From a virus, in the IMG/VR virus record IMGVR_UViG_3300028573_000030, positions 1 through 40,670 of that record: 40,670 nt of DNA. The stretch is one strand, 5' to 3'. Position 1 is the stretch's first letter. The number at the start of each line of letters is the position of its first letter. A model generated the notes under the pieces. The model did no database searches. It saw nothing but the letters and a program-made list of their open reading frames with translations, and was not told the DNA's origin. This document shows, in pieces, positions 1 to 40,670 of the stretch. The position numbers and the translations under genes are program-made.

Positions 1-2
1 GC

Positions 3-437
3 TGTCCCACCTACGGCGAAGGTGGTACAGCGATATCGATTATTACTAGTCCATCTGCGACTTATACCTACACCGTAGGTGGGACAGCCTCTGCAGGAAG
101 TAATGGTAATAATTCTACTTTCAGTGGTGGAACAATGGTCGGTGGTGGTGGTTTATCATCCGGTACAACTGGTCTTGGCGGTGCAGGTGGTACGGCATCA
201 GGTGGCACATTGTTTAATATTCCAGGCTGTGCGGGAAGTAACTCATCTTATCAAGGTTCGCCATATTTTGGCGGTTCTGGTGGTGGTTCTGGTGGTGCAG
301 TTGGCGGAACAAATAGCGGCAATGCAGGAACAGCTGTTGCAAATTCTGGTGGTGGTGGTGGTGGTGCAGCGAATGCCACAGGTACAGCATCAGGTGGCGC
401 AGCGGGTCGTATCACTGTTGTAGAACATTATATTTAA
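3..437 (+). CDS. Glycine-rich tail fibre/adhesin, C-terminal part (5' partial; continues from 40261-40670)
   Basis: This is the 3' part of the gene starting at 40261. Joined across the circle it encodes about 235 residues. Only codons from about position 15 are genuine, because the first bases are an apparent fold-back. The sequence is dominated by GGG, GGSGG and GGGGGG runs separated by short polar stretches, and it ends RITVVEHYI. A glycine-rich sheet closed by a hydrophobic I-V-V-E tail is typical of phage tail-fibre tip domains. It is the last gene of the rightward late region and faces the leftward early operon across a hairpin at 445-504. Role in receptor binding is inferred. Confidence 0.8.
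   Translation, partial: CPTYGEGGTAISIITSPSATYTYTVGGTASAGSNGNNSTFSGGTMVGGGGLSSGTTGLGGAGGTASGGTLFNIPGCAGSNSSYQGSPYFGGSGGGSGGAVGGTNSGNAGTAVANSGGGGGGAANATGTASGGAAGRITVVEHYI
14..139. repeat. Terminal direct repeat (left copy; right copy 40545-40670)
   Basis: Bases 14-139 are identical to 40545-40670 (126 bp, offset 40,531). This means the contig is the linear form of a circle, or of a circularly permuted, terminally redundant genome as in headful-packaging phages. Bases 1-13 do not match the sequence before 40545. Instead bases 1-16 are the reverse complement of 73-88, a fold-back most simply explained as an assembly or amplification artefact. The circular length would be 40,531 bp, close to P22-type genomes. 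Confidence 0.9.
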
Positions 438-444
438 TATTTAC

Positions 445-504
445 CGCCGATAGCTCGATCTGGATTGTGGACATTTCCGCTACGGAGACACCACGCTATC
501 GGCG
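445..504. terminator. Nested stem-loop between convergent genes (bidirectional terminator candidate)
   Basis: A perfect 10-bp inverted repeat (CGCCGATAGC at 445-454, GCTATCGGCG at 495-504) encloses a GTGG/CCAC stem (467-470/491-494) and an apical TCCG-cta-CGGA hairpin (476-486). It lies exactly between the converging late fibre gene and the leftward operon, so a two-way terminator is the simplest reading. There is no strong T-run on either side and the internal structure is richer than usual, so a processed RNA or protein-binding element is also possible. Confidence 0.55.
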
Positions 505-515
505 ATAAAGTATTG

Positions 516-818
516 TTAACGCTTTTTGGAATTTTTGTCGAGTCTTTTTAAATCTTTATATTCAACTCGTTCATGCATCGCAACTTCAGATCGATATTTC
601 TTTGGCACTTTTTTTGATACTTCAATCTTGCCAGTCTTGGTATTTTTGCCAGCAAGTTCGCCTTTCTTTAAAGATGAATCGACTTTCTTCATGTACTCAT
701 AAGACTTGCCATATTTCTTTTTCTCAGCCTTATCAGCCATTTCATGCGCTTCCTTATAGCGACGGGTGGCTGTTGGCCACCCTTTCGCTTTTAGGTCTTT
801 GACGACTTTGTATTTCAT
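516..818 (-). CDS. Small lysine-rich phage protein, function unknown
   Basis: The product has 100 residues, about a quarter of them Lys, so it is strongly basic. No signal peptide or membrane segment is visible. A C-terminal stretch reads YRSEVAMHERVEYKDLKRL and could be a helix. The start is supported by an AAGGTGA site a few bases upstream, and the start codon overlaps the stop of the preceding 23-residue ORF. It is the last gene of the leftward recombination operon. Nucleic-acid binding is plausible from charge alone. No family is recognised. Confidence 0.7.
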   Translation of the reverse strand: MKYKVVKDLKAKGWPTATRRYKEAHEMADKAEKKKYGKSYEYMKKVDSSLKKGELAGKNTKTGKIEVSKKVPKKYRSEVAMHERVEYKDLKRLDKNSKKR

Positions 819-886
819 TTGTTTTCACCTTGTGAAGCTATACCGCCAATAATTAATATGAATATTGCTAATATCAATAAATGCAT
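815..886 (-). CDS. 23-residue hydrophobic membrane micropeptide
   Basis: The peptide starts MHLLILAIFILIIGG and ends SQGENK, a single membrane-spanning helix with a short polar tail. A perfect GAGGT Shine-Dalgarno lies just upstream of the ATG, inside the end of the preceding gene. The stop codon overlaps the start of the next gene (ATGA-type coupling). Ribosome site, spacing and coupling make translation likely despite the size. Function is unknown. A holin-like, inhibitor or membrane-anchoring role cannot be told apart. Confidence 0.6.
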   Translation of the reverse strand: MHLLILAIFILIIGGIASQGENK

Positions 887-888
887 TA

Positions 889-1371
889 TTACCTCAAATC
901 CGGAATATCATCATTAATAAAGTTAGGGTCAATTTTGGCTTGATGCGCCTTAATTAAATCCTTATCAGATTTAACGTAGTCCTTCACGCTATTTGATTCT
1001 GGCCAGAACTCACCTGGTTGATCTTTTTTAGGTTGAGGAAATCGAATAATTACTTCACATTCGCCTACTTTACCCAGTGCATCTTTCGGTGAAAAAGTAC
1101 CATCTTCGTATTTTTCGATTAAGCCAATAGCAGAGCAAAAATGTCTAAATTTAAATGCCATTTTTTCACTATTACCAAAGTAATCAAATAAGAAGCGTTC
1201 ACGTCCATTTTTATCTGTGATGCTTAACTTTATAGTAAATTGATCAACCAATGGATGACCATATTTATCTTTTTCATTTACTTCTACTACTTTAAATCTA
1301 TATTTTCCTTTCTCAATTAAATTTAATGATTTAATTTCAGTTTCGGAATATGGTTTATATGAGAATGCCAT
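889..1371 (-). CDS. DUF669-family protein (phage recombination/ssDNA-associated)
   Basis: The 160-residue protein has the layout of phage DUF669 proteins: an N-terminal YKPYSETEIKSLNLIEKGKYRFKV-type segment (part shown), a beta-rich core (FTIKLSITDKNGRERFLFDY), then FRHFCSAIGL and a charged tail ending DDIPDLR. Members of this family usually sit beside recombination ATPases or single-strand annealing genes, and they are often suggested to bind single-stranded DNA. Here it directly follows Gp157 and Sak4-like genes in one operon, which fits that job. The acidic C-terminus resembles the tails by which SSB proteins bind partners, but this is inference. Confidence 0.75.
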   Translation of the reverse strand: MAFSYKPYSETEIKSLNLIEKGKYRFKVVEVNEKDKYGHPLVDQFTIKLSITDKNGRERFLFDYFGNSEKMAFKFRHFCSAIGLIEKYEDGTFSPKDALGKVGECEVIIRFPQPKKDQPGEFWPESNSVKDYVKSDKDLIKAHQAKIDPNFINDDIPDLR

Positions 1372-1383
1372 GATTAAATTTCC

Positions 1384-1878
1384 TTATTTAATATCAAGTT
1401 TTAAAGTTTGTGTTAGATTTGCTCCTGGTACAATAACGCCATTTTGAATATCAGATTTGATTTTTATTTTATCAAATGAAATAGTCTCTTTGACTTTTTT
1501 GTATTCATCAGGAATTTTTGTCTCATCAAGAATCTGAGTTGATACAGGATTCTTTTTGAGTTTAATTTCAAAATAAGGACAACTGATTTCTGTTTTTCCA
1601 GTACGTTCCATATTTGTAATTAAATAGTTTGTTAGCCATTCAACACGTTTTTCCAATCTTGCCTCGCGTGCCGCCATCATTTTTTTAGCTTCTTCAATAC
1701 TTTTGCGATCAGCATCAATATTTTTAATGAACGATGCAACGGCAATAGCTTTCTCTTCCATTGAACGGCCGACCTCTTGTAACTTAACGGATGCAGTTTC
1801 ATTAATTTCACCCGTTTCATCATCATATAAGTTATTCAATACTGATTGATATTCATTTGCTATTTCATATAGTTTCAT
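1384..1878 (-). CDS. Siphovirus Gp157-family protein
   Basis: The 164-residue protein opens MKLYEIANEYQSVLNNL, continues with a DETGEI segment and a long helical coiled region (EKAIAVASFIKNIDADRKSIEEAKKMM in part), then KTEISCPYFEIKLKKNPVS. This is the recognisable order of the Gp157 family, first named from streptococcal phage Sfi11 and common in recombination modules of unrelated phages. The start overlaps the end of the ATPase gene by 4 bases, so the two are probably translated together. The biochemical role is not established. Its constant pairing with Sak4 or DUF669 genes suggests an accessory role in recombination. Confidence 0.85.
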   Translation of the reverse strand: MKLYEIANEYQSVLNNLYDDETGEINETASVKLQEVGRSMEEKAIAVASFIKNIDADRKSIEEAKKMMAAREARLEKRVEWLTNYLITNMERTGKTEISCPYFEIKLKKNPVSTQILDETKIPDEYKKVKETISFDKIKIKSDIQNGVIVPGANLTQTLKLDIK

Positions 1879-2546
1879 TGTGATGCTCCGTCATTAAAAT
1901 AAGCACTCATTTTCTGTTTAACAAAAGCTAAATCATTAGGGATTTCTCTTGTTTCAAACATACCCATTGGTGACTTTGCAATATGACGTGCATCGCCTTG
2001 TGTAATGAAATGATAATCACCATTTACTAATTCGGTTTGCAGTACCGTAGAATACATCCCTTCCACTGTAATCTTTTCATCAAGCATTTTTCCGATTGTT
2101 TTGATTTTCATTTTGCCATGCTCGTTTGGCTCAGAATGCGTTAGGATAAATACGTCTAAATCTTCACGTAACATTGGCAGCATTTCCAAAAGATCATAAG
2201 CATGTTTGCCAATCTCTGAAAACTTGTCATAACCACGTTCAAGTGCGCGATTCATGAATTCATTAGACATGAGATATTGAAAGTCATCAATAATCAATGT
2301 CTTTATTTCGGGACGTACACTATTAATTTTTTTAATAACTAATGTAATATGATCATAATTTTTTGATGCATAATAGTTACCAGTCTTTGCATCTGGTGAA
2401 ACTAAAGTATATTTATTTTTATATCCTTTAAATGGTAATGGTTTGTTCATAACATTAATAATAAATGTAGTTGCTGGGTCAAGTGTGCGGATTGAAGTGC
2501 TTTTTCCGGTTCCCGATTCACCCATAATGATAGATGTATTTGACAT
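1875..2546 (-). CDS. Sak4-like AAA/RecA-type ATPase (phage recombinase)
   Basis: The protein has 223 residues from the chosen ATG at 2546, which has a GGAG site upstream. An upstream ATG at 2597 would add 17 residues overlapping the previous gene. The Walker A motif is GESGTGKS (residues 9-16). The Walker B strand is TLIIDDFQYL (about 83-92). A later FILTHSEPN segment fits a sensor strand. Short length, near N-terminal P-loop and neighbours match Sak4-type phage recombinases (AAA_24), which promote strand annealing with a partner SSB. Likely partners are the Gp157 and DUF669 proteins downstream. Confident in ATPase class, less so in exact activity. Confidence 0.85.
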   Translation of the reverse strand: MSNTSIIMGESGTGKSTSIRTLDPATTFIINVMNKPLPFKGYKNKYTLVSPDAKTGNYYASKNYDHITLVIKKINSVRPEIKTLIIDDFQYLMSNEFMNRALERGYDKFSEIGKHAYDLLEMLPMLREDLDVFILTHSEPNEHGKMKIKTIGKMLDEKITVEGMYSTVLQTELVNGDYHFITQGDARHIAKSPMGMFETREIPNDLAFVKQKMSAYFNDGASQ

Positions 2547-2550
2547 AATT

Positions 2551-2688
2551 TTATGCTCCAAGTAATTTAATAAATAGTATAGATAATGTAAATCCAATGG
2601 TTAGTCCGATAATTTTGTATAGCCATAATGGCTGTTTCCATTTAAATGTTTTACGTTCTTTTGCTGTTATATAGTCCTTTATAGCCAT
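2551..2688 (-). CDS. 45-residue single-pass membrane protein
   Basis: The ORF starts MAIKDYITAKERKTFKWKQP, then has a hydrophobic helix (about residues 22-43: LWLYKIIGLTIGFTLSILFI). The polar N-terminus is basic, so it would tend to stay in the cytoplasm. A GGAG site lies upstream of the start, which overlaps the end of the preceding gene by 10 bases. The stop is 4 bases before the ATPase start. Position inside a tightly packed operon supports a real gene. Function unknown. Confidence 0.65.
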   Translation of the reverse strand: MAIKDYITAKERKTFKWKQPLWLYKIIGLTIGFTLSILFIKLLGA

Positions 2689-3068
2689 CGTACTTCTCCG
2701 TTAATCGTATCAACACGTGGTATTAATCCATGCTCGCGTCGAATTGAATTTGTTTGATCTGAAACTCTTTCATCAAAGAGTGCATTCATGTAAGAGCTGA
2801 ATTTATCAACTGCATTTGCTTTCATGCGATTAATTAATTCGAATGTATGATCTGCATCGTAGGTTTGCATGTATTTAATTAAGTTGTTCAAGCAATCTTG
2901 ATCAGCAATGTCATTGAATGAATCAGTGCCAACAATTGCAAGACATTGTGTTGCGATTTGCTCTTGATCTAATTCGTCAAGTGAATCAAATGATCTAAAG
3001 CCAAGATCAATTTGATGGTCGATTAGCTTTAAGATGGTAGGATTGTAATAGCAGTTTGGAATAATCAT
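2679..3068 (-). CDS. Hypothetical protein, 129 residues
   Basis: A soluble, acidic, mostly helical protein with no recognised domain. The start has a strong AGGAAGGTG site. The stop of the preceding 54-residue gene overlaps the ATG (TAATG). The segment DERVSDQTNSIRREHGLIPR is the most distinctive. It is second in the leftward operon that also encodes the Sak4-like recombinase, so a role early in infection is likely. Nothing more can be said from sequence. Confidence 0.75.
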   Translation of the reverse strand: MIIPNCYYNPTILKLIDHQIDLGFRSFDSLDELDQEQIATQCLAIVGTDSFNDIADQDCLNNLIKYMQTYDADHTFELINRMKANAVDKFSSYMNALFDERVSDQTNSIRREHGLIPRVDTINGEVRWL

Positions 3069-3232
3069 TAGACACCTTCCTTGGCGATCAATTGATCAAA
3101 TAGTATCTCAAACCTATTAGCCAAATCTAGTAATCTTTCTTTATTAAGATTATTAAATTTAATGTTAGTCACCATAGATGATCCTATCGCCGCAAGCTCT
3201 GATAATTTACTGATATATTCACGATAACTCAT
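3068..3232 (-). CDS. Hypothetical 54-residue protein, first gene of the leftward operon
   Basis: The ORF begins MSYREYISKLSELAAIGSSM and ends LIAKEGV. It is predicted all-helical, with no membrane segment. It has a GGAG site in the leader shared with two other leftward genes (see 3245-3296). Its stop codon overlaps the start of the next gene as TAATG. As first gene behind the leftward promoter it should be made very early. No family is recognised. Confidence 0.65.
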   Translation of the reverse strand: MSYREYISKLSELAAIGSSMVTNIKFNNLNKERLLDLANRFEILFDQLIAKEGV

Positions 3233-3244
3233 GTTTTATACTCC

Positions 3245-3296
3245 GTAGCTGTTTAAGTTGAGCTACAAAGATATCACGAAAAGAATACTATGTCAA
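3245..3296 (-). promoter_or_regulatory. Leftward early promoter with downstream inverted-repeat operator/leader
   Basis: On the minus strand TTGACA (3291-3296), a 17-base spacer and TATCTT (3268-3273) form a near-consensus sigma70 promoter. Just downstream is an inverted repeat, GTAGCT at 3245-3250 and AGCTAC at 3261-3266 with a 10-base spacer. It is followed by the GGAG site of the first gene. The repeat could be an operator for the divergent Cro/CI-type protein or an RNA hairpin before the ribosome site. Confidence 0.75.
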
Positions 3297-3328
3297 CATC
3301 ATGGAATACTACAATGGTAATAATTTAG

Positions 3329-3358
3329 TTGACGTTTTGCTAACCAATGGTATATAAA
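3329..3358 (+). promoter_or_regulatory. Rightward promoter for the Cro/CI-type regulator
   Basis: TTGACG (3329-3334) is followed after 16-18 bases by TATATA/TATAAA (3351-3358), about 25 bases before the regulator start with its AGGAGAG site. It diverges from the leftward promoter 35 bp away, so one regulator could control both. Confidence 0.65.
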
Positions 3359-3380
3359 GCAAAACGAAAAGGAGAGATGT

Positions 3381-3587
3381 ATGAATATAAATGAAACAAT
3401 TAAGAAGCTGCGCATGGCATTATGCCTAGAGCAAGCCGAATTTGGGGAGTTGATTGACGTATCAAAAGGTACTATTTGCAATTATGAAGCAGGTCGCAGA
3501 AAGCCACGATTACCTATTATTAGAAAAATGATGGAGATTGCCAAGAAGAATAAAGTTAAAATTGAGCTTGAGGATTTCATTAATTAA
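3381..3587 (+). CDS. Cro/CI (XRE)-type helix-turn-helix regulator
   Basis: The 68-residue protein is a single HTH_3 domain: an N-terminal helix (NETIKKLRMAL), then the helix-turn-helix EQAEFGELIDVSKGTICNYE (about residues 17-36) and a basic GRRKPRLPIIRKMMEIAKKN segment. It has no cleavable or dimerisation domain, so it resembles Cro or small antirepressors more than a full CI. AGGAGAG lies upstream of the start. It is divergent to the leftward early operon and is the natural candidate to bind the operator-like sequences in the 150-bp gap between them. No integrase or classical repressor pair accompanies it. Confidence 0.85.
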   Translation: MNINETIKKLRMALCLEQAEFGELIDVSKGTICNYEAGRRKPRLPIIRKMMEIAKKNKVKIELEDFIN

Positions 3588-3596
3588 GGATGCCTT

Positions 3597-3929
3597 ATGA
3601 GTATAGCGCGAGAGGATATTCAAATGAAAGATGAAACAAGACTAGCATTACTCGAACAATCTATTGGTCATATCGATCAAACACTGATGCGGATTGAAAA
3701 GCGCTTTGAGGAAGTTGATAAACGATTTAACAAAATTGATGAACGATTTGAAAAAATAGATCAACGATTCGATGATCTGAATAAAAGCATTAATTTAAAA
3801 TTTGATAAAATCGATCATGAATTACTTTCTATTCGCAAAGAAGCTGATAGTAATTTTAAATATTTAGTCGGCATGATTTTAATTACATTGCTTCCATTAC
3901 TCTTAAAAATTTGTCATATAGTGAGCTAA
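3597..3929 (+). CDS. Coiled-coil protein with C-terminal membrane anchor
   Basis: The 110-residue protein carries tandem heptads (KRFEEVD, KRFNKID, ERFEKID, QRFDDLN) at about residues 35-62. These form a regular parallel coiled coil. A C-terminal hydrophobic helix (about 90-108, YLVGMILITLLPLLL) would anchor it in the inner membrane with the coil in the cytoplasm. An AAGGA site precedes the start. This layout occurs in many phage and plasmid membrane proteins, including XhlA-type lysis accessories and tail-anchored scaffolds. Which applies here is unclear. Internal repetition of the heptads suggests duplication. Confidence 0.75.
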   Translation: MSIAREDIQMKDETRLALLEQSIGHIDQTLMRIEKRFEEVDKRFNKIDERFEKIDQRFDDLNKSINLKFDKIDHELLSIRKEADSNFKYLVGMILITLLPLLLKICHIVS

Positions 3930-3931
3930 TC

Positions 3932-4213
3932 ATGATCGTCCGCGATAAGCAAGCAACATTAGAAAAAGCAAATGAGATTGCATCAATCTTAATGAAGCGC
4001 TTACAAAAAGAAGTGCGGACATTTGAATGCGATGACGATCCTGCTGAGCAAATCTATTTAGCTATTCATACAATCAGTAATTTAATTTATCGAGCGTGTT
4101 TTATTTTGCAAGGCTATGCGCAAACATATGGTATTGAGACTTTAACTATCGATATTATTTATAACTGGATTACTGAAATTGCTAAAGAATATTTTATGCA
4201 GAATGCTATATGA
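3932..4213 (+). CDS. Hypothetical protein, 93 residues
   Basis: I prefer the ATG at 3932 (MIVRDKQATLEKANEIASIL), two bases after the previous stop, over the ATG at 3911, which overlaps the coiled-coil gene. The product is helical and soluble, with one DDDPAEQIYLAIHTISNLIY segment. No known family. Its stop overlaps the next start (ATGA), consistent with an operon running into the SPFH lipoprotein. Confidence 0.65.
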   Translation: MIVRDKQATLEKANEIASILMKRLQKEVRTFECDDDPAEQIYLAIHTISNLIYRACFILQGYAQTYGIETLTIDIIYNWITEIAKEYFMQNAI

Positions 4214-4287
4214 GTTGCATACTTGCAATATATATTTATGTTTGTATCATGATGATTTTATTTTTATATGAATTTAAGGATCTTTGA
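4210..4287 (+). CDS. 25-residue hydrophobic membrane micropeptide
   Basis: The ORF reads MSCILAIYIYVCIMMILFLY then a short polar tail. It starts in an ATGA overlap with the preceding stop and ends directly before the SPFH gene start. It lacks a good Shine-Dalgarno, so it would depend on translational coupling. It may serve mainly to carry ribosomes into the lipoprotein gene, whose AAGGA site lies in its last codons. Moderate support only. Confidence 0.45.
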   Translation: MSCILAIYIYVCIMMILFLYEFKDL

Positions 4288-5112
4288 ATGAAAAAAATAT
4301 TAGCGTTATCAGCAATTGCATTAACATTATCAGCATGCAGTAAAGTGCCAGCAGGATATCGAGGGGTTATTGTTAATTTATACGGGAGTGATAAAGGTGT
4401 TGCTGAACAATCTGTGGGCGTTGGTCGTTATTATACCGGTTGGAATAGCGAGCTTTACCTTTTCCCTACCTTTTTACAAAACTATTCTTGGAAAGACGAA
4501 CAAGCCATTACTATGCAAACTTCAGAGGGTTTATCTATACGCACTGACGCTGGTATCACTTACAGTATACAACCTGATAACGTGGTTAAAGTCTTTCAAA
4601 AATATCGATTAGGCATTGATGAAATAACGAATACTTTCTTGCACAATATGGTACGAGATGCCATGAACGAAGTTGCATCAACTATGACTGTTGAGCAGAT
4701 TTATGGTGCGCAGAAAGAAGCATTTATCAGCAAGGTAAATGAAATTGTTAAAAAGCAAGCCGCTGATACTGGCATTGAAGTTGACAAGATTTATTTGGTC
4801 GGTTCATTTGATTTGCCTGCCACCGTAGTCAATTCTATTAATTCAAAAATTCAAGCTAGCCAAAACGCAATGAAAGTTGAAAATGAAGTCGCTACTGCAA
4901 GAGCTGAAGCGCAAAAGACTATCGTCGAAGCGCAAGCAAGAGGTCAACAGATATTGATTAATGCTGAGTCGCAAGCAAAAGCTAACAAGATATTGGCTGA
5001 ATCTTTGACGCCAGAATTTGTTAACTATCAAGCAATCTTAAAGTGGGATGGCAAATTGCCAACCATGACAGGTTCTAATGCGGTGCCATTTGTTAAGGTC
5101 GATAACAAATGA
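4288..5112 (+). CDS. SPFH/band 7 (prohibitin-like) lipoprotein
   Basis: The 274-residue protein has a lipoprotein signal with lipobox LSAC, making Cys17 the acylated residue. Ser follows at +2, which by the usual rule favours outer-membrane sorting. An SPFH domain follows (about 20-180, from VPAGYRGVIVNL). A helical, Ala/Glu-rich coiled region comes next (about 190-240, EVATARAEAQKTIVEAQARG), as in prohibitins and HflK/HflC, and the C-terminus ends in VPFVKVDNK. SPFH proteins form large membrane rings and control proteases or membrane domains. A phage copy exported as a lipoprotein could alter the envelope, protect against superinfection or modulate FtsH. Those roles are inference. It is coupled to a small membrane protein by a 4-base overlap. 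Confidence 0.85.
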   Translation: MKKILALSAIALTLSACSKVPAGYRGVIVNLYGSDKGVAEQSVGVGRYYTGWNSELYLFPTFLQNYSWKDEQAITMQTSEGLSIRTDAGITYSIQPDNVVKVFQKYRLGIDEITNTFLHNMVRDAMNEVASTMTVEQIYGAQKEAFISKVNEIVKKQAADTGIEVDKIYLVGSFDLPATVVNSINSKIQASQNAMKVENEVATARAEAQKTIVEAQARGQQILINAESQAKANKILAESLTPEFVNYQAILKWDGKLPTMTGSNAVPFVKVDNK

Positions 5113-5291
5113 AAAAGATCATCACCATATTGGGATTATTATTTATCTTCGGCATGCTAGATGGAATGATAGTCCCTTGGTTAATATCAACCGATATGTT
5201 CCCATTGCCAATACAAGCAGCATTAATATTATTATTGGTCATACCAACATTGTGGATGCTTCAATTGAGTTGGAAATTGTTTTGCAAATGA
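5109..5291 (+). CDS. Small two-helix inner-membrane protein, partner of the SPFH lipoprotein
   Basis: The 60-residue protein has two hydrophobic segments: KIITILGLLFIFGMLDGMIV (part, residues 3-23) and ALILLLVIPTLWMLQLSW (about 37-55). The start overlaps the SPFH stop as ATGA, so both are made together. Stomatin/SPFH genes in bacteria are often next to a small membrane partner (NfeD-like). This protein lacks NfeD signatures but could play the same anchoring part. A holin cannot be excluded. Confidence 0.7.
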   Translation: MKKIITILGLLFIFGMLDGMIVPWLISTDMFPLPIQAALILLLVIPTLWMLQLSWKLFCK

Positions 5292-5305
5292 GTAACCAGT
5301 TCTCC

Positions 5306-5453
5306 CATGCGCTCTGGATAGGCGCCTACAAAAGCTCATGGTGACAGGCAGGAAAGACTGCCAATTATAAACCGTCCTTATAAATCGTTCTTAGTCTACC
5401 TATGGGCGTGCTTCGATGCGAAGGCAGAATCCGTCGTAGATAAGGGCGGTTTA
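5306..5453 (+). ncRNA. Structured RNA element 1 (three stem-loops), leader of the 44-residue acidic protein
   Basis: No ORF is credible here, yet three strong stems follow each other. SL1 pairs 5306-5313 with 5333-5340 (one mismatch) and holds the palindrome TAGGCGCCTA at 5319-5328. SL2 is GGCAG-gaaaga-CTGCC (5347-5362). SL3 is a 14-bp stem with one G-U, 5368-5381 with 5440-5453. Inside SL3 are CTAC/GTAG and an apical TGCTTCG-atg-CGAA(G)GCA hairpin. A GGAGGTGA site follows, so it could be a regulatory leader or a processed RNA. Base composition is richer in G and C than its surroundings. Confidence 0.6.
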
Positions 5454-5470
5454 ATAATTGGAGGTGAGAT

Positions 5471-5605
5471 ATGAAAGTAGCAATATTATATAACATGACT
5501 GCACTAGAAGTAGATGACGAGCTAGAAATAGGAGATACAGTAAAAGATGATGAAGGAATTGAACGTGAAATAATGAGTTTCTGGGAATCTGAAGAAAAAG
5601 GTTAG
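5471..5605 (+). CDS. 44-residue acidic protein
   Basis: The ORF starts MKVAILYNMTALEVDDELEI and is strongly acidic (about 14 Asp/Glu in 44). GGAGGTGAG precedes the start at good spacing, one of the best ribosome sites in the window. It follows a structured RNA. DNA-mimic or inhibitor proteins of phages are often this small and acidic, but nothing specific is recognised. It could also be a substrate for the nearby ATP-grasp/GNAT pair; that is speculation. Confidence 0.65.
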   Translation: MKVAILYNMTALEVDDELEIGDTVKDDEGIEREIMSFWESEEKG

Positions 5606-5607
5606 AG

Positions 5608-5721
5608 ATGAGCCAAGATTTGATAATCATTAAATGGGTATTAATACTTGGCATGACCTTTTCATTTGGCGTGGCAATTATTGCATTAGTTTTATTAATG
5701 GCTTTGTATTTTAATAAGTGA
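5608..5721 (+). CDS. 37-residue single-pass membrane protein
   Basis: The ORF begins MSQDLIIIKWVLILGMTF and is hydrophobic from about residue 9 to 34, ending ALYFNK. It starts two bases after the acidic gene's stop, with weak AGAG upstream, so coupling is likely. The closing stem of structured RNA element 2 begins right at its stop codon. Function unknown. Confidence 0.55.
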   Translation: MSQDLIIIKWVLILGMTFSFGVAIIALVLLMALYFNK

Positions 5722-5722
5722 A

Positions 5723-5840
5723 ATTCTTGAATGATGTTTGAAGGTAGCAAATGCTACGTCGCTAAAAAGCTTACTTTCGCATACAAGTAAGTGCGGTATG
5801 TAATTAAGGTTAAAGTCCTTAACAAGCATTATTCAAGAAT
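5723..5840 (+). ncRNA. Structured RNA element 2: closed three-hairpin domain with possible pseudoknot
   Basis: A 14-bp closing stem (5723-5736 with 5827-5840, one G-U) encloses three perfect hairpins. These are GTAGC-aaat-GCTAC (5744-5757), CTTACTT/AAGTAAG (5770-5776/5785-5791) and TTAAGG/CCTTAA (5804-5809/5817-5822). The loop of the middle hairpin contains CATAC (5780-5784), complementary to GTATG at 5796-5800, allowing an H-type pseudoknot. It abuts the tRNA-like element. The closed multi-branch shape suggests a stable folded RNA rather than spacer DNA. Confidence 0.6.
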
Positions 5841-5902
5841 GACATTCGTAGCTCAGTTGGTAGAGCTGTTACTGTCGCTGGTTCAAGTCCAGCCGAATGT
5901 CA
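5841..5902 (+). ncRNA. tRNA-like element lacking the anticodon arm
   Basis: The acceptor stem is GACATTCG/CGAATGTC (5841-5848/5894-5901); it extends to 12 bp with 5837-5840/5902-5905. It is followed by TA, a canonical D arm GCTC-AGTTGGTA-GAGC (5851-5866) and a canonical T arm GCTGG-TTCAAGT-CCAGC (5877-5893). Between D and T arms there are only 10 bases (5867-5876), where a normal tRNA has an anticodon arm plus variable loop of about 22. The bases TGTTA there resemble the loop of tRNA-Asn(GTT). Either a decayed tRNA or a tRNA mimic; no CCA is encoded. Confidence 0.7.
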
Positions 5903-5907
5903 TTCAC

Positions 5908-5973
5908 GAATCCTTCTTAAACTTTTATGTGTGCGCAAATCTCACGGGAAAAATAAGACGGAAAGAAGGATTC
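5908..5973 (+). other. 11-bp perfect stem-loop before the 5999 gene
   Basis: GAATCCTTCTT (5908-5918) pairs perfectly with AAGAAGGATTC (5963-5973) around a 44-base loop. It lies between the tRNA-like element and the GGAG site of the next gene. There is no T-run after it, so it is not a standard terminator. It may insulate the ribosome site or mark the end of the structured RNA cluster. Confidence 0.55.
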
Positions 5974-5998
5974 ACTATATTAACTAACGGAGACAACA

Positions 5999-6442
5999 AT
6001 GAAATCTATTATGACATTACCTAACATGATGCCCACTGAAGAAATAGAATGGATTGATATAACGGGCTTGAAGCGTGCAACAATTATGGATGATGAAGTT
6101 CATGTAAGTTATTTAAAATCACCAACTGATACTTCTGCAAAACCATTATTATGCTTTAAGTTTGGCATAAAAATATTAGAGCATCTCAAAATTGATGTGA
6201 AGCATGATCGATTAGGCGTGCAGCATAATAAATATGATTTTCATGATTTCTTACTTTTAAAAGCATCTAAAGGATATAAAGTAAGTAAACACGCTGAATC
6301 TACAGTGCATCAAATATCATTTAGATATCGTGATAATAAAATGCCACAATTTAAATCTGTATTAGTGGGCGCTTTTTTCAATAAAAATGGTACGATACGC
6401 CTACGCTTACCCGATGTGGAACCAGTTAATAGTGATGATTAA
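5999..6442 (+). CDS. Hypothetical protein, 147 residues
   Basis: The start has GGAG seven bases upstream. The soluble product shows mixed charge, a central KFGIKILEHLKIDVKHDRLG stretch and a C-terminal GTIRLRLPDVEP. It looks like an alpha/beta fold, but no family is recognised. It is first in a tightly packed set leading to the GNAT and ATP-grasp genes (8-base overlap with the next ORF), so it may act with them. Confidence 0.75.
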   Translation: MKSIMTLPNMMPTEEIEWIDITGLKRATIMDDEVHVSYLKSPTDTSAKPLLCFKFGIKILEHLKIDVKHDRLGVQHNKYDFHDFLLLKASKGYKVSKHAESTVHQISFRYRDNKMPQFKSVLVGAFFNKNGTIRLRLPDVEPVNSDD

Positions 6443-6650
6443 AACACAACCGTGGAAAATTAGATTAGACAAAGGTCGTTGGCTTATCCAAAAGGGTAAG
6501 TCAATTTCCGGCATTTTATCTATGTCAGATTTAAAGCGAGCAGATGATCATCATCTTGCTTACATTATCGAATCTTTAATGAATCTCGCTCATCAATCTG
6601 CAAGAGAAGTGAAATGGCATGTACACCCTGAGCAAACCAACATTGAATGA
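6435..6650 (+). CDS. Hypothetical 71-residue protein
   Basis: I use the ATG at 6435 (MIKTQPWKIRLDKGRWLIQK) because it overlaps the previous stop by 8 bases. An ATG at 6387 would run 56 bases into the preceding gene. The product is basic in its first half, then helical with His residues (DDHHLAYIIE). No domain recognised. It overlaps the GNAT gene start by 32 bases, indicating co-translation. Confidence 0.6.
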   Translation: MIKTQPWKIRLDKGRWLIQKGKSISGILSMSDLKRADDHHLAYIIESLMNLAHQSAREVKWHVHPEQTNIE

Positions 6651-7050
6651 TATTAAAGAACTATTAAAAATAGAAAATGAATGCTTTACCTATGACCGAT
6701 TAGGTTACTATCATTTTTACTATCAGATTCAGCAACGACAAATATTTATTGTAAGCAATCTAAAAGAAATCATGGGCTATATTAGCATCAGATTTCGCAA
6801 AAATTATGTTTACATTGCATCGCTTGCTATCAAAAAGCGATATCGCAAAAAAGGTATTGCTAGTTTTATGCTAGCAACATTAGAAAAATCCTACCCTATT
6901 ATGAAGCTTGATTGCAAAAGGCATAATATTAACTTTTATCATAAATTAGGTTACAAACAGGTTTGCATTAAATATGATTATTATACTGATGGCGAGGACG
7001 CTATCACTATGGAAAAGGACATCACATGCCAAAAGGCAGGCCAAGATTAG
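6619..7050 (+). CDS. GNAT-family N-acetyltransferase
   Basis: The 143-residue protein is a single GNAT domain. It has an N-terminal ENECFTYDRL segment (20-29), beta strands around IMGYISIRFR, and the acetyl-CoA-binding motif RKKGIA (76-81) before a helix. INFYHKLGYK (104-113) follows, and it ends with YYTDGEDAITMEK. The ENxCFxxDRL and YYxDGxDAxxMEK signatures match the GNAT half of chromosomal GNAT/peptidase-C39 fusion proteins that sit next to a RimK-like ATP-grasp gene in many proteobacteria. Here the C39 peptidase half is missing. It overlaps the ATP-grasp gene by 25 bases. Substrate unknown. Confidence 0.85.
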   Translation: MYTLSKPTLNDIKELLKIENECFTYDRLGYYHFYYQIQQRQIFIVSNLKEIMGYISIRFRKNYVYIASLAIKKRYRKKGIASFMLATLEKSYPIMKLDCKRHNINFYHKLGYKQVCIKYDYYTDGEDAITMEKDITCQKAGQD

Positions 7051-7880
7051 GGATTTTATACGATGAAGCAGCAAAATATTCGCCATCCAATATAGAGGCC
7101 ATCGAACTATTTCGAGAGAGCGCTTTTAATCACGGATTGCATCCTATGATGCTACTCAAAGATGATATTGAGTATCTCGATCAATGTAGTGGCTTATTTA
7201 TCAGAGATACCACTCACCCAAATAACTACACTTATCAATTTGCAACACGTGCAGAGCAACTAAAAATCCCATGCATTGATAGCAGTATTAATATTATGCG
7301 AGGTTGTAATAAAATATGGCAATGGGAATGCTTTAAAAAATATAATATCCCGCATCTCAATACCCAATTAATTTTTCCACACGCTAACATTGAGTTAGAT
7401 TATCCATGCGTCTTAAAAATTCCTGATAGCTGTTTTTCCCAAGGCGTATTTTTAGTTAACAATAAATATGAACTATTAAAACTGTTAAAAAGTAATTCCG
7501 AAATTAATACACAATTATTGATGCAGCCATATATGCCAACCGAGTTTGATTGGCGTATTTGCATCTTTAAAAGAAAAATATTATTTGTGGTAAAATATTA
7601 TATGGCAGATGATGATTGGAAAATCATAAAATATGACAGACAAGGTGGATATATTAATGGACGCCATGAAGCCATTACTAATCTATCATTGCCAATTTAT
7701 CATGCTGCGAATCAATGTTTACAATTCTTAGATAACGGCCTTTATGGTATAGACATCAAAGAAATCAATCATCAACCTTATGTCATCGAAATTAATGACA
7801 ATCCAAGTATCGATCATGGCATTGAAGATACGATCAAAGAAGATAAAGTTTATGACACAATTATTAGATCATTTACATAA
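7026..7880 (+). CDS. RimK-like ATP-grasp ligase
   Basis: The 284-residue enzyme shows GLFIRDTTHPNNYTYQFATR (56-75), a linker with NKIWQWECFKKYNIP, and the ATP-grasp core. In the core are VLKIPDSCFSQGVF (about 129-142, Lys131 for ATP), PTEFDWRI (171-178), LYGIDIK (239-245) and the metal-binding VIEINDNPSID (253-263). This is the C-terminal catalytic half of bacterial RimK family proteins of about 480 residues; their N-terminal RLAN domain is absent. ATP-grasp enzymes join a carboxylate to an amine, and RimK adds glutamates to a protein tail. With the GNAT it forms a probable peptide- or amino-acid-modifying pair. Its 3' end runs into a hairpin terminator. Confidence 0.9.
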   Translation: MPKGRPRLGILYDEAAKYSPSNIEAIELFRESAFNHGLHPMMLLKDDIEYLDQCSGLFIRDTTHPNNYTYQFATRAEQLKIPCIDSSINIMRGCNKIWQWECFKKYNIPHLNTQLIFPHANIELDYPCVLKIPDSCFSQGVFLVNNKYELLKLLKSNSEINTQLLMQPYMPTEFDWRICIFKRKILFVVKYYMADDDWKIIKYDRQGGYINGRHEAITNLSLPIYHAANQCLQFLDNGLYGIDIKEINHQPYVIEINDNPSIDHGIEDTIKEDKVYDTIIRSFT

Positions 7881-7902
7881 CGCCTCATGGATAGAGGCGT
7901 TA
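7878..7902 (+). terminator. Hairpin terminator after the ATP-grasp gene
   Basis: TAACGCCTC (7878-7886) pairs with GAGGCGTTA (7894-7902) around a 7-base loop, and the stop codon of the ATP-grasp gene is its first three bases. No T-run follows, so termination may be partial. It separates this operon from the next, promoter-driven secreted-protein genes. Confidence 0.6.
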
Positions 7903-7978
7903 CCTAGGACAAGGCAGATGATTGATTAAAATCTTCTGTGAGCGCGCATTATATGTGTTCACAATCAAAAAGCAATAG

Positions 7979-8006
7979 TTGACATTAGTTTTCTTTTCGG
8001 TAGACT
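7979..8006 (+). promoter_or_regulatory. Promoter for the two secreted-protein genes
   Basis: TTGACA (7979-7984), a 16-base spacer and TAGACT (8001-8006) form a good sigma70 promoter 35 bases before the start at 8042. Being bounded by hairpins at 7878 and 9126, it makes the two exported proteins an independent transcription unit, as expected of a moron. Confidence 0.65.
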
Positions 8007-8041
8007 TCCCGACGTTATTAAAAACAATATGGAGAGTAGAA

Positions 8042-8416
8042 ATGAAAAAATTATATGCATTTTTATGCATTGCGGGATTGAGCATATCGGCTCATGCGGC
8101 TGTCAATGGTATCAGTCATCATTCACGAGCTAATTGTGGCGGATTCAATGAATCAGTTAGTTGGGATTTATTACACGCTCATTGGTTCTGGGTTGATAGC
8201 AATCATTACAATGCTACTACGGGCGATATTCTTTGTTCTATGGTAAGTGACTGGCAAAATACATGGCGTAATGCTCAATACCATGCAGCGGAAGGATATG
8301 GTGGCTGGGGAGTAGAAGGATGGCATTGGATGCCAGATTCACGTGGTGCGCCTGTGCTTCAACAACATGAAGTTGTTTATGACTGTTCTATTTATGATGG
8401 TTGGTGGAATTATTAA
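8042..8416 (+). CDS. Secreted Trp/His-rich protein, function unknown
   Basis: I choose the ATG at 8042, with GGAGAG upstream, because it begins a clear signal peptide (MKKLYAFLCIAGLSISAHA, cleavage after AHA). The mature part has about 105 residues and is unusually rich in Trp, His and Tyr (for example GGWGVEGWHWMPD and a final GWWNY). It has three Cys that could partly pair in the periplasm. Clustered aromatic residues suggest carbohydrate or cell-wall binding, which is inference. It shares a transcription unit with the next exported protein. Confidence 0.75.
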   Translation: MKKLYAFLCIAGLSISAHAAVNGISHHSRANCGGFNESVSWDLLHAHWFWVDSNHYNATTGDILCSMVSDWQNTWRNAQYHAAEGYGGWGVEGWHWMPDSRGAPVLQQHEVVYDCSIYDGWWNY

Positions 8417-8433
8417 TTTATAGGAAAATAACA

Positions 8434-9108
8434 ATGAAAAAATTATTATTATGTTCGATTTGCGTTACTTCATTAAATTCATTTGCAGCCCCAATGCCTG
8501 TTCCAACTCAGCCGTTATCAATTGTGCCTTTAAGCCAAATAAATATGCCTGCTCAGTTTAAGAAAGAATTCGATAAGAATTTATTATCGGAAAGCAAAAA
8601 TGGTTTCATTGAATCTGATGAAAGCAAATATGTTAAATTCTTTTTGAATTTGCCAAAGACTGCTCCTAAAGAAATGCTTGATTTTCGTGGCGCTGATGTT
8701 ACGGATACGCATTTGAAGAAAACAAGTAAAGAAATTAATCTTGCTTTTAAAATCAATTGGAATGAGCCTAAAAATATTATCGGTTATGCTGCTATTAATG
8801 GCTACAATAATGGATGGACTGGTCTTAGGACATTTTTCACCGATCCAACTTTAGGTGTATGCTCATATTCATATCTTGATTTTGTATCTTCTCAAGGCGC
8901 TGCTATTTTGCCGAAAGAATATACTGAGTATCTGGTTAATAAAAAACCATCCAATAAAACTATTACTGGCAGTTATGCAGGTGGTTTTATTTATACTGTT
9001 AACTGGTACACGGCAAAATCAGCCAATACATTGGAATGCGCTAATATGAAGTTTGATAAATCATTATTGGATAACGTCATTTTAATGGCTAACAAAATAG
9101 ATAAATAA
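8434..9108 (+). CDS. Secreted protein, 224 residues, function unknown
   Basis: The start at 8434 has an AGGA site and gives a signal peptide ending NSFA before APMP. The mature protein has two Cys far apart (about residues 149 and 206) that could form a disulfide. It contains a beta-rich C-terminal part (TITGSYAGGFIYTVNWYTA). No catalytic motif is visible. It follows the Trp/His-rich secreted protein by 17 bases and precedes a strong terminator. The pair could alter the cell surface or exclude other phages; no family is recognised. Confidence 0.75.
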   Translation: MKKLLLCSICVTSLNSFAAPMPVPTQPLSIVPLSQINMPAQFKKEFDKNLLSESKNGFIESDESKYVKFFLNLPKTAPKEMLDFRGADVTDTHLKKTSKEINLAFKINWNEPKNIIGYAAINGYNNGWTGLRTFFTDPTLGVCSYSYLDFVSSQGAAILPKEYTEYLVNKKPSNKTITGSYAGGFIYTVNWYTAKSANTLECANMKFDKSLLDNVILMANKIDK

Positions 9109-9125
9109 TCAACAATTTGCTACCC

Positions 9126-9163
9126 AAAAGGGGCTGGTTATCGAAAGATGACTGGCCTTTTTT
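9126..9163 (+). terminator. Rho-independent terminator
   Basis: GGCTGGT (9132-9138) pairs with ACTGGCC (9151-9157), including two G-U pairs, and A-rich bases before the stem pair with the six T residues at 9158-9163. This ends the secreted-protein unit 18 bases after its last stop codon. Confidence 0.8.
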
Positions 9164-9205
9164 ATTGGCAGAAATTAAGGAGAGGAGTATATTCGAAGGT
9201 CACAA

Positions 9206-9309
9206 GGGGACGCCTCGTAAGCATCCCCAAGTACTAAAGTCCATTTACTTTCTAAAAGACAGAGCAATTTTAATTGGATTTTAAGTCATTTTCAACCATT
9301 AATTGCTCT
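9206..9309 (+). promoter_or_regulatory. Structured leader of the replication gene
   Basis: Three hairpins fill the gap before the initiator. GGGGACGC/GCATCCCC (9206-9213/9221-9228) has one mismatch. AAGTA/TACTT is at 9229-9233/9246-9250. AGAGCAATT/AATTGCTCT is a perfect stem at 9261-9269/9301-9309. The last one ends 5 bases before the AAGGA ribosome site (about 9314). It may control initiator translation or transcription read-through. No clear promoter is seen downstream of the terminator at 9163. Confidence 0.5.
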
Positions 9310-9324
9310 CTTTAAGGATAAAAA

Positions 9325-10170
9325 ATGACCGATAAAACTATTCATATTGTGTTTCAAGTATTGAATTTTTTAAGCAGTAATGATTCGATTGAGTATAATT
9401 TAACCGCAGATGAGCAACTTCTATTAATATTTCTTTCTAAACATCAAGGCGAAAAAGGCATTTATCCGTCAATAAATACATTGGCGCGAGAGATAAAAAG
9501 AAGCCATTCAGCCATCCAAAGAACCCTCACAAGATTGCAGAAAAAAAACCTCATTTTGATCAATTATCAACCAGGTAAATCGAGCTATTACACCCTCATT
9601 TTACCCCAAAAGTTATCCACAACCCCTAGCGTAGATGCTACTACTAACCCCCCCCTACCCCTAGCGTGTACGCTACCCCACCCCTCGCGTAGACGCTATG
9701 ACACCCCTAGCGTAGACGCTACCCAATCAGTAAAGAGGAATAATCCAATGAAGAATACAGAGAGAGAGGCTCTCTCTGATTTGTCCATTTTTGAGCCAGA
9801 TGAGGCCAGTACGATTTTGTGTTCGGACTTGCGTTTAGACATGACAGTTGAATTGCAAAGTTTTAGAGAAAGGCACAAGGGCAAAAAGACCCAATATGAA
9901 TTTCAGAGATGGCTTAAGTCGGCAAAGGAATATGCCGAACGAAAATCTGGGAAGGCTATAGCACAAGCAGAGCCATACAGTGCGGTTAACAGAATGCCTT
10001 TTTTTGAAAGCACCCGAAAACAGGAAATTGGTAAACCAGTGACGGTTGATAAAATTATTGGTTTTCAGGAGCAATTGGAAATTTTAAGGAAGCAAGGAAG
10101 TAGACCAAATGGAAAGGACTTCAATTCAGATTCAACAGGAAATCACTGCAGGCGAAGCGATAGCGCTTAA
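9325..10170 (+). CDS. Replication initiator with N-terminal winged helix and internal origin
   Basis: The protein has 281 residues. Residues about 22-90 form a winged-helix domain (TADEQLLLIFLSKHQ, then YPSINTLAREIKRSHSAIQR and LTRLQKKNLI), typical of phage O-type replication proteins. Residues about 98-135 are a low-complexity linker, because the DNA there is a set of iterons. The C-terminal part (about 165-281) is charged and helical and would bind a partner. An iteron array within the initiator gene is the lambda O layout. No helicase gene follows, so host replication proteins would be recruited directly or through the 84-residue protein downstream. AAGGA precedes the start. Confidence 0.8.
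   Translation: MTDKTIHIVFQVLNFLSSNDSIEYNLTADEQLLLIFLSKHQGEKGIYPSINTLAREIKRSHSAIQRTLTRLQKKNLILINYQPGKSSYYTLILPQKLSTTPSVDATTNPPLPLACTLPHPSRRRYDTPSVDATQSVKRNNPMKNTEREALSDLSIFEPDEASTILCSDLRLDMTVELQSFRERHKGKKTQYEFQRWLKSAKEYAERKSGKAIAQAEPYSAVNRMPFFESTRKQEIGKPVTVDKIIGFQEQLEILRKQGSRPNGKDFNSDSTGNHCRRSDSA
9613..9722. other. Replication origin: DnaA box plus four iterons
   Basis: A perfect DnaA-box consensus TTATCCACA (9613-9621) is followed by four copies of a 20-bp iteron, consensus ACCCCTAGCGTAGACGCTAC, at 9622-9641, 9657-9676, 9680-9699 and 9703-9722. Copies 2-4 are spaced 23 bp; copy 1 is 35 bp ahead of copy 2. Each holds an inner palindrome, best as TAGCG-taga-CGCTA. The array is in the initiator gene and distorts its protein sequence. 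Initiator binding at the iterons and DnaA binding at the box are inferred from lambda-type origins. Confidence 0.85.
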
Positions 10171-10363
10171 GCTAAAGGGATATTACCATCCAAATGATGC
10201 ATGGACGCCGATACTTGCATGGAATATTGGCGTTTTACTTCGAGATATCAAACGCGCTGCAAAGAAGTTTTATGTTGACAAAGATGTGATTGAGATCTTA
10301 AATTTTTTAAAATCATACAAAAAAGATGATTTTGATGAATTATTAAGCTACGATAAAAAATAA
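10109..10363 (+). CDS. Hypothetical protein, 84 residues, overlapping the initiator
   Basis: The ORF overlaps the end of the initiator by 62 bases in another frame. An AAGGAAG site lies about 13 bases before the start. The sequence has GEAIALKLKGYYHPNDAW, then helical, basic segments (LLRDIKRAAKKFY). By position it corresponds to a helicase-loader gene, but it is far shorter than known loaders and has no ATP-binding motif. Function unknown. Confidence 0.6.
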   Translation: MERTSIQIQQEITAGEAIALKLKGYYHPNDAWTPILAWNIGVLLRDIKRAAKKFYVDKDVIEILNFLKSYKKDDFDELLSYDKK

Positions 10364-10385
10364 ATTCACATACCAAGGAAGGTAT

Positions 10386-10832
10386 ATGCAAAGAAAGCCG
10401 TCTAAGGCATATTTTAACGCCTACAGCGCACTATATGGCGACAGCCCTATCCAAACCAGTAAAAAACGATCGTCGCGTGGCAAGCCAAATTTGAGCGCTA
10501 CAGAGGATCAGGAGCAAATAGCCTTCGTTAACTGGCTAGATCGGCGGTTCATCCCGTTTTACCATGTCCCCAATGGTGGGCAAAGGAATCTCATAGAGGG
10601 TGCCAAATTTAAGCGCCTTGGCGTGCGGCCAGGGGTACCCGATATTTGCATACCCCGTGCGAGAAAGGGGTACCACGGGCTTTATATCGAGCTTAAACGC
10701 ACACAAGGGGGTAGGCTCACGCCGCACCAACTCCATTGGCAACGCATTTTGAAGAACGAGGGGTACAAATGGGTCTTAGCATTGGGCGCACTTGAAGCAA
10801 TCAAGGCGATTGAAGAATATCTTGGCGACTGA
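10386..10832 (+). CDS. VRR-NUC domain nuclease (Holliday-junction-resolvase-like)
   Basis: The 148-residue protein has the VRR-NUC pattern: ATEDQEQIAFVNWLD (38-52), a central GAKFKRLGVRPGVPDICIPR with catalytic Pro-Asp (85-86), IELK (101-104, Glu102 and Lys104) and LTPHQLHWQRIL with Gln115. This metal-dependent PD-(D/E)XK-type fold cleaves branched or flapped DNA. AAGGAAGG precedes the start. Lying between replication and lysis genes, it likely resolves branched DNA before packaging. The gene is visibly richer in G and C than its neighbours, which hints at separate acquisition. Confidence 0.9.
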   Translation: MQRKPSKAYFNAYSALYGDSPIQTSKKRSSRGKPNLSATEDQEQIAFVNWLDRRFIPFYHVPNGGQRNLIEGAKFKRLGVRPGVPDICIPRARKGYHGLYIELKRTQGGRLTPHQLHWQRILKNEGYKWVLALGALEAIKAIEEYLGD

Positions 10833-10868
10833 TATGATCAATGCTTAACCAATTTAGAGGTATAGACA

Positions 10869-11069
10869 ATGCTAATTGCAGGTATTTTGATCGGATTAAT
10901 GGGCTTTGCTACGGGTTATTTAGGCGGTTCCATATGCGAACATTTGAAGCAATATAAATCAGATTTAGTGAGTGAGATTAATATTTGCAAGGGCGATTTG
11001 ATCGCATTGCATATGAAGGTAGATAAGTTACTAGGGAATATGGTACAACAAAGTGATTCTTCGTTATAA
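10869..11069 (+). CDS. Small membrane protein next to the lysis genes
   Basis: The 66-residue protein has one N-terminal hydrophobic helix (MLIAGILIGLMGFATGYLGG) followed by a charged helical tail (SDLVSEINICKGDL and more). It precedes the lysozyme but is separated by a strong terminator. Layout suits an inner-membrane lysis accessory (holin, antiholin or i-spanin), without a diagnostic motif. Confidence 0.6.
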   Translation: MLIAGILIGLMGFATGYLGGSICEHLKQYKSDLVSEINICKGDLIALHMKVDKLLGNMVQQSDSSL

Positions 11070-11104
11070 GTATCGACATTTTCATTGAAAAACTCCTTAT
11101 AGAC

Positions 11105-11131
11105 GGGGGCACTCGCAGCCCCCTTTTTTTT
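11105..11131 (+). terminator. Strong Rho-independent terminator
   Basis: GGGGGC (11105-11110) and GCCCCC (11118-11123) form a stem with a 7-base loop followed by eight T residues (11124-11131). It sits only 12 bases before the lysozyme start, so lysozyme expression from upstream must depend on read-through or antitermination. No clear promoter lies between. Confidence 0.9.
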
Positions 11132-11143
11132 GAAGGATGAAGA

Positions 11144-11569
11144 ATGACACCGGATGTTCGCGCAAAATTAAAATCATTGTTAATGAAACACGAAGGGTTT
11201 AGACAATTTGTTTACACTGATACGACAAGTCATCTTACTATCGGTTTTGGTCGCAATTTATCTGATCGTGGCATCTCATCAACTGAAGCCATGTCTTTGT
11301 TGGATGATGATATTTTTTACTTTTCTAGCAAACTATCTCATTTATTGCCTTATTGGGATAGCATTGATGCTATTAGACAAATAGTTTTGATTGATATGTG
11401 TTTCAATCTTGGTGTTAATGGATTACTTCAATTTCAAGCTATGTTAACCGCATTGCAAAACAAAGATTACAATTTTGCCGCTGAAGAAATTCTAAATTCA
11501 AAAGCCCACGAACAATGTCCCGAACGCTATGAGCAATTGGCCTATATTATGAAAACCGGAGAGCTATGA
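11144..11569 (+). CDS. T4-type lysozyme (glycoside hydrolase 24 endolysin)
   Basis: The 141-residue enzyme keeps the T4 lysozyme catalytic spacing: Glu17 (KHEGF), Asp26 (YTDTT) and Thr32 (LTIGFGRN), i.e. +9 and +6. DMCFNLGVNGLLQFQAML matches the helical domain. It cleaves the NAM-NAG bond of peptidoglycan. There is no signal peptide, so it needs a holin to leave the cytoplasm. An AAGGATGAAG ribosome site precedes the start, and the gene overlaps the holin-like ORF by 4 bases. Confidence 0.93.
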   Translation: MTPDVRAKLKSLLMKHEGFRQFVYTDTTSHLTIGFGRNLSDRGISSTEAMSLLDDDIFYFSSKLSHLLPYWDSIDAIRQIVLIDMCFNLGVNGLLQFQAMLTALQNKDYNFAAEEILNSKAHEQCPERYEQLAYIMKTGEL

Positions 11570-11853
11570 TTGCTATTTTAAAAGATATAATCCCAATTAT
11601 CGAAACATCAGCACCCATGATTGCAAGTGCGCTAGGCTCTCCGATGTCAGGCATAATTGTTAAAATGATATGCGATGCTTTCGGCACATCTCCGCATGAT
11701 TTGCCTACATTGATAAGCAAAATACAATCAAGTGAAGATGCCCCCGCGATTTTTAAATCATTGGAAAGCGCAAATTCTAATTGGATTAGTGGATTACTTA
11801 ATTTCCAACGACCTAATAAGATAACGATTTCAGTCTGTCTTGATTGGAATTAA
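11566..11853 (+). CDS. Holin-like protein, apparently C-terminally shortened
   Basis: The 95-residue product opens with a hydrophobic/Gly segment (IIPIIETSAPMIASALGSP) and IVKMICDAFGTSPHDLPTLI, which resembles the N-terminus of the 3TM holin family. The following membrane segments of that family are missing. The last about 20 residues look unrelated, and the stop codon ends one base before the 3' end of tRNA-Thr. This suggests recombination at the tRNA cut the gene. It is coupled to lysozyme by ATGA. Lytic function is uncertain. Confidence 0.55.
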   Translation: MIAILKDIIPIIETSAPMIASALGSPMSGIIVKMICDAFGTSPHDLPTLISKIQSSEDAPAIFKSLESANSNWISGLLNFQRPNKITISVCLDWN

Positions 11854-11925
11854 TGCCCGAAGTAGGAATCGAACCTACAATCTATTGATTACAAATCAAT
11901 TGCATCACCGTTATGCTATTCGGGC
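11854..11925 (-). tRNA. tRNA-Thr (anticodon TGT)
   Basis: On the minus strand a complete cloverleaf is seen. The acceptor is GCCCGAA/TTCGGGC with discriminator A. The D stem is GCAT/ATGC. The anticodon stem ATTGA/TCAAT carries loop TTTGTAA (anticodon TGT). The T arm is GTAGG-TTCGATT-CCTAC. CCA is not encoded. It reads ACA codons, which an AT-rich phage uses heavily. Its 5' end overlaps the stop region of the ribbon-helix-helix gene. Confidence 0.93.
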
Positions 11926-12077
11926 TTCTTTTGCTCAACTAACATCACAAAGTATAACAACATTATCGCACGTCTTATTACTTGCGATTCATTTTCACCA
12001 AAATGAGACGCGAGTAACTTTAACTCGCGCTCATCTTCAGCGGTTAGGCAAATCGATTTACGGCGCGTGGTGGTCAT
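11916..12077 (-). CDS. Ribbon-helix-helix (Arc/CopG-like) DNA-binding protein
   Basis: The 53-residue protein has a basic N-terminal strand (TTTRRKSICLTAEDE) and two helices (RELKLLASHFG, SQVIRRAIMLLYFVML) with the SxxxRxAI pattern of RHH repressors. It would act as a dimer. Its final codons and stop lie inside the first 10 bases of tRNA-Thr on the same strand. It is the last protein gene of the leftward operon from the 13.2-kb promoter and may regulate that promoter region. Confidence 0.75.
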   Translation of the reverse strand: MTTTRRKSICLTAEDERELKLLASHFGENESQVIRRAIMLLYFVMLVEQKKPE

Positions 12078-12079
12078 AC

Positions 12080-12226
12080 TTATTCTGTCTCTTCTATATC
12101 TTTCATTTCTTGCAGATAATCAATTTTAGCTTGATTATCCATCGTTTTAATAATCCATCTTGCTAATTGCCATTTTTCCATACTCATTAAATCAACAAAA
12201 ATTATATCATCATTAAATTTTGTCAT
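12080..12226 (-). CDS. Hypothetical 48-residue acidic protein
   Basis: The ORF starts MTKFNDDIIFVDLMSMEKWQ and is helical with an acidic end (DIEETE). GGAGA precedes the start, which overlaps the previous stop as ATGA. The stop lies two bases before the RHH start. Tight spacing supports a real gene. Antitoxin-like partnership with the RHH protein is possible but there is no toxin candidate. Confidence 0.6.
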   Translation of the reverse strand: MTKFNDDIIFVDLMSMEKWQLARWIIKTMDNQAKIDYLQEMKDIEETE

Positions 12227-12405
12227 TTCGAATCTCCAAACAAATAACTAGCAGTACAATCGATTACGTCCCAATTTATGCCGATGGTTGCATCATGATT
12301 TTTTTCAATCTCAATTAGTACATCGCTGCATTGTTCGTCTGTTAAATCTGGCCGTTGACATTTCACATCATCAATTGACCATGTAATGCTAATTTCTGTT
12401 TTCAT
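12223..12405 (-). CDS. Hypothetical 60-residue protein
   Basis: The ATG at 12405 (MKTEISITWSIDDVKCQRPD) has GAGGAAT upstream and lies 4 bases after the previous stop. An upstream ATG at 12456 would run into the preceding gene. The product has DLTDEQCSDVLIEIEKNHDA and NWDVIDCTASYLF. This pattern is common in short phage proteins of unknown function (a ribosome-like VxxxRPDLTxEQ motif). Confidence 0.7.
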   Translation of the reverse strand: MKTEISITWSIDDVKCQRPDLTDEQCSDVLIEIEKNHDATIGINWDVIDCTASYLFGDSK

Positions 12406-12409
12406 TTTA

Positions 12410-12565
12410 TTATTCCTCTGTTTCTTCGACAATTTTGACTTTATATGTTTTGCCATTATTAAATTTTACGGTGTTCCATTTATCTAATAGCATAAAATAT
12501 TTGTTGTCTTGATTTTCTTTGATGATTTCTTTAATTGTATCTTGCATCATGTATAAGCTATTCAT
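12410..12565 (-). CDS. Hypothetical 51-residue protein
   Basis: The ORF starts MNSLYMMQDTIKEIIKENQD, continues with KYFMLLDKWNTVKFNNGKTY and ends in acidic EETEE. It has a good AGGAAG site. The second half looks like a small beta strand pair (TVKFNNGKTYKVKIV). It lies in the leftward operon, with 4 bases to the next gene. No family recognised. Confidence 0.6.
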   Translation of the reverse strand: MNSLYMMQDTIKEIIKENQDNKYFMLLDKWNTVKFNNGKTYKVKIVEETEE

Positions 12566-12577
12566 TGTTTTGTCTTC

Positions 12578-12904
12578 CTAATCAATCATAATATCTAAAC
12601 CAGCCCATGACATTTGCTCGCGACATTCTTTGTCTTCGTCAGAGTGCCAAAAATCTTCCAAAAATCCTTCGTGCCCGCAATAACTGCACGTATGCCACTT
12701 TTCCAATTTATCGCCATTCATCATTGCGACTTGGAAATCTTCATTAGTTAAAAATACATATCCGCTATCTTGATTCAACATCGGATGAACGCCAGTATTA
12801 TCAAAATTTTCCGGTAAACCTTGTTCGCGCATAGCTTGTAATAATTGCGATAACATTTTTAGTTCACGAAAACCAAACTTGCTTAAATCAGTTGTTGTTG
12901 TCAT
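12578..12904 (-). CDS. Zinc-binding phage protein, function unknown
   Basis: The 108-residue protein has a helical N-terminal half and a treble-clef-like C-terminal part: HTCSYCGHEGFLEDFWHSDE then CREQM, so a C-x2-C pair with further His and Cys ligands is likely. It starts behind the leader (CTACGGAGATTTAAAA) shared with the next gene. Role unknown. Confidence 0.7.
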   Translation of the reverse strand: MTTTTDLSKFGFRELKMLSQLLQAMREQGLPENFDNTGVHPMLNQDSGYVFLTNEDFQVAMMNGDKLEKWHTCSYCGHEGFLEDFWHSDEDKECREQMSWAGLDIMID

Positions 12905-12933
12905 TTTTAAATCTCCGTAGCGGGTTAGTTGAG

Positions 12934-13158
12934 TTACTTATTAAAAATAAAATTATTTACGTCATTGCATAAATTTGTGAAACAATCTGCTATCGCTCTC
13001 ATTTCCCAATTTTTTAGTTTTTCCTGTTTAAAGATTTGAACTAAATATTCTTTCGCTTCATTCATTGATTTATTAGTAGCTAATGTCATGGCATTACATA
13101 CCAATTGATATGCTTTCGAATCTGTTTTTAAACCGTGAACTCTATTTGTTTGTGACAT
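12934..13158 (-). CDS. Hypothetical 74-residue protein, first gene of the second leftward operon
   Basis: A helical, soluble protein (KAYQLVCNAMTLATNKSMNE and later NWEMRAIADCFTNLCNDVNN). The start lies behind the conserved leader CTACGGAGATTTAAAA and a near-consensus promoter. No domain recognised. Confidence 0.7.
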   Translation of the reverse strand: MSQTNRVHGLKTDSKAYQLVCNAMTLATNKSMNEAKEYLVQIFKQEKLKNWEMRAIADCFTNLCNDVNNFIFNK

Positions 13159-13193
13159 TTTTAAATCTCCGTAGCTGTTGTTTAAGTGTTACC

Positions 13194-13222
13194 AGGATAA
13201 CATTAAGTATTCTCATTGTCAA
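13194..13222 (-). promoter_or_regulatory. Leftward promoter of the second regulatory operon
   Basis: Minus-strand TTGACA (13217-13222), 17-base spacer and TATCCT (13194-13199). It is back to back with the rightward promoter at 13227, and the bases spanning both (ATTATCACAATAGTTTGACAAT on the minus strand, in part) form an imperfect palindrome that could be a shared operator. Confidence 0.75.
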
Positions 13223-13226
13223 ACTA

Positions 13227-13255
13227 TTGTGATAATTATTTTTTACCTATATAAT
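13227..13255 (+). promoter_or_regulatory. Rightward promoter of the terminase/small-gene operon
   Basis: TTGTGA (13227-13232), 17-base spacer and TATAAT (13250-13255). A GGAG site and start codon follow within 25 bases. This promoter could drive the whole 13.3-21.6 kb block, since no other clear promoter or terminator is visible there. Confidence 0.7.
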
Positions 13256-13277
13256 AGCTGCACAATTGGAGAACAAT

Positions 13278-13424
13278 ATGAGATCGTGCAAAGATTGTGC
13301 AAAGGGTAAATGTAAGAAACATAAGGGAAATAAGCGATATGACACTGAAGTTTTGCGTACCATGCGGCGGATCGGGAAAGATGATGGGTGGCGGAATGAT
13401 CATCAACGATTGCTCGCAATGTAA
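13278..13424 (+). CDS. 48-residue Cys/Lys-rich small protein, overlapping the next ORF
   Basis: This ORF has the best ribosome site here (GGAG, 6 bases before ATG) and the first start codon after the promoter. It reads MRSCKDCAKGKCKKHKGNKR, a possible tiny zinc knuckle. It overlaps the following zinc-finger ORF by 86 bases, and its second half may not be selected for. It could also be a leader peptide feeding the next gene. Confidence 0.5.
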   Translation: MRSCKDCAKGKCKKHKGNKRYDTEVLRTMRRIGKDDGWRNDHQRLLAM

Positions 13425-13557
13425 TGGTCGAGGTAAAACAGAAGTGATCGAAAACGATTTAGAATTTCTTGAAGCAAAAGATACTGAAGCTTACAAGAAA
13501 GCATTTGAAGAAGAGTTTACACAGCAAGCTAAGAAGAAGGGAAAGAAAAATGGCTAA
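13339..13557 (+). CDS. DnaJ-type zinc-finger protein (CxxCxGxG)
   Basis: From MTLKFCVPCGGSGKMMGGG the 72-residue product contains two DnaJ-like knuckles (CVPCGGSG and CSQCNGRG) forming one zinc site, then a charged helix (LEFLEAKDTEAYKKAFEEEF) and a Lys-rich tail. Such short proteins are frequent in phage accessory regions with unknown function. It overlaps the terminase small subunit start by 8 bases. Confidence 0.7.
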   Translation: MTLKFCVPCGGSGKMMGGGMIINDCSQCNGRGKTEVIENDLEFLEAKDTEAYKKAFEEEFTQQAKKKGKKNG

Positions 13558-13984
13558 GGTTGGAAGACCGCATACTTACACGAAAGCATTAGGCGATGAA
13601 ATTTGCGCTAAACTTTCTACATGTGAATATGGTCTTTCTCGTTTGATAAAAGAAAATCCTCATTGGCCTTGCAGACAAGCTATTTTTGAATGGCGAATTA
13701 ATGTCAAAGAGTTTGGCGACAAATATGCAAAAGCTAAGCAAGATCAGATTGAAGCAATGATGGATCAAATCATTGATATTGCTGATGATGTATCAAGAGA
13801 TACAATCACCAATCAAGAAGGAAAACAAATTTGTAACAGCGAATGGATTAATCGATCACGTTTGCGAATTGATACGCGCAAGTGGATGGCTGCAAAATTG
13901 GCTCCTAAAATATATGGCGAACGTACTTCACAAGATGTAACAGTAAGTATGCGCCAAGAAGATGCATTAACAAGTTTAGAATAA
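13550..13984 (+). CDS. Terminase small subunit
   Basis: The start at 13550 (MAKVGRPHTYTKALGDEICA) has an AAGGGA site; upstream in-frame ATGs would run inside the zinc-finger gene. The 144-residue protein has the N-terminal helix-turn-helix of this family (GRPHTYTKALGDEI then QAIFEWRINVKEF), a central helix pair (QDQIEAMMDQIIDIADDVSR) and the C-terminal signature WINRSRLRIDTRKWMAAKL, APKIYGER. It recognises the packaging site and loads the large subunit. It is unusual that the large subunit lies about 5.8 kb downstream. Confidence 0.9.
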   Translation: MAKVGRPHTYTKALGDEICAKLSTCEYGLSRLIKENPHWPCRQAIFEWRINVKEFGDKYAKAKQDQIEAMMDQIIDIADDVSRDTITNQEGKQICNSEWINRSRLRIDTRKWMAAKLAPKIYGERTSQDVTVSMRQEDALTSLE

Positions 13985-14007
13985 ATTATTTAAATTGCGA
14001 GTATATT

Positions 14008-14325
14008 ATGACTGAAATTAGCGATAATGATGTGCGTCAACATATTAAAAATCTCCTTCCTTCTATCTTACAATACTTCCGCGAAAAGTTTTATCTTGAA
14101 ATGATTGATATAGATGACAAGCAAATAATCTTAAATGTATATGCCAATCTCCTAGGCCATTTTGTTTGCAAAGCGATTATTGATATAGTGCAAGCAGTAG
14201 GCATGGATTACGACAAAAGCATGTCATTTAAAGATGATCTATTAAATACCATTCAAGAAATACTTATCAATTCTTTATATAAAAATGAAGATTTATTATG
14301 TCCACAACAAGACTATCTAAACTAA
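14008..14325 (+). CDS. Hypothetical protein, 105 residues
   Basis: An acidic, mostly helical protein (DVRQHIKNLLPSILQYFREK, later GHFVCKAIIDIVQAVGM). No motif for enzyme activity. It begins 23 bases after the terminase small subunit and overlaps the next small gene by 28 bases. Function unknown. Confidence 0.7.
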   Translation: MTEISDNDVRQHIKNLLPSILQYFREKFYLEMIDIDDKQIILNVYANLLGHFVCKAIIDIVQAVGMDYDKSMSFKDDLLNTIQEILINSLYKNEDLLCPQQDYLN

Positions 14326-14453
14326 AGAAAATCACAACCGATTGGCGTTTAACTATCTTTGGTGAAAAGATTCACACACCTAAAGAAATGTTGCCACTTA
14401 ATCATCCCGAATCGCCGCATTATGAACGTTGGAAAAAAGAGAACAAAAAATGA
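14298..14453 (+). CDS. Hypothetical 51-residue basic protein
   Basis: The ORF starts MSTTRLSKLKKITTDWRLTI and ends WKKENKK. The start lies in the previous gene and the stop overlaps the next start (ATGA). The FGEKIHTPKEMLPLNHPESP middle is proline-rich. No family recognised. Support is from overlap geometry. Confidence 0.5.
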   Translation: MSTTRLSKLKKITTDWRLTIFGEKIHTPKEMLPLNHPESPHYERWKKENKK

Positions 14454-14791
14454 TTGTTAAGACTTGCAAACATCATGGTGAATTAACCCGTGATCAATTG
14501 ATTAAGAAAGGTAAAGATAAAAAAAACGAACCAATCTATCGCTGCAAGCAATGCATGAAAGATTTGCATGATAAATATTACCAAATAAATAAAGAAATCG
14601 TATTACAAACACAGCGAGAGTACAAAAGATTGCATCCTGATAAGATTGCTTTAGTGCATGCAAAATCTGCGAAAGAGCAACCGATGATTCCATTCGTCCA
14701 TGACTGTCACAATGGAACAACATTGATAGAAGTGCCATATGATAAAGCTACTGGTGAGATTGAATGGGAACCTGTTAAGAGTCTTAAATAA
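14450..14791 (+). CDS. Zinc-knuckle phage protein (HNH-like front end)
   Basis: I use the ATG at 14450 (MIVKTCKHHGELTRDQLIKK). The 113-residue protein has CKHHG (about residues 6-10) and YRCKQC (about 28-33), giving a four-ligand zinc site, followed by basic helix KDLHDKYYQINKEIVLQ. This resembles the zinc-ribbon start of some phage HNH proteins, but no HNH catalytic core is present. Its stop overlaps the next start as TAATG. Confidence 0.65.
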   Translation: MIVKTCKHHGELTRDQLIKKGKDKKNEPIYRCKQCMKDLHDKYYQINKEIVLQTQREYKRLHPDKIALVHAKSAKEQPMIPFVHDCHNGTTLIEVPYDKATGEIEWEPVKSLK

Positions 14792-14964
14792 TGAAACATC
14801 CCTATTATATGATGCTAGATAGTGATTGTATCGAAGTAACACCAGATGTGTGGCAACGTCGTTACCCTTGGAAAGACCCTTTAAAATTATGGGAACATAT
14901 CCAACGTATTAAAAAAATTGTAGAGAGAAACAAAAATGCAAATAACCACTGTAGTAAAAAATAA
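14791..14964 (+). CDS. Hypothetical 57-residue protein
   Basis: The ORF starts in a TAATG overlap and reads MKHPYYMMLDSDCIEVTPDV, then a basic WQRRYPWKDPLKLWEHIQRI segment. It overlaps the HTH gene by 29 bases. No family recognised. Confidence 0.5.
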   Translation: MKHPYYMMLDSDCIEVTPDVWQRRYPWKDPLKLWEHIQRIKKIVERNKNANNHCSKK

Positions 14965-15139
14965 AAGATATTCGACTGTGAAAGACATGCCAAAGCATTA
15001 TAGTTCATTTACTATATCATCAAAAAGCTGGTTAATATTTAATGAGAAAACAAACGGTTTCGCTCAATGTATTAAGCGATTGGGTAAAAAGATATTAATT
15101 GATTTAGATGCATTTGAAGAATGGGTTAATAAACAATAA
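14936..15139 (+). CDS. Excisionase/AlpA-like DNA-binding protein
   Basis: The 67-residue protein is basic and matches the small winged-helix plan of excisionases: a helix (STVKDMPKHYSSFTISSK), a NEKTNGFAQCIKRLGKKILI wing and the terminal LDAFEEWVNKQ helix. These proteins bend DNA or regulate transcription. With no integrase seen, regulation is more likely than excision. AGAG lies upstream of the start. Confidence 0.65.
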   Translation: MQITTVVKNKRYSTVKDMPKHYSSFTISSKSWLIFNEKTNGFAQCIKRLGKKILIDLDAFEEWVNKQ

Positions 15140-15150
15140 AAGGTAATAAA

Positions 15151-15462
15151 ATGAAAGCACAAAGTCTTGATGGTTTAGATATTCACGCTATTATTGGCAC
15201 AGTTGAAGTGTCGATATTAACTGCGCAATGCATGCTTGGACGAATGGGAATTGGTTCGGATCTTATTTTAACACTTAAAGTTGAAATTGATGGTCTTTGT
15301 GCTGATATGTGGTCATTAGTTGTAGTGGCTTTACAATCTAAAGAAGATAATAACAATGAAACAAGAAAGTTAATTGAAAAGCAAATTGATGAGAGAATAG
15401 AAAACTTTAAGTTAAACATAAAGCAGATTGATGGGACTTTAAGGGAAAAGCATGCGCATTGA
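15151..15462 (+). CDS. Hypothetical helical protein, 103 residues
   Basis: A start with AAAGGTAAT upstream. The product has a mildly hydrophobic N-terminal half (IHAIIGTVEVSILTAQCMLG) and a charged coiled-coil-like C-terminal half (RKLIEKQIDERIENFKLNIK). No recognised family. It overlaps the next gene by 11 bases. Confidence 0.65.
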   Translation: MKAQSLDGLDIHAIIGTVEVSILTAQCMLGRMGIGSDLILTLKVEIDGLCADMWSLVVVALQSKEDNNNETRKLIEKQIDERIENFKLNIKQIDGTLREKHAH

Positions 15463-15865
15463 TGAGCAAGTTTGTGCTTTGGCATTAGCTAACAAGCTGA
15501 AAGAATTAGGTGTCAAACAAGAATCAATATTCTATTGGCATTATTCAGTCTATACAAAAGAAGATTTTAAATGGGAACTTCAGTTTTCATTGAATTTGCA
15601 CAAACCTTTTTTGAATCCTGATAATTTTATCTCAGCCTTTACGGTTGCCGAGTTAATTAATTTATTACCTCAAGAAAATGAAAGGATTGGTTTTGGTCTC
15701 GAACTCTTAAACGTAGCAAAATTACGCGGTAATAAATATTATGCAGCATGTAATTCAATCGAACCTAGTCGCGATGAAATTTGGTGGGATAATAATATAG
15801 CAAATGCAATTGCCGCAATGCTGATTTACTTGATTGAAAATAAGTTGATGGAGATGCCGAAATGA
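15452..15865 (+). CDS. Hypothetical protein, 137 residues
   Basis: The product includes FTVAELINLLPQENERIGFG and NIANAIAAMLIYLIENKLME, a pattern seen in small conserved phage proteins that end with an AxAxAxMLxYLIEN helix (the reading of the family is by eye). Soluble, no catalytic motif. The stop overlaps the DUF551 start (ATGA). Confidence 0.7.
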   Translation: MRIDEQVCALALANKLKELGVKQESIFYWHYSVYTKEDFKWELQFSLNLHKPFLNPDNFISAFTVAELINLLPQENERIGFGLELLNVAKLRGNKYYAACNSIEPSRDEIWWDNNIANAIAAMLIYLIENKLMEMPK

Positions 15866-16086
15866 GCGAATGGATTAGCGTTAAAGAAAGATTGCCTGAA
15901 TCGCCAGAAAAAGGAAGTTTGCCAGTAATTATTGCATCATATAGCTCGATGAGGAAAATATATCATATTGGATATGTTGAATTTCAGAAGAATTATTTTT
16001 ATGATAGATACAATGAGAAAATTGTAATCGACGATCCTTATTGGCAAATTACTCACTGGATGCCACTACCGGAGCCGCCGAAATGA
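15862..16086 (+). CDS. DUF551-family protein
   Basis: The 74-residue protein shows both ends of DUF551: MSEWISVKERLPESPEKGS at the start and QITHWMPLPEPPK at the end, with a beta-rich centre. The family is widespread in phages and prophages, function unknown. Overlaps by 4 bases on both sides show it is embedded in a coupled operon. Confidence 0.9.
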   Translation: MSEWISVKERLPESPEKGSLPVIIASYSSMRKIYHIGYVEFQKNYFYDRYNEKIVIDDPYWQITHWMPLPEPPK

Positions 16087-16418
16087 GCTTGGATTTATAT
16101 TTAATACACAAAACATGCGATCATTGCGGGCAAACACCAGAGTCTAATCATTTTAATTATACATATAATGTTTCTTCCATGTGGTATGAGATATTTCTGA
16201 AGGCAAAAGGAATGGTTGATATTGATGGCATGACTGGTGGCGCAGCATTATTAAGATTAAATATTGCATTATTAACATTAAAAAGTGACCCCGAGAAATT
16301 CATAAAATTAAATCCACCGAACGGATGGGGAAGTTATGATGGTTTTATTTTATTTATTGAAAAATTAATTGAAGAATGTAATAAGCATCCAAATTCTATA
16401 TGGAGAGCAAGCAGATAA
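16083..16418 (+). CDS. Conserved phage protein with N-terminal CxHCG motif
   Basis: From 16083 (MSLDLYLIHKTCDHCGQTPE) the 111-residue protein has an N-terminal zinc-type CDHCG, a middle NVSSMWYEIFLKAKGM and a C-terminal NPPNGWGSYDGFILFIEKLI. The GWGSYxGFxxFxxK segment is characteristic of a phage protein family of unknown function. The start overlaps the DUF551 stop by ATGA; the stop overlaps the next start as TAATG. Confidence 0.75.
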   Translation: MSLDLYLIHKTCDHCGQTPESNHFNYTYNVSSMWYEIFLKAKGMVDIDGMTGGAALLRLNIALLTLKSDPEKFIKLNPPNGWGSYDGFILFIEKLIEECNKHPNSIWRASR

Positions 16419-16558
16419 TGACAATACAAAAACTTGATTTTGATGAGAATGAAAAATGCCCATGCATGAAAACATGTTGTGAAAACCCTAAAGTCCAAGG
16501 TGATGAAAATGAAATGTATTGTCTTTATTGCCATTCATTTTGCTTATGCAATAGTTAA
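16418..16558 (+). CDS. 46-residue Cys-rich zinc protein
   Basis: The ORF reads MTIQKLDFDENEKCPCMKTC and continues with C and MYCLYCHSFCLC, giving eight Cys and one His in 46 residues. This is enough for two zinc sites. It starts in a TAATG overlap. Composition is too Cys-rich for a chance ORF. Function unknown. Confidence 0.6.
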   Translation: MTIQKLDFDENEKCPCMKTCCENPKVQGDENEMYCLYCHSFCLCNS

Positions 16559-16571
16559 TTGAGAGGTCAAT

Positions 16572-16919
16572 ATGATAAAAAATAAACTTGATTTTGATTT
16601 AGAAGAATTTTATCAACACGAACATGATCTAAGTAAAGATCAGCAAACCTACGTCTTGAATTGTATTGGTTCTGCGGTTGGCAAACTCAAACAACTCTGC
16701 CAAGCAGTCGATGCGATTAACGAATTGCTAAATTCAGTAACAATGGCTCATCTGAATGATTTCACTGCATTAGCAAAAAGGATAATGGAGCTAGAACGCT
16801 TTCAAGATATTACGCATTTGCAATACCAAAAAGTGATTAAGAAACAATGCGATCATCGAATATTATCTGGTGCTATTTTGATAGATGGTAAATGTATGAA
16901 ATGTGGAGAAATAGCTTGA
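16572..16919 (+). CDS. Helical protein with C-terminal zinc ribbon
   Basis: A 115-residue protein with GAGG upstream. The body is helical (GSAVGKLKQLCQAVDAINEL). The C-terminus holds CDHRIL and CMKCGEIA, one zinc ribbon of the CDH-x(n)-CxxCGEI type that recurs in the next genes. The final GTGGAGAAA also serves as the ribosome site of the following gene. Confidence 0.7.
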   Translation: MIKNKLDFDLEEFYQHEHDLSKDQQTYVLNCIGSAVGKLKQLCQAVDAINELLNSVTMAHLNDFTALAKRIMELERFQDITHLQYQKVIKKQCDHRILSGAILIDGKCMKCGEIA

Positions 16920-17230
16920 ATAAAATCCTCAAAGAAACCTTGCACATGTTAAGCATTCACCAGCGTGAGGATATGAAAAATCGAGATTCTTTAGAATGTC
17001 AACTTAATGAACGACAATATGTCATCAGTATTTTAGAATCTGCAAAAAACAAGTTAGAATCTTATTTTGGAAGTCAGCATCATATTGATTGTTATTCGCA
17101 TACTGGTGGTTTATGCAGTTGTTCTTCTATAAATCAATGCGCTCATGACTGGATACATAATACGGTATATAAAAATATAAAAGATGTTAAAAGTTTTATG
17201 AAATGCCAAATATGCGGAGTAGAAAAATGA
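16916..17230 (+). CDS. Helical zinc-ribbon protein (TTG start)
   Basis: The best start is TTG at 16916, overlapping the previous stop (TTGA) with GGAGA seven bases upstream. The ATG at 16892 in the same frame lacks a good site. The about 104-residue protein has helices, then DCYSHTGGLCSC, CAHDW and a closing MKCQICGVEK, a zinc ribbon of the same type as its neighbours. It ends in ATGA with the next gene. Confidence 0.6.
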   Translation: MNKILKETLHMLSIHQREDMKNRDSLECQLNERQYVISILESAKNKLESYFGSQHHIDCYSHTGGLCSCSSINQCAHDWIHNTVYKNIKDVKSFMKCQICGVEK

Positions 17231-17430
17231 CTAATACCGGTTGGATATGTCCACGTTGTGGAAATGTATATGCGCCATTTTGGTTTTCATGTGATAAATG
17301 CAATCAAGAAAACAAATCTAAACAATCATTACCATCAATGCATGACGAATGCGATCATGATTGGAAAATTTGGAACGTAAGCAATCTCAAGGCTGAACAC
17401 AGATGCCAAAAGTGCGGAGAGATTAAATGA
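17227..17430 (+). CDS. Two-ribbon zinc protein
   Basis: The 67-residue protein begins MTNTGWICPRCGNVYAPFWF with CxxC pairs at CPRC and CDKC, then a second ribbon CDHDW and RCQKCGEIK at the end. GWxCPRCGxVxAPF is common in phage zinc ribbons. Its last codons carry GGAGAG, the next gene's ribosome site. It could bind nucleic acid. Confidence 0.7.
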   Translation: MTNTGWICPRCGNVYAPFWFSCDKCNQENKSKQSLPSMHDECDHDWKIWNVSNLKAEHRCQKCGEIK

Positions 17431-17588
17431 TCTATCTATTAATAGAGGCGCTTGTGTTTTTTACTGCTTTTTATTTACTTAATCATACTAAATATTTACC
17501 GAGCCATTACTATTATCCATCTTTATTATTGGCAATCGGTTGGTATGCTAAAAAGTTTATGGAGCGATTGAATGACAACCGAAGATAA
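17427..17588 (+). CDS. 53-residue membrane protein
   Basis: The ORF starts in an ATGA overlap behind GGAGAG and reads MIYLLIEALVFFTAFYLLNH (one membrane helix), then PSHYYYPSLLLAIGWYAKKF, a second weaker one. It overlaps the next gene by 17 bases. Function unknown. Confidence 0.6.
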   Translation: MIYLLIEALVFFTAFYLLNHTKYLPSHYYYPSLLLAIGWYAKKFMERLNDNRR

Positions 17589-17811
17589 AGTAAAAAATAT
17601 CATCGCATTCTTATGCATCATGTTTGGTGAAGAATCATATTGTATGCAAGAAATCATGAATATTCCACCAGATTATGTGATTGAGAAATTTGAGCGCTAT
17701 GTACTATCAACGCGTGATGAATCAGATTGGGGATTGCATCCAACATTGCGCCGTGGCGCATTCAATCAATATTGTGAGAAGTGGAAGCTACATATTAGTG
17801 AGAATGTATAA
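17572..17811 (+). CDS. Conserved phage protein, 79 residues
   Basis: The protein shows EDKVKNIIAFLCIMFGEESY, PDYVIEKFERYVLSTRDESD and a C-terminal PTLRRGAFNQYCEKWK. The PxYxxEKFERYx...GLHPxLR...YCxKW pattern is familiar from short phage proteins without known function. A GGAGCGATTGAATGA junction precedes it, identical to two later junctions. Confidence 0.7.
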   Translation: MTTEDKVKNIIAFLCIMFGEESYCMQEIMNIPPDYVIEKFERYVLSTRDESDWGLHPTLRRGAFNQYCEKWKLHISENV

Positions 17812-17988
17812 ATGACTGAAGAGCAAAGATTAGAAGCTGAGGTATTTTTAAAAGTAGGTGAATTTATTCGTCAAACTGCTGATCAAGTTGAAAATATGCG
17901 TAATGCTATTATGGAATTAGCTAAAGCATTAAGTGGCATGAATTATAAGTTAGATGAGATATGCAAACATATTAAGGATAACAAATGA
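17812..17988 (+). CDS. 58-residue helical (coiled-coil) protein
   Basis: The ORF reads MTEEQRLEAEVFLKVGEFIR and is helical throughout with heptad-like spacing, ending ICKHIKDNK. It starts right after the previous stop and overlaps the next start (ATGA). It could oligomerise. No family recognised. Confidence 0.6.
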   Translation: MTEEQRLEAEVFLKVGEFIRQTADQVENMRNAIMELAKALSGMNYKLDEICKHIKDNK

Positions 17989-18167
17989 GATTTGAAGACG
18001 CCTTGAAGGCGATGCGCGAAGGTAAGAAAGTGAGATTGACGGATTGGATTCCGAATGGATACATCGCTATTGAAGATAATGAAATTCATAATTATTTTCC
18101 TACTCTATGTGAACAAACATTAGATATGGATGAAATTATGTCTAATAAGTGGGAAATAATAGAATGA
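17985..18167 (+). CDS. DUF2829/Tad2-like protein (possible anti-Thoeris)
   Basis: The 60-residue protein opens MRFEDALKAMREGKKVRLTDW, matching the hallmark of DUF2829 (F-E-x-A-L-x-x-x-x-x-G-K-K-V-x-x-x-x-W, in part). It ends DEIMSNKWEIIE, matching the family's closing D-x-x-x-x-x-W-E. Tad2 proteins of this family sequester the cyclic-ADP-ribose-type signal of Thoeris defence as tetramers. This copy is shorter than typical Tad2 (about 90 residues) and lacks part of the middle, so signal binding is uncertain. It is in an operon of small accessory genes. Confidence 0.65.
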   Translation: MRFEDALKAMREGKKVRLTDWIPNGYIAIEDNEIHNYFPTLCEQTLDMDEIMSNKWEIIE

Positions 18168-18334
18168 TTTGCAAACAATGTCATGCAGACGGAAAGAAAA
18201 GTACTGTGAATGAAAGTAAATTCAGTGGTATTCGTACACTTCTTTATTGCAGTCCATATTATGACGAAGAAAGAAGTCTGAAAAATCACGTAAGAAATGT
18301 TGGTGTGGATGGGAGGCGAAATGATTATCTATAA
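18164..18334 (+). pseudogene. Zinc-ribbon protein gene with apparent frameshift
   Basis: The ORF begins MICKQCHADGKKSTVNESKF and reaches TLLYCSPYYDEER, as in a known style of phage zinc protein (CxxC...G.KSTV...TLL...YYDE). Its ending (NVGVDGRRNDYL) looks non-coding. The -1 frame just downstream reads KKCWCGWEAK and stops exactly at the next start (ATGA with GGAG), as a zinc ribbon should. So a one-base change separates the two halves. A sequencing error, real decay or a frameshift are all possible. Confidence 0.55.
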
Positions 18335-18497
18335 ATATCCCATCCCAATTGAAGATGAATTCACTATCGATATGCCACTGCTATCGACAATATTAAAATT
18401 TAGTTTGCAAAATGGAGAGCCATTTATATGGGTTAGTCATAATCTTGGCGCTGATAATGCGTCATTACGACAAATGCCAAAAATGCGGAGCGATTGA
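18321..18497 (+). CDS. DUF7352-like protein with a foreign, frame-shifted tail
   Basis: From 18321 (GGGAGG upstream) the 58-residue ORF reads MIIYKYPIPIEDEFTIDMP then ILKFSLQNGEPFIWV, the opening of a conserved phage protein family. After about residue 43 the match is lost. The final 45 bases read MRHYDKCQKCGAIE in another frame, which is the end of a zinc-ribbon gene. The gene thus looks like a fusion of a truncated family member with the 3' remnant of another gene. Confidence 0.6.
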   Translation: MIIYKYPIPIEDEFTIDMPLLSTILKFSLQNGEPFIWVSHNLGADNASLRQMPKMRSD

Positions 18498-18632
18498 ATG
18501 AAATGCCCATGCCATGATTTGATCTTACCAAGATGGGATCTTTATATCTGTCCTTATTGTAAACGCAAATTAGCGTGGATAGATATTCCTCTTTATAAAC
18601 ACAATAATGTAGTGGAGCGATTGAATGAATAA
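18498..18632 (+). CDS. 44-residue zinc ribbon
   Basis: The ORF reads MKCPCHDLILPRWDLYICPY and has C-x-C-H and C-x2-C ligand pairs. Its last codons (GGAGCGATTGAATGA) provide the next ribosome site and overlap the next start by 8 bases. Small zinc protein, function unknown. Confidence 0.6.
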   Translation: MKCPCHDLILPRWDLYICPYCKRKLAWIDIPLYKHNNVVERLNE

Positions 18633-19038
18633 AGATATTACCTATGAAGATGTAATTGCAGTTTGTAATAAATTAAAAAAAGAGGGTAAAAGCATCTCTG
18701 CAGTTGATGTTAGACAAGTTTTGCAATCTGGTTCATATACTACAATTGCTAAGCACATTAATAATTGGCGAGCAAAAGTAACATTAAAATATGATGTATG
18801 CTCCAAATGCCAGGGTAAAGGCAAAATTAAATCGCGCGGCTATGATTTAGTAAATTCAAAAGATATTAGGAAAATGAATGCTATTATGAAAAAGTATGAT
18901 TTAAAGAAATATCAAATTTCTAAGATTTTAGGAATATCTACAGGTGCAGTTGTTGGATGGTTTAGAGTTGGCACTAATGTACAAGGTAAAATTAAACCTG
19001 TTTATTTTGAATTATTAGCATTGAAAGGATATAAATAA
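18625..19038 (+). CDS. KfrA-like DNA-binding protein with central knuckle and C-terminal HTH
   Basis: The 137-residue protein starts with a KfrA N-terminal-type domain (ITYEDVIAVCNKLKKEGKSI, then VDVRQVLQSGSYTTIAKHIN; about 5-50). It has CSKCQGKGK (59-67) and a C-terminal helix-turn-helix (LKKYQISKILGISTGAVVGW; about 93-112). KfrA-type domains bind DNA in plasmid and phage regulators. Two different DNA-binding modules in one short protein is unusual. Only one CxxC pair is present, so a second half-site or a dimer is needed to bind zinc. Confidence 0.65.
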   Translation: MNKDITYEDVIAVCNKLKKEGKSISAVDVRQVLQSGSYTTIAKHINNWRAKVTLKYDVCSKCQGKGKIKSRGYDLVNSKDIRKMNAIMKKYDLKKYQISKILGISTGAVVGWFRVGTNVQGKIKPVYFELLALKGYK

Positions 19039-19202
19039 TGAAATTCGAATGGGAAGAAATTGATCGAAAAAGTTATGGTTATACTGAAAGGGCAAAGGTT
19101 TTTGGTGGTTGGCTCATAAGAGTAGTAGATATTGGAGATGTTTGTTATTTTGGCATGACATTTGTTCCTGACCATAACCATGAATGGGTGATTAATGCCT
19201 GA
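19038..19202 (+). CDS. Hypothetical 54-residue protein
   Basis: The ORF starts in a TAATG overlap and reads MKFEWEEIDRKSYGYTERAK, then a beta-like VFGGWLIRVVDIGDVCYFGM and a His-containing end (PDHNHEWVINA). It resembles small phage proteins of the 'W.....GGWLVR' type. It overlaps the phosphoesterase by 8 bases. Confidence 0.6.
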   Translation: MKFEWEEIDRKSYGYTERAKVFGGWLIRVVDIGDVCYFGMTFVPDHNHEWVINA

Positions 19203-19734
19203 AACCTGGTTTACTAGCGATACCCATTTCGGTCATGCTAACATTCTGAAATACGAGCAAGAAGCTCGACCTTTTACTTCATTGGAAGAAATGCATGAAT
19301 GCCTTATTGAACGGTGGAACATGGTGGTGGCTGACGCTGATACTGTTTATCACGTTGGTGATTTTTGTTTTGGCAAGCACAATATATCAATTGCTTCACG
19401 GCTTCGCGGTAAGAAGAAGCTTATACTGGGGAACCATGATACTTACCCTACTGCTAATTATCTTAACTTTTTTGATAAGCTGTATGGTGTGCTTTTCTGG
19501 CGACGATGCATCATCAGCCATGTGCCTTGTCATCCCAATGGAATCGGACAGCGTTGGATGATGAATATTCATGGGCATTTGCATTCTAAATTAGTCCAAG
19601 AAGCGGTATTTAATCAAGGTAAAATCATTTCTTATATTGACGACCCCAACTACTTCAATGTATCAGTCGAACAACATAATTTGACGCCAGTCAATGCGGA
19701 TGTGATTATGGAGAGAGTTAAAGCGTTAGATTAA
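19195..19734 (+). CDS. Calcineurin-like metallophosphoesterase
   Basis: The 179-residue enzyme has the complete metal-binding set: D-T-H (9-11), G-D (55-56), G-N-H-D (79-82), a His in CIISHVP (about 109) and H-G-H-L-H (126-130). It is a compact phage-type member and its substrate could be a phosphoester in RNA, DNA or a nucleotide. Position directly before terminase is common in phages. It may remove 2',3'-cyclic or end phosphates; this is inference. Confidence 0.9.
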   Translation: MPETWFTSDTHFGHANILKYEQEARPFTSLEEMHECLIERWNMVVADADTVYHVGDFCFGKHNISIASRLRGKKKLILGNHDTYPTANYLNFFDKLYGVLFWRRCIISHVPCHPNGIGQRWMMNIHGHLHSKLVQEAVFNQGKIISYIDDPNYFNVSVEQHNLTPVNADVIMERVKALD

Positions 19735-19748
19735 CATAGGATTTTCTC

Positions 19749-21308
19749 ATGGATGAGAGAGAGCGAGCAATACGCATTAGATTGCGTGATGATTTTATTC
19801 ACTATTCGACAAGATGTTTAAAGATCAGAGACAAAGACGGTAATATCGTACCGTTTACCTTAAATAAAGCCCAATTACATCTTCATAAAATGGTTGAACA
19901 GCAACGTGCTGCAACCGGCCGTGTGCGCGTCATTATTGTTAAAGGTCGTCAACAAGGCATGTCCACTTACACTGGTGGGCGATTTTATCATCAAGTAACG
20001 CAATCCAAAGGTAAGCGCGTATTTATTTTAACGCACGAAGATCAGGCTACGAATAACTTATTCGACATGGTTAAGCGTTATCATGAACACTGCCCAGATA
20101 TCATGAAGCCGACCACGCGTGCATCCAATGCAAAAGAATTAATTTTCTCGAAATTAGATTCTGGTTATATGCTTGGTACGGCTGGCAATAAATCTGTTGG
20201 ACGATCTGCAACGATTCAGTTGTTCCATGGTTCCGAAGTTGCCTACTGGCCTAATGCTGAGGAACATGCCAAGGGTATTTTGCAATCTGTTCCGCGTGAT
20301 CGATCGGAGATATTCCTAGAATCAACAGCCGATGGTATTGGTAATTACTTTCATGAACAATGGCAATTAGCTGAAGAAGGTATTTCGCAATTCATGCCAA
20401 TATTTATTCCGTGGTATTGGAATGATGAATATAAAGCGCCATTGGCTGAAGGATTTACTTTAACTGATGAAGAGATAGAGTTAAAACGCATATATAGTCT
20501 AAACGACAATCAAATCATGTGGCGACGTGAAAAGATTGTGGAAAATAGTCATAAGGGTTTACCTGGTTTGCGCGCTTTTATGTCGCAGTATCCTTGTACG
20601 CCGACTGAAGCATTTCAAACGACTGGCGAAGATTCATTTATCACACCTAGTGAAGTAATGGCCGCACGTAAATGCAATGCTGAACCGGTTGGCGCATTAA
20701 TCGTAGGTGTTGATCCTGCGCGCTTTGGTGATGATCGCACATCGATAATTAGGCGCAAAGGTCGTGTTGCTTATGGATTAAATAGCTTTCACAAGAAAGA
20801 TACTATGTCGATTGCTGGCATGGTGCATCGCATTATTAATGATGAATCGCCTACTCGTGTATGTATTGACATTGGCGGACTTGGTGCCGGTGTTTATGAT
20901 CGCTTGAAAGAATTGGGTCATGCTGATGTGATTGTCGCGGTCAATAGTGCTGAAACTGCGTTGAATGAAGACCGCTATTGCAATAAGCGCTCTGAGATGT
21001 GGGGATTGATGCGGCAATGGTTATTAGAGCAACCGGCACAAATTCCTGATATGGATACCTTGCATGCTGATTTGTGTGGACTCAGGTATGAACACGATTC
21101 CAAAGATCGATTGAAGATGGAAAAAAAGAGCGATGCCAAAAAGCGCGGGATTAGATCACCAGATGAAGCTGATGCATTAGCATTAACATTTGCATTGCCA
21201 GAAAAAGCCTTGACTGATTCCAGTAAGAAGAAATATGATGCGATGGCAAAATCTATGTTAAGCAGTTCTAACCAAATCGACCGACTGAAGAAATCAGCAT
21301 ATAAATAG
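19749..21308 (+). CDS. Terminase large subunit
   Basis: The 519-residue protein contains the ATPase and nuclease of the packaging motor. A Walker A-like VKGRQQGMST is at 64-73. The Walker B strand SEIFLESTADG (186-196) has Glu191 as catalytic base. The nuclease motifs are VGVDPARFGDDRT (Asp322), VCIDIGGLGAG (Asp374) and SPDEADALAL (Asp472-Asp475). It drives DNA into the head using ATP and cuts concatemers; with circular ends this fits headful packaging. Its small subunit lies 5.8 kb upstream, an unusual distance. Confidence 0.95.
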   Translation: MDERERAIRIRLRDDFIHYSTRCLKIRDKDGNIVPFTLNKAQLHLHKMVEQQRAATGRVRVIIVKGRQQGMSTYTGGRFYHQVTQSKGKRVFILTHEDQATNNLFDMVKRYHEHCPDIMKPTTRASNAKELIFSKLDSGYMLGTAGNKSVGRSATIQLFHGSEVAYWPNAEEHAKGILQSVPRDRSEIFLESTADGIGNYFHEQWQLAEEGISQFMPIFIPWYWNDEYKAPLAEGFTLTDEEIELKRIYSLNDNQIMWRREKIVENSHKGLPGLRAFMSQYPCTPTEAFQTTGEDSFITPSEVMAARKCNAEPVGALIVGVDPARFGDDRTSIIRRKGRVAYGLNSFHKKDTMSIAGMVHRIINDESPTRVCIDIGGLGAGVYDRLKELGHADVIVAVNSAETALNEDRYCNKRSEMWGLMRQWLLEQPAQIPDMDTLHADLCGLRYEHDSKDRLKMEKKSDAKKRGIRSPDEADALALTFALPEKALTDSSKKKYDAMAKSMLSSSNQIDRLKKSAYK

Positions 21309-21317
21309 GGAATTATC

Positions 21318-21638
21318 ATGAAAACTTTAAAATTAGCGGAAGCCTTATTGCGACGAAAAGAGTTACAAGAAAAAGTGGAAGTTTTGAAAAAATTTAAAGA
21401 TACGCAAGTCTATTATGAGATTCGTGGTCAACGTGTCAAAGTCACTGATGGTATTGAAGAGATTAATGCAAACTATCCAAAGCTTGATTTATCGCAAGTC
21501 ACCGCTGAGTTTGATTGGGCTGCAAGACAATTACGATTAATTGATGCGGTCATCCAACAAGCAAACTGGACTTGTGAGGTTTCAGTTGATCCAATGGTAA
21601 TGCAAGATTTTGAAAGAAAGGTTATCATTAAAGCGTAA
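21318..21638 (+). CDS. Small coiled-coil protein (DIP1984-like)
   Basis: The 106-residue protein starts KLAEALLRRKELQEKVEVLK and ends with a second helix (AARQLRLIDAVIQQANWTCE), the two-helix plan of DIP1984-type proteins. The match is weak, so the name is tentative. It follows terminase by 9 bases, a position often held by head-associated or unknown genes. No terminator follows directly. Confidence 0.65.
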   Translation: MKTLKLAEALLRRKELQEKVEVLKKFKDTQVYYEIRGQRVKVTDGIEEINANYPKLDLSQVTAEFDWAARQLRLIDAVIQQANWTCEVSVDPMVMQDFERKVIIKA

Positions 21639-21753
21639 CAAAATTAGCTTGGGGCGAATGGAAAGGCCGCTAGGAGCCTTAATCCTTAGTGAATTGCAAT
21701 TCACGTAGCCGTGGTTGGAAACGTTATCAGCCAAACTTCTTTGGGAAGTTAAT
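21639..21753 (+). other. Structured intergenic region before tRNA-Ile
   Basis: No ORF is credible here. It contains AAGGC/GCCTT (21663-21667/21676-21680), a perfect 16-bp palindrome GTGAATTGCAATTCAC (21689-21704), GGTTGG/TCAGCC (21713-21718/21727-21732, with wobbles) and AACTTC/GAAGTT (21734-21739/21745-21750). Four consecutive hairpins just upstream of a tRNA echo the cluster at 5.3-5.9 kb. Together with the tRNA and repeats this 364-bp gap (21639-22002) is the longest gene-free stretch. Confidence 0.55.
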
Positions 21754-21827
21754 AAATGATTAGCTCAGCTGGTTAGAGTACATGCTTGATAAGCGTGAGG
21801 TCATCGGTTCGATTCCGATATCACTAG
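21754..21827 (+). tRNA. tRNA-Ile (anticodon GAT) with imperfect acceptor stem
   Basis: D arm GCTC-AGCTGGTTA-GAGT, anticodon stem CATGC/GCGTG with loop TTGATAA (anticodon GAT), variable AGGTC and T arm ATCGG-TTCGATT-CCGAT are all normal. The acceptor 5' strand AAATGAT (21754-21760) pairs with ATCACTA (21820-21826) at only 5 of 7 positions (A-A and A-C mismatches). Discriminator G; no encoded CCA. Either a working tRNA tolerating mismatches, or one that is decaying. Confidence 0.8.
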
Positions 21828-21841
21828 TGTTAATGCTAACT

Positions 21842-21917
21842 CCGATTATGCGAACATTGAATTGCTAATTTCCGATTGACTGACTATGAGAACATGAGTA
21901 GCCCGATTATGAGAACT
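21842..21917. repeat. Three degenerate direct repeats before the portal promoter region
   Basis: CCGATTATGCGAACAT (21842-21857), a split copy TCCGATT plus CTATGAGAACAT (21871-21877, 21884-21895) and CCGATTATGAGAACT (21903-21917) share CCGATTATGnGAAC. Spacing is about 30 bp. They lie 50-125 bp upstream of a TATAAT box and may be regulator-binding sites. Confidence 0.6.
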
Positions 21918-21966
21918 ACGATTAACCAATCCATTGACCAAGCTATTATTATGAATATTTTGACTA

Positions 21967-21995
21967 TATAATGTCCTTGAACTTGTTGACAAGGA
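21967..21995 (+). promoter_or_regulatory. -10 box and hairpin over the portal ribosome site
   Basis: TATAAT (21967-21972) lacks a good -35. Right after it TCCTTG (21974-21979) pairs with CAAGGA (21990-21995). The right arm contains AAGGA, the Shine-Dalgarno of the portal gene, so the site would be masked when folded. This could reduce early translation of the portal. Confidence 0.5.
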
Positions 21996-22002
21996 TAGTC
22001 AC

Positions 22003-24114
22003 ATGGAAGTGGCGAAGTATAACCCCGATAAACTCGAACGGATTAAAACAACCGTTCGACGCGCACATGATTATTTCAAACCTAATTACGACCGTTATAA
22101 TGAATTTAGACGGTTTGTTTTCGAATCATCTTTAAGAGAAGAAGAAATCACTTTATTGATTACGTTGAGCAAACCTCAACTAGAATTTAATATTCTGGAA
22201 GCTTATATATCACGATTACTTGGTGAATTTAGCAAACAAGAACCAGATATCGAAGTTAATGCTGATGACCAAAACACCGCAGATCCTGCAACTATTAAAG
22301 TTTTAGAGCAACATTTAAGACATACCTTAACAGATTCTGCTAATTATCATACGCGATATGAAGTTTACAAAGATTTGTTATCTGGTGGTTTTAGCACATT
22401 AAAAGTTAAAACTGATTATGCAAATTCAATGAGTATGGATCAAATTATTACGATCGAACGCTGCTTTGATCCGACATTATGTGGATTTGATCAGCTTGCA
22501 AGATATTCACATAAAGGTGATGGACGATTTTGTTTTGAATTATTTCCCATGTCTAAAGAAGATTTTGAAGATGAATATCCTGATGTATCACTTGAAGAGA
22601 TGAATTTCAGACGTGATTTTGCTGGATTTAATTGGTCATACTTAAATGACACAACGGAAATATTAGTTGTTGCAGATTTCTATGAAAAGAAATCGAAAGA
22701 CGAGCAAATCATGAAGTTGAGTGATGGTAAAGTTGTTACTAAAAAGCAATATGCCAAAATGGAAAAAGAGTGGAACGATTTCGCGCAGATGCCAAGACCA
22801 ATCGGCAAGATGCGTACCACAAAAATTGAAACTATTCATCGCACTAGGTTAATTGAAAATAAAATACTTGAAGAAGTTGAAACGGACTTTTCATATTTAC
22901 CTTTAATATTTGTTGATGGTAATTCTGTTTTAATTAAAACGCCAAAAAATGGTAATGTTCGACAGGTAACAAGACCTTATGTTTATCATGCAAAAGGCGC
23001 TCAACGATTAAAAAATTATGCTGGTATTGCATTAGCTAATGAAATTGAAAATACAGTACAGCATAAGTTTATGATTAAGAAAGAAGCATTGCCAAAAGAA
23101 GAAGAATGGCTGGCGGCTATTAAAGATGTTCAGAAACCTTCTAACATTATTGTTAATGCATTTTATGAAGAAAATCCAGATCAACCAATTCCTGATCCGA
23201 TTAGAGAAGTTGTCAAGATTCCAGCGCCACCTGAAATTGCACAAGCTTTTACTGGTTCTGATGCATTGATTCAAAATATTTTAGGATCGTATGATGCATC
23301 ATTAGGCATAAACAACAATCAGTTATCAGGGGTAGCATTAGTAGAAGCAGCATCACAATCAAATGCGGCTGCTATGCCATATATTGTGGGTTACTTACAA
23401 GGATATCAACGTGGCGCTCAAATCTATACGGATTTATTGCCGAAATATTATACCACACCTCGTACACTTCCTATTATGGATAATGACGGACAAAAGTCAT
23501 ATGTTAAAATTCATGGTGAAGATGGCATTAATATGTTTTATGACGCAAATGTCTTGAATGTTGTTGTTAAAGCTGGTGCTTCATTCCAGGTACAGAAATC
23601 TCGCACAATCATGATGGTAAAAGAGATGATGGGAATGTCGGAGCTTTTCGCACAATTTATTGCAGAGAAAGGTCTAAACTTTGTATTGGATAACATGGAA
23701 GGTAAAGGCATCGAGCAATTAAAACAAATGGTAGATTCATGGTTGCAAGAGTTGCAGCAACAGAAACAAGCAGCACAACAAGCGCAACAGCAAGAAGCGC
23801 AAAACAATCCTGCAATGATTAAAGCACAAATTGACATGCAGAAGTTGCAACAACAATCAGTTAAAGATCAAATGCAATTTAAAGTTGATATGATGAAACT
23901 TCAACAAGAAGAACGTAAAGTATTAGCGGATGTTAGAATATCGCATGATGAGAATGCGGTTGAACTTGTTAAAGCGCAAACGGAACGCTTTGCTAAACAA
24001 GTTGATCTTGAAATTAAAAAGCATGACATGCACCATAATCATCGAATGGATATTCATAATGCTAAACAGGCTATGAAAGAATCTGCAAGAGAAGGAGCGC
24101 GTAATGGAGCGTAA
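22003..24114 (+). CDS. Portal protein (P22 gp1-like)
   Basis: At 703 residues it is close to P22 portal (725). The N-terminal third contains NEFRRFVFESSL and PQLEFNILEAYISRLLGEFS, as in this family. The central KFMIKKEALPKEEEWLAAIK and GIALANEIENTVQ segments belong to the wing. The C-terminus (about 580-703) is a Gln-rich long helix (ELQQQKQAAQQAQQQEAQ) ending in a basic tail, the barrel region of P22. It forms the 12-subunit ring for DNA passage and terminase docking. Start has AAGGA at 8 bases, possibly masked by a hairpin. Confidence 0.93.
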   Translation: MEVAKYNPDKLERIKTTVRRAHDYFKPNYDRYNEFRRFVFESSLREEEITLLITLSKPQLEFNILEAYISRLLGEFSKQEPDIEVNADDQNTADPATIKVLEQHLRHTLTDSANYHTRYEVYKDLLSGGFSTLKVKTDYANSMSMDQIITIERCFDPTLCGFDQLARYSHKGDGRFCFELFPMSKEDFEDEYPDVSLEEMNFRRDFAGFNWSYLNDTTEILVVADFYEKKSKDEQIMKLSDGKVVTKKQYAKMEKEWNDFAQMPRPIGKMRTTKIETIHRTRLIENKILEEVETDFSYLPLIFVDGNSVLIKTPKNGNVRQVTRPYVYHAKGAQRLKNYAGIALANEIENTVQHKFMIKKEALPKEEEWLAAIKDVQKPSNIIVNAFYEENPDQPIPDPIREVVKIPAPPEIAQAFTGSDALIQNILGSYDASLGINNNQLSGVALVEAASQSNAAAMPYIVGYLQGYQRGAQIYTDLLPKYYTTPRTLPIMDNDGQKSYVKIHGEDGINMFYDANVLNVVVKAGASFQVQKSRTIMMVKEMMGMSELFAQFIAEKGLNFVLDNMEGKGIEQLKQMVDSWLQELQQQKQAAQQAQQQEAQNNPAMIKAQIDMQKLQQQSVKDQMQFKVDMMKLQQEERKVLADVRISHDENAVELVKAQTERFAKQVDLEIKKHDMHHNHRMDIHNAKQAMKESAREGARNGA

Positions 24115-24277
24115 AGTAACATGGAATGATTTGCGAGAAGCATCTCAACAAGAGTTAAAGCAAATCTATAAGTTATCTGATCGACAGCTCGAACGACAAG
24201 TGCGTCGTCATATGGATGGAGCGAATGCAACTGAACGTCGAAAACTTTATGAAACTGTTTATGGGAAGAGACGATAA
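24104..24277 (+). CDS. Hypothetical 57-residue basic protein
   Basis: The ORF starts inside the end of portal (GGAG upstream), reads MERKVTWNDLREASQQELKQ and is helical and basic (ERQVRRHMD). Its stop overlaps the next start (TAATG). First of three small basic genes between portal and scaffold. Function unknown. Confidence 0.6.
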   Translation: MERKVTWNDLREASQQELKQIYKLSDRQLERQVRRHMDGANATERRKLYETVYGKRR

Positions 24278-24411
24278 TGCCACTTAAAAAATCGAAATCA
24301 AAAGCAGCCTTCAAGGAAAACATTAAGGCTGAAATGAAAGCGGGTAAACCGCAAAAGCAAGCTGTTGCGATTGCCTATTCTGTTAAACGAAAAGCAGGGA
24401 GAAAGAAATGA
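24277..24411 (+). CDS. DUF6496-like small basic protein
   Basis: The 44-residue protein reads MPLKKSKSKAAFKENIKAEM and continues KAGKPQKQAVAIAYSVKR, then Lys-rich end. The N-I-x-x-E-M-K-A-G-K-P-x-K-Q-A-V-A-I-A pattern is typical of the DUF6496 phage family, seen near portal or head genes. Binding to nucleic acid is plausible from charge. Overlaps neighbours on both sides. Confidence 0.8.
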   Translation: MPLKKSKSKAAFKENIKAEMKAGKPQKQAVAIAYSVKRKAGRKK

Positions 24412-24563
24412 AACCAAATCCATATGGTAAGCGTCAAGCAAAGAACTCAAAGAAAGCAGTTAGCCGGACTGAGAAAGCAGTAAAGCCAGTTGCTAAAGAT
24501 ACGAATAAAACAAGACGTTCGCATAACATGCCGAAAGGTCGAATTAGCCAACCTAAAGGATAA
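24408..24563 (+). CDS. 51-residue Lys-rich protein
   Basis: The ORF starts in an ATGA overlap, MKPNPYGKRQAKNSKKAVSR, and is Lys/Arg-rich with a PKGRISQPKG end. It looks disordered and may bind DNA or the head interior. Likely real by overlap and composition; no family. Confidence 0.55.
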   Translation: MKPNPYGKRQAKNSKKAVSRTEKAVKPVAKDTNKTRRSHNMPKGRISQPKG

Positions 24564-24570
24564 CTTTAAT

Positions 24571-24837
24571 ATGGCTTTGAAACCGATGTTTGATCAGCAC
24601 TTTTCATCTTGGAATGAGACTGAAGAATTGGAAGCATATAATCGTGATTTTAATGAACGCATGGCAAAACGCCCAGTTGGTAATAAGACAACTTGCAAGA
24701 AATGTGATGGTAAGGGATTTGAAAAAATAACGTTTCTTAATTCATTTTCTTTAAGTCCTAATCTTTTTGCTGATTATCATGATAAATATCGATGCTTAAA
24801 TTGCAACGGAACTGGCTATGTCACTCCTACAACTTAA
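24571..24837 (+). CDS. Zinc-knuckle protein (two CxxCxGxG)
   Basis: From 24571 (AAGGA upstream) the 88-residue protein contains CKKCDGKGF and CLNCNGTGY, a DnaJ-type zinc site, in its C-terminal half. The N-terminal half is acidic and helical (SSWNETEELEAYNRDFNERM). It overlaps the next zinc-containing gene by 20 bases; the two could act together. Confidence 0.7.
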   Translation: MALKPMFDQHFSSWNETEELEAYNRDFNERMAKRPVGNKTTCKKCDGKGFEKITFLNSFSLSPNLFADYHDKYRCLNCNGTGYVTPTT

Positions 24838-25126
24838 TCCACCACTTGAACTAGAGACACCTAAAGGAAAGGGTTATGCATGGTTTTTAATTGATTATGG
24901 CGCTGAATCAGATCTTTACTGGGTGACTGCAATTAATGAAACGCATGAAGTATGGACTTTTGCAAATCATGAAGTCAGAGCTGCAAAAAATATCACATTG
25001 GGTCGAGACAAAGTTTCACGTAGAACAAATGAATGTTCTAAATGTAAAGGTGTAGGGTTGAGGAATGAAACCAGTTGGGCATGTCGATCTTGCGGCGGCA
25101 CTGGGAAATATCTTGGAATGCTGTAA
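24818..25126 (+). CDS. Conserved phage protein fused to a zinc knuckle
   Basis: The first 60 residues (LNPPLELETPKGKGYAWFLI, LYWVTAINETHEVWTF and NHEVRAAKNITLGR) match a widespread phage protein found next to head genes. After residue 70 a CSKCKGVG and CRSCGGTG knuckle is added, as in the preceding gene. The shared module suggests a common ligand. Function of the family is not known. Confidence 0.75.
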   Translation: MSLLQLNPPLELETPKGKGYAWFLIDYGAESDLYWVTAINETHEVWTFANHEVRAAKNITLGRDKVSRRTNECSKCKGVGLRNETSWACRSCGGTGKYLGML

Positions 25127-25165
25127 CTCTCGTTGTATCATAAGTCAACACTTCATGGAGGAAGT

Positions 25166-25351
25166 ATGATGAAAGAAGAAATGAAAGGAATGATTGATAA
25201 TCGGATGGTTAAAGAAGACCATCAACAAGGGATTGAACGCGTTAAGCAAAAGCCTGGCTCTATGCCTGTTGGCCAACCTGGTAAAATGGGTATGGGTGAC
25301 AAAGCAGATTGGAAACGTTCAGGTGGTTCTTTAACTCCACGTAAAGCATAA
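25166..25351 (+). CDS. Hypothetical 61-residue protein
   Basis: GGAGGAAG directly precedes the ATG at 25166 (MMKEEMKGMIDNRMVKEDHQ); an ATG at 25133 has no such site. The product is Met/Gly/Lys-rich (GSMPVGQPGKMGMGDKADWK) and probably disordered. Located before the structural proteins; could be a minor head protein. Confidence 0.65.
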   Translation: MMKEEMKGMIDNRMVKEDHQQGIERVKQKPGSMPVGQPGKMGMGDKADWKRSGGSLTPRKA

Positions 25352-25369
25352 CTTAAAAGGATTTAAGTC

Positions 25370-26221
25370 ATGGGCATTTTACAGGCTCCTCAAGTATTAC
25401 CTGGCCAAGTTGGTGTGATTGGCGCAATCAAATATATGGTCACAACAGATAGTGCAGCAACAATTCAAGTTGCTGGTTATTTAAATTCAATCGATCTCGC
25501 TGTTAATCCTATTTTAGCATCTGATATTTTGGGCGTTACTTATTCTTATAACCAAAATACTGGGCATGGAAGTTTTTCATTGTTTAGCGTAAGCATCAGC
25601 AATGGTGTAATTACATTAACGCAGATTGCAACATCAGGCGTGACACTACCAACAATTGCAAATCACATTGCAACTTATACAAATACATCTGGTACATTAA
25701 GTGAAGATCCAGCAACTGCAATCAGTGGTGGAAATATTCAAGCTGGTTTATCTGGAACCGCTGGTACAGTTGCATCATTCCCATCAACAGCATCAAAGGG
25801 TTCTTTAGTTTTAGCGGCTGTTGCAAATACTGGTAATACAAATACAACAATTTCAAATGTTGCAATGGGTCAAGCATCAGTTATTTCTATTCCTGATCCA
25901 GCAGGCGCTACAGCAGATTTTGTTCTTGCACCAAGCGCATTAGTGTCTGGTAACTTAGTTAAAGCATCTGGTACTGCAGGTTTGATTGTTGATCAAGGCG
26001 TTGCAATGAAATCAGTTGCACAAGCTGCTGTTGCAGGTGGTGCTGCTGCACAAACTGTTACAGATGCATTTTGCACAAGCGCTGCATGTGTTGTTGCAAG
26101 TTGGAATGATACAACGAATGCTGTATCAATTCAGAAAGTTGCAGCAGGTAATGGTAGTTTTGTGGTGACATCATCTGGAGATCCTGGTGCATCACACATT
26201 AATTACATCATTACTAAATAG
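25370..26221 (+). CDS. Beta-rich virion protein (possible head decoration), 283 residues
   Basis: Ala/Ser/Thr-rich beta protein with no Lys-rich parts, as in virion structural proteins. A C-terminal domain reads VTDAFCTSAACVVASWNDTT and ends GSFVVTSSGDPGASHINYII, which resembles a small sandwich domain shared by fibre and decoration proteins. It lies between portal and scaffold. Decoration or fibre role is inferred. AAAGGA precedes the start. Confidence 0.65.
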   Translation: MGILQAPQVLPGQVGVIGAIKYMVTTDSAATIQVAGYLNSIDLAVNPILASDILGVTYSYNQNTGHGSFSLFSVSISNGVITLTQIATSGVTLPTIANHIATYTNTSGTLSEDPATAISGGNIQAGLSGTAGTVASFPSTASKGSLVLAAVANTGNTNTTISNVAMGQASVISIPDPAGATADFVLAPSALVSGNLVKASGTAGLIVDQGVAMKSVAQAAVAGGAAAQTVTDAFCTSAACVVASWNDTTNAVSIQKVAAGNGSFVVTSSGDPGASHINYIITK

Positions 26222-26234
26222 TATTGACAATTGA

Positions 26235-26403
26235 TTGCGCAAAAGCGCAAACTATTTTCAACGGAATCATCCGTGCTAAATTAAAATGATTGTAGACCTG
26301 TGACAGATTAGCAGGGTTTTTAGCGTGACGGCGTTAATAGTCCGAGACTCTTGCGTTATTAGAGGCATTACCGTGACGGGGCAATAGTCAGAAAGGAAGC
26401 AAT
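26235..26403 (+). promoter_or_regulatory. Leader of the scaffold gene with hairpins and a direct repeat
   Basis: TTGCGC-aaaa-GCGCAA (26235-26250) and CGGA-atca-TCCG (26262-26273) are hairpins. ACCTG with CAGGGT (26296-26317) plus T5 looks like a weak terminator. Two copies of CGTGACGG(c/g)G(tt/c)AATAGTC lie at 26324-26342 and 26372-26389, the second just before the AAAGGAAG ribosome site. No ORF. May balance scaffold and coat levels. Confidence 0.5.
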
Positions 26404-27147
26404 ATGACAGATGGTACAAATGGAATGAGCCAGAGTATTGATACATCTAGCTCGCAGACTGTTACTTCATCGCAGCCACCCGTGCAATCAAATGCACCCG
26501 CGACTCAAGATGAAAGAACATTTAGGCAACAAGAAGTTTCTGAAATTGTTAAGCGTGCAAAGCATGATGCTGTTGAGTCTTATCGGAAGATGCAGACTGA
26601 ACAACCTCAATACTTGCAACAAAAGTATGGCGATGCGAATGTAGCGCAACCGTCAAATTTTGGCGAAGAACATTACAGAAAAATTGCTGCTGAAGAAGCA
26701 CAAAAACATCTTGATGGAGTAAGGAAGGAAGCCTTACAAAAAAGTCAGGATGAACATGCACAACGGACTGTGGACAACTTCTTCAATAAAATTTCTGCAG
26801 GCAAAGAAAAGTATAAAGACTTTGATTCAGTGACAGGGGATGTTGAATTAGCACGCTTTCCAAATGTAGTTCAGTTAATGGCAGACCATGTGGATAACGC
26901 TGGTGATGTTTATTACGAACTTACTAAGGATCGCACTAAGATGGCTATGCTTGAACAGCTAGCTTTAATGTCTCCCAAAGACGCAATTGTACAAGCGCGC
27001 AGATTATCTCAATCAATAAAAGATAATGAAGCGGCAAGTAAAATTCGTACTCCAAATGAACCTCTCTCTCAATTGCGACCTTCTAACACCGGAACGGATA
27101 ATGGTGCTATGTCGGTCAAAGACTATAGGAAAAAGTATAAGGTGTAA
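26404..27147 (+). CDS. Scaffolding protein (P22 gp8-like)
   Basis: The 247-residue protein is hydrophilic and mostly helical (FRQQEVSEIVKRAKHDAVES; EEHYRKIAAEEAQKHLDGVR). It has a disordered Ser/Thr/Pro/Gln start and a short basic C-terminal helix (VKDYRKKYKV), the coat-binding element of P22-type scaffolds. Position directly before coat confirms the role. It guides procapsid assembly and leaves before or during packaging. Confidence 0.85.
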   Translation: MTDGTNGMSQSIDTSSSQTVTSSQPPVQSNAPATQDERTFRQQEVSEIVKRAKHDAVESYRKMQTEQPQYLQQKYGDANVAQPSNFGEEHYRKIAAEEAQKHLDGVRKEALQKSQDEHAQRTVDNFFNKISAGKEKYKDFDSVTGDVELARFPNVVQLMADHVDNAGDVYYELTKDRTKMAMLEQLALMSPKDAIVQARRLSQSIKDNEAASKIRTPNEPLSQLRPSNTGTDNGAMSVKDYRKKYKV

Positions 27148-27224
27148 AAAACCTTAGACCAAGGAATACATAGTACAGCTTTATCCGAACTATTTAATGG
27201 ACTTAATAGTTAGGAGCAATTCAC

Positions 27225-28541
27225 ATGGCAGTGTTTCCGAATAATATTTTACAAACGGTACAAACTTATCAACGCTCATCTCTTGGTTTGTTACTTAACT
27301 TGTGTGCGCATATTTCCACAGCAAACACAAAGTTTAAAGATTTTGACAAGATTCAAGCGAACCTTGGATCAACAGTTACATTCGATTTACCACCACGTTT
27401 CACAACGGCGGCTGGATTAGTTGCATCGTTTGAACCAGCAGTTCAACGTGTATTGCAACTCGTTGCAGATCAAGCAAATAACACAAGCTTTGCAGTTACA
27501 TCACAACAAAGAATCTTCAATCTTGAAAAAGGTGAAGAAGATTACATGCGCGTGTTTGGAAAATCAGCTATTGCAGAACTTGCAAATTTAGTTGAGTCAA
27601 ACATCGCATTAAACTGGGCATCAGCTGTTGTTAGCCAATTAGATGGCACAATGAATACATTCTCAGGCCCTTATCGTTTCTTTGGCGATGGATCAACTGC
27701 TTTAACTTCTTATCAACAATTAGCGCAAGCTGTGATGTTGTTTAAGAACTATGGTGCAGTTGCTGAAGGCATGAAGATTTACTTGCCTGACACCGTTGTT
27801 CCCGCTGTTGTTGGTAATGGATTAAATCAATTCGTTCCACAACGTAACGATGACATTGCAATGTCTTGGGAAATTGGTGATTTTGGTACACCTCGTGTGA
27901 ACTACTATCAATCCAACTTAATGCCAATTCACGTATCTGGTAACACAGGTGTGAATGCTCAGACATTAACAGTGATTAGCACAAACGATCCAACAGGACA
28001 AAATGTCACATCAATTACATTAAGCGGTGCATCAGCATCAGATGCTAATGCAGTATTTGCTGGTGATATGTTCCAATTCCAAGATGGTGTTTCTGGCCAA
28101 CCAAACATGCGTTATTTAACCTTTATTGGTCATAGCCCATCTGCAAACCCTGTGCAAGTTCGTGCAATTGCTAATGCTGCTTCTAATGCAAGTGGCAATG
28201 TTACAATTAGTTTTACTCCTGCATTGAATTGGGCTGGTGGTGCAAATCAAAACCTCAATAATCCAATTGCAGCTGGCATGAAATTGTTAACTTTCCCATC
28301 CCATCGTTGCGGTGGCATTTTGGGCGGCGAAGCATTATTCATGGCTATGCCACAATTACCAGAACAAAGTCCATTTGATACAGCGAATGAATACGATCCA
28401 GAAACGGGTGCATCATTACGCTTAACTTATGGTTCGCTGTTCGGACAAAACCAAACCGGCATGATTTATGACGAAGTACATGGTTCAGTGATTGTTCCTG
28501 AATATTCCATGCGCTTCCTCATTCCATTGTCACAAGGTTAA
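27225..28541 (+). CDS. Major capsid (coat) protein, P22 gp5-like
   Basis: The 438-residue protein is near P22 coat (430). N-terminal MAVFPNNILQTVQTYQRSSL and ANLGSTVTFDLPPRF fit the family. The middle holds the insertion region (about 240-330, GNTGVNAQTLTVISTNDPTG and SITLSGASA) matching the I-domain. The end GMIYDEVHGSVIVPEYSMRF is conserved. AGGAGC precedes the start. It is likely the most expressed gene, with a hairpin behind it. Confidence 0.93.
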   Translation: MAVFPNNILQTVQTYQRSSLGLLLNLCAHISTANTKFKDFDKIQANLGSTVTFDLPPRFTTAAGLVASFEPAVQRVLQLVADQANNTSFAVTSQQRIFNLEKGEEDYMRVFGKSAIAELANLVESNIALNWASAVVSQLDGTMNTFSGPYRFFGDGSTALTSYQQLAQAVMLFKNYGAVAEGMKIYLPDTVVPAVVGNGLNQFVPQRNDDIAMSWEIGDFGTPRVNYYQSNLMPIHVSGNTGVNAQTLTVISTNDPTGQNVTSITLSGASASDANAVFAGDMFQFQDGVSGQPNMRYLTFIGHSPSANPVQVRAIANAASNASGNVTISFTPALNWAGGANQNLNNPIAAGMKLLTFPSHRCGGILGGEALFMAMPQLPEQSPFDTANEYDPETGASLRLTYGSLFGQNQTGMIYDEVHGSVIVPEYSMRFLIPLSQG

Positions 28542-28549
28542 TAAATGAC

Positions 28550-28569
28550 GGGGACTGAAACATGTCCCC
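28550..28569 (+). terminator. Hairpin behind coat (leaky terminator or mRNA stabiliser)
   Basis: GGGGAC (28550-28555) pairs with GTCCCC (28564-28569) around an 8-base loop. No T-run follows, so transcription probably continues. It could protect the coat mRNA or trim downstream expression. Confidence 0.55.
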
Positions 28570-28599
28570 ATTCACTTAAAGGATTAAGAGGATACACAC

Positions 28600-29460
28600 A
28601 TGGCTAACCCACAAATTCAAAATGACGCGATCTATTCTTTGCCGCATTTATATCTACAAGGCTTAAGTATTTCGCCAGCATCAACAACATTACTTGCTGT
28701 CGCCCCAGGCGCTGCAAGAGACTCCAATAATATTTTAGATATGGTTGTTGGTTTGCAAAATTATGCAGGCATTGATAATCCAGCATTATTAAATTCCAAT
28801 TATCAACCTGGCTTACTGATTAATTCTGCGATCAATGGTGTTAATGGATTAGATACCGGAACAATTGCAGCTAGCACACAATATGCTATTTATTTGATTG
28901 GCGATTCTCGTCTTTACAATAACACAGCAGCAGTGCTTAGCTTAACAAGCAATTATCCAGGCCCAATTATGCCAAGCGGATATGATTCCTATCGATTGAT
29001 TGGATTCATTGAAACTGATAGTTCAAGCCATTTTGTTTATGCAACGCATAAGCCACAGAACATGGCAGGATTTTTGCAATATTATAACTCGCCTGCAATT
29101 TCTGTATTGTCTGGTGGTAATGCTACAAGCTTCACAGCAATTGATTTAACAGCAAGCAGTGCAGTTCCAACAACAACTTTGCCCAATGTAATTGTAGGTT
29201 TACTTGTAACATTCACACCTGCAGCAGCTGGTGATGTTGTTGAATTTAGACCAACAGGATCAAGTGCAACTGGCAATTTACCAACAATTGTTGGTGTATC
29301 TGCTGGTATTGCGCAATCGCAATATATCGTCATGATTGCTGGCGTTGGCTCATCTAAACCTGAAATTGATTATTTAGTTACATCAGGTTCTGATGCGGTT
29401 AGCGTATCAGTTGTATCATGGGGTGGTGTATCAAATAGCGCATATCCTGCGTTAGTGTAA
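28600..29460 (+). CDS. Virion protein, 286 residues (beta-rich, probable fibre or decoration)
   Basis: Beta-rich protein with an N-terminal LPHLYLQGLSISPASTTLLA and IYLIGDSRLYNNTAAVLSL, YPGPIMPSGYDSYRLIGFIE; these patterns occur in phage particle-surface proteins. A second half (SVLSGGNATSFTAIDLTASS onward) resembles the C-terminal domain of the 25370 protein. Between coat and gp4-like genes, as in other P22-like metagenomic phages. AAAGGATTAAGAGGAT precedes the start. Confidence 0.65.
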   Translation: MANPQIQNDAIYSLPHLYLQGLSISPASTTLLAVAPGAARDSNNILDMVVGLQNYAGIDNPALLNSNYQPGLLINSAINGVNGLDTGTIAASTQYAIYLIGDSRLYNNTAAVLSLTSNYPGPIMPSGYDSYRLIGFIETDSSSHFVYATHKPQNMAGFLQYYNSPAISVLSGGNATSFTAIDLTASSAVPTTTLPNVIVGLLVTFTPAAAGDVVEFRPTGSSATGNLPTIVGVSAGIAQSQYIVMIAGVGSSKPEIDYLVTSGSDAVSVSVVSWGGVSNSAYPALV

Positions 29461-29475
29461 TGATAAGGACATACC

Positions 29476-30468
29476 ATGGCCTATTTAGCTCAACAGCTTA
29501 TTACGCGCGCATGGTATCTATCAGGAATTATCGCCCGTAACCTTCAAACACCTACGGGCGATCAAATTACTGATGGATTGATGTTGCTTAATGCATTATT
29601 AGATTTTAAACAAATTGAAACAGATTTAATCCCTTATTGGACTTACATTGAAGTACCATTAGTTGCCAATCAAGAATATTATTTTTTACCGTATGTTTCT
29701 GGTATTGAAAGTGCAACATTTAATATTGACCCTGTTCGTTATCCAATGGATTCTGTTACAAGACGTAATTATTATGGTTCTGCACGAGTAGATAACATTT
29801 CATCGTTACCATTTAGCTGGAATTACAATCGTGGTGAAGGCGGCGGTACGCTTGCCATGTATTTTTTACCAGAAAGTAATTATCCATTAAAATTAATGGT
29901 GAAGATGTTTTTAAATGATGTTTCATTAAACACAGATTTAACTAATGTTTTTTCATTAATAGGTGAAGGTTATATATCATCTGCAACAGTTACATCTAAT
30001 GGATCAGGTTATACAACTGCACCAACTGTTACAATTTCAGCACCTTCTACCGGCGGAACTCAAGCGACAGCCGTTGCAACTATTTCAAATGGAAGTGTTA
30101 GCGGAATTATTATTACTAATATTGGTGGTGGTTATGCGACAGCGCCTACTATAACAATTACTGGTGGTGGTGGTGTCGGTGCAGCTGCACAAGCAAATAT
30201 TGGTTCTTATACTTTTTTAACGGGTCAAAATGCAGGTTTTGATACGAGTTATATTGAGTATTTACGTTACGCTCTGGCGCAATACATGTGTTCTGAATAT
30301 GGTATCCAATTTAATCCAGAATCAGCTGCTATTTTAAAGAAGTATGAACGTAAATTAATGTTTATGTCACCACCTGATTTGTCCATGATTAAGGTTAGCA
30401 CTTTAATGGAAGGCACAGGATTAAATTATGGTGATGTCAATATTGGTAAGGGTTGGAGGCCGAACTAA
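29476..30468 (+). CDS. Head-closure/tail accessory factor (P22 gp4-like) with inserted beta domain
   Basis: The 330-residue protein has gp4 features: ITRAWYLSGIIARNLQTPTG at the start and DGLMLLNALLDFKQIETDLI. Near the end are DTSYIEYLRYALAQYMCSEY and GWRP. Between (about 165-250) sits an added beta domain with GSGYTTAPTVTISAPSTGG and GGGYATAPTITITGGGGVGA, a repeated GYxxAPTVTI motif found in many phage surface proteins. P22 gp4 is only 166 residues, so the insertion doubles it. It closes the portal after packaging. GGAC site before start. Confidence 0.85.
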   Translation: MAYLAQQLITRAWYLSGIIARNLQTPTGDQITDGLMLLNALLDFKQIETDLIPYWTYIEVPLVANQEYYFLPYVSGIESATFNIDPVRYPMDSVTRRNYYGSARVDNISSLPFSWNYNRGEGGGTLAMYFLPESNYPLKLMVKMFLNDVSLNTDLTNVFSLIGEGYISSATVTSNGSGYTTAPTVTISAPSTGGTQATAVATISNGSVSGIIITNIGGGYATAPTITITGGGGVGAAAQANIGSYTFLTGQNAGFDTSYIEYLRYALAQYMCSEYGIQFNPESAAILKKYERKLMFMSPPDLSMIKVSTLMEGTGLNYGDVNIGKGWRPN

Positions 30469-32168
30469 TGATTGTTCGCGGCCAGAATTTTAAAGAACAA
30501 CCTATTAATGTTGTCGGCAGTTCTACCTTTGGCCGCTATCCTAAAATTTCACAAGAAAAAACTTATAACATGTTTATCAGTGATGACTGGTTAGTTAATT
30601 ATTCTGGTTATCAAATGGAAATGATGAATAGTTTTTTTAAGCAAGGTAAACAAGGTCGTGGTATTCATACAAGTACCAAGTTTGGAAGAATGGTTGTAGT
30701 CATTGATAATACTGTTTATCTAGTTAATTTGTTTTTTGATATTGATTTAAAAATGTCTTTTGATAAATCAGCAGTTGCAATTGGAATATTACAAACATCT
30801 ACTGGAGATGTTTTCATCACTGAAAATAATAGACCACAAATTGTAATATCAGATGGCGTGCAAATTTATTATTACGATCCAACCTTATCCCCACCATTTC
30901 AAATAGCTACAGCAGATGGCACCAATCCAATTAATTTTACACCTGGATTTGTAGATTTTCATGATACTTATATTTTGTGTGCTGCATCTGATGATAACAA
31001 TTATTCACCACCTGCTAATAACACTTGGCGTTTAGGAATTGTCGATGGTTCATCAGGTAAATTATTTTTTGGTAATGATGCGGCTAGTGTTGGTTTGTTA
31101 AAAACAAAACCAGACAATACGCAAGCAGTTGTGCGTGTGCCATCGAGAGGAAATCAAATATTTGTTTTAGGTAACATTACATGTGAGCCTTGGTATGACG
31201 TTGGTTATCAGTTATTTCCTTATCAAAGAAGCAGTTCTTTTTCTGTTGACTACGGCTGTCTTAATCCGTCTACCATAGCATCAACTGATGAAATTGTTGT
31301 GTGGCTTGCGCAAAATGAAAAGGCAGGCCCAATCATTGTTTATTCAAGAGGTGAGATGCCAACTAAGATTACAACAGATGGTATTGATTATTTCATGTCA
31401 CAACTATCCAATCCTGCTGATGCTGAAGGTTTTATTTTTAGACAAGATGGCCATTTGATTTATCATATTAATTTTTACACTGATAATGTTTCTTTGTTTT
31501 ACGATTTTAATACCGATAAATTTTTTCATGCTTGCGATGAAAATTTAAATTATTTTATTGCAAGTGAAATGGCATTTTTCAATAACCAGTATTATTTCGT
31601 TTCACGTAACAATGGCAATCTTTATGCTTTTGATACGATATTTACCACTTATGATGGTGCTGAGATTCCCCGTTTTCGAATTTGCAAAGCGATTCGTGAT
31701 CCATCACAAGAATATTTTGTCGTAAATGATTTAGGATTTACAATTGAACAAGGTGAAACGCCAGTTCAACAGCAGTTTGGTGGAGATATAAATCTAATTA
31801 CTGAAGATGGTAAATATTTAATTACCGAAGGCGATGTAATATTTCTTAATACTGAAAATAATTTAAATTTAATAACGGAAGACGGTAATGATTTAATTTC
31901 AGAGCAATCAAGTACTGATTTTGATTATCTAATTACCGAGCAAGGATTGATTGAAAATATCTGGCCACGAGTTGATTTATCAATTTCTATTGATGGCGGT
32001 GAATCATTCAGTAGCGATATGCCTTATGTTTTAAATCCACAAGGTTATCGTAAAAATAAATTGCAGTGGTGGCAATTAGGTATTGCAAATGATTTTACAC
32101 CCCAATTTAAATTTTGGGGATTAGGACGATTTGTAGCAACTGATGGAGTAGCCAATATAAGACAATGA
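30468..32168 (+). CDS. Packaged DNA stabilisation/tail hub protein (P22 gp10-like)
   Basis: I use the ATG at 30468 (MIVRGQNFKEQPINVVGSST), which overlaps the gp4 stop as TAATG; the product has 566 residues (P22 gp10, 472). The N-terminus contains STFGRYPKISQEKTYNMFIS, and the middle is beta-rich. A repeat region about 440-500 reads NLITEDGKYLITEG and NLITEDGNDLISEQ, a leucine/acidic surface loop insertion. It binds to gp4 and seals the tail. Confidence 0.85.
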   Translation: MIVRGQNFKEQPINVVGSSTFGRYPKISQEKTYNMFISDDWLVNYSGYQMEMMNSFFKQGKQGRGIHTSTKFGRMVVVIDNTVYLVNLFFDIDLKMSFDKSAVAIGILQTSTGDVFITENNRPQIVISDGVQIYYYDPTLSPPFQIATADGTNPINFTPGFVDFHDTYILCAASDDNNYSPPANNTWRLGIVDGSSGKLFFGNDAASVGLLKTKPDNTQAVVRVPSRGNQIFVLGNITCEPWYDVGYQLFPYQRSSSFSVDYGCLNPSTIASTDEIVVWLAQNEKAGPIIVYSRGEMPTKITTDGIDYFMSQLSNPADAEGFIFRQDGHLIYHINFYTDNVSLFYDFNTDKFFHACDENLNYFIASEMAFFNNQYYFVSRNNGNLYAFDTIFTTYDGAEIPRFRICKAIRDPSQEYFVVNDLGFTIEQGETPVQQQFGGDINLITEDGKYLITEGDVIFLNTENNLNLITEDGNDLISEQSSTDFDYLITEQGLIENIWPRVDLSISIDGGESFSSDMPYVLNPQGYRKNKLQWWQLGIANDFTPQFKFWGLGRFVATDGVANIRQ

Positions 32169-32464
32169 CATATATAGCCCCCCCTTCACAACAAGCTGCT
32201 TTAATTCCTGATGTTCCACATGGTCAAAAACTAGTGGATAAAGATGGCATGATTACACCCATTTGGTCAGGATTTTTCGATCAATTAGTATTGGCATTGC
32301 AGACGAATTTTAAGCCTGAAGGTTTTGTCATACCGCAGCAAATAGCGACAAATATAGCGCTTTTAACAGATGATGCATCTATTGCTAACATTATTTACGA
32401 CTCCACAAATAATGAGTTTAAGGGTAATATAGCAGGAACATGGAAGACGTTTACATTGACCTAA
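32165..32464 (+). CDS. Small virion-associated protein, 99 residues
   Basis: Starts in an ATGA overlap with the gp10-like gene. Residues 1-45 (LVDKDGMITPIWSGFFDQLV) match a short protein regularly found behind gp10-type genes, and the C-terminus IYDSTNNEFKGNIAGTWKTF resembles fibre ends. It occupies the place of P22 gp26 (tail needle) but is too short and lacks its coiled coil. Function uncertain. Confidence 0.65.
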   Translation: MTYIAPPSQQAALIPDVPHGQKLVDKDGMITPIWSGFFDQLVLALQTNFKPEGFVIPQQIATNIALLTDDASIANIIYDSTNNEFKGNIAGTWKTFTLT

Positions 32465-32476
32465 AAGGAATTAGGT

Positions 32477-33109
32477 ATGGCATCAGATTTCCAACAATAC
32501 GGATGGGCAACAGGTGCTGGCGCATTAGGCGCAGGACTTGGCAGCCTATTTGGTGGGTACACAAATCCAGCCAAAGGTGCTGAGGGTTATTTGAATAATA
32601 TCCCAGGCCAGATGAAGGGATATTATGATCCCTATATTCAAGCTGGTAATCGCGCTATTCCCCAATTAGAAGGCCAATACGGCCAATTAATGAATGATCC
32701 AGGCGGCAAGGTCAATCAAATCGGTGGCAGCTACCATCAATCTCCGGGATTTCAATTCGCTCTCCAACAAGCCTTACAAGGTGCATCGCATGCATCTAAT
32801 GCCGGTGGGATGGGTGGTTCCCCTCAAGATTTGCAGCAACAGATGGGACTTGCTACAAACTTGGCAAACCAGGATTACAACCAATGGATGCAAAACGCAT
32901 TAGGGATGTATGGTAAAGGATTGGAAGGCGAACAAGGAATGTATGCAGGTGGCTATGGCGCATCAAACGAACTCGCGCAATCCTTAGCTGCGAATTCCCA
33001 ATCACTAGCAATGCTGCACTATGCTGGTCAGATGGGTGAGAACCAACATCAAGGTGGTGAATGGGGATCGATCTTGGGTGGCTTAGGCACAATGGCTGCG
33101 TTTTTGTAA
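32477..33109 (+). CDS. Ejection (internal virion) protein, gp7-like
   Basis: The 210-residue protein starts with a Gly zipper (GAGALGAGLGSLFGGYTNP) able to enter membranes, followed by Gly/Gln-rich segments (YYDPYIQAGNRAIPQLEGQY; QSPGFQFALQQALQG) and a C-terminal SILGGLGTMAAFL. This pattern and place match P22 gp7-type DNA-transfer proteins. It would leave the particle ahead of the DNA. Related to similar proteins in many P22-like phages. Confidence 0.8.
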   Translation: MASDFQQYGWATGAGALGAGLGSLFGGYTNPAKGAEGYLNNIPGQMKGYYDPYIQAGNRAIPQLEGQYGQLMNDPGGKVNQIGGSYHQSPGFQFALQQALQGASHASNAGGMGGSPQDLQQQMGLATNLANQDYNQWMQNALGMYGKGLEGEQGMYAGGYGASNELAQSLAANSQSLAMLHYAGQMGENQHQGGEWGSILGGLGTMAAFL

Positions 33110-33119
33110 GGAATTTGAA

Positions 33120-34367
33120 ATGCCTATTAAACCGATAACATTTACAGCTCCTACATTCGAACAAGCAAATCCAATGCTATCAGGCATGAAAGCAGGTATT
33201 GGAATTGGGTCTGATATTTCAGGATTGATATCTAAAAATTTGGAACAACAAAAATCACGACAAGAGTTGCAATGGAATCCAAAGATTTGGCAATCAGAAA
33301 TTGGATTACGTGATGCGCAAGCAGGACTAGCTAGTCAACAAGCACAATGGGTTGGACCACAAGCGCAGGCTGAGATATTTAAAAATAAAGCTCAGGGTGG
33401 ATTATTTGGGGTTGAAGCACAAAAACAAGCATTGCTTGTTAATATGATTAAAGAAAAACTTGCAGGCACTCAGCCTACTGGAACATATTCGACCGCATCG
33501 GCTGGCGCATCTGAATCAGGAAAGGGTCAAGCTGCGGCTGCCGAAGAAACACAAAATCCAAATGTATTATATGGTGTAGAAATACCACAGCCATCGAAAG
33601 AAGATATTGTTAATAAAATGGCATTTGGCATCGATAGCTTTTCGAAAAAATATGATACGGCCAACGAAAAATCAAAACAAGAATTTACCACATTTAATAA
33701 AAACATTGCTGATGCTGTTGCGAGTGCTAAACAAGCAACTGACATGAATAAGATTTTAAGTCTTTATAATAATGCAATGGATAAATCTAAATTCAAAGGG
33801 CCATTATGGGGTCATACACCTATTATGCCAGGAATGGATAATGAACAAATTGCAGATAAAGCTGCTTCTCAATTAACACCAAATGCAGCAGCACAATTAC
33901 GTGATGCGATGGGTAGTGCTAGATTTTCAAATCTTGATATGCAATATGCACAGAATTTAAAAGTAGATCGAACATTAGGTGATGATGCAAGAAAGACGCA
34001 AAGCACTTGGTTAACATTAGTTAATGAAAGAACAAAAAATATTGCTAAGATGCAAACTATGTTGATGAATAGCAAACAAGTAACATCATCACAAGCTGAT
34101 ATGTTAACTGCTGAAATGCAAAATCAATTACCATTAATTTCTGAGACAGATAAAAATGGTGCGCAGTATGCATTGCCAGAAAATGTAAATAAATGGCCAG
34201 CCTATACAACGCCAAAAGCTATTGCTGCAATTAAAACATCAGGCACTTATCATCCATCAAAAGCTGCGTTGGCTGCGGTTTATATGCAAAAACCATCTGG
34301 TGAAATTGTTCCTGTTAAATCATCTAAAGTTGGCAAAGCATTAAAATTAGGATATCGAACTATATGA
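33120..34367 (+). CDS. Ejection (internal virion) protein, gp20-like
   Basis: The 415-residue protein is Ala/Gln/Lys-rich and helical (ISKNLEQQKSRQELQWN; AQAGLASQQAQWVGPQAQAE), with long coiled segments. It has no signal peptide. Place is that of P22 gp20 between gp7 and gp16. Its stop overlaps the next start (ATGA). Confidence 0.75.
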   Translation: MPIKPITFTAPTFEQANPMLSGMKAGIGIGSDISGLISKNLEQQKSRQELQWNPKIWQSEIGLRDAQAGLASQQAQWVGPQAQAEIFKNKAQGGLFGVEAQKQALLVNMIKEKLAGTQPTGTYSTASAGASESGKGQAAAAEETQNPNVLYGVEIPQPSKEDIVNKMAFGIDSFSKKYDTANEKSKQEFTTFNKNIADAVASAKQATDMNKILSLYNNAMDKSKFKGPLWGHTPIMPGMDNEQIADKAASQLTPNAAAQLRDAMGSARFSNLDMQYAQNLKVDRTLGDDARKTQSTWLTLVNERTKNIAKMQTMLMNSKQVTSSQADMLTAEMQNQLPLISETDKNGAQYALPENVNKWPAYTTPKAIAAIKTSGTYHPSKAALAAVYMQKPSGEIVPVKSSKVGKALKLGYRTI

Positions 34368-35938
34368 GCAAAGATGACGATGATGTAATTGATCAAGATG
34401 CCTATAGTGATCATGATCCTGAGCATTTAGCTAATGAATCGATGTCAACAAGACAGATTATGGGTACAGCACCTTCATCTGGAAGTGGATTTCGTAATCT
34501 ATTTTCTTCATCGCCATCAGGATTAAATGTTGCTTCAGGATTACTTGGCGCATTTTTACCAGGCCAATATGGCGAAGCTGTTAGAAATCTTCCGCAAACT
34601 ATGGAAGGAAGACAACCATCTACTTTAGAATCAATTGAACATCATCTTGGTGGCTTTATACCAGGAATGGAAGCAGGAGGCGAAGCAATCCCTGCAATGG
34701 GTAAGGGCATTTCTAAAGGAATGGAATACATTCAACCTGAGAAAACCGCACAAGAATTATTAGAAAAATTAGGACAAGGCGCTGAAACTGGCGAACAAAA
34801 TATTGCTAACCTTTCTCATAAAGTTGGATTGGTACATGACATAAATGAAGCTGAAGCGGTATTACCTAAAAATGAATTGTTACGCGAATACGGCGATCAG
34901 AATATTTTGCAATCAGAAGGAATGGAGCAACCAAATCTTAAAAAGATCGCTAAAATATTCTCTCCAGTAGAGGCAAATCATACACCCGAAAATATGGATG
35001 CATTATCTAGTGCTATTCGTAAATATTATAAGAACGGTGGCGACATTGATAAACTTTCCTCTAAGGGCGAAGATATTTTCGGTCACGAAGGTTTAGGTGA
35101 AAAAGAATTAAAACGATTAGATGAAGCATTACCCTTAACAGAATTGAAAGAGGGAAATTATCGCGGCATTAAAAATGCAGATGAACATTATAGAAATAAT
35201 GATTCATTGCTAGAAGCGCATAATGATTATATGAAAAATGCGTCAACTAATAATGCAGATACATTGTTATCCCAATTAGGTAAAGCTGAAAGAAGATTGA
35301 AAGCAAAACCAAACCTTCATCCAGATGAAGAAGTCGCATTATCTGCATTACAAAAAAATAAAGCCGCATTGAAAGGAGATATGCGTGATTATGTCTCAAC
35401 ATTACCTGAAGAATATCAAAACAAATATTCACAATTTACTAATATGTATCGTGAACATATTGAGCCATTTGCAGAAAAAGGCAACACGATGCTGCAAGAA
35501 ATGGCTGGTGGTAAAAGGCAAGGATTTACGCGTGGCGATGTTGAAGGTGTATTTGCAAATCCGACACAGGCGGTTTCCAGATTAGCTGAGCATATTGGCC
35601 CTGAAGGTCGTGGGAATGTTTTATTTAATAAATTGATTGAAGCAAAGGGTGATCCAGAAAGATTAGGGCAAGCTATTTTGGATATGAAAAGTAATAAAGG
35701 TTATTCACAATACGTGACACCTGAGATGGAAGCTATTGCCAACAATTTGATTAAGCGAGCAAAAGTATCTAAGATTGTGAAAGGTGTGGGAGGCGCAACA
35801 TTAGGTGCAGGATTAGGTGGCATTGCAAGTAATCTAACAGGGATGACATCTTATCCTGGAGCGATATTGGGTGGTGCGATTGGTGGCGCTAAACTCTATG
35901 GACCAGCTTTAATTAAATTGCTCCAAACAATGAAATAA
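34364..35938 (+). CDS. Ejection (internal virion) protein, gp16-like
   Basis: The 524-residue protein is hydrophilic and helical, with a Gly zipper near the end (GGATLGAGLGGIASNLTG; GAILGGAIGGAKLYGPALIK). It may insert into the inner membrane to form the DNA channel. It starts in an overlap with the gp20-like gene and ends 45 bases before a TATAAT box of the fibre gene. The place matches P22 gp16. Confidence 0.75.
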   Translation: MSKDDDDVIDQDAYSDHDPEHLANESMSTRQIMGTAPSSGSGFRNLFSSSPSGLNVASGLLGAFLPGQYGEAVRNLPQTMEGRQPSTLESIEHHLGGFIPGMEAGGEAIPAMGKGISKGMEYIQPEKTAQELLEKLGQGAETGEQNIANLSHKVGLVHDINEAEAVLPKNELLREYGDQNILQSEGMEQPNLKKIAKIFSPVEANHTPENMDALSSAIRKYYKNGGDIDKLSSKGEDIFGHEGLGEKELKRLDEALPLTELKEGNYRGIKNADEHYRNNDSLLEAHNDYMKNASTNNADTLLSQLGKAERRLKAKPNLHPDEEVALSALQKNKAALKGDMRDYVSTLPEEYQNKYSQFTNMYREHIEPFAEKGNTMLQEMAGGKRQGFTRGDVEGVFANPTQAVSRLAEHIGPEGRGNVLFNKLIEAKGDPERLGQAILDMKSNKGYSQYVTPEMEAIANNLIKRAKVSKIVKGVGGATLGAGLGGIASNLTGMTSYPGAILGGAIGGAKLYGPALIKLLQTMK

Positions 35939-35987
35939 TAGTTTATAATGCAAAATTAACACGGATTGTTAAAAGGAAGCCAACGGA

Positions 35988-37919
35988 ATGGCTATCAATA
36001 CATCACTGCTAGTCGCAGATAGCACTTTACAAGATTACCTTGTCGATAAAGACACTGGCTTGCCATTGGTAAATGGTGTCATTACTTTTTATCAAGACAA
36101 CAGTCGTACAACATTAAAGAATGTTTACTATCAAGCTGGCGTTGCAGGTTCTTATACTTACATTCCATTTTCAAATCCTATTATCTTAAGCGCTGTTGGA
36201 ACCGTTGTTGATAACAATGGAAATGACACTAAAATTTTCTATTATCCATATAGCGAAGTGGATAATGTCACCCCACAGCCATATTACGTTACAGTTGATA
36301 GTCAACTTGGTGAACGACAATTTACAAGACAGGATTGGCCGCCTGCACAAAATGGTGGTAATGCACCATCAACGAATAGCACAATTTTGCAAAATTTAAT
36401 CACTAACAATGTCTTTTGGCGCAATATTGGATCTATTAATGCAACTAATTTAACAGCCACAACTTTAGCACCATCTCAGCATGATGGTTTTAGCATGCCT
36501 GATATTCAATTTATGAAAAGCACAACAGGTGCTACTGATACGATTACTTTCAATCGTTTTGTAGCACCATCAACAACAACGATGCCAACATTTGCAGATC
36601 AAATATTGCCAAATGATGTTACGCCAGAATTTTATTTAAATCTAAATTGTACAGGTGCAGGATCGGAAACAAGTAAATATATTCAAATACCAATTTCATT
36701 GCATATTGCCTCATTAAGTGGTGCTAAATGTACTGTTGCAATTGATATGATGAATGTTAGTGGCAATGTTAATAACGTTGTTACATTAAGCATCTTGCAA
36801 TATCTTGGCACAGGCGCAGCGGCTAATCCGCCTGTTACTATTCAATCAATTGTTGTTGGTTCAAGTTGGACAAAAACAGTTATAGCTTTCACAATGCCAA
36901 GCGCACAAAATTTAATTGTGGGTGGCGGTAGTGATGATGCTTTATATTTACAAATCAATTTTCCAACGGCTGTTACCTGCAATATTAATATTGCAAAACC
37001 AGCTATTTATATTGGAAGTGCTGCGCCAACTAATGATTATCAAACTTATGATCAAGCTAATGCAATATTCAATTCGCCTCGTACTGGTGATGTTAGAACA
37101 TCATTAAATTCTTTTGTGCCTTTCGGTTGGGTAGCAATGGATGATGGCACAATTGGGAATGCAACATCAGGTTCTATTTCAAGAAGTAATGCAGATACTT
37201 TTCAGTTATTTAGTTTGATTTGGAATGCGATGCAAGCAAATCAAACTTATGCGCCAATGTATACAAGTTCTGGTGTTTTAACATCTTACGGCGCAACGCC
37301 AATAGCAGATTTTAATGCTAGTAATACTATTGCATTAACTAAATCATTGGGACAAGTATTAGCTGGAACTATTCAACCATTAGATTTAATTCCAACTGGA
37401 ATTCCATTTACTGTTAATCATTCAGTTAGTACCTCTATTTTGACAATGGCTAATGTTACAAGATTTAGTACAGGAACACCCGTTAGAGTAAAAGTCTCAT
37501 CAATGAGTGGTAGTTTGCCAACAGGTTTAAATGTAAATCAAACTTATTACACAGTTTATGTAAGCGGTACAACATTAACATTAACGAATACAATTGCTGA
37601 TGCGCTTAACAATACTAATTTGGTCACATTTTCTGATGATGGAAGTGGTACTTTTGCGATAACAACTTTTTCAAATATTCTTGGTGCATTTACTGGTGAT
37701 GATACATCAACAATAGCTATTGCAAATATGTCAAGTCATAACCATCCTGGATCTGTTGCTAATACATTTAGCAGTACACTTGGTGGCAGTGGTACAGGTA
37801 CATATCAAACATCTGGTACACCAACAACCATTCCATTAACAGTTGCGTCACAAGGTGGTGGAACGCCATTGTCTATTGTTCAACCAACAACCTACATGAA
37901 TATGTTTATTAAGTTATAA
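35988..37919 (+). CDS. Tail fibre with head-binding N-terminus and collar-like C-terminus
   Basis: The 643-residue protein has an N-terminal particle-binding domain (VNGVITFYQDNSRTTLKNVY; residues about 1-115). A jelly-roll-like domain follows (about 145-350). The C-terminal collar domain carries FVPFGWVAMDDGTIGN and the HxH motif SHNHPGS (metal-binding as in T4 gp12-type collars), and it ends TTYMNMFIKL. AAAGGAAG precedes the start and TATAAT lies at 35944-35949 (35944 start approximate). It is the first of the fibre genes. Confidence 0.85.
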   Translation: MAINTSLLVADSTLQDYLVDKDTGLPLVNGVITFYQDNSRTTLKNVYYQAGVAGSYTYIPFSNPIILSAVGTVVDNNGNDTKIFYYPYSEVDNVTPQPYYVTVDSQLGERQFTRQDWPPAQNGGNAPSTNSTILQNLITNNVFWRNIGSINATNLTATTLAPSQHDGFSMPDIQFMKSTTGATDTITFNRFVAPSTTTMPTFADQILPNDVTPEFYLNLNCTGAGSETSKYIQIPISLHIASLSGAKCTVAIDMMNVSGNVNNVVTLSILQYLGTGAAANPPVTIQSIVVGSSWTKTVIAFTMPSAQNLIVGGGSDDALYLQINFPTAVTCNINIAKPAIYIGSAAPTNDYQTYDQANAIFNSPRTGDVRTSLNSFVPFGWVAMDDGTIGNATSGSISRSNADTFQLFSLIWNAMQANQTYAPMYTSSGVLTSYGATPIADFNASNTIALTKSLGQVLAGTIQPLDLIPTGIPFTVNHSVSTSILTMANVTRFSTGTPVRVKVSSMSGSLPTGLNVNQTYYTVYVSGTTLTLTNTIADALNNTNLVTFSDDGSGTFAITTFSNILGAFTGDDTSTIAIANMSSHNHPGSVANTFSSTLGGSGTGTYQTSGTPTTIPLTVASQGGGTPLSIVQPTTYMNMFIKL

Positions 37920-37929
37920 GGAAATAACG

Positions 37930-38277
37930 ATGACAACTAAATTAAGTTTTGGGCGCGATGTGCAAGGATATAATTCATTTGCGCCAGCACCATCGACTGA
38001 TATGTTTTCCGCAAGCATTCCTTCTGGTGCTAGTGCAAGTATTACTGTGCCATCCAATTTTCAAAATTGGATCGCATCATTTTCATTTCAACCTGGCAGC
38101 GATGTTTGGGTGAGTTATACAGGTACTGCAACACCACCAGCAGGCGCTACTTTTGCATCCACTGCATCTGAATTATTACCAGGTTCTCGCGCATTATTAA
38201 AAGCAACCGTTGTTAGTTTTTATAATAATGGTACGGATACTGCTGATGTAGGAGCGATTTTATATGCTGTCTCGTAA
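37930..38277 (+). CDS. Small beta-rich virion protein (fibre-associated), 115 residues
   Basis: Ser/Thr/Ala-rich beta protein (MFSASIPSGASASITVPSNF; FSFQPGSDVWVSYTGTATPP). A similar short protein occurs behind fibre genes in other phages. It overlaps the next gene by 14 bases. Possibly a fibre base or connector. AGGAAATAA precedes the start. Confidence 0.65.
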   Translation: MTTKLSFGRDVQGYNSFAPAPSTDMFSASIPSGASASITVPSNFQNWIASFSFQPGSDVWVSYTGTATPPAGATFASTASELLPGSRALLKATVVSFYNNGTDTADVGAILYAVS

Positions 38278-38443
38278 TGATCAACCGAACATTTACAATT
38301 TCAACTTTGGTGTTGATAGCGTATTTAATAATGTTCAAGAAATGCCAACAACTAGTTTGCCACCTATGAATAATTTTTTCCTTTTATTAGATGGTACTAA
38401 TTTTCATTTATTGGACGGCGAAAATTTACTTTTACTAGGTTAA
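38264..38443 (+). CDS. 59-residue protein with LLDG repeats
   Basis: The ORF has GGAG at 10 bases, starts MLSRNDQPNIYNFNFGVDSV and ends FLLLDGTNFHLLDGENLLLL. The repeated LL(D/E)G motif is similar to the LITEDG repeats in the gp10-like protein. It overlaps the preceding gene and precedes the next fibre by 13 bases. Probably real and fibre-related. Confidence 0.6.
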   Translation: MLSRNDQPNIYNFNFGVDSVFNNVQEMPTTSLPPMNNFFLLLDGTNFHLLDGENLLLLG

Positions 38444-38456
38444 AGGATTAACCGAT

Positions 38457-39497
38457 ATGTCAAAGAATATTGATCAAATTTATATAGCTAATCCAATCAC
38501 ATCAAATGCATCAACTGATTTGATGTATTTCGGTCAATCGCCTTATGGTGTTGGTGATGATGCTGCGATGACATATGCAAATTTTAGCGCCCAATTTGGC
38601 GCACCATATACTGCTGCTGCTTTGACATCAGGTAATGATACGAATGTAACTTTAACTTTAGGCGGTACACCAACGACTGCATTGTTACATGCTGCATCCA
38701 TTACCGCTGGATGGACTGGAACGCTATCAGGAACTCGTGGTGGGACAGGTGTCAATAATGGTGCTAGCACTATAACGCTAGGTGGAAGCTTAACAACATC
38801 AGGCGCATTTGCATCGACATTTACGATGACAAATACAACTTCAGTGACGTTTCCAACTTCAGGAACATTAGCAACAACTTCGCAAATTCCATCCGGTGCT
38901 GCATTAACATCAGGAAATGATACTAACGTTACATTGACATTGGGCGGCTCTTCAACAACTGCATTAGTAAATGCGGCATCAATCACTGCTGGATGGACTG
39001 GAACATTATCTGGCACAAGAGGCGGAACAGGTGTTAACAACGGTGCATCAACAATTACTATCGGTGGCAACGTTACATTTTCAGGTGCATTCACGTTTAC
39101 TGGAACATTAACTAATACAACAGCCGTTACTTTTCCAACATCAGGTACATTAGCCACTACATCGCAATTAAATTTTATTAGCTGGAATGATGTTAGCGGT
39201 ACAACGCAAGCGGCAGTTGTTAATAATGGTTACATCATATCAAACGCATCGCAAACAACTGTGACATTACCAGTAACAGCCGCAGAAGGATCTGTCTTTG
39301 CAGTGCAAGGTAAAGGTGCTGCAGGTTGGATATTGCAAGCAAATACTGGACAAGTAATTCATTTAGGAAGTTCAGCAACGTCATCTGCTGGATCATTGAC
39401 ATCAACAAACCTTTGGGATTCTGTATCAATTGTCTGTGTGACTGCAAATACAACATTTGCCGTTACATCTGTCATAGGGAATTTGACAGTAGCTTAA
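38457..39497 (+). CDS. Tail fibre with two 94-residue repeats
   Basis: The 346-residue protein has an N-terminal 54 residues (SKNIDQIYIANPITSNAST), then two copies of a repeat (about 55-148 and 149-237: TLSGTRGGTGVNNGASTIT and VTFPTSGTLATTSQ), a common fibre-shaft motif. A C-terminal domain (240-346) is shared with the next fibre (SWNDVSGTTQAAVVNNGYII; GKGAAGWILQANTGQVIHL). Recombination among such fibres can change host range. AAAGGATTAA precedes the start. Confidence 0.85.
   Translation: MSKNIDQIYIANPITSNASTDLMYFGQSPYGVGDDAAMTYANFSAQFGAPYTAAALTSGNDTNVTLTLGGTPTTALLHAASITAGWTGTLSGTRGGTGVNNGASTITLGGSLTTSGAFASTFTMTNTTSVTFPTSGTLATTSQIPSGAALTSGNDTNVTLTLGGSSTTALVNAASITAGWTGTLSGTRGGTGVNNGASTITIGGNVTFSGAFTFTGTLTNTTAVTFPTSGTLATTSQLNFISWNDVSGTTQAAVVNNGYIISNASQTTVTLPVTAAEGSVFAVQGKGAAGWILQANTGQVIHLGSSATSSAGSLTSTNLWDSVSIVCVTANTTFAVTSVIGNLTVA
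38619..39170. repeat. Two tandem 282-bp repeats in the fibre gene
   Basis: Repeat units 38619-38900 and 38901 to about 39170 encode almost the same 90 residues but differ at many third codon positions. So the duplication is old or was selected at protein level. Confidence 0.8.
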
Positions 39498-39510
39498 TAA
39501 GGAAATCATC

Positions 39511-40248
39511 ATGGCAAATGAAAAGTTTACGCAATTACCAACAGTAACAAATGCATCATTGAATGATATTATTTGCGCTGTGCAAGCTGGTGTTTCGGTA
39601 CAAGAAACATTGGGACAAGTAATTGCATTAGCAACATCTGGTCTCATTCAAAGTAATGCAGGGAATCCAAATGGTGCTGTTGCAGGGACTGCATATAGTT
39701 TTTGTTGGGATACAACCAATAATTTACTTTGGATTTGTACGACATCCGGATCGACATCAACGGCGGTTTGGAAAACATTTGAAGGCACACCAACCAATGG
39801 TCAACTATTAATTGGTTCAACAGGTGCAGCGCCTGTTTTGGGTAATCTTACAGCTGGTACAAACATAACAATCTCAAATTCTGCTGGTGGCATTACTATT
39901 TCTGCATCTGGTTCAGGTGGCTTTAGTTGGAATCAAGTCACTATCTCTGGAAACATGGCAAGCAATAATGGTTACATCACAAATAGCGGATCATTAATTA
40001 CACTTGCATTACCAGCAGCATCAAATGTTGGTGATGAACTTTCTATTATTGGCAAAGGTGCAGGTGGTTGGTCAATTTCTCAAGCTACAGGGCAATTAAT
40101 TCATATCGGCAATCTTGCATCAACATCAGGCGCATCAGGATCGGTTGCATCAACTAATCAATATGACACGCTTGATCTTGTTTGCACTGTTGCAAATACG
40201 ACATGGACAGCATGGGGCGGCCCACAAGGTAATTTAACTATTGTTTAA
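39511..40248 (+). CDS. Tail fibre, 245 residues, C-terminal domain shared with 38457 fibre
   Basis: The N-terminus (MANEKFTQLPTVTNASLNDI, then CAVQAGVSVQETLGQVIALA) is a different fibre base domain. The C-terminal 100 residues (SWNQVTISGNMASNNGYITN, LSIIGKGAGGWSISQATGQL, ending PQGNLTIV) are related to the end of the preceding fibre. AAGGAAATC precedes the start. Fibres with one head domain and swappable tip suggest modular exchange. Confidence 0.8.
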   Translation: MANEKFTQLPTVTNASLNDIICAVQAGVSVQETLGQVIALATSGLIQSNAGNPNGAVAGTAYSFCWDTTNNLLWICTTSGSTSTAVWKTFEGTPTNGQLLIGSTGAAPVLGNLTAGTNITISNSAGGITISASGSGGFSWNQVTISGNMASNNGYITNSGSLITLALPAASNVGDELSIIGKGAGGWSISQATGQLIHIGNLASTSGASGSVASTNQYDTLDLVCTVANTTWTAWGGPQGNLTIV

Positions 40249-40260
40249 AAGGAATTAAAC

Positions 40261-40670
40261 ATGGCTACAAATAATGCGATTAACAATACATTAGCAAACA
40301 ATGCTGTTACTAATGCAATGTTGGCTCAAATGGGTGCGCGTACTATAAAAGGCAATAATACAGGATCAACAGCAAATGCTGCTGATGTTGCAACAAGTGC
40401 ATATGCACCCACAATTCAATCATTTTCATCTGGATCAGCAGCAACTTATACAACACCAGCGGGATGTACGTGGATTGAAGTAATTGTAAAAGGCGGTGGT
40501 GCTGGTGGTAGTACAAGTGGTGGCAGCGCAGGTGGTGGTGGCGGCGGCGAAGGTGGTACAGCGATATCGATTATTACTAGTCCATCTGCGACTTATACCT
40601 ACACCGTAGGTGGGACAGCCTCTGCAGGAAGTAATGGTAATAATTCTACTTTCAGTGGTGGAACAATGGT
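40261..40670 (+). CDS. Glycine-rich tail fibre/adhesin, N-terminal part (3' partial; continues at 15-437)
   Basis: The N-terminus is MATNNAINNTLANNAVTNAM, then QSFSSGSAATYTTPAGCTWI and EVIVKGGGAGG, the start of a glycine-rich fibre domain; AAAGGAATTAA precedes it. The frame continues at base 140 of the window to give a 235-residue protein. It closes the fibre array and is likely at the distal end of the fibre. Host binding is inferred. Confidence 0.85.
   Translation, partial: MATNNAINNTLANNAVTNAMLAQMGARTIKGNNTGSTANAADVATSAYAPTIQSFSSGSAATYTTPAGCTWIEVIVKGGGAGGSTSGGSAGGGGGGEGGTAISIITSPSATYTYTVGGTASAGSNGNNSTFSGGTM
40545..40670. repeat. Terminal direct repeat (right copy; left copy 14-139)
   Basis: Identical to bases 14-139 over 126 bp and in the same gene frame. 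See the left copy for interpretation. Confidence 0.9.

Follow-up and report, generated by a model that had tools for sequence, protein, structure and literature searches.

The sequence analysed here (the window) is an entire IMG/VR virus record of 40,670 bases. It carries phage genes for a large terminase, a portal, a capsid-type ORF, Sak4-like and Gam-like recombination proteins and an endolysin, and its positions 19161-24617 are 100% identical to a 5,457-base contig (L092) from another IMG sample, which indicates that the same phage was assembled twice. Two adjacent enzyme genes, one for a GNAT-fold acetyltransferase and one for a RimK-like ATP-grasp ligase, lie among the following features:

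5999-6442, + strand: ORF, first of an overlapping chain; no family above the cut-off and no phage relative
6435-6650, + strand: 71-aa ORF overlapping the genes on both sides; without assigned function
6619-7050, + strand: GNAT-fold N-acetyltransferase, 143 aa; kin of the GNATs encoded beside RLAN-RimK ligases
7013-7019, + strand: AAAAGGA, ribosome-binding-like, within the GNAT gene and 6 bases before the ATP-grasp start; read directly
7026-7880, + strand: RimK-like ATP-grasp ligase, 284 aa; core of the RLAN-RimK subfamily without the RLAN domain
7752-7796, + strand: stretch encoding D243, E255 and N257, which are predicted to bind metal (YGID...EINDNP) and align to the RimK GVDI/EVN motif
7878-7902, + strand: 9-bp perfect hairpin at the ligase stop codon; no T-run

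Four genes form one overlapping chain (5999-6442, 6435-6650, 6619-7050 and 7026-7880) with a strong hairpin at its end, and this arrangement makes it likely that the four are co-transcribed. The GNAT and ligase genes overlap by 25 bases (7026-7050), and stretches of the AAGGA/AAAGG type are also found upstream of the ligase start in three related phage contigs described below (L088, L095 and L096). The hairpin region (7872-7915; MFE -15.2 kcal/mol, z = -4.4) is possibly a transcript end or stabiliser; the hairpin is not among the sites of a consensus terminator scan, and promoter and terminator consensus counts over the window were no better than in shuffles. An SPFH/Band-7 lipoprotein is encoded near the pair (4288-5112; phrog_200, 3e-75), and directly downstream are two small proteins (7997-8416 and 8434-9108) whose N-termini resemble signal peptides and which match no family significantly.

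The original prediction, a 143-aa GNAT overlapping a 284-aa ATP-grasp protein by 25 bases, was exact in coordinates and strand, and the motifs it quoted are all present in the two translations. It had further suggested that the enzymes may act on, or work with, the products of the ORFs at 5471, 5999 and 6435, and this found no support: none has a homologue at any pair-bearing locus, the ORF at 5999 also has none in 50,697 phage records, and 5999 and 6435 are mere overlapping neighbours.

Identity of the two enzymes

The ligase matches the Pfam RimK model (PF08443) with E = 3.7e-7 (30.4 bits, cut-off 21), and generic family libraries see it only as a RimK-like ATP-grasp domain. A tblastn search of plasmids gave 11 near-full-length matches at 30-37% identity, all RimK-family proteins of Azospirillum, Tistrella, Legionella, Pseudomonas and Aeromonas, and full-length matches to RimK-family proteins reach E values down to 2e-51; the same type of search found no match in 50,697 annotated phage records. 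The subfamily motifs DWR, YG.D.K, E.NDNP and ED, which are invariant or nearly so across the alignments, are all present in the phage protein. Identity with the ribosomal RimK is ruled out by these relatives and by the model scores, which are 14.2 bits for the S6-ligase equivalog PRK10446 (cut-off 331) and 39.5 bits for the RimK subfamily TIGR00768 (cut-off 143.4). The R2K Pfam model is not among the ligase hits up to E = 1. The RLAN domain (PF14401) is absent from the ligase and from the entire phage record, in a search that matched the Photobacterium positive control. By its sequence, then, the ligase belongs to the RLAN-RimK subfamily but fails one of its defining features, the RLAN domain itself.

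The GNAT matches Acetyltransf_1 (PF00583) with E = 1.6e-11 (44.9 bits, cut-off 20.7), and annotated phages contain only distant relatives of it. It has the fold and the C-terminal YY...DA motif in common with the RimI/Ard1 N-terminal acetyltransferases but remains below the RimI equivalog cut-off (TIGR01575; 49.9 bits against 86.4). Against an HMM of RimK-linked cellular GNATs, the window protein scores 77.6 bits, as compared to 34.5 bits against an HMM built from 19 Legionellales RimIs; the four phage GNATs score 77.6, 98.4, 103.4 and 134.7 bits against the former and 34.5-65.9 bits against the latter, with the linked-GNAT HMM higher in all four. An ordinary RimI is thus ruled out by the equivalog and HMM scores. 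In the GNAT tree, the Legionellales RimIs form one group (100/100) and the cellular linked GNATs another (95/99), with the phage GNATs between them; this tree is unrooted and has several long branches, so the HMM scores are the better evidence. C39/DUF3335 (PF11814) is absent from the GNAT and from the entire record (the Photobacterium positive control again matched), and the GNAT fold fills all of the 143-aa protein, leaving no room for it. Consistent with the original prediction, then, the best profile matches of the two proteins are neither ordinary RimI nor ribosomal RimK, and scores, relatives and the ligase tree place their nearest kin in the bacterial pair of a GNAT, with or without C39, and an RLAN-RimK.

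Both enzymes are probably active. In the ligase, residues K96, K131, Q167, D175-W176-R177, D243, E255 and N257 are invariant in the four phage copies, which are mutually 43-56% identical and have open frames. Codon-position identity among these copies is highest at the second position and lowest at the third (0.72, 0.63 and 0.38 for the second, first and third positions between the window and L095), a pattern that points to constraint at the level of the protein. AlphaFold2 models, computed from alignments from which the plasmid loci were left out, are confident (pLDDT 94.0 for the ligase and 95.2 for the GNAT). In Foldseek searches the GNAT model matched Ard1, RimI, Naa10 and Naa50, and the ligase model matched RimK-RpsF (5zk6), ArgX (3vpb, ArgX with LysW) and D-Ala ligases (Ddl); in a library of predicted virus structures, the ligase matched other ATP-grasp proteins, with identities of 8-18%. 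Of the four phage GNATs, that of the window diverges most: it has Asp98 at a position where nearly all relatives have Glu, a Glu that makes up the catalytic pair of RimI together with Tyr107, and it has a three-residue deletion close by, so its activity could be altered.

The pair in other viruses

Single-sequence scans of viral records found no relatives; those in IMG/VR came from alignment-based scans, which yielded L088-L091 first and then L095 and L096, a further such scan adding none. The same overlapping GNAT/ligase pair is present in three other viral contigs, with ligases 54% (L095), 51% (L096) and 43% (L088) identical to that of the window, so that the two genes, far from being unlinked in all relatives, are linked in three other phages. 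The four phage ligases form one clade (SH-aLRT 99), and pair order, strand and overlap are equal in four phages that have few other genes in common. L095 and L096 each have several further genes in common with the window; in the part of L088 that was read, the common genes are only the pair and a single ORF of 100 aa. By inspection, L088 has contractile-tail-baseplate-like ORFs upstream of the pair and a tyrosine-integrase-like gene downstream, whereas the window has head genes of another type, and the cassette therefore appears to cross phage types. The pair sits outside the structural genes, close to recombination, regulation or integrase genes, and its ligase was not found in three other phages that have the 100-aa ORF, which argues that the pair is accessory.

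This 100-aa ORF, which carries a conserved HExxE motif, is carried by at least seven of the phages found here, has no Pfam family and no annotated-phage relative, and adjoins tail-fibre-type genes in the window, L088 and L096. It is found at:

window, 516-818, - strand
L088, 7017-7322
L096, 9042-9344
L095, 1-235
L149, L150 and L154

RimK cores without RLAN also occur without a nearby GNAT, at L089 6085-7020 and L090 7971-8906, where the genes on either side resemble terminase and portal genes of a different type of phage. A quick tree sets the L090 ligase apart from the four-phage clade, but the likelihood was higher when the five were constrained to group together, so the RLAN-less ligases of viruses may have one origin or two. 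A further core of the same subfamily (36%) lies at L091 3-530, its N-terminus cut by the contig end; by inspection, that contig has T4-like helicase and recombination exonuclease genes. Neither RLAN nor DUF3335 was found anywhere in the window or in four other viral records, some of which may be fragments, and Photobacterium has both.

Legionellales were considered as a host, and the genome search did not support this. Among 143 Legionellales genomes we found about 80 RLAN-RimK-type frames (about 480-517 aa, long enough for RLAN) and no RLAN-less copy of the phage type, and a search without a positive control did not find the 100-aa ORF in these genomes or in 369 gammaproteobacteria.

Cellular relatives of the ligase

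Scanning a single genome from each species with a profile gave at least 574 confirmed RLAN-RimK stretches, from which the best-scoring 80 were kept; the cellular loci discussed here are therefore not a balanced sample. An RLAN region is present in 84 of the 86 sampled cellular RimK-core loci, the other two being cut by contig ends, and in all 81 complete cellular ORFs sampled; two representatives were confirmed by Pfam. A GNAT lies beside RLAN-RimK in 32 of the 86 loci, and is fused to C39/DUF3335 in 20 of these, stands alone in 11 and is part of an in-frame GNAT-RLAN-RimK fusion in one, a single 649-aa protein of Croceivirga radicis (L083 4957-6906). The phage pair had been described as two catalytic cores that lack C39 and RLAN. 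Both domains are indeed absent, but loss of C39 is not specific to phages, as the 11 solitary cellular GNATs and the one fused to RLAN-RimK demonstrate, and judged from the sequences sampled the phage-specific trait is the missing RLAN domain.

The view of the bacterial system as a GNAT(-C39) pair likewise requires amendment, as it describes one of two locus types. In the second, the ligase is accompanied by a GCS2 ligase (42 of the 86), a stand-alone C39 peptidase (35) or an N-formylglutamate amidohydrolase (31), partners of this kind being commoner than a GNAT. No sampled locus has both a GNAT and a GCS2 ligase (Fisher p = 6e-14), although when relatedness is considered, only 4 independent pairs fall on supported branches and a sign test is not significant. 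This pattern suggests that GNAT and GCS2 occupy the same slot, a second step that would acylate an amine or form an amide. Among cellular RimKs, that of L008 is closest to the phage clade; it is accompanied by GCS2 and by no GNAT, and the phage GNAT may thus have been acquired separately from the ligase. A locus with RLAN-RimK, GCS2 and N-formylglutamate amidohydrolase is also found on a 9-kb circular plasmid record of Legionella adelaidensis (L002 41-3232), which includes chromosomal-type genes such as fur and dapF.

Discussion

The phage pair most closely resembles the bacterial system in which a GNAT-C39 protein (PF00583 and PF11814) is encoded next to RLAN-RimK (PF14401 and PF08443), as in Azospirillum, Vibrio, Shewanella and Tistrella. 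The two have in common both enzyme subfamilies, the adjacency and often the overlap of the genes, a ligase core of 30-37% identity and the invariant DWR, YG.D and NDNP residues, but the phage ligase is without the N-terminal RLAN region (about 185 residues) and the phage GNAT without C39. As compared to the loci of C39, RLAN-RimK, GCS2 and N-formylglutamate amidohydrolase found in Legionella, Thiobacillus, Pontibacter, Planctomycetota and others, the ligase subfamily is the same, and the phage clade is nearer to this branch (SH-aLRT 90/85, with long branches); however, the phage has a GNAT instead of GCS2, no adjacent C39 or amidohydrolase, and no RLAN.

More distant relatives are the RimK/RimB and RloABC systems of bacteria, which pair ATP-grasp ligases with proteases (PMC12239564), and although the fold and the metal- and ATP-site motifs of the S6 glutamate ligase encoded with RimB in the Pseudomonas rim operon (PMC12239564) are retained in the phage ligase, the latter scores far below the S6-ligase equivalog cut-off, has another motif set and adjoins no RimB-type protease. 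A ligate-then-cap logic was proposed by Burroughs et al. in 2015 for operons of R2K-type ATP-grasp ligases and GNATs (PMC4431377), some of which occur in phages (PMC4431377, PMC7824862). Both the idea of ligating a peptide and then capping it with an acyl group and the occurrence in phages are thus alike, but the present ligases are a different ATP-grasp clade that no R2K Pfam model hits. LUZ24-like phages likewise carry amide-forming enzymes, in a cluster of amidoligase, glutamine amidotransferase and ATP-grasp genes for which no acetyltransferase is mentioned (PMC3890496), and the present ligase found no tblastn counterpart among the annotated phage records. Phage ATP-grasp and amidoligase clusters are therefore already known (PMC3890496, PMC7824862), and the category itself is not new. 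Apart from the 2009 amidoligase review (Iyer et al.), which our literature search did not cover, we found no paper on RLAN in combination with a GNAT and none on a GNAT and an RLAN-type RimK paired in phages, and the search returned no functional study of bacterial RLAN-RimK systems. N-acetylglutaminylglutamine synthetase is likewise a GNAT plus an ATP-grasp enzyme; no NCBIfam hit up to E = 1 for either phage protein bears that name, although it is uncertain whether the library contains such a model.

We propose that the two genes form an accessory ligate-and-cap module whose product is an N-acetylated conjugate of an amino acid or peptide, and we would give this reading as a whole an even chance. 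That the pair is functional is highly probable, and that its chemistry combines a ligase with an acetyltransferase is probable, whereas a small capped conjugate as the product is a more tentative proposal. Active, coupled enzymes descended from bacterial RLAN-RimK/GNAT systems would have been retained by phages as a two-gene cassette. The ATP-grasp enzyme would use ATP to activate a carboxylate and couple it to the amino group of an amino acid or short peptide, and the RimI/Ard1-like GNAT would acetylate the substrate or product at its free alpha-amine, yielding an N-acetyl-capped conjugate. The gene overlap and the Croceivirga fusion suggest a common substrate for both enzymes, the cellular partners (C39 peptidase, GCS2 ligase and N-formylglutamate amidohydrolase) suggest a small, peptide-like product, and the location outside the structural genes, with the patchy distribution, argues for manipulation of the host over virion building. 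One could go further and envision an autonomous, RLAN-free phage system in which the GNAT does the job of GCS2 and a new N-acetylated peptide conjugate is made in the infected cell, where it might, for example, compete as a substrate, act as a signal or modify the envelope so that other phages are blocked; this extension we consider decidedly unlikely.

The target may be either a small peptide, to which the peptidase, GCS2 and amidohydrolase partners point, or a protein, to which the fold matches point. In the latter case, the ATP-grasp enzyme would add residues to a host or phage protein, at its C-terminus or on a side chain, much as RimK extends ribosomal protein S6, the GNAT would acetylate the N-terminus of a protein, and the infecting phage would thereby redirect translation or transcription of the host. 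RimI, Ard1, Naa10 and Naa50 are all protein N-terminal acetyltransferases, RimK-RpsF and ArgX-LysW represent enzymes acting on proteins, phage GNATs such as Rac of phiKMV modify the RNA polymerase of the host, and host proteins are the predicted targets of modification by phage R2K ligases (PMC7824862). We nevertheless find protein modification somewhat unlikely: both equivalog cut-offs are missed (49.9 of 86.4 bits for RimI and 14.2 of 331 bits for RimK(S6)), the cellular partners are those expected for small peptides and glutamyl compounds, and no small-protein neighbour of the pair is conserved across the four phages.

Alternatively, the pair could serve self-protection or counter-defence by inactivating a peptide-like toxin, an aminoacyl compound or a signal through N-acetylation and ligation. 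GNATs are common detoxifiers of small amines, and an accessory spread (four phages with the pair, and none found in three more that have the 100-aa ORF) outside the structural genes would suit such a role. To our knowledge, however, ligases are not typical detoxifiers, and with no defence-family match and no known toxin or defence gene adjacent, we regard this explanation as very unlikely. It is less probable still that two unrelated accessory enzymes with separate functions are neighbours by chance; GNATs are abundant in phages and the tree does not firmly nest the phage GNATs in the cellular RimK-linked group, but order, strand and overlap are constant in four phages with few other common genes, and both partners trace to one cellular gene pair. 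Least credible of all is that these are decaying, inactive remnants of a bacterial operon acquired by a phage, as the missing RLAN and C39 domains and the Asp substitution and three-residue deletion near the catalytic site of the window GNAT might indicate, given the open frames, the retained catalytic residues, the protein-level constraint over ligase copies only 43-56% identical and the confident predicted folds.

Bacterial RLAN-RimK systems are widespread, a single genome scan having confirmed at least 574 stretches, and a natural two-gene version of 427 residues without RLAN or C39 would reveal their catalytic minimum and ease expression testing of the product. The GNAT-or-GCS2 pattern provides a concrete hypothesis for the second step. 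The pair would also add a new enzyme type to the genes with which phages bring about host takeover or lysogenic conversion.
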